Of a DNA stretch of 64,000 bases, positions 1 through 64,000 are shown one piece after another. The translations under genes and the position numbers were made by a program. The stretch is from Utricularia gibba (taxonomy: Eukaryota; Streptophyta; Magnoliopsida; Lamiales; Lentibulariaceae), in NCBI GenBank assembly GCA_002189035.1, contig NEEC01000023.1, forward strand, positions 186,001 to 250,000, given 5' to 3'. The notes under the pieces were generated by a model. It was not told where the DNA came from. It saw nothing but the letters and a program-made list of their open reading frames with translations, and searched no databases. Within the stretch, counting starts at the first letter, position 1. The number at the start of each line of letters is the position of its first letter.

Positions 1-94
1 GAGTTTTCATGTGAGTTTTAGGATAAAATCATGTTTGATACATGGATTTCAGCTAAGTAAAAGTATACTTGTATGTTATGTAACAATTTGTGCG

Positions 95-260
95 CGCCTA
101 GTACGATATTGTCTGTTTCGGACATCTAATATTCACGATTTTATGTTTTTTCTACATTCATTCCAAATTGGTCATCCATCCTCACATTAACTTTGGACAA
201 GCATACTTAACTCTTGAATTCATGTGAAGTATCTTTCACCGTGTTGGGAAAAAGACCTCA
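95..260 (-). repeat. Degenerate dispersed repeat, possibly Cassandra-like TRIM LTR
   Basis: The segment shares a core with three other places in the window (near 27.96, 35.6 and 49.3 kb): a run resembling ATGTTCGAAATGAACAATAT, here in reverse orientation around 108-128. Further in, 203-250 (AAGCATACTTAACTCTTGAA onward) resembles the reverse complement of the internal part of plant 5S rRNA. 5S-derived sequence in a short LTR is the mark of Cassandra TRIM elements. The copy is badly decayed and the ends cannot be fixed. The family name is an inference. Confidence 0.4.
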
Positions 261-740
261 TGCTAAATTTAGGTATTCATTTCTTCTTAACCTCATTCTC
301 TCCTCCCATTTGTGATCGATGTGAATTTAACTAAATCAAGGGATAGTCGATTTAGGTAAATAAGGATTTTTTTATTTCAATTCTATTCTTAATCTAGTGT
401 AAATTTAAATGTAGATCTATCAGAAACCATACACAACTAAATAGTGAAGTGAATGACACCCTTGAAGATGATATGAAAACAAGGATTGGTGAACAACACT
501 TTTGATCCCTTGCATTTTAGATATTGAAAAAGTCAACTCATGCGGGCCCATGTGTAGATAGCCCCCTGGTCCCCACCTTATGTGATTTATTTGTTTTTTT
601 ATCCCTAAAAGATAATTTATTTTATTAAAAAATTCATATTAAGCAAGGAGCTATTATTTATATTCAATAAATGTTGAGAATAAGGGAATGTACGGTGACG
701 GAATTGTCCTTCTGACTTTTCTCAGCATCCATACCCCGGC
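261..740. other. AT-rich intergenic / upstream region
   Basis: No coding structure is visible. The last 100 bases form the proximal promoter of the DOMON gene that starts at 806. Confidence 0.6.
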
Positions 741-750
741 TCTATAAAAT
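741..750 (+). promoter_or_regulatory. TATA box of the AIR12-like gene
   Basis: TCTATAAAAT lies about 60 bases upstream of the ATG at 806 and is followed by a C-rich stretch suited to a transcription start near 770-780. Confidence 0.65.
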
Positions 751-805
751 ACACGTCACTTGTGGCATTTTCTCACCGTGCATTGCTTGAGTCCTCAACG
801 AAGCT

Positions 806-1741
806 ATGGAGATTTCCGGTCGATCGGCAGCCCACGTCCTTCTCATCTCCGCTGTCGTGTTGCTAGCATCTTCGGCGTCCGCAGACACTTGCGGATCCGA
901 TCAATATGGCCCCATTTTTGAAAATTGCCAAGATCTAGCCACGCTTGGAGCAACTCTCCACTGGACTTACAGGGGGGCCCCTAATCCAACACTTTCAGTC
1001 GCATTCACGGCGGCGCCTCCGCAGCCCGGAGGATGGGTTGCTTGGGGTTTGAACCCTAAGGTGGCTAAGATGTTCGGAACCCAGGCCCTGCTTGCCTTCA
1101 CCCAGGGTACAGGATCCTTGGTGGTGAATACCTACAATCTCTCTTCGAATAGCCCAGATTTGACTTCCCCAACGGCTATCGATTATGCCGTATTGAACAG
1201 GTCGGCGGTAATTTCTGGTAGCCGAATCACGATTCTCGCTGCCATGTCTTTGCCGGCGCCGATTGCGACGATCAATCATGTGTGGCAGGTTGGGCCAGTC
1301 GTCAACGGCGTTCCGCGGCCACATGATTTTTTGCCGGAGAATAAAGAGTCTGTTGGTCAGCTGAATCTGGGGTCAACTCCGGTCACACCTTCTCCGTCAC
1401 CGTCTCCAACGACACCTCCGCTTTCTTCTCCTTCTCCTTCTCCGTCCCCGATTATTCCTCCCCCGTCATCTTCTCCTTCTCCTTCCCCGTCCCGATTACT
1501 CCTCCCCCGTCGTCTTCTCCTTCTCCCTCGCCTTCTCCTTCTCATTCTCATTCTCCTTCTCCATCTCCTATTCCTCCGCCATCGTCCCCGCTGACACCTC
1601 CGCCATCATCCCCGCCGACTCCTCCACCGTCACCCCACGTACGGCTCCTCCCCACCGCCGCCCAGCGGCGCTACTGTGATGTTGGCGACATCGTTGTGGG
1701 TGTGCGCCGTTGCATGGGGCGTGTTTCTATGTGGATTTTAG
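806..1741 (+). CDS. AIR12-like DOMON domain protein, GPI-anchored (two compensating frameshifts)
   Basis: Secreted plant DOMON protein of the auxin-induced-in-root-cultures 12 type. AIR12 is a b-type haem protein held on the outer face of the plasma membrane by a GPI anchor and linked to ascorbate/redox electron transfer. Seen: signal peptide at residues 1-27 ending ASSASA; a single DOMON domain at about 45-170 (LHWTYRG, WVAWGLNP, VWQVGPV); then a Pro/Ser-rich linker. The uninterrupted frame runs only to 1594 and turns into Arg/Leu junk after about 1492. One missing C at 1490-1493 and one extra C in the run 1633-1636 would restore a Pro/Ser linker followed by a hydrophobic tail (VMLATSLWVCAVAWGVFLC), a good GPI signal, ending at TAG 1739-1741. 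The repaired length would be 311 residues. A tandem repeat inside the linker supports the missing C. No intron. A poly(A)-like AATAAA lies near 1875. Confidence 0.8.
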
Positions 1742-3288
1742 TTACTTACTTCTATTTACGTGTTCGTGTTGTTGTGTATCTTTTTACGTTTCTTTTATCT
1801 GTTTTTAACTGCAGTAATTTTTTGTACGCGTGAGTCACCTGTACTTGTTTTTTGACTTTGCAATTTTATAATGGAAAATAAAAATATTCTTTCACTAGCA
1901 TTCATTATTTCCGTTGCACCTAAAAAACAATAATAATATCGTTTTGCTTCTGGTTTTTAATTAGACCATACTTTATTCAAATACATGTAAACTTGACTTA
2001 ATATAAAGAAGGCCATGCCCACTAAGGGTGGAAGAAACATGTTAAATCAAACAATATCATATAAGTAGAATTGAGATAAGTTTTATTTATATTTTCTTTC
2101 ATTTTTTTTATCAAAATATTCAACTTCAACGCACACCCAACTCTACTATTAGAGCAAAATGGACATGAGTTGTGGGGCCCACAATAATCTTTTTCACTCA
2201 CACACATCCTTTTACTTTTTAATTATAAAGTATTCTATTTTTCCAAAATTCATTTTTTTTAATTTTAAAAACCATAAATTTACTGTGTTATATTATTACT
2301 TTGATTATTTGGTTAGGATGAGCTCATACCCTATGTTAAAGTACATATAAGTGTATATTATATATGTTGTGCATGTCTCCACGCTAGTAACACATTTACT
2401 TGTCGAGGCAACACGACTTGGTCACAAAGATGATGACAATATTTACCAATAGACATGAATATTTTGAAAAACATGTTGTTTTAAATAATGATCTTGTAAT
2501 TATTGAACTATGCTAATTCTTATGTTGGTTTGTAGCAGAATGGTGGAAATATTTTACTATAAGTGCACCAAAACCTAAGAAATTTGAAATGAAAATTCTA
2601 GGCTAATGCAGCTCTTATTCAGGTTGTGGATGAAATTAGATCATATGTAATCATATTTATAAAGGATTTATATTTTCGCATTCTAAGTTCCATATTTGAA
2701 TTTTCATATGTAGTCGTATTAATAATCATATAACATGTGATCCAATAGATGTCGAGTTACTTATAAAAGTAGATAGTTTAATTACCGAGAATTCAAATTG
2801 TCCATTTCTTGACTATGAAGAATGTGAATGTATGCTGCATAGAAATTCAGAATACTTGTATATATAAATGGAGTTGGTGAAATGAAAAAAGGTAAATTGT
2901 ATATATTCAATGCATGTATTTTAAACAAATATTAATAAATATATTTTCATGTATGCATTTGAAATTTTGCATTGCATTTGAATGCAATGGGATATGTGAT
3001 GATGAAGTTTCTTAATGTTATTATATCAAATGTTTAGGGACATGTTTTTTGTTTTCTAGTTTTTGAATATTTTGGATGAATATAAAGATATTAAATCATG
3101 ATTCATTAAATTATGATAAATATAATTAAAATGCATTAAATCCACTTCAATCTATTTTTTAAAAAATTAATTCAAAATCATGATTAAACATTAGAACGAG
3201 TTTGCGGATATATCAAGGGTAATATCGGCATTTCAGTGCCCCTAGGGCCCTCGGCCCACTCTGAGTTGGGACGGAACACGAAACCAAG
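1742..3288. other. AT-rich intergenic region
   Basis: About 1.5 kb of very AT-rich sequence. Only short open frames without family features are present; I see no gene, RNA or clear element. Confidence 0.6.
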
Positions 3289-3296
3289 TTATAAAT
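3289..3296 (+). promoter_or_regulatory. TATA-like element of the MazG-like gene
   Basis: TTATAAAT lies 49-56 bases before the ATG at 3345. It would place transcription start near 3320, downstream of an out-of-frame ATG at 3310. Confidence 0.45.
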
Positions 3297-3344
3297 TGAA
3301 CCAGCAGCCATGGCAAACTCTTCGTCATACAATCGGAACCAGGA

Positions 3345-3835
3345 ATGGCGGATGAGAAAAGCAATGATGGAGGAGAAGGAGAAGTTGTTACCATCAATCT
3401 CCTGAAGAAGAAAATGGACGATTTTGCAAAGGAAAGGGACTGGGAAAAGTACCATAGCCCCAGGAATCTTCTTCTTGCCCTCGTAAAGTTTTCCATCTTT
3501 TTTACCATTCTCCTACTTTTTGCGTTGCTTATGGAAATCTGCAATATTTTGTGATCCCCTTTCTGGGTTTTCCTTTGATTGTGTACACACAGGTGGGGGA
3601 AGTTGGTGAGCTCTCTGAAATATTTCAGTGGAAGGGAGAAGTTCCCAAAGGGCTACCTGATTGGAAAGAAGAAGAGAAGGTTCACTTGGGGGAGGAGCTC
3701 TCAGATGTCCTGCTCTATCTCATACGCCTCTCTGATATCTGCGGGATCGATCTTGACAAAGCAGCAATCAGAAAGATTGGCCTGAATGCATTGAAATATC
3801 CCGTGGAAAAATACTGTCCCAATGGTGCAGATTGA
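3345..3835 (+). CDS. dCTP pyrophosphatase 1-like (MazG-type nucleotide pyrophosphohydrolase)
   Basis: All-alpha NTP pyrophosphohydrolase of the DCTPP1/XTP3TPA family, which hydrolyses dCTP and modified dCTPs to the monophosphate and pyrophosphate and so cleans the nucleotide pool. Two exons, 3345-3482 and 3593-3835, joined in phase 0 (CTC|GTAAAG ... ACACAG|GTG), giving 126 residues. The metal-binding residues of the MazG fold are visible: E49xxE52 in GEVGELSEIFQW and E81xxD84 in EELSDVLLYL. The length is normal for plant members, which are often 120-140 residues with a short acidic N-terminus as here. No targeting sequence is obvious, so it is probably cytosolic or nuclear. The gene looks intact. 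Confidence 0.9.
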
Positions 3836-4854
3836 GAGTGAAAAGTCTGCACTTTTTGCTCTCTTTTGATAACTGAGATGATGCCCTGGATTGGAAATGG
3901 ACTGTGGAGCACACCATGTATGCATTTTGTCTGGGTTGGAATCTGTTGGTCAACATGATGAATGGCAGCTGTGTGCTTGGTTGGAATATCTGTCTGCAAT
4001 TCATGACTCCTGCATCTGTGTCCTTCCTTTGACTTCTAAGGAGTGATTTTCATGAATTCAATGCATATCTTTCTTCAGGGCACATTTTGAATCTAACATA
4101 TTTAGCATTTGATGCGGGTGTAAACAAAATCAAGTCTTGAGATTAATGCGTATCTTTTGATTCAATGAGAATCACAATCTCTACAGTGTCGTAATAGTAA
4201 CCGTCGCGGAGTTCTAGAATCCCGGCACCTCGTTCTGCAATCTTCAGGGAGAATTGCGTCGCCGCGTTCGCAAAGCTCCTGGAAGAAGATGTGCAGAGCA
4301 GAGGAGAGCGAATCAAAGGAAGAGACGACTGCAATTAGATTCAGGTGGGCTGCCGCCGGTCCAATTCGTAGCCCCGCCGGAGAAGAAGGCACGCCCGGGT
4401 AACGATCCGACATCCGGGCCATGCTTTGCTGGGCTCAGGCTTTAATGGGCTTCCACTAGTGGGTTTTTTTTTTCCTAAAATTAGGCTTTGGTTTAGTTAC
4501 ATACCTGACTGGATTATGATATTATTTTTATAAATTTTGGAAACGCTCCCAAATTGGAAGCCCTAATTTCCGGAGGTCGGCTTTTTCATTGATCATCTCG
4601 TCTTTGTGGATTCTCCAAAGCAGGTTATCTCTTCTGCTGGATTCCTGCCAGCTAGAGAATTTTACTTCATCTCTGTCGATTTTCGCGAGGCCGATCTCTA
4701 ATATTTAGGCGATTATCGTCGCATGTTCTTTTTTGGCCGTAATATTGATTGATGTAATGCCAGGGACAGACTGTAGCTGAATTCTGTGCGACTTGAAGAA
4801 GAGTCGGACTTTCTCTTTGAAGGCTTTTGAGTTGTTTTACGCCGAACAAGAATC
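3836..4854. other. Intergenic region and 5' leader of SLU7, with a GC-rich block
   Basis: 3836-4130 is the 3' flank of the MazG-like gene. A GC-richer block at about 4190-4450 has open frames on both strands but no recognisable domain. TGGGCT/TGGGCC-type site II motifs at 4430-4450 fit a promoter. About 4560-4854 is probably the 5' untranslated leader of the SLU7 gene. Confidence 0.45.
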
Positions 4855-7419
4855 ATGGCCACTTCTTCGGGTAACCTCTTGCACTTCAACCTCTCTTCAT
4901 GCCCATTTTTATTGTGTACGATCAAGGTTTAATAGTTTAGCGTTATAGTTTTAACTTTGGCTTGTTAATCATTTGGTTTTTGTTCCACAGAGCCTGCATA
5001 ATCATATGTTCGTTTTTCATGTGAGATTGACTCTTTAATCTGTTCCTGTTGTTTAGTTGCTTTTAAATCTAGAGAGGATCACCGAAAACAGCTTGAACTA
5101 GAAGAGGCTCGAAAGGCTGGGCTTGCGCCTGCTGAAGTAGATGAGGATGGGAAAGAAATTAACCCTCACATCCCACAGTACATGTCTTCAGCCCCTTGGT
5201 ATCTCAATGCAGAGAGACCTGTATGCATCTTTATCTTCGCCAAGTTTTTCTGCATGTGCGCAATCATCTGTTGTATTAGTAAACAAGCTAACCTCTATCA
5301 TATTTCTTCTCTTTCAGAGTTTGAAGCATCAAAGGAAGTGGAAGTCTGATCCCAATTACACAAAATCTTGGTATGAAAGAGGCGCAACAACTTTTCAAGC
5401 TGATAAGTACAGAAAGGGCGCTTGTGAGAAGTATGCTTGCCCTTATCTCAGTTGGGTTGCAGCACATTTAATTTTTCTCGATTCCGTTAATTTTTTCTTT
5501 TCTCAAATGTAGCTGTGGAGCTATGACACATGATAAGAAGTCATGCGTTGAAAGACCCCGGAAGACAGGAGCCAAATGGACTGGAAGAAGTATTGCTCCT
5601 GATGAGAAGATAGAGACATTTGAGCTTGACTATGATGGAAAGCGTGATCGTTGGAATGGTTATGATGCTGCATCATATGCTCATGTAATTCAGAGGTATG
5701 AAGCTAGGGATGAAGCTAGGAACAAATATTTGAAGGAGCAGCAGCTTAAGAAGTTAGAGGGTAGAAATAATGATGAAGACAAAGATGGCGGTAGTGATGA
5801 TGAAGACAATGACGATTCCCTAAGAATTGATGAGGCCAAGGTGGATGAGAGTAAGCAGATGGACTTTGCGAAGGTTGAGAAGCGTGTCCGTACCACTGGT
5901 GGTGGTAGCACCGGCACTGTCAGGTATGCTTTTATTTCGCATTCACATTCTGCACTTGGTGAATTTAACTCTTACTGCATATACAGGCGTTTATTATTTT
6001 TCAATCTAGGTTTTGATTATCACATCTGTATTTTTAACCAAGGAACTTTTGATTGAACAGGAATTTGCGTATTCGGGAAGATACTGCAAAATATCTTCTT
6101 AACCTTGATGTTAACTCTGCACATTATGACCCTAAAACTCGTTCTATGCGTGAGGACCCTCTACCAGATATGGACCCATCTGAGAAGTTTTATGCTGTAA
6201 GTTACCATTATTTAAAGTTTTTAAATTATTCTTTGTCCTTTTCCCCTGTAAAGTACCGTGTATGATGTTTCTAAAATCTTAAAAAAAAAAATATACAGGG
6301 AGATAATCGCCACAGAGTTAGTGGTCAAGCATTGGAGTTTAAGCAGCTCAATATTCATGCTTGGGAAGCATTTGATAAGGGACATGATGTTCACATGCAA
6401 GCAGCACCATCACAAGCAGAATTGCTGTTTAAAAATTTCAAGATTAACAAGGAGAAGTTGAAGTCTCAAACGAAAGACAAAATCATGGAGAAGTATGGAA
6501 ATGCTGCAACGGAAGAAGTGCTTCCTAGGGAACTTTTACTAGGTCAAAGTGAGAAGGAAGTTGAGTATGATCGAGCTGGTAGAATCATTAAAGGCCAGGT
6601 ATGAATCAGTTGTTTCCGTCTCAGTAGGTCTTACCACCAATGCCATTCCAGTATGCTTGTGCATGAACTGCGTCGACTGGAGGGCATTATATGTTTCAAA
6701 TTTATTATTTTTTGCTTGAATTTTTTCCCCTATCATATGTAACACTGATGAAATACACAGGAGTTTTCTATTCCCAAGAGCAAGTACGAGGAGGATGTTT
6801 ACATAAACAATCATACTAGCGTTTGGGGTTCCTGGTGGAAAGATCACCAGTGGGGATACAAGTGCTGCCAACAAATGGTCAGAAACAGCTATTGTACTGG
6901 GGCTGCTGGTATTGAGGCAGCTGAAGCTGCATTGGATCTTATGAAAGATAATATTGCTCGAAAAGCGGCAACTGAAGGTTTAGTTCTCTTGTTTGACCAG
7001 AAATGTGCACTCCCTTTTGTTTGACCAGAAATGTCATCAATTAACATGATGTGTTTTCCATGTTTTCCCTATATCAAACCAGAAGCACCCGCGCAAGCTG
7101 TTGATAAAAGACTTGCAACATGGGGATCTGACGTCCCTGATGATTTGGAATTGGACCAGACGAAATTAGCTGAAGCACTTAAAAAGGTAACTTTTGCTTT
7201 CGGGTGTCACCCTCCTCCTAGAAACTGCAGAAGCTTGTGCTCTGAACTGTTTCTAAAAATTGCCCCTTTCAGGAGGATGAAAAGCGAAGAGAAGAGAAGG
7301 ATGAAAGGAAAAGAAAGTATAACGTGAAGTGGAACGATGAGGTGACCCACGAAGACATGGAAGCCTACAGGATGAAGAGGATACACCACGACGATCCAAT
7401 GAAGGACTTGCTGCATTAA
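4855..7419 (+). CDS. SLU7: Pre-mRNA-splicing factor SLU7
   Basis: Second-step splicing factor that holds the free 5' exon for 3' splice-site choice. Nine exons: 4855-4870, 5057-5220, 5318-5430, 5513-5923, 6061-6196, 6299-6598, 6761-6977, 7083-7186, 7273-7419. All junctions are GT-AG and keep the frame, giving 535 residues, the size I recall for the Arabidopsis protein. The CCHC zinc knuckle is C96-x2-C99-x4-H104-x4-C109, split by intron 3. The [12 protein letters not shown] block of the family is present, followed by a basic/acidic C-terminal tail. The first exon carries only five codons plus one base, so simple ORF calling misses the true start. It is nuclear. The gene is complete and conserved, with a short leader and no sign of disruption. 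Confidence 0.95.
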
Positions 7420-7770
7420 TGACACAAAAGTAGCCTCTTCCCGGAGCGAATGAACTGGCTCCGGCTCGGATGGAAGTTCGGTTCCCGTGAACCAGAGCTC
7501 GGCCCAACCGGACGAGTTAGTTATCTATCCCGTGTGATAAATGCTTTGAGACCCTAAGACACACTGTGTGTGATTTTGTTTTTGAAATTACGTAAATAAT
7601 CTAAAAATAAGAAAAAAATCAAAATAATTGATATATTATAAATACGATAACTATCGAGCATTAATCATTTTAAAAATATTTAATTGGATTTATTAGATTC
7701 AATTCATGAATGGTGAAAATGGAGTATTGAAGTGTTGGCGGAAAATCTTGAACTGATCGTTTCAGAGAAG
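7420..7770. other. Short intergenic region between SLU7 and SDH6
   Basis: Contains the 3' untranslated part of SLU7 (to about 7550), a short AT-rich gap and the SDH6 leader. An in-frame GTG at 7732 precedes the ATG of SDH6 but has no support as a start. Confidence 0.6.
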
Positions 7771-8803
7771 ATGGGCGACGAGACTCAGGGAGCGAAGGAA
7801 GATGGAACCAACGCCTTGGGAAGATACTGGGAAGGGTACAAGGAATTTTGGGGCGAGAGATTCTCATTTCTCAACAACTATTCTAGATTTCTCAACCCAG
7901 AGACGCCGTTGCCTCATTGGGATGGATCCGTCGTCGAAGATTTCATTGCCTCCGATCCCGTCCATGGCCCTGCTGTATGAATCCCGCCGTTTTTCTGCTT
8001 CAATTGCGAGACCGGATCCGTTTTCTTATATTTTATTTTGGTGTTTTTTGGATATGGGATTCGATTATGACATTCTGGAGTAGGTTGATGATTTTGACAG
8101 TTTTGTTTCATCTCTGTTTAGATCTTCTTTGTGCTCTATGAAAATTTCAATTTTCGGTTTTGTCATACATAATCTAGGTGTGGTTTGATATAAGTGAAAG
8201 CATGATTTTTCATTTCTGTTTTTTGCTAATCCAAAATCCAACTTGTACTTCATCATTTGCTCCATTTCCTTCAGCTGAAAACTGCAAGGGAAGCTGCTAA
8301 ATTTGGGGCCGTAGGTGCCGCCGTTGGAGCAGTTTCAACCGCCGGATTTGCTTGGAAATATTCTCGGAGTTTGCACGGTAGGTTTTTTCGTGTATCCAGG
8401 AAATATTCTCCTGATGTTTAAACAAGGGTAGCTCTGTTAAGCATGCCTATTGCATACCAATCTTGCTCTGCATCTGCGTTTTCACACTCGATGTCTTCTT
8501 CACACTCATAAAGATCCTACTTTCAAACACTTGATGCCTGCTTAAGTGCTGAGTATGGAATTGCCCAACTACTTGTGTCTAGTTGTAGGCCTGATTAAGT
8601 GATCTCTGACTTAAATGCATTGACAATTGCATCCTAATCCAATGTCCATCCATTCGGCAGGCGCTGCTCTCTCTTTTGCTTTTGGAGCGGTGGTGGGTAG
8701 CACCTTCGGAATCGAAGTCGCCAACCACTGGTACCAGTTATACAGACTGGACACCATGGCAGCACAGGTCAAGTTCTTCGAGTGGCTACAGAAGAAGGCC
8801 TGA
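7771..8803 (+). CDS. SDH6: Succinate dehydrogenase subunit 6 (plant complex II)
   Basis: Plant-specific accessory subunit of mitochondrial complex II in the inner membrane. Three exons: 7771-7974, 8275-8377, 8661-8803, all GT-AG, giving 149 residues. Recognised from the conserved stretch ERFSFLNNYSRF, the EDFIASDPVHGP motif at the exon 1 end, then two hydrophobic Gly/Ala-rich helices (KFGAVGAAVGAVSTAGFAWKY and AALSFAFGAVVGSTFG) and the C-terminal LDTMAAQVKFFEW. The helices fit membrane anchoring. The start is the ATG at 7771 because the upstream frame has only a GTG. There is no classical presequence, as usual for this subunit. Complete. Confidence 0.9.
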
Positions 8804-9359
8804 TGGTCTCCCATCCCTGGCTGCACAGGCCCTGCTTTCCTTCACAGTGAAGGGTGTGAGGAATAACAATGTGCTTCATCACTTTCCAGTTTCTCCCCCA
8901 GCGACCTAATGGTGTAGTGTGCTGATTGCAGCACAATGAGGCCATTGCAGCTCATGAATAAGGATCCTTTTAGCACAAAAAGTGACCAATTGCAGTTTCA
9001 GTTTCTATATAACCAACTTGAAGTCATCAAAACCCATTAACCAGGGGGATTAGTTAGGCTCATGTGTTTGTAGGCTTGATGATACCAAGGGGTCTCTCTA
9101 CATATTACATAAGATCCATTTTAAAAATCAATTTTATTGTCAGATAATATTGGAATTAAAATCTAAATGTAATTTGAAATCCCAAATATGGTGTTCATTT
9201 GAAGTATCAAATAATTGATTCATATGGATATTACAATAAAATCCTTATAAGAAGAATCAATCACTAGGCAAGGCAAGTGATCCTCCTCTCTTGTCATGTG
9301 TTGCTGATCCACTTGTATGCATGCATGCGTCTTGTGTAGCAGGTGGGAGGGCGGTATGA
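8804..9359. other. Convergent 3' flanks of SDH6 and VPS50
   Basis: Holds the SDH6 3' untranslated region (to about 9100) and the VPS50 3' untranslated region on the opposite strand. No additional gene is seen. Confidence 0.6.
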
Positions 9360-12300
9360 TCACAACATTTGTGCAACACCACCAGCAGCAGCCACATCGC
9401 TGTTTGTTATTCTTTCTAAAACATCCAACCTGCTTTTCCTTTTCCAGCCTTTCATTGATGCAACAAGGTTCACCAGTCCAACTACTTGATTCTTGGTGTA
9501 TTCCTGCAAACCAAAAGGGATGATTCCCGGCTTCACACAGAGGCATGTGCAATGAGAGTTTTTTTTTGGTACCGGATGGGCACGAGACCAATGGACGAAC
9601 TCGGTCTCAGGAAGGTAGTACGCCTGATTAGGAGGGAGTGGGAGGAAGATGAGATGCTGGAATAATGGAAGAAGAACGAACAGAGAGGAGGTTCTGAGAT
9701 ACCTTGATGTAAGTTTCAACTGTCTGAAGTTTCTGTTTGACATCGGTCTGGACGAAATGTTTGAGACCGTTGATTAGAACCTGAAAGGTGTATCAGAAAG
9801 GAAATGGCGTCAGACATGTATGCACGAGGAGCCAAGAGCCGAATTCCTAAAAGTGCTTCTGACGTAGCAAGCCATTCATGATGGTGTGCGTGTGTCGGAA
9901 GGATGGGTCTAGAGAATGACCTGAAGATCCAAAGACATGAGAGCCCGTCCCTCATCCGTGCATTTCTTCACGCAAGATAGACCCTCAATGAGAGTCTCTG
10001 CTATACTTTCAAGTCCATATTCTAAGAGAAGGTCTTGAACCTTGACGACAAGGAGATATATAAGAATCATGAAGAGAAGACAACGAAAAACATGACAAGT
10101 GTGGAATCAGCAATGCGAGCTTCGAAGTCGTTTTTGCATGCTACTGTATAGATCCTATAATGTCAAATAAAATTGGTGTTTGCTACCTCTTTCCGGATAC
10201 CGCCATAAGCAACCCTTGTCTTGAAATGCTTAAATTCTCCGAGTAACAGATCTACATACCTAAGAGGCACAAGCGATTTGTGCATAAATTCTGAGTAAAA
10301 GATCTTTAGCACTGCAAAAGGAACGGTGGACAGCTTTCACTGGGAAATCCAACATATCAACTCGCGCAAAAACCTACCCATTATGTTCTAATCCAAGCTC
10401 CTTCACCTCCCATTTAGCGTTGGCAATGCGTTCAACATACCTACACCATTCAACTAACTGATATTACTATATGAATCTGAGTATTGAATTTCCAAAAGGC
10501 TGATATTTGAAGCTGTTTACTAGGTGGAAACCACTCAAAGCAATACATCGAATACCTACAGGTTGTCTTAGATTGAACTCACAAACAGCTGTTTTATAAG
10601 AAATATATCTGCTTATTGACACCAAAATTAACTTAATAGAGATGATGTAAACTTCAAAAAAAAAAAAAAAAAAAAAGTAACAGGACGCTAGAAAGAAAAT
10701 CCATGATGCCTCATGCCATTTCTACATGAGAATACAGCCAAATAGCGGAATGCAGCACCATAGCATGAAGTTCATCAGGTATAATAAAAAGAATCTAAGT
10801 TACTAACCCATTCACGTGGAGTAGGATCTTTGATGTTGTTCTATGGATGTGTTGAGTGAGTTCAGGAACTGCACCAACCTGTAACAGAACGATGAAGGAA
10901 ATACAGATCATCAACTTCATCAGAATTTTTGCATAATTCTAATTCCGCATATTAGCTTGGCCAGGATTGCTATCAGTGGTGTAGAAAATTTTGGAATGAC
11001 TTGCTATCCAGTGTCAATGAAAGTTTGGAACTGGCCATTTATGAGAAGGGGGCTCAATTTATCATAGAGAGGCATGCACAACGTACCAAATTGATATAGA
11101 AGTCTTCAATAACTGCTCCATTCTTCTGAAGAAGAATTGCTTGAAGATTTGCTTTTGATCTAAGCAATAATTGCGCAACAAGGCAAATGGTGTCAGCTGC
11201 TGCACATCTTTCCTGCAGAAGTAAATTTTACAGGCATTATAGAAAGGACAAAAAACTATTAAAAAGAAGCAATGAAAACACGACAAAGCATAAAGAATGC
11301 GAAACTTGAACAGAAAAATATCTCTGAGAGAAACGAAAATTTTCAAAATATATGGACGTGATAACATCCATAGAATAAACAAGGAAAAAAAAACGATCAC
11401 CGACAAAGGCATTACTGCAATGGTCTAGTATCATACCGTGAGCCCACGTATTGTGTGATTCAATTGACTGGGAGGACTGATGGGAGTTATATCCATGTGG
11501 GATGCAAATGGTGGACCTGAAGATGCTGGAAATGAAGGTGGCGCATGAACGGGCTTTAACCACTGATCTGAATCTTGTGAAATCCTTAATACTGCATTCT
11601 TTAGCTTGACTGAAAAAACAATATGGCATTTAGCGGGGCATCAATAGCATCTGCATCAAAAGGAAGCCAACAACACTTACGAGGAAGTGACTCAAGGATG
11701 ACTTTCCCATTAGGTTGCACACTGTTTACAGTAGATGACTCATATAGGAAGAAGAAAAACATCTCAAACAACTGGCATATGCCCTGTTGAAATCAATGGA
11801 AAACCGCTTTAACTACCATATTTTGTGGCGTAGAAACACCATCTAGGAGTCTACCTTGAAAAACTCAATATTGACAATCTCTAGTTTCTGCATCAACCGT
11901 GCATATTTGTCCATCATTCTGCAAATTAATCTGTGAACCTATAGACCACTAAAATCTTAAATATAAATGCATTCTGAAGCAAAGAATTTAAAAGCTCACT
12001 TCAGGAGACTTAGCGATGATCCTGTTTGTGCGATCATCTCACTGTCATTTCCATGAGAAGTGTTATGCCTTGAATGACCTGGTTGGGAAATACGACTAGG
12101 AAGCTGGCTATCTTCATCAATAAAATCTGCATGGAGGTCTTCATTTTCATCTTCTGTGAAATTAGATCCATTTCCATGCTCTATGGGGGAATAATTGCTG
12201 CTGTCGGGAATTCTACCAGTGCTTCCGTCTCTTGTTGCTAACAGATTAGTGTGGAAAGGATCAGACTGCTCCTCAAGACTGTGTTTGTACAAAAACGGGT

Positions 12301-15300
12301 TACCATTCTGCTGCCAATACACAAATCCACCTCCCTTTGTACCATTTGCCGGTTCTGTCAATCTGGAAGCATACGGGCTACCAGATGAAACAATTAGAGC
12401 TGCTCCATCACCAACGAGTCCGGGAAAACTGACTGCATGGATTGAATCAGCTGGCATGATCTGCCAATTTTCCTTTTCCATTACCATTTTTAAAGCCTGC
12501 CACGCAATATCCATAAGTCTACTTGGACCAGAAAAAAAAAGTTCAAATAACACCCTCAGCATGTGGTAGAGAGTACAAATATGCCATATTTTTAAGTTCA
12601 ACTATGCCATATTTTTATCACATTAAAGCTGTTGAAAACAATGAAACCACTTCGTATTAGCAACGTTCATCCATATATATGGAGCAACATCAATGCTGAA
12701 TAGGACAAAGACTCACCATCAGTATTTTGTTGATGCAAGAAGGAAAAAAAAAACAACGGACTTCCAGCTAACTACAATATTAAACACTCACAAAAAATTA
12801 ACAATTCTAACTACTTGTGCATCTCACCACCTTAATGAAGATACTAACAATTCTCATTGGCCAAATTACAGATAACTCTTTAAAGTACAACCAAGCAGTT
12901 ACTCCGAGTTTTTAAAAATCAGAAACCAAAAGGCAAATTATTGCAACCTCCAATAAACATTTTTGGTGTTAAAGATAAAAATCCACTACCATTACAGCCA
13001 ATGGCAATACTACCTCCAACCCAGAAATTTCAGAAGCATGAGCTGAACCTAAATTTTACGAGAACGAGCATTCTATTTCAGTGACTAAAAAATAACCATT
13101 CATGCTACCAGCTAATAACAAAAAAATACATGCAATTTAAAGAACCGAAAGAAGTGTTGTTCTAGCAAATGCAGAAAAAGCAGAATCCCATACCGCTATC
13201 ATCAAATTTACCCATTAAGTGAAAGCGCAAACCCAGGTGAGAAAGACTTACAGACATATTCTGCCGGTGGAAAGAAGCAAAATAACTTTCACAAACAGAC
13301 CTAAGTTTCTGGCGGAAGTCAATAGCTTCTGTTCCACAAAATGCCTCCCCAGCAAGAATGAAGGTGCACAGATCTTCATATATTTTCAAAAATTGTTGAA
13401 CACTTGTAGAACAAACTGTAGATGAAGACAGCAAAACAGCGATACGACTTGTTGTAAGTTGCCAAAGATTCCTACGACCCCTCTGTAAGGAAAGTGAAAC
13501 AAATGCCACAGCATCTCTTCGCAGGGAAAACCAAGATGACCCACTACATGATGCTTCACTTCCAGTATCTCTTTCTTCAGAAGTACTGTTGGCATGGTCT
13601 TTAGTACAGTTCACCATACCAGAAGCAGATGGAACAGTTCTTAGTGGCATTTTACCAGTGGACGAAGCATGCCCTTCTTCACCTGATAGAGGATCAAATC
13701 CATCTTCAGCTGGAGAACTTGGAGAAGTTTCCATGACCCTATTATCCGATATCCCAGATGAAACTTGCTGCATCCAAAAACAGATTTTAATGAATATCAA
13801 GTTCTTCTCCTCTGTTATAATTCCAATAATGACAATGAATGATCTAGTAAAGCCATCAATAGAAAATGGGAATTCCTCCCCGCCATGCAGACCCATCACA
13901 GTCACCAAGCTATTTTAGATATAACATCTGAGTGAAGCAGCAAAATTATAGCTTACTTCCCTTTTAACAAGGCAATAGAAAACACTAGACTGCATCAAAT
14001 AAGAAAATGAAAACGCAAGAATTGCTGCTTCCACCAGCGTGTTTTGCCAAGCTACTATGGCATAATGTCGATAGTTATACACACATACCCTAAATAGCAT
14101 AGGCTTAAGAAGGTATGTGTGCCAAAAGATGGGCATGCTGATTCAAAAAGCAATATATATGATTAAGATTCCTCATTGCAAACACAGGAAAGAAGAGCTG
14201 GTGTTTTTCTCAAAGACTCACTTTGTTTTCTATTTGTAAGCTCATTATTGAATAATAAGAGCACATGAGCTTAAATAGAACAGCTAGTGTTGCCAACAAG
14301 CATTTCCTGAATTTCGACTCAGATACCCGAGCACATAAATCACTGTAAGTCAGCCTGCACCAAATATCAAAAGCATACAGAGAAATGCATATATTAACAC
14401 ATCCACTAACTGGAAAATAGGAGAAGTTGCACATAAGGATTAAAATATACAAACATCTGCACAAGATAGCACACACCTTGCTGTTTCAATCTTTGTATCG
14501 TGAAAATCCTGCACTGAATCAAACATCCTTAGTTCAACTGAATTTACATGTGTGAATGGTATCAAATGAAACATTACATCTACACTTGTGTTTAACTGCT
14601 TGCCAAACTAATCTTCAAAATGAACAAAAAGGGTCACCTCCTCCAATGAAGTCTTCAATGAAAAGTGACTTTCAGATATAACCTCCTGGATGAAGAAGCT
14701 TTGTAACTTTTCAGCTAGACCAGAAACATCACCAATTAAGGCATACGCATCAAGCACCTGCAGGAGATGAACAATACGGTGTCTTAAAAGAATAATTTTC
14801 TCATCAGCAAGGACCAGGACAATAAATGACATTTTTCTTTAGACATATGATTATGTATATAAGTGGAACATAACAGGAAATTACACAGAGTGCACTGAAA
14901 TCGAAAAAGAACAGAACAATTCGCATTTGGTCTTTCATGCGGAACAGAAAAATTCTTCATTTGGCCGTTCATAAAGATTCTTGGCATCATATAACATAAA
15001 CATGAACTTACAGTTACGTAGCCATCCTCCTTGAAGTCTTTGCAGATTTCTAGTAGTAGAAAATCCAGCTTTTGAAAAGTTTTTCCCAGCCAAGCCTACA
15101 AAACGAATTCAATCGCAGTTTTGAAGCAGTGATGATGCAAAGCATGAGAACACAAAATAAACATAAAATCAAATCCAAGTTGCACGTGTGCAAGCAAGTA
15201 AAAGGAACAATGAAAGCAAGTATTAAAAGTGGAAAAGAAAAACGAATTTCTGTAAGTAGAGTCCAATTCACCTCAGCACCACGGGTCAGATCTTGCACTG

Positions 15301-18241
15301 CATGAAGACCAGATAAAGAATCTAGAAGTTGAATATATTCCGGAAGTACTTGGAAAGCCTATCAATTTAGATTTAATGAATTTGGCATGCAAAATACAAA
15401 AAAAAAAAAAAAAAGATATGAACAAGTGGTTCAACCACATCTTGAAGAAATAAAACAAGGGGAGAGGAAGTTTCCCTAAAATACATAACAAACAACACCT
15501 CTGTGTATGTTTCCTGTTCGATACAAGTTTCAAGTGTAGCTTGCATGTTCACAGCATGATGAAGCTCTGCGAGTATAGTCAGCAGGTCCTGCAAGAAGCA
15601 TTAGGTTATTAGTGCCACAGAATAATATGAATATTGTCAACAAAAAACACATCATGCACATCATTTGCAGCACAAGATTACCGAAAGAGCCTGCTTTCTT
15701 TTGGACCGCTCATTGACAACAAGATCCCTAGAAACCTCATTCTTTGATGAGTTGAGGTGCCTTCGACCATTCTGCTCAAAACACATGATAATAGCAGCTT
15801 CAGTTTCATGGAATTTGAAAGTGGTAATGTTTTGAATGCAGATTGTTATAATGAACTTCATGAAATTTGAAAGTCATCATGATTTGAGAGCATGCCCTTC
15901 CTAAAGACACTCATCATAAGTTCTATCATCTACAAATTGAACAAATATTCTAAGGCAATAATGTTATGAGTCGTAATCCAAAACAGTACAAGGTTGTAAG
16001 AACAAATATTCATTCACATGAGCATGAGCAGCAGATCTATACATCAAACGTTCAGGTTTTTAATTAAAAATCATTATCAAAAAGACGCAACTTCAGTGAA
16101 CTGGCTAAGGTTGTGAACAAAAAAGTATGCAAAACTGTACTCAGTTCATATAGGTAAGGTAAAAGGATCACCTGCTTACCATGCATATAACTGTGGCAAT
16201 CTTCAAGTCCCTTTCCAACTCCCGCACCAAATTCATCCCTTCCACTACAAATACGCACAATATAAGCGGTAATCTGAAGAAGTTAAACTATACTGTGCAC
16301 AGGATTTAACAGAAAAAGAATTAAGACCACGAAAAAACGCAAGAATGGGTGTAAACGGCATTGAATCACTGATTTACACGAGTACACAAGCATTCACAGG
16401 GAAAAACAGACACATCACACACACGAATGAAACGCAATATCAGTCCTACAGCTACCACAAGCTGTTCATAGAAAATTTAGAGAAAAAAACCCAAATCTAA
16501 AGAAAAAATTCAACCACAACCTCTGCAGAACTACTGACCTGAACAAACCTTTACCAGAAGGATAATTTGAAAAACAGTGAATACGACAGTATATCTGGTA
16601 CATGATAATAAAATCATTCCAACATACAGCTTTTCTAAACATAAAGTGGAAAAATGTATAAAAACCTCACCCATTTCTTCATGATGTTCCATGACATGGC
16701 GTGATAAGCACTCAGAAATTCTATCCAGCTGTAATAGCCGAAGAGCAGCCTGTAGCAAAAGCAGTGCAGATAGAAAATTGAGCAACAAGGAACTTAATAA
16801 TATTTCAGAATAAAAAATCAGCATAAAACTCAGGGTAACCAACACAGAATGATGAAAACACAGAAACTCGATGACAAAGGATATAATACCTTCTCCTCAA
16901 GATGAGATAGTTCGTTTTCATCAGAAGGAACTTGTTCCAGGACGTACCTAATCGGATCAAAATCCTAAAAGGAAAGAAGTGGCAATAGATATTAATAATC
17001 GCAAGCCATGATACAAAGATATAAATCATGAACTTGATCATACAAGCTGTATCTGTCAAATATATGTAAATACAATTTCAAGGGGGAGGGGAAAATTCAC
17101 AAGTTCTACTCTGAACTCTCTAACGAGAAGAAAGCTAATTGTTCGAGTACAAATAATTATCTGCAAAAAGAATCATGGATCTCACAAAAACACAAAATTA
17201 CACATTGAGATTAGTTTCACCACAAGAACAAAAACATGGTGAGCTTTTCTATTACAAAGTTCAGCTATATGGATCGCAAGGATGTCATTCTTTAGAGTAG
17301 TTTTCGTGAAAAAAATACTGGGAAATGCAAACTTTTTTTATCATTAATGTAATGAATGTTTCTCATGATACAGTTACAAACTTTTCTTTCACACAATGCA
17401 GCATGCAATTCAAGTTGCAACATTTGAAATCCAAAGATCATTCATTGACAGAGCTGTTCAAGTGAAGCCTAATCAAGCAAAACTCTCCATCCAGCAGTAG
17501 TGTGTGAAGCAACAATCGTCGAGTAGAATATGAATATCTAAATATCTGAATCACTCAGTTTTTTAATAATAACCCAAAACCATATTGGATCAATATATCC
17601 TGGAGAAAAATAAACAACCTCCTCAAAGAATTCATGCTCGAGCTCATCAACATCTGGAGCTTTTGGGCTGCTACCATATATTGCACTCAACTCTTCAGAG
17701 CTTGTAGAAATATTCTGCCTTTGTTCTGGAGAAAGTCCAGCAAGAACACGGGCCACAGCTGCAGCAGCTGCTGCTCGTTCTGGAACCTGTGTCAATATGA
17801 AAAAATTAACTGCCGCAAAGATAAAACAGTGGCCCAGGGTAATGAAAAGGCATTTAACGCAAGTACATGTTACAAAGATCCAATCTCAATATTATAATTG
17901 CGATAGCACCACACTCACTCGGATGACTACTTCATACAACTGAACCCAAATTCAGTTAAAGAACTGCAAAGTACAAATTTCAGTACCTCGGGACGATCCG
18001 ACGAGTATGAAAGGAGACCAAGGGATCGAGCTGAGCGAACAGAACTGATGATCTTCTCGCCAACTCTGGACAAGTCCATTCCGCCTGTTTCCCGCGAGAA
18101 GAGCAGCGACCCTAGGAAAAAGTACCTCGACAATTCAAACCCACCGTCTCCCAAATCACGGACCCCGCCACTAGCGGCATTCAATAGCAAAAACGGACTG
18201 ATTGGGAACGGCAGAGTCAAAGGAGTATCTCCCGGCTGCAT
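9360..18241 (-). CDS. VPS50: VPS50/syndetin homologue (EARP tethering complex subunit)
   Basis: Subunit of the endosome-associated recycling protein (EARP/GARPII) complex, which tethers vesicles to recycling endosomes. Twenty-five coding exons in reading order: 18241-17987, 17786-17619, 16964-16890, 16749-16671, 16244-16180, 15771-15682, 15588-15499, 15358-15272, 15095-15012, 14757-14638, 14508-14477, 14354-14222, 13767-13252, 12496-12000, 11918-11855, 11783-11681, 11609-11437, 11212-11087, 10878-10808, 10440-10378, 10259-10187, 10040-9921, 9780-9703, 9623-9573, 9503-9360. All phases agree, giving about 1118 residues, close to the plant norm. N-terminus has MDLSRVGEKIISSVRSARSL, then the syndetin/Vps54-N coiled-coil region (residues about 150-420), an acidic variable linker (exons 13-14) and the conserved C-terminal DUF2451 region starting near GICQLFEMFFFFLYE. 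The start is the ATG at 18241; the codon three before it is GTG. Intron 19 carries a 21-base A run. The gene is intact. Confidence 0.92.
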
Positions 18242-19095
18242 TTCAATCACGCGCCGCCTGCCGAGACCGGACGATGCCGCCGCATTGTCGCCTCATCGGA
18301 TCGCTAGCATCTACCGGCGGTGATCGCATTCAAAATTTGGTATAAAACTTGGGTAAATTCAGGGGCTTCATCAGATAGATCTCCGCTTATCCCTGTTTAC
18401 AATTTGATCGCCAACATCAAAATCACAGCGACACTGGAATAGAAACGATAGGACGTTACGGAGGTGAACCAACAGTACAAGAAAACGGGCTGGAGATTCT
18501 CATGTAAAGTCCAGTGGGCCTGGGTTTGCTTGTTTATTGGACGCCCTACTTGGTCCGGGCCACTTTAAGCCCAATCAAAGACCCATAATCAGGATGTCCT
18601 AAGTCAAAACATATATTATAAACTCCATAAAAGCCATTTTAATATTTTTGGTCGATCAATTATTAAATTAAAAATTCCAAAATATAAGATAGACTAAATT
18701 CAATTTAAATATCAAACCATTTAGTCAACTTTAACCTCCATATTAACTCAAGATATAGATTAGGATCAATCGATTTATTTCAATTCATGATTTTATTAAC
18801 CAAGATTCAATTATATGATTTCACACAGATGAGCATTTTAGAATACATCTCCAATAATTATGAATCATTTATTTATTTGGCTAATTATAAGTTAATCAAT
18901 TGCTAATTACTCATAACCTTCTCCAGTGTGCTTCATTTTTCTTCACTGTCATCTCCCTACTCAAATGACACTTGGGAAATGAAATGAACCCCTTGATTAA
19001 ACTGTTCAAGACAAAAATTTCAAATCCCATAAGCTTAGTTGAAACTGATAGGGAAAAGGGAGGATGATTTACTACAGGATTAAGGGTACTGCTGC
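18242..19095. other. VPS50 upstream region and P2 3' flank
   Basis: 18242-18550 is the leader and promoter side of VPS50 on the minus strand, with a GGGCC-type motif near 18515-18560. The remainder to 19095 is AT-rich spacer and the 3' untranslated part of the P2 gene. No other gene is seen. Confidence 0.5.
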
Positions 19096-19882
19096 TTAAT
19101 CAAAGAGACTGAATCCCATGTCCTGCAACAACAAGCAATGGCAGCAGTCAGTATAGTTTCATATCATACACAAGCAAACTAAAAGATAGTGTTAGCAGTC
19201 GAGGTTCCAGGGAACTCACATCGTCAGATTCTTCCTTCTCTTCTACCTTCTCTTCTTTCTTCGGCTCAGCCGCAGCAGGAGCAGCAGCACCACTACCAGC
19301 ACCACCAACAGGAGCAACGGCAACCGCAGCACCACCCCCACCGGCAGGGACAGAGGCAAGCTTTTCTCGTCCAGCAGCAATTAGCTCAGTTATGTCCTTT
19401 CCCTTAACTTGGGACAGCAATAACTCAATCTTGTCATCATCCGATTCAGCCCCAACTGCATACACGTATTTCAACGAGAGCAACTATGTTATACCAAATT
19501 CCTGTGGAGTAGCGAAAGGTCTAGCAAAGAGAGTCTGACTCCCACTCAAGGATTCATGCAAACTACAAGGCGTATGACACAAAGGAAATGGCAGGTTTGC
19601 CTACATTTCGCTAACAATCCCAAGAAACTGCTTCAAACAGTGTAGTTAACAAGAGAGCCTAAATTCAAAGCATAATTCAATGCTACAAATTGAAAATACA
19701 AAAAGACAGAATTTAACGAAGCTAGATCGACCAGCAGTGGCTTTACCCTAAATGAACACGGAAACGAGCAAAGCAGTTGAAAAGGGAGAAGAACCTGAGG
19801 CCAATATATCTTTCACGTCCTCAGCCGATGGAGAGGTATTGCCACCGAGAACCGCCAACAAATACGCTGCAACCACCTTCAT
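19096..19882 (-). CDS. RPP2: Acidic ribosomal stalk protein P2
   Basis: Component of the 60S subunit lateral stalk; P1/P2 dimers recruit translational GTPases. Three exons: 19882-19795, 19455-19220 and 19122-19096, spliced GT-AG, giving 116 residues. The N-terminal helical dimerisation region begins MKVVAAYLLAVLGGN and contains the P2 signature SAEDVKDIL. An Ala/Gly-rich hinge and a Lys/Glu-rich run follow, and the universal tail SDDDMGFSLFD is spread over exons 2 and 3. The last exon codes only eight residues, so the unspliced frame loses the stalk tail. A longer untranslated leader with a possible further intron lies between 19883 and about 20100. Cytosolic, housekeeping. Confidence 0.95.
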
Positions 19883-20099
19883 TTCTACACAAAACAACCA
19901 AAATCCCACTGAAGTCAATTAACGGAACAGGGACAATCCGATCAAAGATCGCAAACAAATAAAAATCAATAACGTAAATCACTTGGGGTGCAGTACGAGA
20001 TTACTCTGAAAATTTCACGGCAACCGGAAAAGAAGAATTTCTGCAGAACGTGAATCCCAGCAGCCGGCGGAGCGCGCAAACGGAGCAAGTGTGGAATTT

Positions 20100-20190
20100 A
20101 TCCTTAGGGCTTGGGAACTGTGTCTTATTTACGAAAATAGCCTTATATTGGGCTGGGCTATCTCCCCGCCCACCCAAGTCGGCCCAAAAG
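20100..20190 (-). promoter_or_regulatory. Site II / telo-box-like promoter motifs of the P2 gene
   Basis: On the plus strand there are two overlapping TGGGCT motifs at 20149-20159 and GGCCCA at 20181-20186 (TGGGCC on the minus strand). A partial telo-box (GCCCTAAG on the minus strand) lies at about 20103-20110. Site II plus telo motifs are typical of plant ribosomal-protein promoters. Confidence 0.55.
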
Positions 20191-21035
20191 TGAGAGTTCC
20201 ATTAATTTCAAAATTACATTCTTAGAAAAGAATTTTTTATTTTTTTTGATAATTCAGCCAAAAAGTTGAAATAAAATAAGAGTTCACTCCATAACATAAA
20301 ATCCAATGCATGTCAGTATCCACTCTCTCCTTATATCATATTATATATTTTTATACTTGTAATTAATATATATTGTTTTAACGACTAATCGTTTCATCAT
20401 TTAGTGTCTGATTAGATGTCCAAGAAAAATGCAACAAATTTGCTAAATATGTATAATCCAATGATCCAATGGTTGAAATTAAGCCTCATTTGGTAAAGTT
20501 TCAAGAAAAAAAAATTCAAATAAATGCTATTTTTGGAGTAGTTACATTTTATAAGCATTCCAAAAATTACCTAAACAAGTAGAAAGATGCTTCAAAAGAA
20601 TTGAAACATTCCAAATTTTCCACTTTTTGAACACAAAAAAACATTTTTTAGAAAAAAAAAATATCAAATCATTTATTATTATTATTGGGGGGGAAAAAAA
20701 GACATTCCAACACAATACTAGTTATTAATATAAAAATCAAATAAATGGGAACATCAATATTTCATCTCTGGTTTTAATTGCTTTTATGAAGGGAAAGAAT
20801 ATCAAAGTTGGCTTGAAAATCCAACAAAATCATTCCCAAGAGTTAGTTTTTTCCCCACCCCAGTCCCTAGCTTCATCCCTAATCCACGTTTAGAAGCTAA
20901 AGTGCGCCCATTCCGGTTGATGTTTTTCCCACTCTATCAGTGTAGAGTCAGAACTACATTCTTCACTGCATCTTCCTCAGCCTTCTTGCTTCAGTTTTGC
21001 CTGAAAAGGGATCGAGATACAGCGTCAGAATTGCG
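20191..21035. other. AT-rich intergenic region and GT29 leader
   Basis: AT-rich spacer without a gene; about 20850-21035 is probably the leader of the glycosyltransferase. An alternative open frame from 20902 has no family features. Confidence 0.5.
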
Positions 21036-22088
21036 ATGGAACTCGGACATGCAGCAGCTACGATGCCCCGTGTCCAATACCTTCTCCTGCTGCTTCTTGT
21101 TCTGCTGGCAGCAGTCCTGGCCTTCCAGTTTGATCTCCTCCATCGCTGCTATGAGGCGCCAAGATCCGTGGACGGAGTGGTTTTACGTTACGCGGCGGTG
21201 GATCTCGACGAGCCCCGGCTGAGGGGAGAAATCGCTGCGCTGCTCAGGAAGGAGGAGTTCAACAGGGAGTTTAGTGTGAAGTGGAAGCCTTCTGCGGAGC
21301 TGGTGATGAGGTTTCGGAGGCATTTGAGTGATTGGGTGGAGAACAGGAGGTTCGATCCGCATGTGATGCTGGAGACGACGGAGATGTTGTTTCATGGACG
21401 GGACGGGAAATCCCGATTCCGGAGCTGCGCCGTGGTGGGAAACAGCGGGATCCTCTTGGACCAGGATCACGGCGCCTTCATCGACGCACACGAGATCGTC
21501 ATACGTCTGAACTACGCGCCGACGTGGGGGTTCGAGCGGCGCGTGGGGACGAAGACCAGCATCTCCTTCGTCAACAGCAACGTCCACCGCTCCTGCTGCG
21601 GGCTCCGATCCCTCCCGTTTTGCAATCCCTACAACCCGAACACCCTGACCGTCATGTACATCTGCCAGCCCATCCACTTCTTCGACTACCTCCGGTGCAA
21701 CTCGTCGGAGTATCCGGTGATCATCACCGACCCCAGATTCGACACGCTCTGCGCTCAACTCGTGAAGTACTATTCCTTGAAGCGGTTCGTGGAGAGTACA
21801 GGGAAGGATGTGAGCGAGTGGCCGGAGGCGCATGGCGGCAGGTGGTTTCACTACTCGTCGGGGATGCAGGCGGTGATGCTGGCAGTCGGGATTTGTGAGA
21901 AGGTGAGCGTTTTGGGGTTTGGGAAGGGGGGGAATGCGAAGCACCATTATCACGATGGTCAGAAGTCCGAGCTTTCACTTCATGACTTCGAAGCTGAGTA
22001 TGAGCTGTACCAAGATTTGAAGACGAAGCCATCGGAAATACCTTTCATTTCCGATAAGTTTCAGTTCCCTCTGTTCGATATCTATTAG
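21036..22088 (+). CDS. GT29 sialyltransferase-like protein (Golgi, GALT29A/SIA family)
   Basis: Intronless gene for a type II Golgi membrane protein of 350 residues. Plants lack typical sialic acid; characterised plant GT29 proteins act on arabinogalactan or pectic side chains, so galactosyltransferase-like activity is more likely than sialylation. Seen: short N-terminus, signal anchor at residues 15-31 (LLLLLLVLLAAVLAF), sialylmotif L at about 131-159 (CAVVGNSG, HEIVIRLN), a Cys-rich segment at 186-196, sialylmotif S at about 268-296 (WFHYSSGMQAVMLA, VSVLGFG) and the VS-type His in HHYHD at 303-307. The start is the first ATG in frame, at 21036; the frame extends to 20997 only through a TTG. 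The stem is short for the family. The local GC content is much higher than its surroundings, as expected for an intronless coding block. Which Arabidopsis member it matches best is unresolved. Confidence 0.85.
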   Translation: MELGHAAATMPRVQYLLLLLLVLLAAVLAFQFDLLHRCYEAPRSVDGVVLRYAAVDLDEPRLRGEIAALLRKEEFNREFSVKWKPSAELVMRFRRHLSDWVENRRFDPHVMLETTEMLFHGRDGKSRFRSCAVVGNSGILLDQDHGAFIDAHEIVIRLNYAPTWGFERRVGTKTSISFVNSNVHRSCCGLRSLPFCNPYNPNTLTVMYICQPIHFFDYLRCNSSEYPVIITDPRFDTLCAQLVKYYSLKRFVESTGKDVSEWPEAHGGRWFHYSSGMQAVMLAVGICEKVSVLGFGKGGNAKHHYHDGQKSELSLHDFEAEYELYQDLKTKPSEIPFISDKFQFPLFDIY

Positions 22089-22491
22089 TCCGGCTGTGTC
22101 CGTACATTATAATCCGATACTAATACAAAGTTTTGATCGCCTGCGATGGAGTCCACCGTATCTCTCAATATTTCAAAATATGCAAATTTCAAAATACAAT
22201 GGATACCATCTGAAATTAAGTCCCATTTTAAAATTTATATAAATACTTGTCATATAAATAAAATTGAAAAAGTATTTTTAATACATACATTTTTTCAAAT
22301 TTGTGTTTAATCAAATATAATATTTAATAGATATATTTGGAATATATAAAAAAAAGTTAAACTTACGTAATTAAAAAAATAAAATAATACATGTTTCATT
22401 AATTTTCACTACTATGAGTATAAATATTCAAATCTTCTATCTTCTCCTAAAAAATCACACAAGTTATATATTAAATTAAATAAATAAATAA

Positions 22492-22542
<51 letters not shown>

Positions 22543-23447
22543 GAACTCATTACCCAAAATAAATTGTAATTGTTTTAGATTACACCAAATGACACAAGAT
22601 CAAATCGAAGTACTTTTTAAATCAAAATTTTTTAATAAAAATAAAATAAATCTCTCGCATTATATCCATATTTTTGAAATCCTAGACTTTTTATTATTTT
22701 TTAAAATTTAAAAAAATAAAATTTTGAAATTAATAAAATTATATCTAAAATATGTAATCGGATATTCTATTAACCGCTGTAAACCGATTAACCGGTTTAA
22801 TTCGTCGATGAATCGACCTAGTTCAAAAACTAATTTGGGGAGACAGTTCACAATTGAACCTGATCTGGAAGAAGGAGCAGGGAGCATCACACTACGCCGC
22901 ATTTGATGTCCTCCACCAGTTTGCTCACATTTTCCGGCGAACTAAAGATCTAGACCATCGACTTGGGCGCAATAAACCGGATCTACGATACGAATATTCA
23001 AATTGAAAGCAATAATCAATGACTAGGAAGAAGAAGGCTACTTCCTGCAATGAGTTGCGGCATTCAAATTGTTGCAATAATGCCTGACCGCTTTTCTGGG
23101 AACCAGTCTTGCGGTTGGGGCGACTGTGCTGATTCCCGCCGGAACTACTCAAGGATGGGTTCGAATTTCAGGTTCTGAGATCTTGTGTTGTTCGCGTACT
23201 GATGAGGAAACTAAGCAAGGGAAAACTCAAGTAACTTCTTTGTGTGATTCAGACAGTAAACATGTATGGTCTGAAAAGCCATGAATCAAATTGGACAATG
23301 AGTCATTTATGAAAAGGAGCACCACCCCAACTAACAGTTCTGGCATCTGAACTACTCCATTAACTGCTCCATTGTTTGCTTGTCTGGGTATATATACCAA
23401 GGCTGGGGTGGGTCTCAACTTTGATGTGTGCAGGTTTCTCAGCTTCA
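22089..23447. other. AT-rich intergenic region
   Basis: Nothing coding is supported. It holds an ATAA/TA microsatellite and, at about 22740-23200, a less AT-rich stretch with no recognisable product. About 23380-23447 is the leader of the next gene. Confidence 0.55.
22475..22542. repeat. (ATAA)n-(TA)n microsatellite
   Basis: About five AAAT/AATA units run into roughly 23 uninterrupted TA dinucleotides. Confidence 0.95.
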
Positions 23448-24046
23448 ATGGCGACGACCCAGCTTCTGTTTGCGGCTGCTGCTTTCTTCACCGCAGCTTT
23501 AGCGTTTGGGGGTGCCCAGACTCAGCAGATCCAAAACCTCACCGGAGCCGTCGCATGCCTCGACTGCCCCCCTGCTACAGATCTCTCTGGTCAGTGATTC
23601 CGAGCTGCCATACACGAGATACCTCTGCATTCACCTGTTTCTCATTTTGTTTTCACGTCCGTTATGTCTCAGGAATTCAACTCCTCTTCAACTGCGAAAA
23701 CATCAAGAGGATATCGATGACATACACCGACAAAGACGGGAGCTTCACGGCCGAGCTTCCTTCCGACGGAGCGGCATCCCGCCACCACCCTTCCAACTGC
23801 AAGGCGAAGATCAGCGGAGGCCCGTACCATCTCTACGTCTCACCCTCAGACACATTGATCCCACTGAACGAGAAAGAAGGCCACTACGAAGCCTCGAAGC
23901 CTCTCTCTTTCTACAAATCGTGCCCCGATCAAGGAAACTGTGGAGCCAAAGACGTCGGCTTTGCTGCCGTTGATCTGCCGAGAGACAGAGGTTTCAACTC
24001 CGATGGCCCCTATGTCGCTTTGGTTCCCCTTGTGGGAATACCCTGA
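23448..24046 (+). CDS. Small secreted Pollen Ole e 1/extensin-like protein
   Basis: Two exons, 23448-23589 and 23673-24046, joined across an 83-base intron (CTCTCTG|GTCAGT ... GTCTCAG|GA), give 171 residues. A cleavable signal peptide at about 1-24 (LLFAAAAFFTAALAFGGAQ) sends it to the cell wall or apoplast. The mature part has the features of the Ole e 1-like fold: GAVACLDCP near the start, a second Cys in LFNCENI, then a beta-rich domain with HHPSNC, FYKSC and GNCGAK. Six Cys in the mature part can pair. The role is unknown; family members are wall-associated. The start is the ATG at 23448, because upstream sequence has no signal peptide in frame. Family call moderately sure. Confidence 0.7.
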
Positions 24047-25050
24047 GACTTCCCCTTCAAGAGAGGCTCATTTTAATAAACAATCACCCGTTCTCGAAAA
24101 ATTAAACTAGTATGGTAAAAATTCTGATTCATGCTATAAAAAGTATATCGTTTCGAAGTTCATTCTAAGTATTGGTGCTTAAGAGATGATTTTATATTAA
24201 TCTTTTACGGTACAATAAAGTGGTCAAGATGTTCGAAATAATGTAACTTTTAAAATAATTAAATAAATGAGCATGTTATCTATATTGATTATCAAACATA
24301 ATTATTTTAAATATTTTAAAGTTATATTAAATGAGTTTATATATTATTTAAAATGAAATGCTTATTAAAATAATTTAAAAACGAATGTAAAAGAATTAAA
24401 TTTATTGTTTTTTTGTTGGGAAAAATTCAAGAGGGTCCGTCCATTGATAGCCCGTTAAAAGCCCAACTGAATGCTCACCGGGGAGGATAAACAAAGCGAT
24501 GAAGCGAATCCAGGTCGTCTTCTACACATGTCCTCTGCTTTTCCTCTAGTGATTGCTTGAAAGGGGAGTGGTGAGTGCGCTTCTGGGGTTCTTCGCAGCG
24601 TCTGTCTTTCCGGGGAAGTGGCGTCGGCACTAACTTCGATAAGGAACCAGCTTCAGTCCTCCTCGCTTTTCAAAAAGAAGAAGAAAACATAAAGACGACG
24701 ATGCAGAGACTGACGTCGGCGCCACGTGATCGGTATCCCCGTCTTTCAAAAGTGAGAGCCTTCAGAACTGCATCTATCGCCTTCATTCCCTTTTCCTTCT
24801 CTTCACATCAGTAAAAAGCTGTTGTTTCAGTCTCTCTGCTTTCAATCTCAGAGTTGGGAAAAAAAACCTTGAATCCGATCCTGGGAGTGCCGGAGCTTTT
24901 TCCCCCTTTCATAACCGTCTTATTCTCTGTCGAATTGGGTAAGTTCCGATGGCTCTTCTTCTCTTCCCAACGGTAAAAAGATTCATTTTTCTTTTCCACT
25001 GGTTTCAGATCTATTGCGCATTTCCCAGATTCTGAGTCTTCTCCGATCAC
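24047..25050. other. Intergenic region and long leader of the next gene
   Basis: 24047-24420 is AT-rich spacer. From about 24480 the composition rises and is probably promoter plus 5' untranslated leader, possibly with an intron starting at GGGTAAGTT near 24938. Short open frames here show no family features. Confidence 0.45.
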
Positions 25051-27703
25051 ATGATGCGTAGACAGCATACCGCCATTCTTGACACGAGAAATGGGAGGGG
25101 GAGGAAATGCAAAGTCAGAAAGCGGGGCACCACACCCTCCTCCTCCTCATCACTAGCGAAGAACTATCGATTGAAACGCTGCGTTTTAATCGGGCGAAAA
25201 ACTCCCAAAACAGCAATGGAGAGCCGGAAGGAGTGCCTGGTATCTGCGAGAAAGCTGGGAGCTGATCTCTGGGAAACCAGCTGTCTGTCTTCCAAGAGGG
25301 AAGAAGAAGCTGAGGCAGAAGAAGCGTTCGTAAACGATAAGGTTTTGGAGTCATCTTCCAACTCAGGAGCCATGGTTCTTCGATCCTCCGACCTCCTGCA
25401 TTCCATCAAGGTCCCATTTTTTTCTTCTTCTTGGGTCGTTTGAGATCATCCCCAGTTGCAGAAACTATTTAAATGCCTCTTCTTTTTCGGCTCCTCAGAG
25501 AATGGATCTTGGAAAAAGCAGAAGGATTGAAAGGGGTGGATCATTGAAACTGATACCAACTGAGTATGATCAGGTACACGTCATATCCTGCCTGCTGACC
25601 TACATAATTAATTTTTTTGTAAAAAAATATTTTTTAATTATAAAGAATTATTACCCATTTAAATCCCATTTGGATTAGTCTTAAAATAGGATTATATCCC
25701 CTTTTTCGTAATTATTTACTTAATAAAAAAGTGTTTTTATTAATAAAAAACCCTCTTTGTTGTTTTTAATTAAGAAAAAACCCCCCACGTTGACTAAACA
25801 ACTCCCACTGATATCTGTCCACGTGCCCTATTGTCCATAATTCTTTGTTGCCTTCTTCTTTATATCATAATAAATTGGAATCCTTGCATGTTGTAAGGGA
25901 GGAACATGGGGTGTTCTTTCTTATGGGATCCACTCACCACTCTCATACTATTGTCTTAACACAATGATAATACATGGTATAGAAATTAAACCATAAACGA
26001 AATTTTCGTGTCAAGATAAAATTAAGTATAAAAATATTAAGAGAAAACTTTTAAGATTGTGTTTGATAGATAGTTTCGAAAAATATTACATTTAGGACAT
26101 GTTTTATTGTTTTTAAAGTTAATTTTCAAAAATTATTTCTAATGAAATAGAAATTGAATGTTAATAAAATTAATTTTACCATGTTTTTTCTATAAATAAA
26201 AGTTTGATTCAAAGAGATAAAGTGAATGTTTGGGTAAAATAAATTAATAATTTAATTTTAAATAATTTTATTTTATGTTAATGAAAAAAAATAAGAGAGT
26301 GTTTTATTTTAAATTTTATAGATAATTTAAAATTATATTTAAGTAATTTTATATAATTAAATTAATCTATTAAATGTACTTTAATTTTAAACGGTATCAA
26401 ACCTATTATGGTTGCAATTTGTTTCAAATATTAATTATTGTGTTTGGAACCATTTCCTAAGTAGGGAGTTGATGAGAATTTTAGTTCTGAAGTTTTTAGA
26501 ATATCAATTTTATTATAAAATTAGGATAAGAAACAGATGCATGTTCTTCCCTGTCTAAGCTTCTTGAATCGGTTGGAAAACAGAGCACTTGCAGGGATGT
26601 CGTTGTTTCGAACTACAGTCGTCTGAAGGACGTGTACAACACCCTCATAACTTCAAGGGAGCTCCTGAAGGTGATGAACAAGCTCTGCAATTTCCATCAG
26701 CAGGATGCGACGGTCCCCTCCCTCTTCGCGGCGCTCAAGTACGAGCTCAACAGGACCTTCACCATTGTCACAAACCTGCTCCACGACCGGAGCGCGAGCC
26801 TCCCTGAGATAGAGCTTCTTCTGGAAGAAGAGAGGAGGATGTGGAAGATGAAGGAGCAAGATAGGATCCGGTCCGCCATTGCATCTGTGGTTTCGGAGCT
26901 GGAGAAGGAGAAGAGATTGAAGCGGCAAGCGGAGAGGCTGAACGCTCAACTTGGGCATGAACTTATGGAGGCGAAGGCATCGCTTTCCAGAGCCAGCAAG
27001 GAGCTCGAGAACGAGAAGAGGGCTCTGGAAGTACTTGAGCAAGTGTGCCATGATTTGGCCAGAGGCATTACAGAAGACAGGGCGCAGGTATAGTGCTCTC
27101 AGGAATTCAACTCCCTGTAAACATTTCATGAATGGGATCACGTGGAAACAGGTGGAGAAGTTGAAGAAACAGTCGGAGAAGGAGAGGGACGAGGTGGAGA
27201 AGGAGAGGGAAATGCTTCAACTTGCTGATGTTCTGCGCGAGGAGCGTGTGCAGATGAAGCTCTGTGAAGCGAGATATCAGTTTGAAGAGAAGAACGCAGC
27301 TGTGGACAAGCTGAGAAACGAGCTTCAGTCATATCTCAAGTCCAAGAAGACCGAAGAGCAAGGCGTGATTCATTCTCCAAGGTATAAAAAGATAGTGGAG
27401 CTAGAGACATACCTGAAGGAATCACCAAAGCAAACCCAGAACGAAGACGAAGAGGATGAAGAGAGTGATCTTCATTCCATTGAGCTGAATGCTGAGGACT
27501 TAACAAGAGGAGTTCAATGGATCACCGCACAAGAAAGTGCCCCAAATGGGAAGAGGGAGGAGGAGGAGATGGAGATGTACAGGATGATCAAGGATCTAAG
27601 AGACAGGATTGTTTCGGGCGCACATCCGGCTGCGCCGCAGGATCATCTTCCTGGTTCAAGCAAAAGGCTTAGCTTCTCTGCCAGCGGGAAGTTCTTGGAA
27701 TGA
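25051..27703 (+). CDS. At5g41620-like coiled-coil protein
   Basis: Plant-specific family annotated as At5g41620-like or intracellular-transport USO1-like, related to BRANCHLESS TRICHOME; biochemical role not known. Four exons: 25051-25410, 25499-25573, 26560-27087, 27152-27703, giving 504 residues. Exon 1 has the family signature KTAMESRKECLVSARKLGADLWE after a Ser-rich basic N-terminus. Exon 3 has KDVYNTLITSRELLKVMNKLC then long heptad-rich coiled coil (about residues 200-400); the tail is Glu-rich, then a variable C-terminus. The acceptor of exon 3 was placed at CTGTCTAAG|CTT because the two AGs just upstream give the wrong phase and a stop. The intron before it is about 1 kb and AT-rich. 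Complete; splice site 3 is the least certain point. Confidence 0.78.
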
Positions 27704-29018
27704 ATTGTTTCAATTTACAGAAAATAAACATACAAATATTGAGAATATACCATTTTTTGTTTACTATAATTTGTGAGCCATGGAAAACCCAACAGAGCTT
27801 GATGTGTTTGAAGCAGCAGTGCAAACAATCAGAGCAAAACTTTCATTACATTTGTTACGGACGAGGGATGTAATCTATTTTAATAGAAAAATCATTTTAA
27901 TTTTACATGATATCTTTTATCTAAAAATGAAAAATATAAAATTATGAGAATAATATGTTCGAAATGAACAATATCATATAAGATTGGTAAATCATAATAT
28001 TTTATATCAGAATGAAACTCGGATTCATAATTGATACATGTCATGGTGTGTTTGTGAAAATGACTGGAAAATTCTGAAATTTAAAAATTTATTTTTATTT
28101 TTCATGAATAATTTTACAATAATTTATATTGAATTCAACACATCCTAAAAAAATAGAATTCATTTCAAAATTATAAATAAATCAAATAATGGATCTAACC
28201 TGTTTTTAATAAATTCAAAAAATTCAATTCACAGTGTAAAAAAAATTTCTATTTCGAAGCTATTTTGTGGAAGTAGTGTACTTGATGGTGCGGTTATCAA
28301 AAGAAGAAAATTATGCGTTTGGCACATGGTGTGTTTGTGGGCATTGAGACATGTGATTGGTGTGCAGAGATACTTGACACCCTTTTCCTTTTATTTTTTA
28401 ATTAATTTAATTTGTCACTTTGTTTTTAATTTGGAATAATTTGAAGATGTAAAGAGTTATTTAGATTTAATGATAGTTTTATTGAAAAAAGATTCTTATG
28501 GACAAATATTGGGCTTGATGAGAGCAGGCTCACTTTGATGGAGACAAACATGTTGATGGGCTGAGCTTCAACAAGCCCACTATTCAAAAGTGTTAACGGC
28601 ATTCTCGTTTTATTTTGCTTCCGTTTCTGGGTTAGGGATTGTGGTGATGAGCGAGCACTCTCGGCTCCCCGGCCACCGTCTAATGTCCTGCGCCACTGCC
28701 GCGATCGCGTGATGATGGTGAGTTTTTCTTTGAGGAATTTCATGTTTGGGCATGCTTGCGTCGTTGCCGTATTGTTACACTCTGGAATCTAAGAATGTTG
28801 AGACCTTTTTGTTTGAAGTGTGCGCCAAGCTGATTTGCCTTTTGGGCATGTTTTGGATTTGAATATGATTGTGATTTATCCAGTTTGAAATCCAGGGATT
28901 TCCAACCAAGTTTGATAGAAACTGATTCGGATTGCGAGATAGCCGTTGATCACAGGACGATCATAGAAGAATTTGTGTTGATTTACTTCTGTCTTCACTC
29001 AATGTTTCGGCATTAGCT
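27704..29018. other. Intergenic region with a decayed repeat, then leader of the NYN gene
   Basis: AT-rich spacer from 27704 to about 28590. A GC-richer first exon at about 28600-28718 ends at GATG|GTGAGT and probably joins CATTAG|CTATG at 29016, so the NYN gene seems to have an intron in its 5' untranslated leader. Confidence 0.5.
27880..28035 (+). repeat. Copy of the dispersed AACAATATCATAT repeat
   Basis: Contains TGTTCGAAATGAACAATATC at about 27957-27977, preceded by an AAAATTATGAGAATAATA block, in the same order as the copies near 35.6 kb (reversed) and 49.3 kb. Edges are not defined. It may be a Cassandra-type LTR remnant. Confidence 0.4.
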
Positions 29019-30059
29019 ATGCTGTGTTTGGTGAAATGTCGGGGTGTGTTCAAAAGATGTGGGTACGAACATATTTGGATTCTGAGATCGTTTGCGTCTG
29101 AATCTGCGACTGCACGGAGTCTTGGTTATTCAGATTCAGGGAATCATCTTAGTAGTGAAAACAGTGTTGCAGTCTTTTGGGATCTGGATAACAAGCCACC
29201 CAAGTCAATCCCTCTTTTCGATGCTGCCATCAGGTTAAAGAAAGTAGCAGAGAATTTGGGTTTTGTCAAGCATATGGTTGCATACGGCAATGGCCATGCT
29301 TTCAGCTATTCCTCTCCTTCAGCCAGGGTAGAAGGTGAGTTTGGAAACCGAAGAAAAACCTGGGATTTCATCAAGCCAAAGGAACCCTACGTATGTGGAG
29401 TTTGTGGGAGGAGATTTTACACTGCCGAGAAGCTGAACAATCACTTCAAAATTCATGAGTGTGAGCACACGAAACGGCTGAACCAGATTGAGTCATCAAG
29501 AGGGATGCGGCGAGTGAACTTGGTGGGCAAGTACTTCATGAAGATGGAGAAATACAGAAATGCTGCTAAACAGATGTCGATCCCTAAAGATGGCTATAGC
29601 CTTGCTGATGAGCTGAAGCAGGCAGGGTTCTCATTCACTCAGGCAGGCGGTGCGAGACAAAGAATTGTGGATATGATTGACAGAAGGGTAATCAACTGCT
29701 TGGTTCTTGTTTCCCATGATTCAGGTTATGAGGGTATGCTGAAGGAATGGAGGGATTGTTTGAGGACGGTTGTTGTAGGTGATACCAATGATGGAGCACT
29801 AAAAAGAATAGCAGATGCTTCCTTCTCTTGGCAGGAAATTATGATGGGGAAAGCCAGGAAAGAGGCTTTATCAGTTGTTGGTAAATGGAAAGACCAGGAT
29901 GTTTTGAAGAGGCTGGAGTGGAACTATGATCCTAAAACCGAGAAGAAATTTTATCGTCATGAAATGGAGAGCGAGGACTTCGAAAGCATTGGTTTGAATA
30001 GGGAAAGTGATGGTCCTTGGTGGAAGTTGCAACCAGAAAATGATGTCAAAAGACCTTGA
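29019..30059 (+). CDS. NYN-domain nuclease-like protein with embedded C2H2 zinc finger
   Basis: Intronless coding sequence of 346 residues. The NYN (PIN-like) fold is shown by VAVFWDLDNKPP at 50-61, with its first acidic site, and by the later acidic motif LVSHDSGYEGML near residues 236-247. A C2H2 finger (C126-x2-C129-x12-H142-x3-H146) sits between these two halves, apparently as an insertion within the nuclease fold. The N-terminus (MLCLVKCRGVFKRCG...ILRSFAS) is basic and free of acids for about 15 residues, which would suit an organellar presequence. Related Arabidopsis proteins are annotated as putative endonuclease with C2H2 finger (At5g61190 type); two other plant NYN proteins process mitochondrial transcripts. 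RNA cleavage is inferred. Intact. Confidence 0.8.
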   Translation: MLCLVKCRGVFKRCGYEHIWILRSFASESATARSLGYSDSGNHLSSENSVAVFWDLDNKPPKSIPLFDAAIRLKKVAENLGFVKHMVAYGNGHAFSYSSPSARVEGEFGNRRKTWDFIKPKEPYVCGVCGRRFYTAEKLNNHFKIHECEHTKRLNQIESSRGMRRVNLVGKYFMKMEKYRNAAKQMSIPKDGYSLADELKQAGFSFTQAGGARQRIVDMIDRRVINCLVLVSHDSGYEGMLKEWRDCLRTVVVGDTNDGALKRIADASFSWQEIMMGKARKEALSVVGKWKDQDVLKRLEWNYDPKTEKKFYRHEMESEDFESIGLNRESDGPWWKLQPENDVKRP

Positions 30060-30710
30060 ATTTGTTTTCTGAATTATGCTCCTCACAGTACGCATTCAAG
30101 ATCCCTGAGAAGATGCCTGTTTGCATCTTGGCCGCCACTGACTTCCAGCAGAGCTCTTTACATGCAGCATCATTCATGTCGCCGGCTAAATCATCCTGCG
30201 CCTGCCGAGCTCTTGGTCTAGAGGCAAAGAAGCTCCTCTCAGTTCGAGAAAAAAAAGTGCTGTGATGCTGGTTACGAAAAAATTGAACTTGAAAATCCGA
30301 CTTCTTCGGCGGAGACAGAAAATTCGTTGGCCTTCCGTCTCCTCCGCCTCCCCGGCGGATGCATCCGACACATCGGCGCCGGTCATCTCCCCGGTCGGCA
30401 TCAAAGCCGCCTTCGACGGCGGAAGAACCCGATCACTCAGAGCGCGACATGCAAATTTCGGGCCGTTTCATAGAAACAGACTTTTATATTTTTAAAAAAT
30501 AATTATCATTTGATATTAAAATTGCAATCTTGGAGAGTTGTTTATTTTGAATTATCCTTAGAAAACAATCAATTTTAATTAATTCATCGACAAATAACAT
30601 TAAATGATTTTCATAAGGTCACACGCATCATAGTCTCCCTATTTTTTCATTATTACTATTATTATTATTTTCCAGAGATGCGGTTGAGCCTCAAGGCGGT
30701 GGCTCGCCCC
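30060..30710. other. Intergenic region with a GC-rich block of unknown nature
   Basis: 3' flank of the NYN gene. At 30290-30470 a GC-rich stretch has an open frame on the minus strand (30186-30401, about 72 residues, beginning MPTGEMTGADVSD) with no family I recognise. About 30500-30680 is AT-rich and is the 3' flank of the CLE gene on the minus strand. Confidence 0.4.
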
Positions 30711-31090
30711 TCAGTTGTGATCGGGGTTCGGTCCGCCCGGAACCAGCCGGAGCTCCGACGACCAGTCTCTCCCCTTCTCTGCACGGTAACCCCCCTCCGC
30801 TGCAATCCTCTTTGCCTCCAACAATATCTGTGCAAAAAATCAGACAAAGAGAAAAACAACGGTACGTGTTTTCATGCACAAGGTACTACCTGGCTACGCA
30901 GAACCCCTAGCTCCTCCACATTCCTGCTGCACTCTGCAATGGACAAACCGATCGTCGTTATACAGAAGATCATCGGACGGTTTTCACGTTAGACGGACTT
31001 ACCGACGACGGTGGTGGTGGCGGCGAATACGAGCACGACCAAGACAGCAATCAGACAGACGGCAACAGCCTTAGAAGAACCCGCAGCCAT
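30711..31090 (-). CDS. CLE peptide precursor, divergent CLV3-type paralogue
   Basis: Secreted signalling prepropeptide of the CLAVATA3/ESR-related family. Three exons: 31090-31003 (88 nt), 30933-30890 (44 nt), 30827-30711 (117 nt). Introns are only 69 and 62 nt, both GT-AG, phases 1 and 0. The product has 82 residues: signal peptide (MAAGSSKAVAVCLIAVLVVL...), a short variable domain (LLEAKRIAAEGG), then at 30714-30749 the dodecapeptide RLVPGGPNPDHN followed at once by the stop. R1, P4, G6, P7, P9, H11 and N12 match the CLE consensus. Position 10 is Asp, where most family members have Leu, Ile or a basic residue. Exon 1 and 2 lengths and intron phases equal those of the CLE gene 0.8 kb upstream, so the two are tandem duplicates. 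A TATA box lies about 60 bases before the ATG. Receptor likely a CLV1-type LRR kinase; not shown. Confidence 0.85.
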
Positions 31091-31147
31091 TCTCATTGAG
31101 ATTCCTTCCCCGATGGCGGTGGAGGTGAAATGAAATGCGGCTGGGGA

Positions 31148-31156
31148 TATTTATAG
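31148..31156 (-). promoter_or_regulatory. TATA box of the divergent CLE gene
   Basis: The minus strand reads CTATAAATA, about 60 bases upstream of the ATG at 31090. Confidence 0.65.
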
Positions 31157-31886
31157 ATCGATCTGATAAATGGAAGGTATATACTGTGCATTTGCATTTC
31201 ACTTGTCGTGATTTGTGTATTTCCCCATAAATGGGAATGAATATTTGGAATATTAATTGATTTGATTCTCTAATTAATTGCTTTCTATTTACTCGAAGAT
31301 ATCACACCAAACAGCCATCTTCTTTCCCACTTACTGAAAATTAAAAATTTTAATTTTAATTTAGTATTTCTCAATTTCATAATTCTTTTAATTTTTAAAT
31401 AATTACGAAAGAAACAAGGAAATAAAATGAATTTAACTTTTTCAATTTAAATAAATAAAATAAAATATAATTAATTTTTTAGGTAATATTTAGTTATTGA
31501 CATTAGAAATAATATTGATTGATTTAAAAAAATAAGAAATAATAAATTCATATATATGAAGTTTAAAAAAACTTTTCTTTCAAACTTTTTATAAACTAAC
31601 AACTAAATATTCTATAGTTTATAATATTAAATTTAAATCTGTATGTTCAACCTCAGATCAATCAAACACATACAATTGCACTGGGATTCATGAGTTTTTA
31701 GCAGTGGACGAGTCTCTTATGGCGTTAGCTTTAGTTCTGGGTGCGTGGTAGACTAAGTTAGAAAACAAGCTTTCTACATTGCACTACTTCTATCAAAACT
31801 ACAACCAACATGCTATACTCGAGTTTTCCGATGGAGCTTCCCAAAAAGAGAACTACTGAGGTTGAAGATGCAGAACAATAGAACCA
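31157..31886. other. AT-rich spacer between the two CLE genes
   Basis: Promoter region of the downstream CLE gene and 3' flank of the CLV3-like gene. No other coding structure is visible. Confidence 0.55.
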
Positions 31887-32361
31887 TTATGGAACTTGTG
31901 GCCTCTGAGGATCCTGGCCAGTATGGTGCAACGGGTCAGGCCCTGCGGGAACCTTTCTCAGCTTCAAAGTCTCTGCTATCTGTTTCTTCATCCCTCCAGC
32001 CTGACTGTTCTCCATCGCCACCTTCCTCGCTTCCAGGAGCAACTGAAAGGCTCACCACTTAAAGTTAGTTATACATCCATGTAGAAAAGTAAATGGGATC
32101 AGTTCACATGCATACCTCCCCGCGCAGAAATTGTAACCTGTCCAAACTCCTACTGCACCCTGTGAAAATAGCATATAATCACCTTTTCAGTACACAACAA
32201 ATGCTTGCAGCTATTTATTGTTAGGGAAATAGATGTTTTTTTCGTATATTGATGATTGCATATAGCAGCTAACCAGCAACATCTTTGAGGGAGAAGAAGC
32301 AGACAAGCATCAGCAAGGAGGAAAGAGCAGCTCTTGAAGTGGAACCCCTATTTCTTGCCAT
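31887..32361 (-). CDS. CLV3: CLAVATA3-like CLE peptide precursor
   Basis: Candidate orthologue of CLV3, the shoot-meristem peptide that limits stem-cell number through CLV1-type receptors and WUSCHEL. Three exons: 32361-32274 (88 nt), 32159-32116 (44 nt), 32042-31887 (156 nt), all GT-AG with introns of phase 1 and 0, giving 95 residues; Arabidopsis CLV3 has 96 and also two introns. Signal peptide about 1-29 (LSSLLMLVCFFSLKDVAG). Exon 3 starts LLLEARKVAMENSQ and carries the dodecapeptide RKVPAGPDPLHH at 31923-31958, followed by an 11-residue tail TGQDPQRPQVP, another CLV3-type trait since most CLE proteins end close to the motif. P4 and P7 are in place for hydroxylation. The CLE call is certain from the motif; orthology to CLV3 rather than CLE40 is inferred from exon structure, tail and neighbours. 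Confidence 0.88.
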
Positions 32362-32427
32362 TGGAACGACCAGTCAATCTTTATTACCAAAGAATATGAG
32401 ATGTTTCTGAATAAATGGGGAGAGACG

Positions 32428-32436
32428 TATATATAA
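32428..32436 (-). promoter_or_regulatory. TATA box of the CLV3-like gene
   Basis: The minus strand reads TTATATATA about 70 bases upstream of the ATG at 32361. Confidence 0.6.
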
Positions 32437-34083
32437 TGGGAGGAAGCAAAAGACAGGGGAGAAGAAATGATTGCATGAAGCAGCAATTTTGGAGTAAGAT
32501 TACGGCTATGAAATGACTGTGTAGTATGTGCAAGTAAAGTTTCTTTTTTTACCAAAAAAGAGGAAAGGAGTAAACCTTAATGATCATCCTCCTATGGGAT
32601 TCTCTTGGCTGTTGTGCTTTTTTGACGGCGCCGCATAGGCTTGTCACATGACATGGATGACGTCGTGGGGTTTCTGAACGTTTCCTCTGTCGTGTTTTGA
32701 TTTTGGTTGCTCTGAGTTTCGAGGCGCAACTCGAGATTGATGCGATGGCTGTAAGGATATGCACTGGGAAACTGTCATGTCATGGGGATTCTATGTTTGG
32801 TGCTAGCACGTCTCAATACTTGCATGGGTTTCTCTGATTTTTCCCCAAAATCCCTTCTGCTCTTCCATGCTGTCTTGGCTACAAAAGGGAAAAATCCAGA
32901 GAATTAGTGTGACATGAACAGTGATATGAATGTGTGTTTTCAAGTGAAGGCAGCATTTTAGGCGTCAGAAGTTTGGGAATCTCTAATGAAATGGATTGTC
33001 TCTAAGGATGTGGCTTTCCAATATCATCAGCCTTTCAGATGGATATCAATCACACAGCAGAGACAACAGCCTCCTGCTGTTGTTCTGTTCTGCAGGGGCA
33101 GCAGCCTTCTGGATCTTGTCATGTTGGACACGTTCACAGAATCGAGTTTGAACCCACTTACAGGATGAAGAGAACAGCAATGCAGGGACATGATCTCGGC
33201 GTGTTGCTCTGGCTGCTGCAATGGCTTGAAGGGGAGAAACCCCCGCAGTCTGTGCACAGGATGACAGAGCCTGGTCTCGGCAACAACTTCTCACGATCCT
33301 CCGGGATCCGCTAGAGTATGCAGGAGAGTGAACACATTCCTCTCATTATTTTGTCAGCAGCTGCTTACTGGATAAACACAATAACAAAAGAAGACATATA
33401 AAGGATGCTATACAGTTACTCTACAGTGTCATTCTTGTGTTCATGCTTAAGCGTGTCCCTTATCTGTGTCCCGGCTTCCAAAGCAAGTGGAGAACAAGGA
33501 TCCAAAATCTACAGATGTGAAATCAGGCGATTCAAATGCTATATTTTTTTTATTTTAGAAAAAAATGAGACAGATTTAATCCATTGGGAGCCTGTGATCT
33601 GCCATCCAGCACTGATGGACAAGCAAGCAGTGTGAAATTTACACAGAACCTGTGATCTTCATTTGGTATATTTGAGTACTGTAGCTTTACAATTCTGGGA
33701 TACCTTAGACAGAATTTTACAATTCGCATATCTGGTATTTGCATAGAGCAAGCCACACACAGATCTCAGATTGTAAGCAACTGTGTTTGCATGTGTGAAT
33801 AGCTTCACCAGCCCCTTGGTTCTGATGTTGGTGCTAGAGCTTGAAATGAACCAGTTGTAGCGGCAGCAAGTAGCTGTACGCCGACTATCTACCAAATGAA
33901 AAGGACTCTATTTAACACATGAGACAATCATGATAATCAGAAAGCTAAATTTCATGCCTTGTCAACTAGAAACACAACATTATCACATGCAATATAGAAC
34001 TGCATTCCACGGTGCACAGAGGAAAGACCAATAAAAGAAAAAGGGGTCACCTTCTCTATATACATATTTATTCATAACGAGTG
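32437..34083. other. Upstream region of the CLV3-like gene and 3' flank of GT14
   Basis: No coding gene is supported. The stretch 32560-33330 is less AT-rich than other spacers and would be the place to look for CLV3 control elements. About 33650-34083 is probably the 3' untranslated region of the GT14 gene on the minus strand. Confidence 0.45.
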
Positions 34084-35160
34084 TCAGTCGTTGAAGATAA
34101 CTGAATCTGCGAGCTCCATCAGGGGGTTCAAGCAATCAGGAGAGAATTTCCGAGCGAACATATAAGAATAAGTGGAGTTCGATTCCCTGAGCTGGTGAAT
34201 TAGCTCAGGAGAAATTTCAGCAGGCTGATAAGTATGTGGTTGCCCAAATCTACTACCGGTTGTCAGTGTAAAATGTGTACAACCATTTGGATCCTGCATA
34301 GATAACAAAGTTGGAAGATAGTGCTCTTCAGGGAAGCAAGCATCCTCTTTGATGCAAGGCATCTTAAACTTGCGCCATAGATTTGTATCACTGATCACCA
34401 TCAAAGAGTGCTTTCTAGTAAGAACGAAAAACTGTGATCCAGAACGAAATTCATCAAACGGGATTTCAGGAAGCATCACGCCCTCCCCTCTAGCATTATA
34501 CCTATCCCACAGACTGCTCTCATTGTCCTGAATCTCAATGTAGCTTGAGAATTCCAATTTCATGGACAGTCGCCCCAGGTCAAACAGAAAGTTATACAAG
34601 TAATGAAACGAGTGAAGTGGGATACAGTGCTGTGAGACCATTGCGAAGTAGGCATTGGACGGATCATCCAGCATAGCGGTGGCTAAGAGGCGGCGAGCGG
34701 CGGAGATGAGAGTCGGGGAGGAGGATTGGGTTCTCTTGGAAGGTATAGATCTGCCTTCGAAGACACCTGAAAGAGTGATCTTAACAGAAGGGTCAGCGTG
34801 GATGTAGATATTGTAAAGTCTCGAAGTGACATTCGTAAAGAACCGTTCCCACAAAGGAGCGAAATGGAGGGGGGAGTCCGTGAGAAAAAGAAAAGCGATC
34901 TTGGGGCGACGGAGGGAAGCGGAAAGATGGGATTTTGCGGAAGGGAGACGCGCGCTACGGCGGGGAAATTTAGCCGAATCCATAGCGATAGCCTTGTGGA
35001 AGAGCGATAAGTCATCGAGCTCGTCAGGCACGGAGATGGAGATCCGGCCGATGGGTAGAAATCTAGGACCGACGAAGAAGATCAACGGCGGCACAGAAAC
35101 GAGAAGAATGAGTATCGGGATCAGTAGGGAGGAGGAGGAGGAGGAGCAATTCGAGGTCAT
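34084..35160 (-). CDS. GT14 core-2/I-branching glycosyltransferase-like (BC10-type)
   Basis: Single-exon gene for a 358-residue type II Golgi protein of the plant GT14/DUF266 family, related to the rice BRITTLE CULM10 protein that affects cell-wall composition. Exact donor and acceptor sugars are unknown for most members. Seen: Ser-rich cytosolic start, membrane anchor at about 11-31 (LLIPILILLVSVPPLIFFVG), then the conserved KIAFLFLTDSPLHFAPLWERFF, YNIYIHADP, FAMVSQHCIPLHSFHYLYNFLF, W-RYN, FRSGSQFFVLTRKHS and CFPEEHYLPTLL blocks of the family in order. The start is the ATG at 35160; the frame extends six bases further only to a GTG. Length matches family norms of 350-400. Looks intact; GC-rich in the first half. 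Confidence 0.88.
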   Translation of the reverse strand: MTSNCSSSSSSLLIPILILLVSVPPLIFFVGPRFLPIGRISISVPDELDDLSLFHKAIAMDSAKFPRRSARLPSAKSHLSASLRRPKIAFLFLTDSPLHFAPLWERFFTNVTSRLYNIYIHADPSVKITLSGVFEGRSIPSKRTQSSSPTLISAARRLLATAMLDDPSNAYFAMVSQHCIPLHSFHYLYNFLFDLGRLSMKLEFSSYIEIQDNESSLWDRYNARGEGVMLPEIPFDEFRSGSQFFVLTRKHSLMVISDTNLWRKFKMPCIKEDACFPEEHYLPTLLSMQDPNGCTHFTLTTGSRFGQPHTYQPAEISPELIHQLRESNSTYSYMFARKFSPDCLNPLMELADSVIFND

Positions 35161-36109
35161 GGTCACAGATGAAGAGGGAATACAGTCCCCAGTCGATCGG
35201 ATTCTGCAACAGTACTACCCGGAGAAGTAGCGGATCTGGTCACCGTCGGCGGTGGTAGCGCTTCGATTGGTTCCTAGGGATTTTGGATTGACGATGGATG
35301 ATTTTTGCTGGCGAATTCGGAGATGGCAGTTATGGACCGGGGCCCACCCTATAATTACAAAACGTGTAAATAAAATGGACTCTTGAGCAAAGTCAACAGG
35401 CAGGCATCTCCTGCTTGGTCACTCCACTTTCTAAATACGGGTGCTTTTTCCCATAATTTTCATAAATATTTGTCCACAAAAATAGTCGATACCATAAAAC
35501 ACCCTAAAACCAACTTAAATTATTTTTTACCATGGTTGAAGAAAAAAATCACAATAATGGAGCATAATGAACGACTCAACATCTTGTTGCAGTATATTGT
35601 TCATTTCGAACATATAATCCTCATGATTTTACATTTTATTCTTTTGTAAGAAGGTTTAATACAATATTAAGAAGATTCTTATATTTAAATATGTTCTCTT
35701 CCTCACTCATTACCAATATATGATATCGTTTTTAGATTATTCACCACTATTTTCCTCTTTTTAGATACTCAACTCTCTTATTGAATAGTACCTCATTCTA
35801 CTATTGACATGAGTTCGTATATGCCTCTAACATCAATTGTACAGTTCATTGTTTTAATCATACAAAATTAAACCCAAGACTGCTCGAAGCCAATACTAAT
35901 ATTTTTACCTGCATCATCTATAATTAAAAATAAAACTTAGAATATGAATGTGCATTAAGAGTATTTGAATTTGTTTTCAAATAAAAATTCAAAAAAATGG
36001 AAGTGGGAATTTCGTTTTGGGCTGCGGCCTGTGACTCCAAGCCCGGTTACTGATGTGGATTGCGGATAAGGGAACGGTGAGTGCATCTCTCTGCACTCGG
36101 GTTGGTTCA
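35161..36109. other. Intergenic region upstream of GT14 and bL9
   Basis: Divergent promoter space between GT14 (minus) and bL9 (plus). It includes a dispersed-repeat copy at about 35570-35740. Nothing coding is supported. Confidence 0.5.
35570..35740 (-). repeat. Copy of the dispersed AACAATATCATAT repeat, reverse orientation
   Basis: TATATTGTTCATTTCGAACA at about 35593-35612 is the reverse complement of the core seen near 27.96 kb. It is followed by ATGATTTTACATTTTATTC, matching the copy at 95-260 (ACGATTTTATGTTTTTTC). Decayed, ends undefined. Confidence 0.4.
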
Positions 36110-37452
36110 ATGGCTTCAGCGGCTCCTTCCCTGTCTTCATCGTCTTCTTGTCTTCGCAATTGTAACTTGAGAAGAAGCCCCAACACGGGGGCTGGGGTAA
36201 CGGCCTCTGTTTTCTCTGTGGTTGCTCAGAAGAAAGCTCGGAAGGTCCGCAAGGTATGCTGAAATCGGTGAAGTGTGGTTGCCATTGGTGTGAAATGGGT
36301 TTCTCTGTTTTTTTCTTGTATTTTATAAATGGGCTCTTGGATTTGTAGATCATCTTGAAGGAGGATGTTGCTGAATTGGGGAAGAAAGGGCAGCTCTTGG
36401 ATGTCAAAGCTGGGTTTTACAGGAACTTTCTGCTACCAATGGGAATGGCACAGATTGTGACACCCGATCTTATCAAGTAGGTGGTTTTTACCTGATTCAA
36501 ATGCATTCTTTCCATGGCTCATTGTCTGTGCTCTTTATTCTGCCTTGGTTAAGAGAATGGGAAGTCTGGGTCATGTTTTGCGTGTGTGCACAGGCTTCAG
36601 TATTGTCCCTAGTTTTCTTTAGCAAAATGCTTGTCTTGGGAAATGAAAATGCAAGTATAATAACTACCTGATGCTGCATAGAATATAACACACAATCTAA
36701 GGAGAAGTAAACCATTCCTCTAAAGTAACGTTTTCTTCTTCTGAAAGGTAAAAAATTTGCTGTAATTGGCTGATAATTCTTCATAGGCATGATGCTCATT
36801 GCACCTGAAAAATCATGGCTTATGAATGAATGCACCTGATTTCTAGTTTCTGTCATCCCCATCAGGGAAATGAAGGTGGAAGAGGAGAGAATAGAGGCAG
36901 AGAAGAAACGAGTAACCATCAATCATTTCCACAGGCTACAAAATTACATTTGATGCTAAGAGCTACCTGAATCACACCCCATCTTTTCAACTCTGGCTTT
37001 CAGGTGAAAGAAGAGGCTCTGCAACTCGCTCGAATCTTCGAGACTGTTGGTGGGTTCAAAGTGAAGCGCAAGGGTGGCCAAGGGAAGCAAATCTTCGGAA
37101 CGTAAGTGCAACCACGCTTTATATCGAAAATGCTTGGAAACTACACTCCCTTTTCTCTTCTGATCAAAACTTCCCTCTCTCAATGGTGCGCCCACAGTGT
37201 CACTGCTCAGGACCTCGTGGACATCATCAAGGCGCAGCTTCAAAGGTACTCAGGCCTCAGGCAGGCATACCCTGTTCATATCAGGTTATCAAACCACCAC
37301 AAGTTGATAAACCAGACCTCTTCTTCATCAGGGAAATCGACAAAAGGATCGTCTCCATTCCAGAGATTCGAGAAACAGGAGAATACATTGCAGAACTGAA
37401 GCTCCATCCCGAAGTTGCAGCTCGAGTAAGAGTGATCGTGTACGCCAATTAG
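36110..37452 (+). CDS. RPL9: Plastid 50S ribosomal protein L9 (bL9c)
   Basis: Nuclear gene for the chloroplast large-subunit protein bL9. Six exons: 36110-36253, 36349-36476, 36866-36911, 37004-37101, 37198-37245, 37332-37452, all GT-AG and in phase, giving 194 residues. Exon 1 encodes a Ser-rich transit peptide ([17 protein letters not shown]). The bL9 N-domain follows: [23 protein letters not shown], then [13 protein letters not shown], the long linker helix ([20 protein letters not shown]), and the C-domain with [21 protein letters not shown]. Exon 2 ends at ATCAA|GTAGGT; read through, it meets TAG at once. An in-frame ATG at 36053 would add 19 residues; 36110 is preferred because it opens a typical plastid presequence. 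Complete. Confidence 0.93.
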
Positions 37453-38144
37453 CTTGCCTTCATCAACTCTACTCTAGTCAAGAACCCTACTGTTGTACTC
37501 AAATACACTATTGTGGACGTGAATCGATTTAAATACATTTAATATTTACTTATATTTTTTAATCGAATTGATTTTAATTTACGGTAAATATATTTCAAAA
37601 ATACTAAAAAATAATTATTTTAATTTAATCATGGGTTAGAGTTAGAGCCTAGAGGTAAACCATGGATATCTTATTAAGCGGCAGTTCATTAACAAATCAC
37701 CAATGTTTTAATTTATAAAATACATCATAACAAAATTAGAAACCCTAAACTTCAAATTGTAAAACCAATATCCCGAATTCGAGATCAAAACCTAAACCCT
37801 AATCTTATTTTACGAGACAATTCAATTCTTTATAATTAGAACTAATCTAATTATTTAAATTAGATTAGTTTCAATTGACAAATCCCTTATATCTTATATA
37901 TTGAATAAAATGATTATCAAAACTATAATATAAAGCATTATTTAAGAAATTATCAACTATTAGATCATTTAATTAAAAAAATAATTTACATTAAATGAAA
38001 TGATTTCTTATAATTAAAGCTGATTTAATTATTATATTTTTACTGATAAAAAATCATTATATTTGTAATGAAATCAAATCGAACACGTGTACGGTGTACA
38101 TACTTTTAGCTGGCAAATCCAGGTGAGAGAGATCCCCTCAAATG
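37453..38144. other. AT-rich 5' part of MADS repeat unit A
   Basis: Spacer; from about 37720 it is homologous to the regions upstream of the second and third MADS copies. Confidence 0.6.
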
Positions 38145-38153
38145 CTATATATT
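38145..38153 (+). promoter_or_regulatory. TATA box of MADS copy A
   Basis: CTATATATT, 96 bases before the ATG; the same element and distance occur in copies B and C. Confidence 0.7.
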
Positions 38154-38241
38154 GACCGGAGCGGACCTCCTCCCTCACAAACCTCATCGATCCTTTTCTT
38201 GTTTTCCCTCCATTATTCCTCTTTTGAACCTTCCGTCGAGG

Positions 38242-38715
38242 ATGGGGCGCGGGAAACTCCACCTGAAACCCATCGCCGACCTGAAAGCGCGTAGAAACGC
38301 TTTCAAGAAGAAGAAGACGTCGTTGGAGAAGTCGGCGGGAGAGCTGTCTGTCCTCTGCGGGGACGCCGTCGCGATGTCCATCGAGACGGAGGATGGCCCG
38401 TGGACCTGGTCCAGCGGGCCAGGGGCGCTGGAGCATTTGGCGGCTGAGGAGGCCTCCAATGGCGCCTTCAAGACATACACATTGGATGATTTCGTTGATC
38501 GCGGCGCGGAGGAGATGAGCGACAGCGACAATACAGAATTCCAGTCCATGTCCACAGGGGACTTATGGCGGTTGTCCGATGCGCTGAACATGCAGGTGGA
38601 CGCCGCGATGGAAAGGACCAATGTGTTAGGAATGATGACTCTGCTATATTCACCGGTTCGAGAGATCCCGGCTCTGACTCCGGGAGTGGACCCGGAGCAG
38701 TCGTTCTACTGCTAG
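38242..38715 (+). CDS. Type I MADS-box transcription factor, copy A
   Basis: Intronless gene of 157 residues. The MADS DNA-binding domain occupies about 1-55: MGRGKLHLKPIADLKARRNA, FKKKKTSLEKSAGELSVLCG, then the beta-strand region VAMSIETEDG. The KKKK run and the lack of a K-box and introns fit type I (Mbeta/Mgamma-like, AGL80-type) rather than MIKC proteins. These usually act in female gametophyte and endosperm. The frame is open upstream to 38152, but that begins at a TTG inside the TATA region, so the ATG at 38242 is the start. Compared with B and C, copy A has an extra TN after MER and a different C-terminus (LLYSPVREIPALTPGVDPEQ). All three end SFYC. Confidence 0.82.
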   Translation: MGRGKLHLKPIADLKARRNAFKKKKTSLEKSAGELSVLCGDAVAMSIETEDGPWTWSSGPGALEHLAAEEASNGAFKTYTLDDFVDRGAEEMSDSDNTEFQSMSTGDLWRLSDALNMQVDAAMERTNVLGMMTLLYSPVREIPALTPGVDPEQSFYC

Positions 38716-40154
38716 AACCCCTGGAATGTTCTGCAGTGCAGGATCCTTTTGTTCAACAACATTCATCGTCTCCATTATGAAAGATTCTTTAAATTCAGTG
38801 TGACATATGATTGAATTCTAAACCCTAAATCGAAACCCTAGTCCCCAGATGTCCGGATGGGATTCATCTTTGATTGCTTTGAGAGGTCCGGTCCCTCAAC
38901 CATGATGATACTCTTTGTCTTCCATCCAAATGCTCATGTTCTGTGATACCCTATCCAAATTCTCGTCTCAGGAGGCACCTGGGGATTTTTGGCCGTGCCT
39001 GGAATGTTCCTAGGTTTTGTCTTGGTAGTCTACGCAGTGTCCTAATGTTCCTCTCTTGTCATTATTCGGATACTCACCATCGAAACTATCTAGGCGCATA
39101 CCCTATCAGCCATCTGAGCTTCCACATTTACAGTTGTCCTCCCCCTTCTTGCTGCCCAGATTCTTTCTCCTCTGCTCAGATCTTTTACGCCCAAGTGCTC
39201 GGCTACAGAGTGTCTCCTCCCCCAGCTTTATACTCCTGTATTTTATTCTTGTCAAGTGCTTTCCATTCGGGTTTTGCCATGATGACAATCCTTGCACCAC
39301 ATTTCTTGCCCGCAACGAGATCTCTTCTCGGGTACCTTCCACTCGAATCATATTTTGAAGGAGTTTTTTTTCTACCCAAGTGCCATTTTGAAAGCAGTAA
39401 CTTCCTAGCTACATACTCCCCTCATCTTCTCATCAAGGAAATAGCTTCCCAATCAACTTTTTCCCCTGTATTTGTGATCAAATTGTTCTTCACTTGGATG
39501 TGAACTCTTCTTGGCACATTCCCTCTTAGAGTTGTAATCGTTTCGAACTAGAACCGCAGTTTAGTTTCCAGTTCCGGTTTCTTAATAGGCACATTCCCTC
39601 TCTCGCTTCTCTTTTTGGACATTGTCTACTCGAGAGCTGGCTAAACCCTGGATTTTAAAATATATTACAGAACGGTATTTATTTATTAAATACCCTGCGT
39701 TTTAATGTTTTTTGCATAATGTACTATGTTAAGCTTTCATTTGCAAACTACTTCATAAGAAATCAAACCTAAATTCGATACCTCAAATCTTAAAACCAAA
39801 TTGTATATCAAAAAACCTGACCCCTAAACTCTAAATATTATTTTATTAGACAATTCAATTCTCTATAACTAAAATTAATCTAACTCTTGTATTTCTAAAA
39901 GCACACAAATTAAAAAGTATAAATGGTTATTTGAAGTTTGAATCGAAAAATTCCCTTAAATCGTATATATTTAATAAAATAATTATCAAAACTAAACTAT
40001 AAAACCTTATTTAAGAAACTAACAACTATTAGATCATTTAATTAAAAAATAAGTCACATTAAATCAAATGATTTCTAATAATGATTGAATTTTATATTTC
40101 TTATTTATTTATTACACAGCTGGCAAATCCAGGTGAGAGAGATCCCCTCTAATG
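38716..40154. other. 3' flank of MADS copy A and 5' part of unit B
   Basis: An open frame at 38943-39503 (186 codons) is not supported: the homologous stretch in unit B (40950-41520) is broken by stops and indels. From about 39700 the sequence is the AT-rich upstream part of unit B. Confidence 0.6.
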
Positions 40155-40163
40155 TTATATATT
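40155..40163 (+). promoter_or_regulatory. TATA box of MADS copy B
   Basis: TTATATATT, 96 bases before the ATG at 40252. Confidence 0.7.
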
Positions 40164-40251
40164 GACCGGAGCGGACCTCCGCCCTCACAAACCTCATCGA
40201 TCATTTTCTTGTTTTCCCTCCATTATTCCTCTTTTGAACCTTCCGTCGGGG

Positions 40252-40719
40252 ATGGGGCGCGGGAAACTCCACCTGAAACCTATCGCCGACCTGAAAGCAC
40301 GTAGAAACGCTTTCAAGAAGAAGAAGACGTCGTTGGAGAAGTCGGCGGGAGAGCTGTCCGTCCTCTGCGGGGACGCCGTCGCGATGTCCATTGAGACGGA
40401 AGACGGCCCGTGGACCTGGTCCAGCGGGCCAGGGGCGCTGGAGCATTTGGCGGCTGAGGAGGCCTCCAATGGCGCCTTCAAGACCTACACATTGGATGAT
40501 TTCGTTGATCGCGGCGCGGAGGAGATGAGCGACAGCGACAATACAGAATTCCAGTCCATGTCCACAGGGGACTTATGGCGGTTGTCCGACGCGCTGAGCA
40601 TGCAGGTGGACGCCGCGATGGAAAGGATGTTAGGAATGATGACTGCGGTATTCTCACCGGTTCCAGAGAACCCGGTTCTGACACCGGGAGTGGACCCGGC
40701 CCAGTCGTTCTACTGCTAG
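40252..40719 (+). CDS. Type I MADS-box transcription factor, copy B
   Basis: Intronless, 155 residues, nearly identical to copy A over the first 125 residues. It differs in the last part (RMLGMMTAVFSPVPENPV, then LTPGVDPAQ), which it shares with copy C. The upstream segment lacks the CGAACACGTGTACGGTGTAC stretch present before copies A and C, and with it a CACGTG-type box about 150 bases before the ATG. B may therefore be expressed differently. No lesion in the frame; MADS domain complete. Confidence 0.82.
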   Translation: MGRGKLHLKPIADLKARRNAFKKKKTSLEKSAGELSVLCGDAVAMSIETEDGPWTWSSGPGALEHLAAEEASNGAFKTYTLDDFVDRGAEEMSDSDNTEFQSMSTGDLWRLSDALSMQVDAAMERMLGMMTAVFSPVPENPVLTPGVDPAQSFYC

Positions 40720-42139
40720 AACCCCTGGAATGCTCTGCAGTGCAGGATCCTTTTGTTCAACAACATTCATCGTCTCCATTATGAAAGATTCTTTAAATTC
40801 AGTGTGACATATGATTGAATTCTAAACCCTAAATCGAAACCCTAGTCCCCAGATGTCCGGATGGGATTCATCTTTGATTGCTTTGAGAGGTCCGGTCCCT
40901 CAACCATGATGATAGTCTCTCTATGTGTTCCATCCAAATGCTCATGTTCTGTTATGCCCTATCCACATTCTCGTCTCAGGAGGCACCTGGGAATCTACGG
41001 CCGTGCCTGAAGTGTTCCTAGGTTTTCTCTTGGCACTCTACTCAGTGCCCAATGCTCCTCTCTTGTCATTATTCAGATACTCACCATTGAAACTTTCCAG
41101 GCGCATACCCTATCAGCCATCCGAGATTCCACATTTACAGTTGTGCTAGAGATTATCATCCTTAGCCTCTTCTTGCTCCCTAGATTCTTTCTCCTCTGCT
41201 CAGATCTTTTAAACCCAAGTGCTCGGCTATAGACTGTATCCTCCTCCAGCACTGCTTATACTTTTGTATGTGAGTATTTCTTCCTGCCAAGTGCGTTATA
41301 TTTGGGGTTTTGTCATGATGACGATCCTTGCACAACATTTCTTGCCCGATTATTCATCACAAGGAGATGTCTTCTCGGGCACCTTCGACTCGAGTCTTAT
41401 TCTGAACGAAATATGAAGGAGATGAGTCATTTTAAATGCAATAACTTCCTAGGCACTTACTCCCCTCATCTTCTCATGAAGGAAATAGCTTCCCATTGAA
41501 ATTTTGCCCGTGTATTTGTTATCAAAGTGCTCTTCACCTAGATGAGAATATGCTTGGCGCATTCCCTCTCTCGCTTCTCTTTATGGGCATTGTCTACTCG
41601 AGCCCTAATTAAACCCTGGATTTTAAAGTACCTTACAAAACTGTATTTCTTTATCCAATACCCCTGCTGCGTTTTAAAGTTGCTTGCATAATAGCCTATG
41701 TTAAGCTTTCATTTGCAAACTACTTCATAAAAAATTAATCTAAACCCAATATGTCAAATCTTAAAACCAAATTCGAAATTGAAAAATCTGAGCCCTAAAC
41801 TCTAAATTTTATTTTACGAGACAATTTGAATATTTTTAATTAAAACAAATCAAAACACAAATTAAACAAGTATAAATGGTTGTTTGAAGTTTGAAGTGAC
41901 AAATCCCCTAATTCTTATATATTGAGTGAAATAACTGGCAAAACTAACAACTATTAGATCATTTAATTAAAAAAATAATTCACATTCAATCAAATGATTT
42001 CTTATAATTAAAGCTGATTTAATTATTATATTTCTACTGATAAATAAATCATTATATTTGTAATGAAATCAAATCGAACACGTGTACGGTGTACACACTT
42101 TTAGCTGGCAAATCCAGGGGAGAAAGATCCCCTGAAATG
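40720..42139. other. 3' flank of MADS copy B and 5' part of unit C
   Basis: Homologous to the flank of copy A with many indels; short frames here are not conserved between units and are not called as genes. Confidence 0.6.
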
Positions 42140-42148
42140 TTATATATT
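42140..42148 (+). promoter_or_regulatory. TATA box of MADS copy C
   Basis: TTATATATT, 96 bases before the ATG at 42237. Confidence 0.7.
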
Positions 42149-42236
42149 GACCGGAGCGGACCTCCGCCCTCGCAAACCTCATCGATCATTTTCTTGTTTT
42201 CCCTCCATTATTCCTCTTTTGAACCTTCCGTCGGGG

Positions 42237-42698
42237 ATGGCGCGCGGGAAACTGCACCTGAAACCCATCGCCGACCTGAAAGCGCGTAGAAACGCTTTCA
42301 AGAAGAAGAAGACGTCGCTGGAGAAGTCGGCGGGAGAGCTGGCCGTCCTCTGCGGGGACGCCGTCGCGATGTCCATCGAGACGGAGGACGGCCCGTGGAC
42401 CTGGTCCAGCGGGCCAGGGGCGCTGGAGCATTTGGCGGCTGAGGAGGCCTCCAATGGCGCCTTCAAGACCTACACATTGGATGATTTCGTTGATCGCGGC
42501 GCGGAGGAGATGAGCCACGATACAGAATTCCAGTCCATGAACACAGGGGACTTATGGCGGTTGTCCGACGCCCTGAACATGCAGGTGGACGCCGCGATGG
42601 AAAGGATGTTAGGAATGATGACTGCGGTATTCTCACCGGTTCCAGAGAACCCGGTTCTGACACCGGGAGTGGACCCGGCCCAGTCGTTCTACTGCTAG
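42237..42698 (+). CDS. Type I MADS-box transcription factor, copy C
   Basis: Intronless, 153 residues. It begins MARGKLHLKPI where A and B have MGRGKL. It has ELAVLCG in place of ELSVLCG, and a two-codon deletion where A and B read SDSDNTEF (here SHDTEF). The C-terminus matches copy B. The 5' flank matches copy A, including the CGAACACGTGTACGGTGTAC stretch. The frame is open and the MADS domain complete, so the copy is probably functional. Confidence 0.82.
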   Translation: MARGKLHLKPIADLKARRNAFKKKKTSLEKSAGELAVLCGDAVAMSIETEDGPWTWSSGPGALEHLAAEEASNGAFKTYTLDDFVDRGAEEMSHDTEFQSMNTGDLWRLSDALNMQVDAAMERMLGMMTAVFSPVPENPVLTPGVDPAQSFYC

Positions 42699-42785
42699 AA
42701 CCCCTGGAATGCTTTGCAGTGCAGGATCCTTTTGTTCAACAACATTCATCGTCTCCATTATGAAAGATTCTTTAAATTCAGTGTG

Positions 42786-43037
42786 ACATATGATGAAAGA
42801 TGGCTGTTTCCACTTGAAGCGAAATAACCGAAGGCACAGAACAGATATTTCACGCTTTATGGGCCTATTGGCTTTCTTTTATTTCTTTGTAATTGTACAT
42901 AGTTAGCCCAACAAACAACTCTGCACAATTGTATATATTGAATATCGCTGAAACGGTAACTAGTGGGTTGTTCTTCCACATTTGTGAGCTGTTGCGTTGT
43001 TCTTCCAGAATCCATCTTGAATTCGTACAACATATGA
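42786..43037. mobile_element. 236-bp insertion flanked by 8-bp direct repeats after MADS copy C
   Basis: In units A and B, GTGTGACATATGATTGAATTC is continuous (38802 and 40801 onward, shown here only in part). In unit C the same site is interrupted: ACATATGA occurs at 42786-42793 and again at 43030-43037, with 236 bases between. The empty sites in A and B make this a clean insertion with an 8-bp target duplication, the size made by hAT transposases. Terminal inverted repeats are weak or absent (ends TGAAAGATGG and CGTACA), so the class is uncertain. Confidence 0.55.
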
Positions 43038-44706
43038 CTGAATTCTAAACCCTAAATCGAAACCCTAATCCCCAAATCTCTTGATAGGATGTCATTTTGG
43101 TTATCATCATGTATTTAATTGTTTTTAGGAAATATTTATTACCTTGATATTTAAACTATGTTCGCAACCCAATTTCATTCTCATAAAATCAATTATATTT
43201 TCTTAAATACGTATTTAATTATATAATGTATTTTTATATAATTGATTTTCTTATAAAATCAATTATATCAAATTATCTTCTATGGAAATTAATTTTTGAA
43301 AATTACTTTACTTTTTGTAAAAACACAAAAAACGTATCTTTACTCAGCAAGAATTTTCAATTCTAATAGAATTTAGCGTTACTCTCTAATTGTGTCCATT
43401 CAAGCGCCATCTACATGACTCTTCTTCACAAGAAGATATTGTCCTCATACTTTGCAAACCTTATTAACAAGGTGATATCTTTTCAAACGTTTTATTTCTA
43501 GATACCAAACACTTTGTGATGAATTTAAAAATATAATGAATATTATAAAAAATTCTTCCAAAGAGAGGTATAACTACCTAACCTCTACTTTTAAGATATA
43601 AGATTAAGAAAGATATCTTTATATAATAATCATTTTATTTCATCTATAATCGATATGAAATTCGTTTAATATATTTCAATGCTTACGTGAACCATACTCC
43701 TTCATCTTCTTGAAAACTCAACATTATCGTGAAGATTTACCCCACCATCAATTATAAGTTCAAGTTTAATTATGATACCAAATGCAATGATTCAGCACGT
43801 ACATATACCACTGTTTAGAAAATTGAAAGATGGGTGTTTGTTTAAAAAATCCGACGCGAACATGGCTTGCATTTATTGAAAGAAATCCAGATAGGCATTC
43901 GATACGTCGTCGTTTGCGTTACAGATCAGGAGACATAAAAATCCAACTCCCCATCACTCTTCCCTAATATTTTACAAAAAGGAAAATAAATGATCCGTAA
44001 ATTTGAATAGTATAAATAAATAAAAATCATCCATTATATCACATAGCACATGCTGTAATTACTTTTCTAATGTTATTTTTTGTATAGTTTCCATTTTTTT
44101 TAGATATTTCTATTAAAAAAATCATCAAAAAAACCATATCCGTGGGTCCCACCACGTTATTTGTCACGACAGATCTGAAAGTCCAGCCAGGTCATCGAAT
44201 TTTAAATAGCATGGTATACGTGGCAGCTGGCCACTGGTGCACACTCATATTTGCATGATGCACGTGTAGAATGGCTACCGGTTTACCTACCCGACGGCAT
44301 TCCCTTCCAATACAAAGAAAATAAATTTTTCTTCTAAAAATGTCCATTTTACGCTATTAATTCGGTTTAATATTTTTCGAATTGCATAACGGTGGTTCGA
44401 ATTGAAACAGTGTGGGTTGATTTCAGTTAAGATTCGATTAAATTTTAATATTTCGAACCTTAATTTTTAAATTAATGATTTTATGAAATTGAAAATTAAT
44501 CGATCTAGAATCGATCCCAATTCTAGTGTATTAATCCAAAAGATCTAATCTTCTCTTACAAACATGTTGTTTTTTTGAAGTAAAACATATTTCTTAACAT
44601 GTAATATTCATGAGGATTTTATGACTGAAAATAGAAATTAATAATGGATTTTGGAATTTTTGAATTTAAATTGATTTAATGAGTAATAAGGGGCGGTGGA
44701 CAAGCT
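43038..44706. other. AT-rich intergenic region upstream of the aquaporin gene
   Basis: The first 60 bases still match the MADS 3' flank. The rest is AT-rich with no gene. Around 44150-44290 a less AT-rich block (with CACGTG-like ATGCACGTGT at about 44261) may belong to the aquaporin promoter. Confidence 0.5.
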
Positions 44707-44713
44707 TATAAAG
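44707..44713 (+). promoter_or_regulatory. TATA box of the TIP aquaporin gene
   Basis: TATAAAG, 46 bases before the ATG at 44753. Confidence 0.6.
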
Positions 44714-44752
44714 AAATAGCAGCAGCAGCTCCTCCGCATAGCGTCACCCACA

Positions 44753-45619
44753 ATGCCTTCCGCCAACGACTACTTCAACGTCCCTCTCCGCCGCGTCGCC
44801 GTCGGGAGTCGGGACGAGTTCCGGCATCCCGGAGTCGTAAAGGCGGCGGTGGCGGAATTCATAAGCACTTTCATCTACGTCTTTGCAGCCTCTGGATCTG
44901 GCGCAGCATACAACAAGCTGACAGGAAGCGGCCTCGCCTCCCCCACGGGCCTCGTCGCCGGTGCTATTGCTCAAGCCTTTGCATACTTTGTTGCTGTCTC
45001 TGTCGGCACTAACGTCTCCGGTGGCCATGTCAACCCCGCCGTCACCTTCGGCCTCTTCATCGGCGGTAACGTCACCTTCTTCCGGGGCCTTGCGTACATC
45101 ATCGCTCAGCTTCTCGGATCCGTGGTCGCCGCCGCCCTCCTCATCTTCACCACCGGCGGCGAGGTCCGTAAACTTAGCATTCATTACATGTATTATTTAT
45201 TTCTTTTTTTAATCATATCTCATGAGTTGTGTTCAACCCTTGATGTAAATGATCAGGAGCTTCCTACATTCACCGTCACCGGCGTCTCGATCTGGAGCGG
45301 CTTCGTCCTAGAGATCGTTCTCACGTTCGGGCTCGTGTACACCATCTACGCCACCTCCGTAGACCCCAAGAAGGGAGAGATCGGAATCTTGGCTCCCCTG
45401 GCAGCCGGGCTGATCGTCGGGGCCAGCGTCCTCGCCGGCGGAGCTTTCACCGGCGCCGCCCTGAACCCCGCGTTGGCATTTGGGCCAGCCCTAGTCACAT
45501 TCAAATGGAGGAACCACTGGATTTACTGGGCCGGGCCTGCCATCGGCGGCGCGGTGGCCGGAATCGTGTATGAAGTGTTCTTCATCAACCACTCCCATGA
45601 GCCCATCTCCCAGTTCTGA
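44753..45619 (+). CDS. Tonoplast intrinsic protein (TIP1-like aquaporin) with unusual selectivity filter
   Basis: Vacuolar-membrane channel of the MIP family. Two exons, 44753-45163 and 45257-45619, give 257 residues with six membrane helices. The two NPA loops are present: SGGHVNPAV at 90-97 and GAALNPAL at 203-210. Overall most like TIP1 proteins ([22 protein letters not shown]). The aromatic/arginine filter can be read by spacing from the NPA Asn residues: Q74, V195, A204, L210. TIP1 proteins normally have H-I-A-V, so three of four positions differ, which may alter water, urea or peroxide passage. The intron (93 nt, GAG|GTCCGT ... GATCAG|GAG) is divisible by three and has no stop, so a retained intron would insert 31 residues after the third helix. 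Start from the TATA distance and N-terminal match. Confidence 0.9.
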
Positions 45620-46031
45620 GCTGCAACGTGGTTCCCTGAGACGTCGTCCTTTTTTCATGCTTTCAAGCCATGGATTTCGTGTTATTATTTTCCCTTTTTT
45701 CTCAATAAATAAATAAAATCCCTATTTAAAAAACTGTAAAATCACAATATCTACTTCTCAAAATTATTTTTTAATAATTATTTTCTGGTGTGAAAAATGA
45801 AAAAAAAAAATCTTTTGGTGATAGAAAGAAAAATGATAAGGAATCCATGCTCATTAATGGATGGCCATTCTTTTGCTTAATTGTTCCACGTGCTCATTAT
45901 TAAATTCAACACGTGCGTAGGCGTCCTTCTTACAAGCCGGACTAGGTTTTGTCGAAACGTGAGCGTTGGAATCCACTCGGCGTGGAGAAGATTAGGTCGA
46001 AAAGTTATGGAGCTTCTGAGGTCAAAAGCTC
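45620..46031. other. 3' flanks between TIP and SOSEKI
   Basis: Convergent 3' ends; AT-rich, no further gene seen. Confidence 0.55.
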
Positions 46032-47636
46032 TTAGCTTTGATCAATGTCGATCACCCCTCCATCTTCTTTCCCATGCAAAATCGCGCTGCCGGACGTTCT
46101 CCCTCGTTCATTTGCCGATGCATCGCTGTTCTTGGCACTGGAACTCCGGTTCCTCCACAACGATGCAACCGGGTCGTCTTGTACTTGGAATCTTACTGAG
46201 TCAAATGCTCCCCCGTCACTTGCCTTGTCGTTGATCATATCGAATCGCATCCTTACTCTGCAGTGATCACACGTTTGTAAAAGGTGGAAGTAAAATAACC
46301 AGAGAGAATTTCCGAAAGGTGGTTGCTTTTGGTTACCTTTCACCGTAGGTGAAGGAAGATGATGAAAAAGAGTGATCCTTGTGTCGAAAGCTCGTAATGA
46401 AGCGATTCTCCGTCGAAAAATCGGGGTCACGAGACGTAAACGAGGCAGAGGACAGCTGGGGATCCAACAGTGAGTGGTTGTATGATGGAACAAAGCGAGA
46501 CTTGTTGTCTTTCACATAGATAGAGCCACAGGAGACCAGTTGCATGATCTTGCACAATGGCTTGAGCCTCGGTGTTGTACTAGGATGTGCTCGAGCCTCG
46601 CCCACTGCAAGTGATCTTTTGATGTTCCCGAGTCTCCTGATGTCATCTCTTATAAGGGACTCCAAGGTGTTGCTCCTGAAACTGGGGAATGAATCAGTGG
46701 ATGTGGAATGAGGAGACAGAGTGATGCTCTTCCTTTCTGTTTTGAACACTTGCTTTTCACTGCAGGTTTCCACAGGCCGGGTGCAAGTCTGCCTGTCTTC
46801 AGTTATATTGAACCCATCGATTTCGGTCTGTGTAGCAGCATTGGCGAAACGGGAAGGCAGATTCAGTGATGGAGTGGAGCAATGATGCTGAGAAGCTCCA
46901 ATATTCATTTGGTTTCCGGCGTTGTAGTTTGAAGAAGGAGAAGCTCCGGTTCCCATTTGAGGGTGCAGCTGTGATCTCTTCTTGTTTACTGGTATTCCTC
47001 CAGGTCCTGACAAGAAGAAGATGCCACCAGGAGTGAGTTCTCAAGCTCTGTATACCCTGAAAGAACTCTGATGTACCTAAGTTTGATTGTTGAAAGAACT
47101 CTGATCCCTTGAGAACATACTCGTTGTCTTGAGCAGGAAGTATGAGATCATCTTCACAAAGATCATGCCAGACATAGCCACTTTTATGGCTCCTGCATTC
47201 CCCAGAACAGAGCAACATGGATTCTGTTACATACCAGACAGCAAACAAAGGGAGTATTTATCATTGAGCATCTTCTACTACCTCTTAGAAGACCAAGAAT
47301 ACCTTGCCGCCATGCCATTTCCCCTCAAGGCATTCAGCCTCTGAAGCACATCTGTAGGCCACAAAACAATCGTCTCAGAAGCCACGCACCCCGTTTTCCA
47401 AATTCCAAGTGTTTGTTACCTCTTAAGCGCAGGCCTTCAGGGGATGACAAGGCAACTTCCATCAGGTGCGGCTGATGAAGCTGCTGATTGCTGCAAAGAT
47501 AGTACACCACCGGCACCTTGTTGCAGAACGGCGGCGGATCACTCCGATGGCTATGCCGATATTTGGGGCACTTTTCTGTCCACACCATGGCCCTCCCAGG
47601 ACTCAGCCGCGCATATGTCTGAACTCTCCCTTCCAT
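46032..47636 (-). CDS. SOK: SOSEKI (DUF966) polarity protein
   Basis: Plant cell-polarity protein that polymerises through an N-terminal DIX-like domain and localises to cell edges and corners. Five exons: 47636-47420, 47351-47282, 47192-47077, 47006-46337, 46257-46032, all GT-AG with matching phases, giving 432 residues. The DIX-like domain spans about 35-125: [59 protein letters not shown] and [14 protein letters not shown]. The middle is Ser/Thr-rich and variable; [11 protein letters not shown] near residue 290 is a conserved short motif of the family. The start is the ATG at 47636 ([19 protein letters not shown]); the frame runs 23 codons further only to a TTG. Which SOK number it corresponds to is not determined. 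Intact. Confidence 0.9.
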
Positions 47637-48510
47637 CCAGCCACCAGAAGTATGAAACTTGAGCTGACCCAAAAGGGACTCTGTGACAGAAGAGTTACTA
47701 CCCAAACTGGATCAATAAAGAAGACAAGCGAGCAGCTTACCCTCAAGTGCAGCAGAATGAATGGAACACAGAGGTGGTGTTGCAAGAATAGCAAGAAGGG
47801 AGTTGGGGGCAGTGGACAATGTTGGAACTTGTACACAGGAAAATGAGAGACGTGGGCCTGCAGAAAAAGGCGGTTATTTGGGGAGGAAGCGGAAGAGGAG
47901 GGAGCCTCACTCTACTCATCCTTGAGTTTTCACTTTGGGTAAGTTTTATTTGGCTGGTTCACAATTGCCCCTCCCCACTCTGTCATGTCATATGTGAAGC
48001 AGCATTATCCTCCGAAAAAAATAATATTTTTTTTTATAGTTATTCTAAATTTAAAATCAATTTTTTACCCCCATGTACCTACCTCTAGCAGATCGAAACA
48101 GGTACCTGAGGACTTTTTTTTTTTAATTCAAGCTTTTAATAATTATGTTTCTGGAGAAATACATGTTTTTAATAGACCCATAACCTATAAACCCTCCGAT
48201 TATCGAACAAGATTTGATTTTTTTTCTTATACTATAAGATACGTGGTATTTATCTAAATACAAATAATTAGTTTTTTGTGCGCATGAGGGGGGTAAAGGG
48301 GCAATGCATTATTTTCAACATTTACTAGGAATCGTTTGGGTGGATACGATGAAGAGTGGGATTGAATGGGGAGTTCCGTTTTTGAATGTTGGAGTTGAAT
48401 AATTGGGAGGAAGTGAAGGCGTGCGTTATGGTGAAAGTGGTGAGTTGGTTGGGGGCATTCAAGATGAATGATTCCCATAAAGCATTATGGCATCCACATC
48501 CTCCCATTTA

Positions 48511-48532
48511 ACACACACACACACACACACAC
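48511..48532. repeat. (AC)n microsatellite
   Basis: Ten to eleven uninterrupted AC dinucleotides. Confidence 0.95.
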
Positions 48533-49199
48533 CGGAGGCCGAGGTGAACCGTAGCAACATGGTTAGGTGGACCCGCCGCGCAAGAACCACCCCACAACAC
48601 ACAACCAAAACGAGAAGTAAACCCCTTATTCAAATTCAGTACATAATAAACGTGAATGATAATAGAAAATATTAGATATAACTGATTACTATTGATATAT
48701 AATTTCTTATATATTTAATTATTTTAATTTCATTCTCTAATATGATATTGTGTATTCTAATACTTCTTCCTGTTTTGATGCAGTTGTCGACCAGGCCTTA
48801 TGGCCAAGTGAGATTGCTTGCTTGGGTTTGGGTCACCCCACCAGGTGGTACAAGGTTTGAAGGGTGGGGAATTAAATGTGGGATGGATGCTGCATTGCAC
48901 TGCCCTCCAAGCTACTTGAGTGAAGGAGGAGGATAGGATTGGAGTAGGTGACCGAGGACCCCCAAAAATCAATACTTTTCTATTCCTTCTGACCCAAGCT
49001 GCAAGGATTCCTTGGTTTGAAATTAAAAACTCGTAGGCCATGCTCGGTATTCATGTAGAGGACTTGTACATATTGAGATTATGTGATATCCTGCCCCGTG
49101 GAAGGATGGAATGGACTTTGATGAATTCCATATCGATTGTGAAAGGAGAATATGATGAGATTAAATAAGTAACTACTATGGAAGATATTTGATAGAAAC

Positions 49200-49330
49200 T
49201 ATTAAGTTAAACGTCTTTAATTCGAGATAATTTCAGAATGAGTGATCATATAAAAATCTCTTAGTCAAAAATAGTAAAAACGTAAAAATTAAATATTCAA
49301 AACGAATAATATCATATAATAAGAGCATTA
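49200..49330 (+). repeat. Copy of the dispersed AACAATATCATAT repeat
   Basis: ATATTCAAAACGAATAATAT followed by CATATAAT at about 49290-49320 matches the core near 27.96 kb in the same orientation. It is preceded by an AAAACGTAAAAATTA block like the other copies. Edges undefined. Confidence 0.35.
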
Positions 49331-51999
49331 GTTGCGATAGTTTAGAAATCTTAATTAAACATACGTATATAAATTTATGAAAATCTTCATTTTTTTGAAT
49401 TTAGTATATCAAAACTTTATTACTTCTAATTTTGTATATGTTTTATTAATTAAACATACTACTTCAATACAAAAAATGGATCGAAATTATGTAGAAAATC
49501 AAAAATTTCATCAAGTTTGAAACTTTTCACAAGGGGTATGGGTGGTTACAATATTAAAAAAGGGGGGTATCATATAATTTGGCCATTGACTTAAGGTTGA
49601 GTGGGGGGTGCAATGCAATACAATTATTGTGATTCAATAATAGGACGTACCATTATGAAGAAACCCTTGTACGGCACTACTGCTCCTAGGCCAACGACCC
49701 TACGTCACATAGAATCCACGTACCCAGCAGCCTACCTTTTTCTAAGGCATTGCATACATAAGAAAAAGGCATTTGTTTGTTGGTATTTCTATGGATGGAT
49801 GAGAAAAACATCAATTTAAGTGATGGTATTCTTGGTATAATTCTCGGATAATGTCGGTTAGAAAAACGTAATTTGCGTGACGAAATTATCGGTATGTTGG
49901 ACCTTTCTTGTTAGATTTGACTAATCACTTTTCATAATTGAAATAGTGTATGATTGATTAACTTATAATATAAATCATTTAATTTGATCTTTGCACAATA
50001 TTAAAAAAGGAATATAATCGTTGAACCTAAATTAATCACGATAATGCAAAATCAGGTTTTGAAATTATGAGAATTGTCGAACTTGAAATAGATATGAATC
50101 AAAATCATACAAAATACGTGTATAAGTAATCTTTAATTTGCATTTGGAGTTTTACGATTGAAAGTGCAAATTCAATCAAGATTAAGATATGCCACTTGCT
50201 GTAAGAAAAAAAAAGAATAAATAAATCGAATTATTAGCCGTTGGGCCGAATTCAATATGGGCCACGCTTCGTGATGCCCAATGGGCTTCACGTAACATGC
50301 ATGCGAGCTATTATTTTACGATTAATCTGATTTTTTTTATATTTTTAAAATATATACATAAAAAATAATCTGAAAATTTTTTTAGTCATATGCACATTTA
50401 TCTTCTTTTTCAAATTTTCTACATTTATCTTTGTACTACTTGATTTGGTCATTTATCTATTCGGTTTGTTCGAGTTTTAAATTCAAATTTGATGCAAATA
50501 TATTTGAATCATACGTCAAATTTTATACGAAACTTCGACAATCAAATTGATAGTAAGATTCATCGTCTAGTACATACAAATTCATATTTCCACAGCTCGA
50601 TCTGGGTATTTCTCGATTCGGACACTGTTATATTGATGATTTCGTTATAACCCAAACTATTAGTTCCAATTGTATTGGATGTAAGCTTTATTTTTTGTAT
50701 GAGGGGTGGAGTGGATTGCTGAATGTGGCATCCGGACAGGTCACAGTCGCAGTTGGTAGCGTGTGGTCCCACGCCCCATTTTTTGTAGGTTTAATGGACA
50801 GAGTTAGTTGTGAAAATACCCAAATAATACAATACAAAAGTTGTGTAGACGTGAACAAGAAAAGAAAGGGGGGATAGATCGGGGACAAACCAAACCCCAT
50901 TCGCCTTCAATTCATTAATTAATTATTTATTTTTATTTATATTTTAATTCTAGAATCCCTTTTGACTAGTGGTCGTCATTATTGGACTCCATTCTTCATT
51001 CCTTTTACTACAATCAATTATACCCTTATTTTTGGGTCTCTTAAACGTGACGGCATTTAGAAATTTGGTCATCCCCAATGTTTTTGTACGTGTGAAAAAT
51101 CTGATCACCCATAATGTATTTTTTTTATTTATTTTAACGTGTAAGAAAATGTACGAATAATTAGATTTGTTAAGAATCTATTAAACATCCCTTATTATTG
51201 ATACTCAAATTTATAGTAAGTTTATTTTCAACCAAATAATTTAATAATATGGTGAAGTTTACATTGTCACGCTTAGTTACATTGAATATAAAGAATTTAA
51301 CCTCAAAGTTTACAGTCACTTTTTTTATAAATACTTTACCCTAAATTTATTAAATTATATATTTATTTTTTTATGTTATTAAAGTTAATTAATTTTGATT
51401 CTAAAACTATTATAATGATACATCATATGTGATATAAACGTGATATAATCATTATTATTTTGAATCATACAAGACATGAAAAAGATATAATTGTAATAGT
51501 ATTATCATTTGATTTACTAAACTCTAGACACGAATATAAAAAATGTTTGATATGAAATTTTGTTAAGTTTGAGAATATAATTGATTTAAAAAATTTCTCA
51601 TTTTCTACATTAAGAACGGCTATAAATTTGCATAAAGAGGTGAGAGACCAAATGGGAAAATTTGTGATGGTATTTCTATTTTCTTAAAAGCTTTACAAAA
51701 GAGGAATTTTTAATTCTCTGTAACGTAAAGAAAATTCCAAATCTAATCGGTACGGCGCACCCGTCTCTGGATACTTAAATACCAGTGTCGTTGTGGTGGG
51801 GAAAAAGGGCCTGAATCTACCTACACCTTAGAGTGAGGCCATCCCCTCCGGAGCTTTTCCTCTCCCTTCACTCCAAACACGCCCCCCAGCGAAGCGTCTC
51901 CTAGCAGCCTTCACGTCTACATACAGACCCACACTGCATCTATCTGTATATATGCTGCATATGTGTGTGTGCTCGCATTTTCTGAACAAAAAGCCAAAA

Positions 52000-54147
52000 A
52001 TGGAGTCATCACCTCGTGTGTCCTTTCATCGCTGTCCATGGCTTGTCCTCTTGTTCCTCATTGTTCCTGTCCGTGGGGCTTCTGGGGCTAGAGATGGTGC
52101 TTCTTTTAACCTGAAGGCGGAAGGTGAGAAGATGATCAGGGAGTTGAACTTGTTCCCGAAGCACAGAGTTAACCGCCATGAAGATGATCATCAGTATTAT
52201 TCTGCTGGTGCGTCGAGGGTAGTCGAGAAGCGGATTAGAATTCCCGTACTTGGAGAATCTGGGGCTTCTGTTCCGGACCTGGGGCACCATGCTGGCTATT
52301 ACAGACTGCCGCATACCAAGGATGCAAGGTTCTTCCTTCTTATGGGTGATTTTAATCACTGCGGTTGCCTGTTTTTTCTGATGTCTGCCGTACCCACTGC
52401 AGAATGTTCTATTTCTTCTTCGAATCGAGGAATAGCTCGAGTGATCCTGTGGTGATATGGCTATCCGGAGGGCCAGGATGCGGCAGTGAGTTAGCTCTGT
52501 TTTATGAAAATGGCCCCTTCCACATTACAAGCAATCTCTCCTTAGCTTGGAACGATTTTGGATGGGATAAGGTACATCCAAAACACCATTTTGGTTCTCC
52601 TGTTTCCTGCAAGATAGATAGATGTCAGGATTCAATCAGTGGAAATATAGGTGTCCAATCTTATCTACGTTGATCAGCCGACTGGGACGGGGTTCAGCTA
52701 TAGTTCAGATGATGATGATCTCAGGCACAACGAGGACGGTGTCAGTGGTGATCTGTATGACTTCTTGCAGGTTAGTTACTTCCTAGAGATGCAACATGAA
52801 CCTACGGAGACAAAAGCTGGTCCATGTTGTTGGTGTAATAACTCAATTGTCTGCAATAAAAACAGGCCTTCTTCAAGGAGCATCCGGAGTTTGCAAAAAA
52901 TGATTTTTATATAACGGGAGAATCATATGCTGGTCATTACATTCCTGCTCTTGCTTCAAGAGTAAATCAGAGGAACAAGAACAAAGAGGGGATTCCCATT
53001 AATCTAAAGGCATGCATTCTTCCTGATTTCAGTCTTCATTATTCACTCCCTCCACAGTCAATGCAAACAAAAAACTTGCTGTTATGCAGGGATTTGCCAT
53101 TGGAAATGGGCTTACAGACCCGGAAATCCAATACAGTGCCTACACTGACTATGCTCTTGACATGAAACTCATTCAACAATCTGATCATGACAGCATGAGG
53201 GATCTAGTTTCAAACTGCCAGCAATCAATCAAGCAATGCGGTACACATATTACATGTTTCATTTCAAAAATATGGGGAGAGACCCACAACGCACATTCAA
53301 TTCACAATAACAAGATGCAATGAAATAATAGACTACCATATCAATTCTTCTAGCCTTTTTAATGGTGGTCACAAATAACCAGAATCCGAGAGTGATGGGT
53401 CTTCTTGCACGGATGCTTACCAGGTCTGCAACGGCATATTCCACCAAATAGTTGATATTGCGAGCGGCGTAAACGTAAGAGAAGCTCAAGCACTTGACTT
53501 TATTTCAAAGCAAGCCAATACACAAACAGAATTCTTACTTACATCTCATGATGCAGTATTACGATGTGAGAAAACGATGCCAGGGAAGCCTCTGCTACAA
53601 CTTCTCCAACGTGGAGAACCTTCTCAACCAGAACACGGTGAGGCGAGCCCTCGGCGTTGGGGACATTGAATTTGTCTCATGTAGCAACACCGTGTACGAA
53701 GCCATGGTAACCGACTGGATGAGGAACTTCGAAACTGGGATTCCGGCCCTTCTCGAGGAAGGAATCAGAGTGCTCATCTACGCCGGAGAATACGATCTCG
53801 TCTGCAATTGGCTAGGTAAAATTCTGTTGGCCCTTTCGTCGAACACTTTGTGGCCATAAATGCACTCTTCAGTTGCTGAAATCGAAACAGGAAATTCGAG
53901 ATGGGTTCACGAAATGGAATGGTCTGGGAAGGAGGCGTTTGCGGCGGCGGCGACTACTCCGTTCATCGTCAATGGCCAACAAGCGGGATTGCAGAAAGGC
54001 CAGGGCCCCTTGGCGTTCGTGAGGATCCACAATGCTGGGCATTTGGTTCCGATGGATCAGCCCACGGCGGCGCTGGGAATGCTGAGAAGCTGGATCCAAG
54101 GGAATTTTCCGTTGATCGGAAATAGAATTGGATTTTCGAATTCATAA
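52000..54147 (+). CDS. Serine carboxypeptidase-like protein (SCPL47-49 type)
   Basis: Secretory S10 serine carboxypeptidase that removes C-terminal residues, usually in the vacuole or apoplast. Eight exons: 52000-52328, 52403-52571, 52651-52770, 52866-53009, 53090-53240, 53383-53474, 53557-53815, 53891-54147, giving 506 residues. Signal peptide at about 13-29. Substrate-binding WLSGGPGCGSE; catalytic Ser in GESYAGHY; catalytic Asp in YAGEYDLVCNWLG; catalytic His in NAGHLVPMDQP. All three triad positions are present, so it should be active rather than an acyltransferase-like decoy. Intron 4 appears to begin with GC (CTAAAG|GCATGC), needed to join NLK to GFAIGNG in phase. ATGs at 51952 and 51961 are in frame, but 52000 gives the cleanest signal peptide. 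Confidence 0.88.
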
Positions 54148-54378
54148 TTATAAATAAGTTTGATTATATCCAATCAAAATTTCCCATCGAAATTGTGATT
54201 TATTTTTATTATTAAATTAACGATCTACAAGCCAGTTCGATTCGACCATCTTCTACCTTTCCAAGGTTCTAGGTTCGTCTAGAATCTCCCGCTAACCAGG
54301 GCATCTGCTATATTTTCCCAAGGGTTTTCCGATCTCCGGCCATCGAAGCTGAGAAGGCGAGACGAAATAGGGCCGGAA

Positions 54379-55698
54379 ATGAACAGGGGAAGAGGAGGGA
54401 TGTTGGGGTTTCTCCTATTGAAGGTCATCACCGAATATTCAAGCCTCCAGAGAAAACCGCCTGTCACGGCGGCGCTTATAGCAGTAAATACGCTTATTTA
54501 CTTGCGTCCCAGTTTCTTGCACCCTTTTCTACCCAGAATCGATAGGATCTTGTTAAATCCCCATCTCATTCTCAAGGTACGCGGCCCCAACTTGAGCTTG
54601 TCCTTGCCTTGATTCCTTGGCATCTTCCAATCCGCCATTTTTTAATGTCATCTCTTGTGAATTAAATAATTTGGTTTGCGTTTAATTTTCCGGAATCAGT
54701 GGCTTGTATTATTGAAGAACCAGTCTTTGATCATAAACATCACTTTTTCCCATTTTGTAGACACTTTATTGTCATAGCTTCTGCTTGATCATGCTTGCTC
54801 GAATTTTCTCATTCACTCTATTCATATACATCAATGTAGCGGCTAACATTCATAACCATGATTTTTTATGGGTACTGTCATTCTATGCATGGTTGCGATA
54901 GACTAACATGGGCCTGCATTTTGTGTTGAACTTGCAACAGCACAAGGATCTGAAACGGTTTTTATTGCCTGCATTCTATCACCTAAGCGAACCACACCTC
55001 GTGTACAATATGTTGTCACTATTATGGAAAGGTGTGCAACTAGAGAGTGCATTTGGAAGCATTGAATTTGCAAAGATGGTGTCTGCTCTGGCTATCATGT
55101 CTCCGGGGATGCATTTACTGCTTGCAAAGGGGCTGCTGAGTTTGGGCTATTACAAAGTTTATTACAATGAGTTTTCAGCCGGATTTTCTGGTGTTCTTTT
55201 TGCCATGAAAGTAGTTCTGAATTCCCAGTCAGATGATTACACATATGTGCAAGGTTTCCCAATGCCTTCACGATATGCTGCCTGGGCAGAACTAGTGATC
55301 ATCCAAATGTTCGAGCCTCGTGTCTCATTTCTAGGCCACCTTGGAGGGATACTAGCAGGGCTTCTGTACATACAAATGAATGCTACAAGCCCCCGTCCCG
55401 GCCCTTAACGTGGATTGTAAAGGGCCTCACCGGTTTTCTCCGGTGGCCTCTGAGAGTTGCTTCTGGGTTGTTTAGACCTTCCCAGGGGCGAAGTTTCGGT
55501 AGAGGGCGTTTAGATGGCAGCGCAGGGGGGAGGATACGTGAAGTATGGAGCTGTGGGGCGTGCACATATGACAACTCCGGTGGATACAATGCCTGCGAGA
55601 TGTGTGGGACGAGCCGCGCCGGCGGTGCTTCATCCAGCTCGGAAGTAGTCCCAGATGAGGAATTGCGGCGTCTCCGGCTTAGGAGATTTGGAAGATGA
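54379..55698 (+). CDS. Rhomboid-like intramembrane protease with RanBP2 zinc finger (frameshifted)
   Basis: Rhomboid protease of the plant RBL14 type, which joins a rhomboid core to a C-terminal RanBP2-type finger. Two exons: 54379-54576 and from 54941. Membrane segments lie in both. The catalytic Ser is in SAGFSGVLFAM, the catalytic His in LGHLGGILAGLLY. The frame stops at 55406-55408 after NATSPRPGP. One base later the conserved continuation resumes: LTWIVKGLTGFLRWPLRVAS, then the finger WSCGACTYDNSGGYNACEMC (W-x-C-x2-C...N...C-x2-C), and stop at 55698. A single T missing at 55405-55406 explains this. The protease core is untouched by the lesion; only the finger is lost if the indel is real. 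Confidence 0.82.
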
Positions 55699-56178
55699 TC
55701 AGAAACACAACACTTTTTTTTTTCCTTTTTTTGTTTTCCTCCACCGTTGTGTTTATATATAGTATTAAATTTTAATATTAAAATTTACGAAAATGAGAAA
55801 TGAAATTTATCTTATGATAAAAGTAAAATAAATAACGATAATTTTGAATATTTTAAATGAGGAAAGAATGGAGAAAGAACGTCATCTCTGAGGCACGCGC
55901 TGAGTGCTAACGTGCGCCGGCATCCTGAGCCTTCACCAAATCACATACCATTCGAGTGCTCTGTGACATAAACCGAGTCAAGAATCCGGAAATTTGTTCT
56001 CCGGAGAAAGATTACAACTGCACTACGTATTCACGCGCTTCGGCCTGCGCGTAGGCCCACTTGGCGGGAGAAAGGTCCAATTGCCGCGTTGCCGCTCCGA
56101 TACCCCCCAAGTTTGATCCTATTTTGCGCCGGCGACCGGAATTCAGAAGCCGATGGAGTGATTAGGGTTAAGAGAAAG
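55699..56178. other. Intergenic region and leader of the last gene
   Basis: AT-rich 3' flank, then a GC-richer promoter/leader from about 55900. A minimal upstream frame ATG GAG TGA lies at 56153-56161, 18 bases before the main ATG. Confidence 0.5.
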
Positions 56179-59100
56179 ATGGGAGAAGACAATTTACAAT
56201 CCGAATTATCTACCCTGGCATTGAACGATTCCTACGATGTTCAAGGTGCTGATAGGCTGCTGCAAGTTGAAAAAGCCGTCGACGCTGCTCACGCAACTAT
56301 CGTTCAGCAGGTTCAATCAGTTCTTCTGCAGTTTTGTTTCTAGTCAAAATTACTTCTTTGTTACTACAATTGAACAACATGCTTACCTGCGTGCGAAACT
56401 TGTATTTTTTTTTTGTCACCGATTGCTGTTTCAAATCATTTGAAAACCTTGAGTGCTATTTCAGGCCCATATTTTAGAAATAAAGCATGTTCAGCCTTAT
56501 TTATATATGCGGGAATTATTTAAGTGACCCAATGTAGGTTGGGCTATGTGGGTTACAAACACTATGAAAGGATCCAATATGCTCTGAATTTATGCTTTTT
56601 ATGTGGTAGTTTCACTATAAAAGACTTATCAGTTACGAGCATATCTTGCATTTGATTTAGCGCAAGAGATGTTGTTTCCGTAGATTGGATGCATTCATGA
56701 AGTATATACATCATCGTTAAATTTATTTTTTGGACTGATTGATAGTATACAGAAATTGAGTAGATTATATGCATTTATTAGTGTTATGACTATATTTTTA
56801 TATCTAAAGTTGGCAGAGAACAATCGTTTGCGAATTGAACTTCAGAGAAAAAATGAAGAGCTTAGGAAATATGTAAGAGCCTCTCCCCTTTATGCTTGAA
56901 AATATTACGTTTTAGTCACCATTTTCAGAATAGCTATGCTGTATTTCTCTGAAGTATTTCTACGGATAGCTGTTTGAAAGTTGGTGATTGTCTAGTTATC
57001 TGTGTGTTTAGATCCCATTTTCTTGTCCAGTTTACGTTTACCCTGAGGTTTCCACTCTAATACTTTAATACAATGCAATAATTCTGAATCTGGTTGGGTT
57101 TAAATTTTCGATGTAAAAGTCAAATTGTTGACATTCACTTGGCATCCACTCCTATACCTTGCCTCAGAATCTCAGTGTTAATTTTGGGATTAACTCTCCA
57201 GAGTTGCTGCTAAGTTAAGGATTCATTATGATGCATGCTTCTTTGTCTTGATTAACTTTTTTTTTTTTTTTTTTACATTTGCACTGCAGAAATTAGGTTA
57301 TGCGAATGATCACAGTCCGCTCCCAGATGATATGTGCAATGAACAAGAAAATAAAACTTGTGTAAATGATCAGATGGTATTGCATTCAGAAAATCAGATA
57401 TGTGGTAATGGAAATGTGGATACTGGACCGCGTTTGTCAGATTTTGTTTATCAAAACAATGTCATGAAGAGGAATGAAAACTGGGCGATTGGAACTGCAG
57501 TAGAAAACCAAATTGGTAACAGTGTCAACGGATCATTGAACATGATTCCTGACCATCAGATAGATGCAGATAAAGCTGGAGTGTCATATCTTCCTGGTAC
57601 ATTGTCTATTTCTGCCAGGTATCTTATATGGCTATTAATTATTTTTTCTGGAAATTCATAGGAGGTTTCATGTGTAACCTTCTGTTTGCAAATGATTTTC
57701 TGAAGTAGATTATCTTTTTATAGGTTTTTTGTCCTAGCAATCACCTAGATGAAATCCTAACTAAAATTCATTAGGAAAGTTTAATTACTAAGACATACTA
57801 GTTTTTGTGATACATTTATTTGAATATTCTTTGTGAGAAAAAATGGTTAGCTCTTTTGTCGGTTGGTTTACAGATATAATGAATTCAATTCAGACTCCGA
57901 GTTTAGGAATCCTGGGGTGGTGTCAGTTTCAACAGCTGAAGGCAGTGACAGGCTTATTGCAAAGCAGGTAGCTACTTAACACCAAAAAAGTTTACAAAGA
58001 ATATTTACCCATTAAGTAAGGGGAAACCTAAGGCTGTCATCTGCACTTCTTCTGTCATTTGTTTCTAGGATATCCTACAGAAAAACCGTGAACAGGAAAT
58101 GGAGATTTTACAGTTGAAGAATTACCTGGCAGAATACTCATTAAAGGTAGCAAGTAATTATGGGGGAGAAGGGTAACAGTTTTATTGTAGCTTGGTACTC
58201 CGTATATTTGCATGCTTATGTGTCTCATATCTTGTCTTGGTTTTGTTTTTCTTGGATAGGAAGCCAAATTGTGCAAGGAGACACAGGATCTGGAGAAAAA
58301 TATATCTCATATGCACCTGGTAAATAATGCTGGCCATTCACGTTTTCCTAGTCTTTTGTAAAACTTCACTTGGTTGATATTTCCCTGTATTTGATTTATA
58401 TAAGGTCTTTAATCAGCAACAGCAGGATCTTTCATTTTCTGTGTCTAAAGCGAATTCTTACAAGCAAGACATAATGGAAGAGAATGTGCGGCTCAGTTAT
58501 GCATTACAGGTAATATTTACTTGCATGGATGCAGACTTTGATGCCCTTTGACATGACAGTTTTTGTTCTGAATGCGTGGTCTCAATCTCTTTGTTTCTTA
58601 TAGTGATGGTATTTAGTTGCATATTGTTATTATTATTTTTTCCTCTGATGTGTGTCAGCACTTCCTATGGCCGTACTCTGGAAATCTTGTACATCATTTT
58701 ACAATGTCATGAAGTAGAAGTAACTTGTTGTCTTTCTTCGCATGCCACCGATATCTGAAACTTGTCATATTTCCTTATTCCAGGCTGCCAAGGAAGAGGA
58801 ATCAAGATTTGTGGAGTTCCTGATCTCCCTTCTTGCAAAAAACGGTATTGAGATTCGTGTTGCTGATGCCCAATCCATTGTCAGCAGTGTCAAGGTCTGT
58901 TGGCATTGGTTGAGATCCATTCATTTTGTATGCATAATACTTTTTGCCCCTAGCTTTTAAAAGTCCTCATGCTCACTTGTTTGAAATGCAGTGCGGTTTT
59001 ACCTATTTTACATTAATATTTTCATGCTGTAGGTTTTGTTCCGACATTTGCAAGAGCAGCTTCGTTCCTCTCAGGTATGCTATGGTGGTTTAAATCACTT

Positions 59101-62100
59101 TCTAACTGCGAAGGGGGTGGTATTATGTTCAGGAATGACAATGCATTTTGCATGCTTCTGTCTTTTGAACTATTTGTACAGGACAAGCTAAAAGAAATGG
59201 AATACCAACTGGCACCTTGGCAGTTGGAGGTAAATACAACATTTTGAATGCGTCATTTTTCCTAATTTATTTTTCCTATCATGTTGCATTTCTCTGTAAG
59301 AAGTTGATTGGGGTGCTTCTTGCTATCCTCAACCCATCAGTTGTCCTTAAACTCTTGACCTATATGGCCAGAAAAAAAATGGGCTGGAGTTGGTTCCACA
59401 GCCGTTATATTCTGGCAGTAAGATGCCCAATTCACCTCAGCATATGGGAATTATTGAAGATGCTGTCGTTTTCCCTCAGACTGAACTGGATGATCTTGGT
59501 AGGAATTCATCCCCTACTGGCAGGCAAGTGGGTCATCTCTAAATAGCAACTCCTTTTTGGAAGGGCTAAATAGGAATCGTTGACTGTGTTTTCATCTGAA
59601 ATTTTGTGCCTTTTAATTTCTTTCCGAAATTCTTAAAATGTCATACTGTAATGACACTCCTCTAAGGTGACTCTATCATGATTCACATTGGAGTTGCATG
59701 ATTATCAAGCTATTATTTTTCCAACAATTATGCATGCTCCAAAATCCCTTCGGTGGTGTTATGGTCTCCTGATGGTTAAGGGGATTTATGACAACTAATT
59801 ATCTTGCAGTTGTAGTGCACTATTGAATTCGTCTTTTAAAGTTTATGTATACCTATCATTTTTTTTTTTTTTTTTTTTGAAATTTACTTTTCCCTGGTGG
59901 GCTACGTGTAGATTTATGATAACATTAATTCTTTTTTGTATTGCCAAATTCCTGTTTTGGATATCAGGTGTGCATACTTGATAAGTTTCTCAATCACATA
60001 GTGGAAAGCTATATTTTTGGGTCGCTGTTTCTGACACTGGTCATTTTGAAGATAAATTTTCAGTGAAAAATTAATTACTTTAGTTTGTATATTTCTTAAA
60101 AAGTAAATTGAATTGTAGTTGGAATACATGACGGATTTACTGGGATCCAGCAATTGGTACTTTATTCTCACATTTGTTGAACTCTGGCCATTAATTAGCA
60201 CCTGTTCCACCTTACATTTAGTCTGAATGTTTTCCACTGTTACCCATGTACGTAAAAACATATGAATGAAGTAGTCAAACATTTGATCTGCTAAGGATTT
60301 ATTTTTAATAATCTCAAAAATTACTGGTTGCTGTTCTTTATTTTAGAGTTATCTTTCATTTTTTAGGAACATTGCATCCGATAATGTGTTTTCACCAGAT
60401 GCATACCTCGTTCCAAAGGATGAGGGGCCAGGTAGTAGAAAAGTCACATTTGAGGACAGTGTTAGCAGGGAGTTGGATGAACCTGAAAGTAGAGGAAACC
60501 AGGATGGTAGAGAGCCTTCAATTAGTCGAAACTCGAAACATGCATCTGGAATTCTTGATGATCCAAAGTCCTACCCCCTTCACTTCCAACAGTTCTGGAG
60601 GAGCCTTCGTCCTCATTTTCAGAGGGTTGATTTTTTACTTGCATTTTTTTGAATTATATCTCCATCCATCTCAGTTTTCCGAGTTTAAAATACATAACCA
60701 GCTGCAGAAGATGATCCACTGCCTGCAATAGAGGGCCTCCAAATATTAGGGAAACCATGTCCTGGGGAGGAACTCCATGCATGTGGTTACTCTGTACATG
60801 GCACAACCAGTTGTAACTTTGAGGTTTGCTAGAATAGATTTTATATATTGAGTCATTTAGTTTTGAATTCCTTTGGGTTTTGTGTAGGTAATTGCCTCGG
60901 TTAGTTATAGCTAATGCCTTCTTTTTTTTTGAGTACAGTGGGTAAGGCATTTGGAGGATGGATCCTTCAATTATATTAATGGTACATGCTTACAATACCT
61001 CCAGTTTAATTGCTCAGCTATTTTTTCTGCCAATGCTCATTTGTTCTGGCTATGTTTTGATTGAAGGGGCTAAGAGACCAACATATCTTGTTACCGCAGA
61101 TGATGTTGACACATACCTGGCTATTGAAGTACAGCCATTAGATAATAGAAAGCGTAAGGTACTCTGAGTGTACAAGTTTAAACTTTTCTGTAACGAATGA
61201 TACTGTTGATGGGAGTACTATGCCAATTGTAATTAGCGAAAGCTGAATGTTGCCAGAGAAATTTTGCGTGCCATGCAAGACTTAGTTTTTTTTACAATCA
61301 AATAATGGAAGCGAACAAACTTCAATGTGGTTGAGTTGAATCTATTAAATAGATGATCATCAAAATGCTGCAGTCTGGTGATAAAATCTGAAATTCATCA
61401 CAAGTCTTTTCTGCCCTGAGAAGAAGTTTGAAAAATGTTTCAGAGGTTATTTATTGCCAATAATCATTTGCTAAATTTTTCCATTAAAGATTCGTTGTTG
61501 TTTTTTAGTTGCATCTGGTAGCTACAATGCTGATGCAACTTTAAACGCGAAATGGTTGATATTGATGTAGCACTCCTGAAAATTGTCCAAATGATATTTT
61601 CATTTCTCAGGATTCTCTTTGTTTGTGTTTCAGGGTGAACTTGTGAAGGTCTTTGCCAATGACCATAGGAAAATTCCTTGTGGTAATGGATGATGCTTTA
61701 TATCGTCTAACAGTTGCAGAACTTTAGTTTACTGTTGCGTTTTCATGGATCTTTCTTCCTTCTGCAAACTCTTTTATCATGGTTAAAGAATTTCCATGCC
61801 TCTGTATGCATAAAAGTAATATTATAAAATTGGTGTACTTCTAGAAGTGTTAACTCAAATTTCCCAGCTATTCCACAAATTCTCTTTCATAACTGTAGCA
61901 TGAGCTTGAGCATATTATAAATCTTCATTAATTTTTTTTTTCGATTATGTGAGGTGCCTTATAATCGCTTAGTATTATTATATTATTAGCAACTGTTTTT
62001 TTTTTGTCGTATACATATATTAAAAGACTTTCTCTAACTTTGCAGCAAAAAGTTGTGTATTTGACTGTTTTTCACCTTGGTTCATTTTTTCATATGTATT

Positions 62101-63931
62101 TGCGCTGCCTATTCTGCCTGTTATCATATAATTAGTTGCAACCGTGCAGTGATTAGTTGGATTAAGATTTTAAAAATAGAATAAAGAATCAAAGTTTCTT
62201 TTGACTAAGTTCTGCACTCTGTTTCTCTGAAACCTGTGGAATAAAGTGAAAAATGCTCTTTTAATAATGGATGTCGCATGGATACTATCTTTGGTTGCCC
62301 TTTCAAAATATTTTTTTCAAAAACTTTTGAATGACAACTTACAGTCAATCCAACCTTTTCTTTATACAATATCCCTCGACTTGATTATATGTTGCAACTG
62401 ATGCATGCTGATGTTTTTTCATAACGCGTGTCCTAGATCCACTCATGCTTGAATGCGTAGAGAAGACCCTTTACTCTGGTCATGCTTCCTTCAATCTGTC
62501 AATTCCGGTGAGTATGCTGCTATATTTTTCGTTATGGTTAACTACAACTTTTCCATTCATCCAAAAATAATGATGATATAAAAGAAGAAGGAAACAAAAG
62601 ATATTGTAGACATGTAAGTCCACTTCATTAATGGCCCTTGAGATCTTTCTGTAGTTCTGTAGCGTGATCAATATTGCACGGAGGTAAAAACGGTAAAAAA
62701 AAACGCATAGGTTTAAATGACGCATCTAACTGTTTTTATTGTTTAGGTTCTAGTAAATTTATTTGCGACTGGCGACCTTAAACTTCTGTCGTATGCACTC
62801 ATTAAATGCTATTATATTTGTAGTTTTCCAAAAAAAAAAAAAATAAAGAGGAAAAAAATTGCTTTGCTGGGTTTTCCTAGCATTCTAGTTGTTTCCTGTG
62901 GAACATATGGGTTGAAACTTCAGCAGAGTGGATATATGAACATCAGATTTTCTGGAATTGTTGTATCTGTAGGCATAAATATATAATAATTGTCGTGTCA
63001 GTATAATCTGTTTTCGGTGTTCAGTTGGTGGGCTCTGATTATGGTTTTAACTATGTGGAAAATGGAAGATCTGCATTTTATGATTTCTGGTTTTATATTG
63101 ATGGTCTTATATTGTATGATTTTCGGGTATGCCTCTTTATTTCCATGAAGGCTGGTTTTCTTGATCTCTGGGAGCCGGCTACCCTGTCTATTAAAAGGAG
63201 TGGCTACAGCATCAAGTCCAGTGGAACAAATGGCGGTGTTGTGTCCAAGAAGTTCTCATCATCCATGATTGTACGCCTTCCCTTTCTCATTTCACCTTTT
63301 CAAATTCAACTACTGCAGAACACAATGAAAATGTTAGGGTCAGATAAATGCCAAAAAAAAAAAAAAAATCCTGTATCTGCTGTAGGTCTCCATTTCAATA
63401 TACTTTCTGTACTTCGTAGGTATCCATTCTGCCTGAAAGCCCGACTGACTTCTCCATAATTGATCCTACCGGAGCGGAGGAAATCCTGCGGGCAGAAAAA
63501 TCAACTGACATAAGTTGGTGAGTCAAATACAACGGATCTCTCCATTTTAGCTGCCCTTCATGATTTTTTTTTATTTACATGATTATATGCAACTATCAAG
63601 TATTTTAATCTGTCTATCGCAATCCTCTTAAGCTCATGCTTCGTTATCAGTATTAGTTCCTACAAATAAAAAGTATGCCTGAACCAAATGAATAAGAATC
63701 ATGGATTTTTCTCTAGTTGTGGTGTACCTTGCGGAGCTTTTGAGTTTCTACTTCTACTATGTATACTGCTGCTGCCCTCGTTGCGAATATATACAAGCGT
63801 CTGCTTCGTACATGTTATCACAGCTATGATGTTGTTAGGACCCATGGTTCGGGTCTATTGACAAATCTGAATGTCATTTCTGCAGTTCAAGAGATACGAT
63901 TGTTCTCACCTTGAGGCTGTTCATCTTGAAG
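56179..63931 (+). CDS. Long coiled-coil protein with AIR9/SCAB-like C-terminal module (partial, frameshifted)
   Basis: Plant-specific protein; precise name not recognised. Exons found: 56179-56310, 56810-56872, 57290-57618, 57874-57967, 58069-58146, 58260-58319, 58405-58509, 58784-58894, 59033-59074, 59182-59229, 59372-59523, 60367-60625, 60708-60823, 60939-60981, 61067-61158, 61634-61682, 62437-62507, 63151-63270, 63420-63517, 63886-63931; the gene runs past the window. About 700 residues so far. Residues 20-330 are coiled coil (LAENNRLRIELQRKNEELRK; EILQLKNYLAEYSLKEAKL). The C-terminal part (AIEGLQILGKPCPGEELHAC, NFEWVRHLEDGSFNYINGA, VTADDVDTYLAIEVQPLD) resembles the A9/Ig-like repeats of microtubule protein AIR9 and is followed by a PH-like region as in the actin-binding SCAB1. 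In exon 12 the frame breaks at the C run 60574-60578; one more C restores SLPTVLEEPSSSFSE and the phase needed by exon 13. Intron 11 begins GC (GGCAG|GCAAGT). Confidence 0.72.
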
Positions 63932-64000
63932 GTAAGCTCTTGCTCCAGCTCCATGCCGGATTTCTCTTGCTCTGTCGAATTCCGATGACGCCGTTTTTCG

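Follow-up and report, generated by a model that had tools for sequence, protein, structure and literature searches.

An old tandem pair of putative three-exon CLE genes of the CLV3/CLE40 class in Utricularia gibba

Two genes for putative secreted CLE peptides lie side by side on the minus strand of the window, which is the whole 64,000-nucleotide stretch of Utricularia gibba DNA analysed here. Gene B (32361-31887) has exons of 88, 44 and 156 nt and a precursor of 95 aa (MARNRGSTSRAALSSLLMLVCFFSLKDVAGCSRSLDRLQFLRGELLLEARKVAMENSQAGGMKKQIAETLKLRKVPAGPDPLHHTGQDPQRPQVP); gene A (31090-30711), located about 1.2 kb downstream in the same orientation, has exons of 88, 44 and 117 nt and a precursor of 82 aa (MAAGSSKAVAVCLIAVLVVLVFAATTTVVECSRNVEELGVLRSQILLEAKRIAAEGGYRAEKGRDWSSELRLVPGGPNPDHN). 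All junctions are GT-AG and the intron phases are 1 and 0 in both genes. The features are listed below, "C505 copy" referring to a second tandem pair found on another contig of the same genome.

32642..32665, minus strand: distal conserved promoter block of gene B, CGACGTCATCCATGTCATGTGACA, in common with C505 by alignment
32464..32488, minus strand: bipartite promoter element of gene B, AATTGCTGCTTCATGCAATCATTTC, its pattern matched 3 times in 100 Mb
32428..32435, minus strand: TATA box of gene B, with a TATA aligned in the C505 copy
32274..32361, minus strand: gene B exon 1, 88 nt, with start codon and predicted signal peptide; 72% identity with the C505 copy
32116..32159, minus strand: gene B exon 2, 44 nt, GCSRSLDRLQFLRGE; 44 nt in four of five paralogues and 43 nt in C505 gene B
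31887..32042, minus strand: gene B exon 3, 156 nt, with prodomain, dodecapeptide RKVPAGPDPLHH, tail TGQDPQRPQVP and stop; 79% identity with the C505 copy
31137..31157, minus strand: core promoter of gene A with TATA box, TCTATAAATATCCCCAGCCGC, its pattern matched twice in 100 Mb
31003..31090, minus strand: gene A exon 1, 88 nt, with start codon and predicted signal peptide
30890..30933, minus strand: gene A exon 2, 44 nt, ECSRNVEELGVLRSQ; over 53 nt the DNA is 77% identical to exon 2 of C505 gene B
30711..30827, minus strand: gene A exon 3, 117 nt, with prodomain and dodecapeptide RLVPGGPNPDHN, followed directly by the stop, without a tail

The exon lengths, joins, precursor lengths and phases given in the initial annotation were all reproduced, its models being correct to the base. 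With a simple splice-site matrix, whose weights were taken from general knowledge, these models score best among all in-frame three-exon models of both genes. An upstream ATG of gene A at 31096 ties in score, and is disfavoured by a weaker context and by the paralogues, which begin with MA-. Since 1,782 and 1,258 in-frame three-exon models are possible at the two loci, an open GT-AG join alone is weak evidence, and one might argue that a splice puzzle with so many solutions had been solved by chance where there is no gene.

Both precursors have a strongly hydrophobic N-terminal segment (maximal 11-residue hydropathy 3.7 in the precursor of 82 aa and 2.5 in that of 95 aa), so that on hydropathy a signal peptide is predicted for each, and their lengths lie within the roughly 60-120 aa of the CLE family. 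The 12-residue CLE motif is present in both at or near the C-terminus, the Asp at position 10 of gene A being atypical. No Pfam model matched either precursor and Rfam gave no match within the window.

The IUPAC pattern GPxPxH[HN] gave 22 matches in 100 Mb of this genome compared to 2 for the reversed control, whereas a query in which the motifs were joined to 24 residues gave no match; as these 100 Mb may not be the complete genome, the gene counts are lower bounds. The exact dodecapeptides of genes A and B were absent from the literature searched. Among the matches is the second tandem pair on C505, with a B-type gene (L022, RTVPAGPDPLHH) and an A-type gene (L021, REVPGGPNPLHN) lying 1.7 kb apart in the same order and orientation as in the window. 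A further match is a solitary B-type gene on C1 (L001, RRIPGGPDPLHH). The places and phases of the introns are common to all five of these loci (window A and B, C505 A and B, C1 B) and exon 2 has 44 nt in all except C505 B, while exon 1 varies from 73 to 91 nt. The equal 88-nt first exons, which had been taken as evidence for a duplication, are thus a coincidence, given that the paralogues have 73, 82 and 91 nt, whereas the intron phases and the 44-nt length of exon 2, cited for the same purpose, are kept among the paralogues (one exon 2 being 43 nt). The independent copies also back the earlier claims of CLE identity, three-exon structure and tandem duplication. At twelve of the other CLE loci one open frame suffices to reach the motif from a Met, with signal-peptide-like starts. 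On another contig, two intronless CLE genes of the types RLVPGGPNPLHN and RRVYRGPDPIHN are arranged divergently 4.8 kb apart (G000:C255, 2671023, minus strand, and 2675821, plus strand).

Alignment of gene B with its C505 copy showed 72-79% identity in the exons and about 45% in the introns over their length, with partial conservation of the promoter. Exon 2 of C505 B (G000:C505:2714277-2714319, minus strand) lacks one G of a G run compared to the window, and with its 43 nt the frame is lost if no alternative acceptor comes into play. This may reflect an assembly error in the G run, a real lesion, or a frameshift that is bypassed by an alternative acceptor; the acceptor GTGAG|GAAG inside exon 3 of C505 B would keep the ligand in frame.

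A TATA box ahead of both start codons, as proposed initially, was found to begin 65 nt (gene A) and 74 nt (gene B) before the ATG. Several near-perfect conserved blocks, including the distal block CGACGTCATCCATGTCATGTGACA and GGATGATCATTAA, lie upstream of gene B (32464-32665, minus strand). The pattern AATKGCTGCTN{4,7}AATCATTYC has exactly 3 matches in 100 Mb, each of which (3/3) is upstream of a B-type gene, and the A-type core promoter pattern TCTATAAATATCCCNRNSCGC has exactly 2, at both A-type genes. These patterns were written after viewing the sequences, so that the defining copies match by construction; what is informative is the absence of any further match in 100 Mb, and the presence of the short B element at the distant C1 copy too. 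We do not assign any of these elements to a known transcription factor.

Five homologous loci with the same phases and, apart from the single 43-nt case, the same length of exon 2, the conservation of exons over introns and the specificity of the promoter elements refute the idea of a chance join without a gene, to which we give practically no credence. Likewise, chance does not explain two motifs 1.2 kb apart in one orientation, each accompanied by a signal-peptide exon and by conserved homologues.

The two genes are adjacent, have the same orientation and intron positions in common, and are homologous along the precursor, as tandem duplicates are. The window (contig C411) and C505 are collinear for a GT29 glycosyltransferase, a zinc-finger gene, V-ATPase subunit E, gene A and gene B. 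The zinc-finger gene, which we take to be NYN-like from general knowledge of its sequence, has just a weak C2H2 match in Pfam. Flanking genes mostly show a Ks of 0.4-0.9 between C411 and C505, and gene B shows a Ka of 0.22 and a Ks of 0.48, which fits a genome or large segmental duplication. Reciprocal loss followed: the NYN-like gene is intact in the window and a remnant on C505, while V-ATPase subunit E is apparently complete on C505 (L026, about 550-1760, minus strand) and reduced to fragments in the window (30097-30374, minus strand, downstream of gene A). Both CLE genes were retained in both blocks despite this loss of neighbours. The sialyltransferase-like GT29 gene is single in the window (20946-22088, plus strand) and a tandem pair on C505 (about 2699380-2703358). 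Elsewhere in the window (38110-42698, plus strand), three M-type MADS-box open frames that closely resemble each other stand in tandem about 2 kb apart. The RuBisCO small-subunit genes of the genome are interrupted near codon 45-47, where a second intron is located, a feature that on general grounds speaks against a grass.

In a tree without outgroup the two A-type genes separate from the three B-type genes with 99-100% bootstrap, and the longest internal branch runs between them, A and B being strongly diverged (Ks about 1 or more). The separation of the clades indicates that the tandem duplication preceded the C411/C505 block duplication. C1 represents an older paralogous block (Ks >1) in which only a GT29 gene and the B-type gene are found, the GT29 relative and the CLE gene being about 30 kb apart; no remnant of gene A was found near this singleton. 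With Ks saturated and the tree unrooted, the long A/B branch suggests that the tandem duplication may predate the C1 block as well. Side-by-side two-intron genes that predate the C411/C505 duplication and are separated by the longest internal branch could also be read as the ancient split between CLV3/FON2 and CLE40/FCP1, begun as a tandem duplication. This we consider very improbable, since CLE40 and FCP1 have HH at the end of the ligand and gene A has HN, and since in an unrooted comparison gene A may simply evolve fast.

Among CLE genes analysed, two introns have been described only for CLV3, CLE40, rice FON2 and FCP1 and barley HvCLE402 (PMC5519606; also PMC10436580), single introns being present in a few CLE genes of pennycress (PMC10436580). 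The link that the initial annotation made between two introns and this class therefore agrees with published surveys, and genes A and B both have two introns and three exons. The ligand of gene B contains GPDPLHH, in accordance with the GPDPxHH/GSDPLHH form of the class, so that gene B fits the CLV3/CLE40/FON2/FCP1 class in architecture, ligand and tail. Gene A, with GPNPDHN in the window and GPNPLHN on C505, departs from this form and fits in architecture only. Its ligand differs from that of gene B at 5 of 12 positions, including Asn8 and Asn12, and is identical to that of the intronless L009 and L016 (RLVPGGPNPLHN) except for residue 10. Residue 8 is known to matter in CLV3 paralogues, as base edits there cause severe fasciation in Solanaceae (PMC12661658). 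The assignment of both genes to a meristem-regulating class overreaches: for gene B it agrees with the core VPAGPDPLHH, the C-terminal tail and the B-specific promoter element, whereas a meristem role for gene A is not supported, given Asn8, Asp10 and Asn12 in its ligand, the absence of a tail and an unrelated promoter.

Most CLEs listed from the genome have a hydrophobic residue at position 10 and Asp is unique to the window copy of gene A, which together with a Ka of 0.44 between the window and C505 A genes might indicate that gene B is functional and the window gene A, with its Asp10 and missing tail, is decaying, its function being kept only on C505 (REVPGGPNPLHN). We regard such decay as possible yet rather unlikely, because the frame, splice junctions, predicted signal peptide and core promoter of gene A are intact and Ka/Ks between the two A genes is 0.34, although Ks is near saturation. 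Somewhat more doubtful is a largely redundant pair, in which A and B would both be active CLV3-like signals serving as dosage backup in meristems, comparable to Solanum prinophyllum. Partly redundant tandem CLV3 duplicates are indeed known (PMC11964936) and both genes are retained in both blocks; the differences between the ligands, the strong A-B divergence and the fact that the two genes have no promoter elements in common speak against it.

Taken together, we think it likely that genes A and B are secreted-peptide genes of the CLV3/CLE40 two-intron class derived from an old tandem duplication, with B as a CLV3/FON2-like gene and A as its diverged partner. Both very probably encode peptide hormones of the CLV3 class, the class that tunes stem-cell number. 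The 43-nt exon 2 of C505 B, the Asp10 and missing tail of gene A and the lack of a Pfam match are points against this interpretation. Expression, in vivo splicing, processing, receptors and function of both genes are matters that we infer from the DNA. Each gene would have its own minus-strand transcript, in which splicing joins the three exons and from which a preproprotein is translated. After removal of the signal peptide the dodecapeptide would be excised, probably with hydroxylation and arabinosylation, and once secreted it would bind to LRR receptor kinases. The gene B peptide most likely acts as a CLV3/FON2-like meristem signal, which would repress WUS-type stem-cell factors via CLV1/BAM receptors. 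Gene A has most likely diverged in receptor preference, expression or strength: in view of its HN-type-like ligand and different promoter, it more likely signals elsewhere or via other CLV1-family receptors, or is weakened in the window copy. A bolder and, in our opinion, improbable extension is an ancient two-gene CLV3 module, consisting of a CLV3-like signal and an adjacent partner of the same architecture that has a promoter of its own and an HN-type ligand switched to another receptor; the two would have stayed together through genome duplication while neighbours lost a copy. If this were true, the linked genes could send opposing or complementary signals to the meristem.

Genes with exons of 40-150 bp slip past ordinary annotation. 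A pan-angiosperm survey published in 2025 annotated about 60,000 CLE genes and revealed unannotated ones in more than 40% of the well-annotated species tested (PMC12661658); genes A and B may already be included in this catalogue. The 44-nt exon 2, the phases 1 and 0 and the promoter element form a compact marker for such genes, exon 2 having been compared here among five paralogues. In the preferred interpretation, the pair is a case of an old local CLV3-class duplication in which both copies outlived a block duplication and one of them came to differ in ligand and promoter, and with two peptides and two promoters the divergence of CLV3 paralogues becomes testable.

The nearest known system is CLV3 of Arabidopsis and FON2-FON4 of rice (CLE group 3 of Oelkers et al. 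2008, group 1D of Goad et al. 2017), with which the pair shares three exons, two introns and a predicted signal peptide, and gene B in addition a GPDPxHH-type dodecapeptide near the C-terminus with a short tail. Gene A differs from it by GPNPDHN without a tail, and the Utricularia genes form a tandem pair. CLE40 of Arabidopsis, FCP1 of rice and HvCLE402 of barley have the same two-intron architecture, but Thr at position 5 (REVPTGPDPIHH in FCP1 and HvCLE402, RQVPTGSDPLHH in CLE40), where gene A has Gly and gene B Ala. Gene A resembles the intronless HN-type genes L009 and L016 in its ligand, residue 10 apart; unlike these single-exon genes it retains the CLV3-class introns, and therefore the likeness is probably convergent. 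Tandem CLV3 copies as such are already known from spiny Solanum species, where some are intact and partly redundant and others decayed (PMC11964936). CLV3a/CLV3b of Solanum prinophyllum and S. aethiopicum are likewise local tandem duplicates of the CLV3 class, sometimes with one decayed copy (PMC11964936). However, the intact copies of S. prinophyllum are recent and nearly identical (PMC11964936), whereas the present pair predates a block or genome duplication and is set apart by this age and by a ligand and promoter that differ between its partners.
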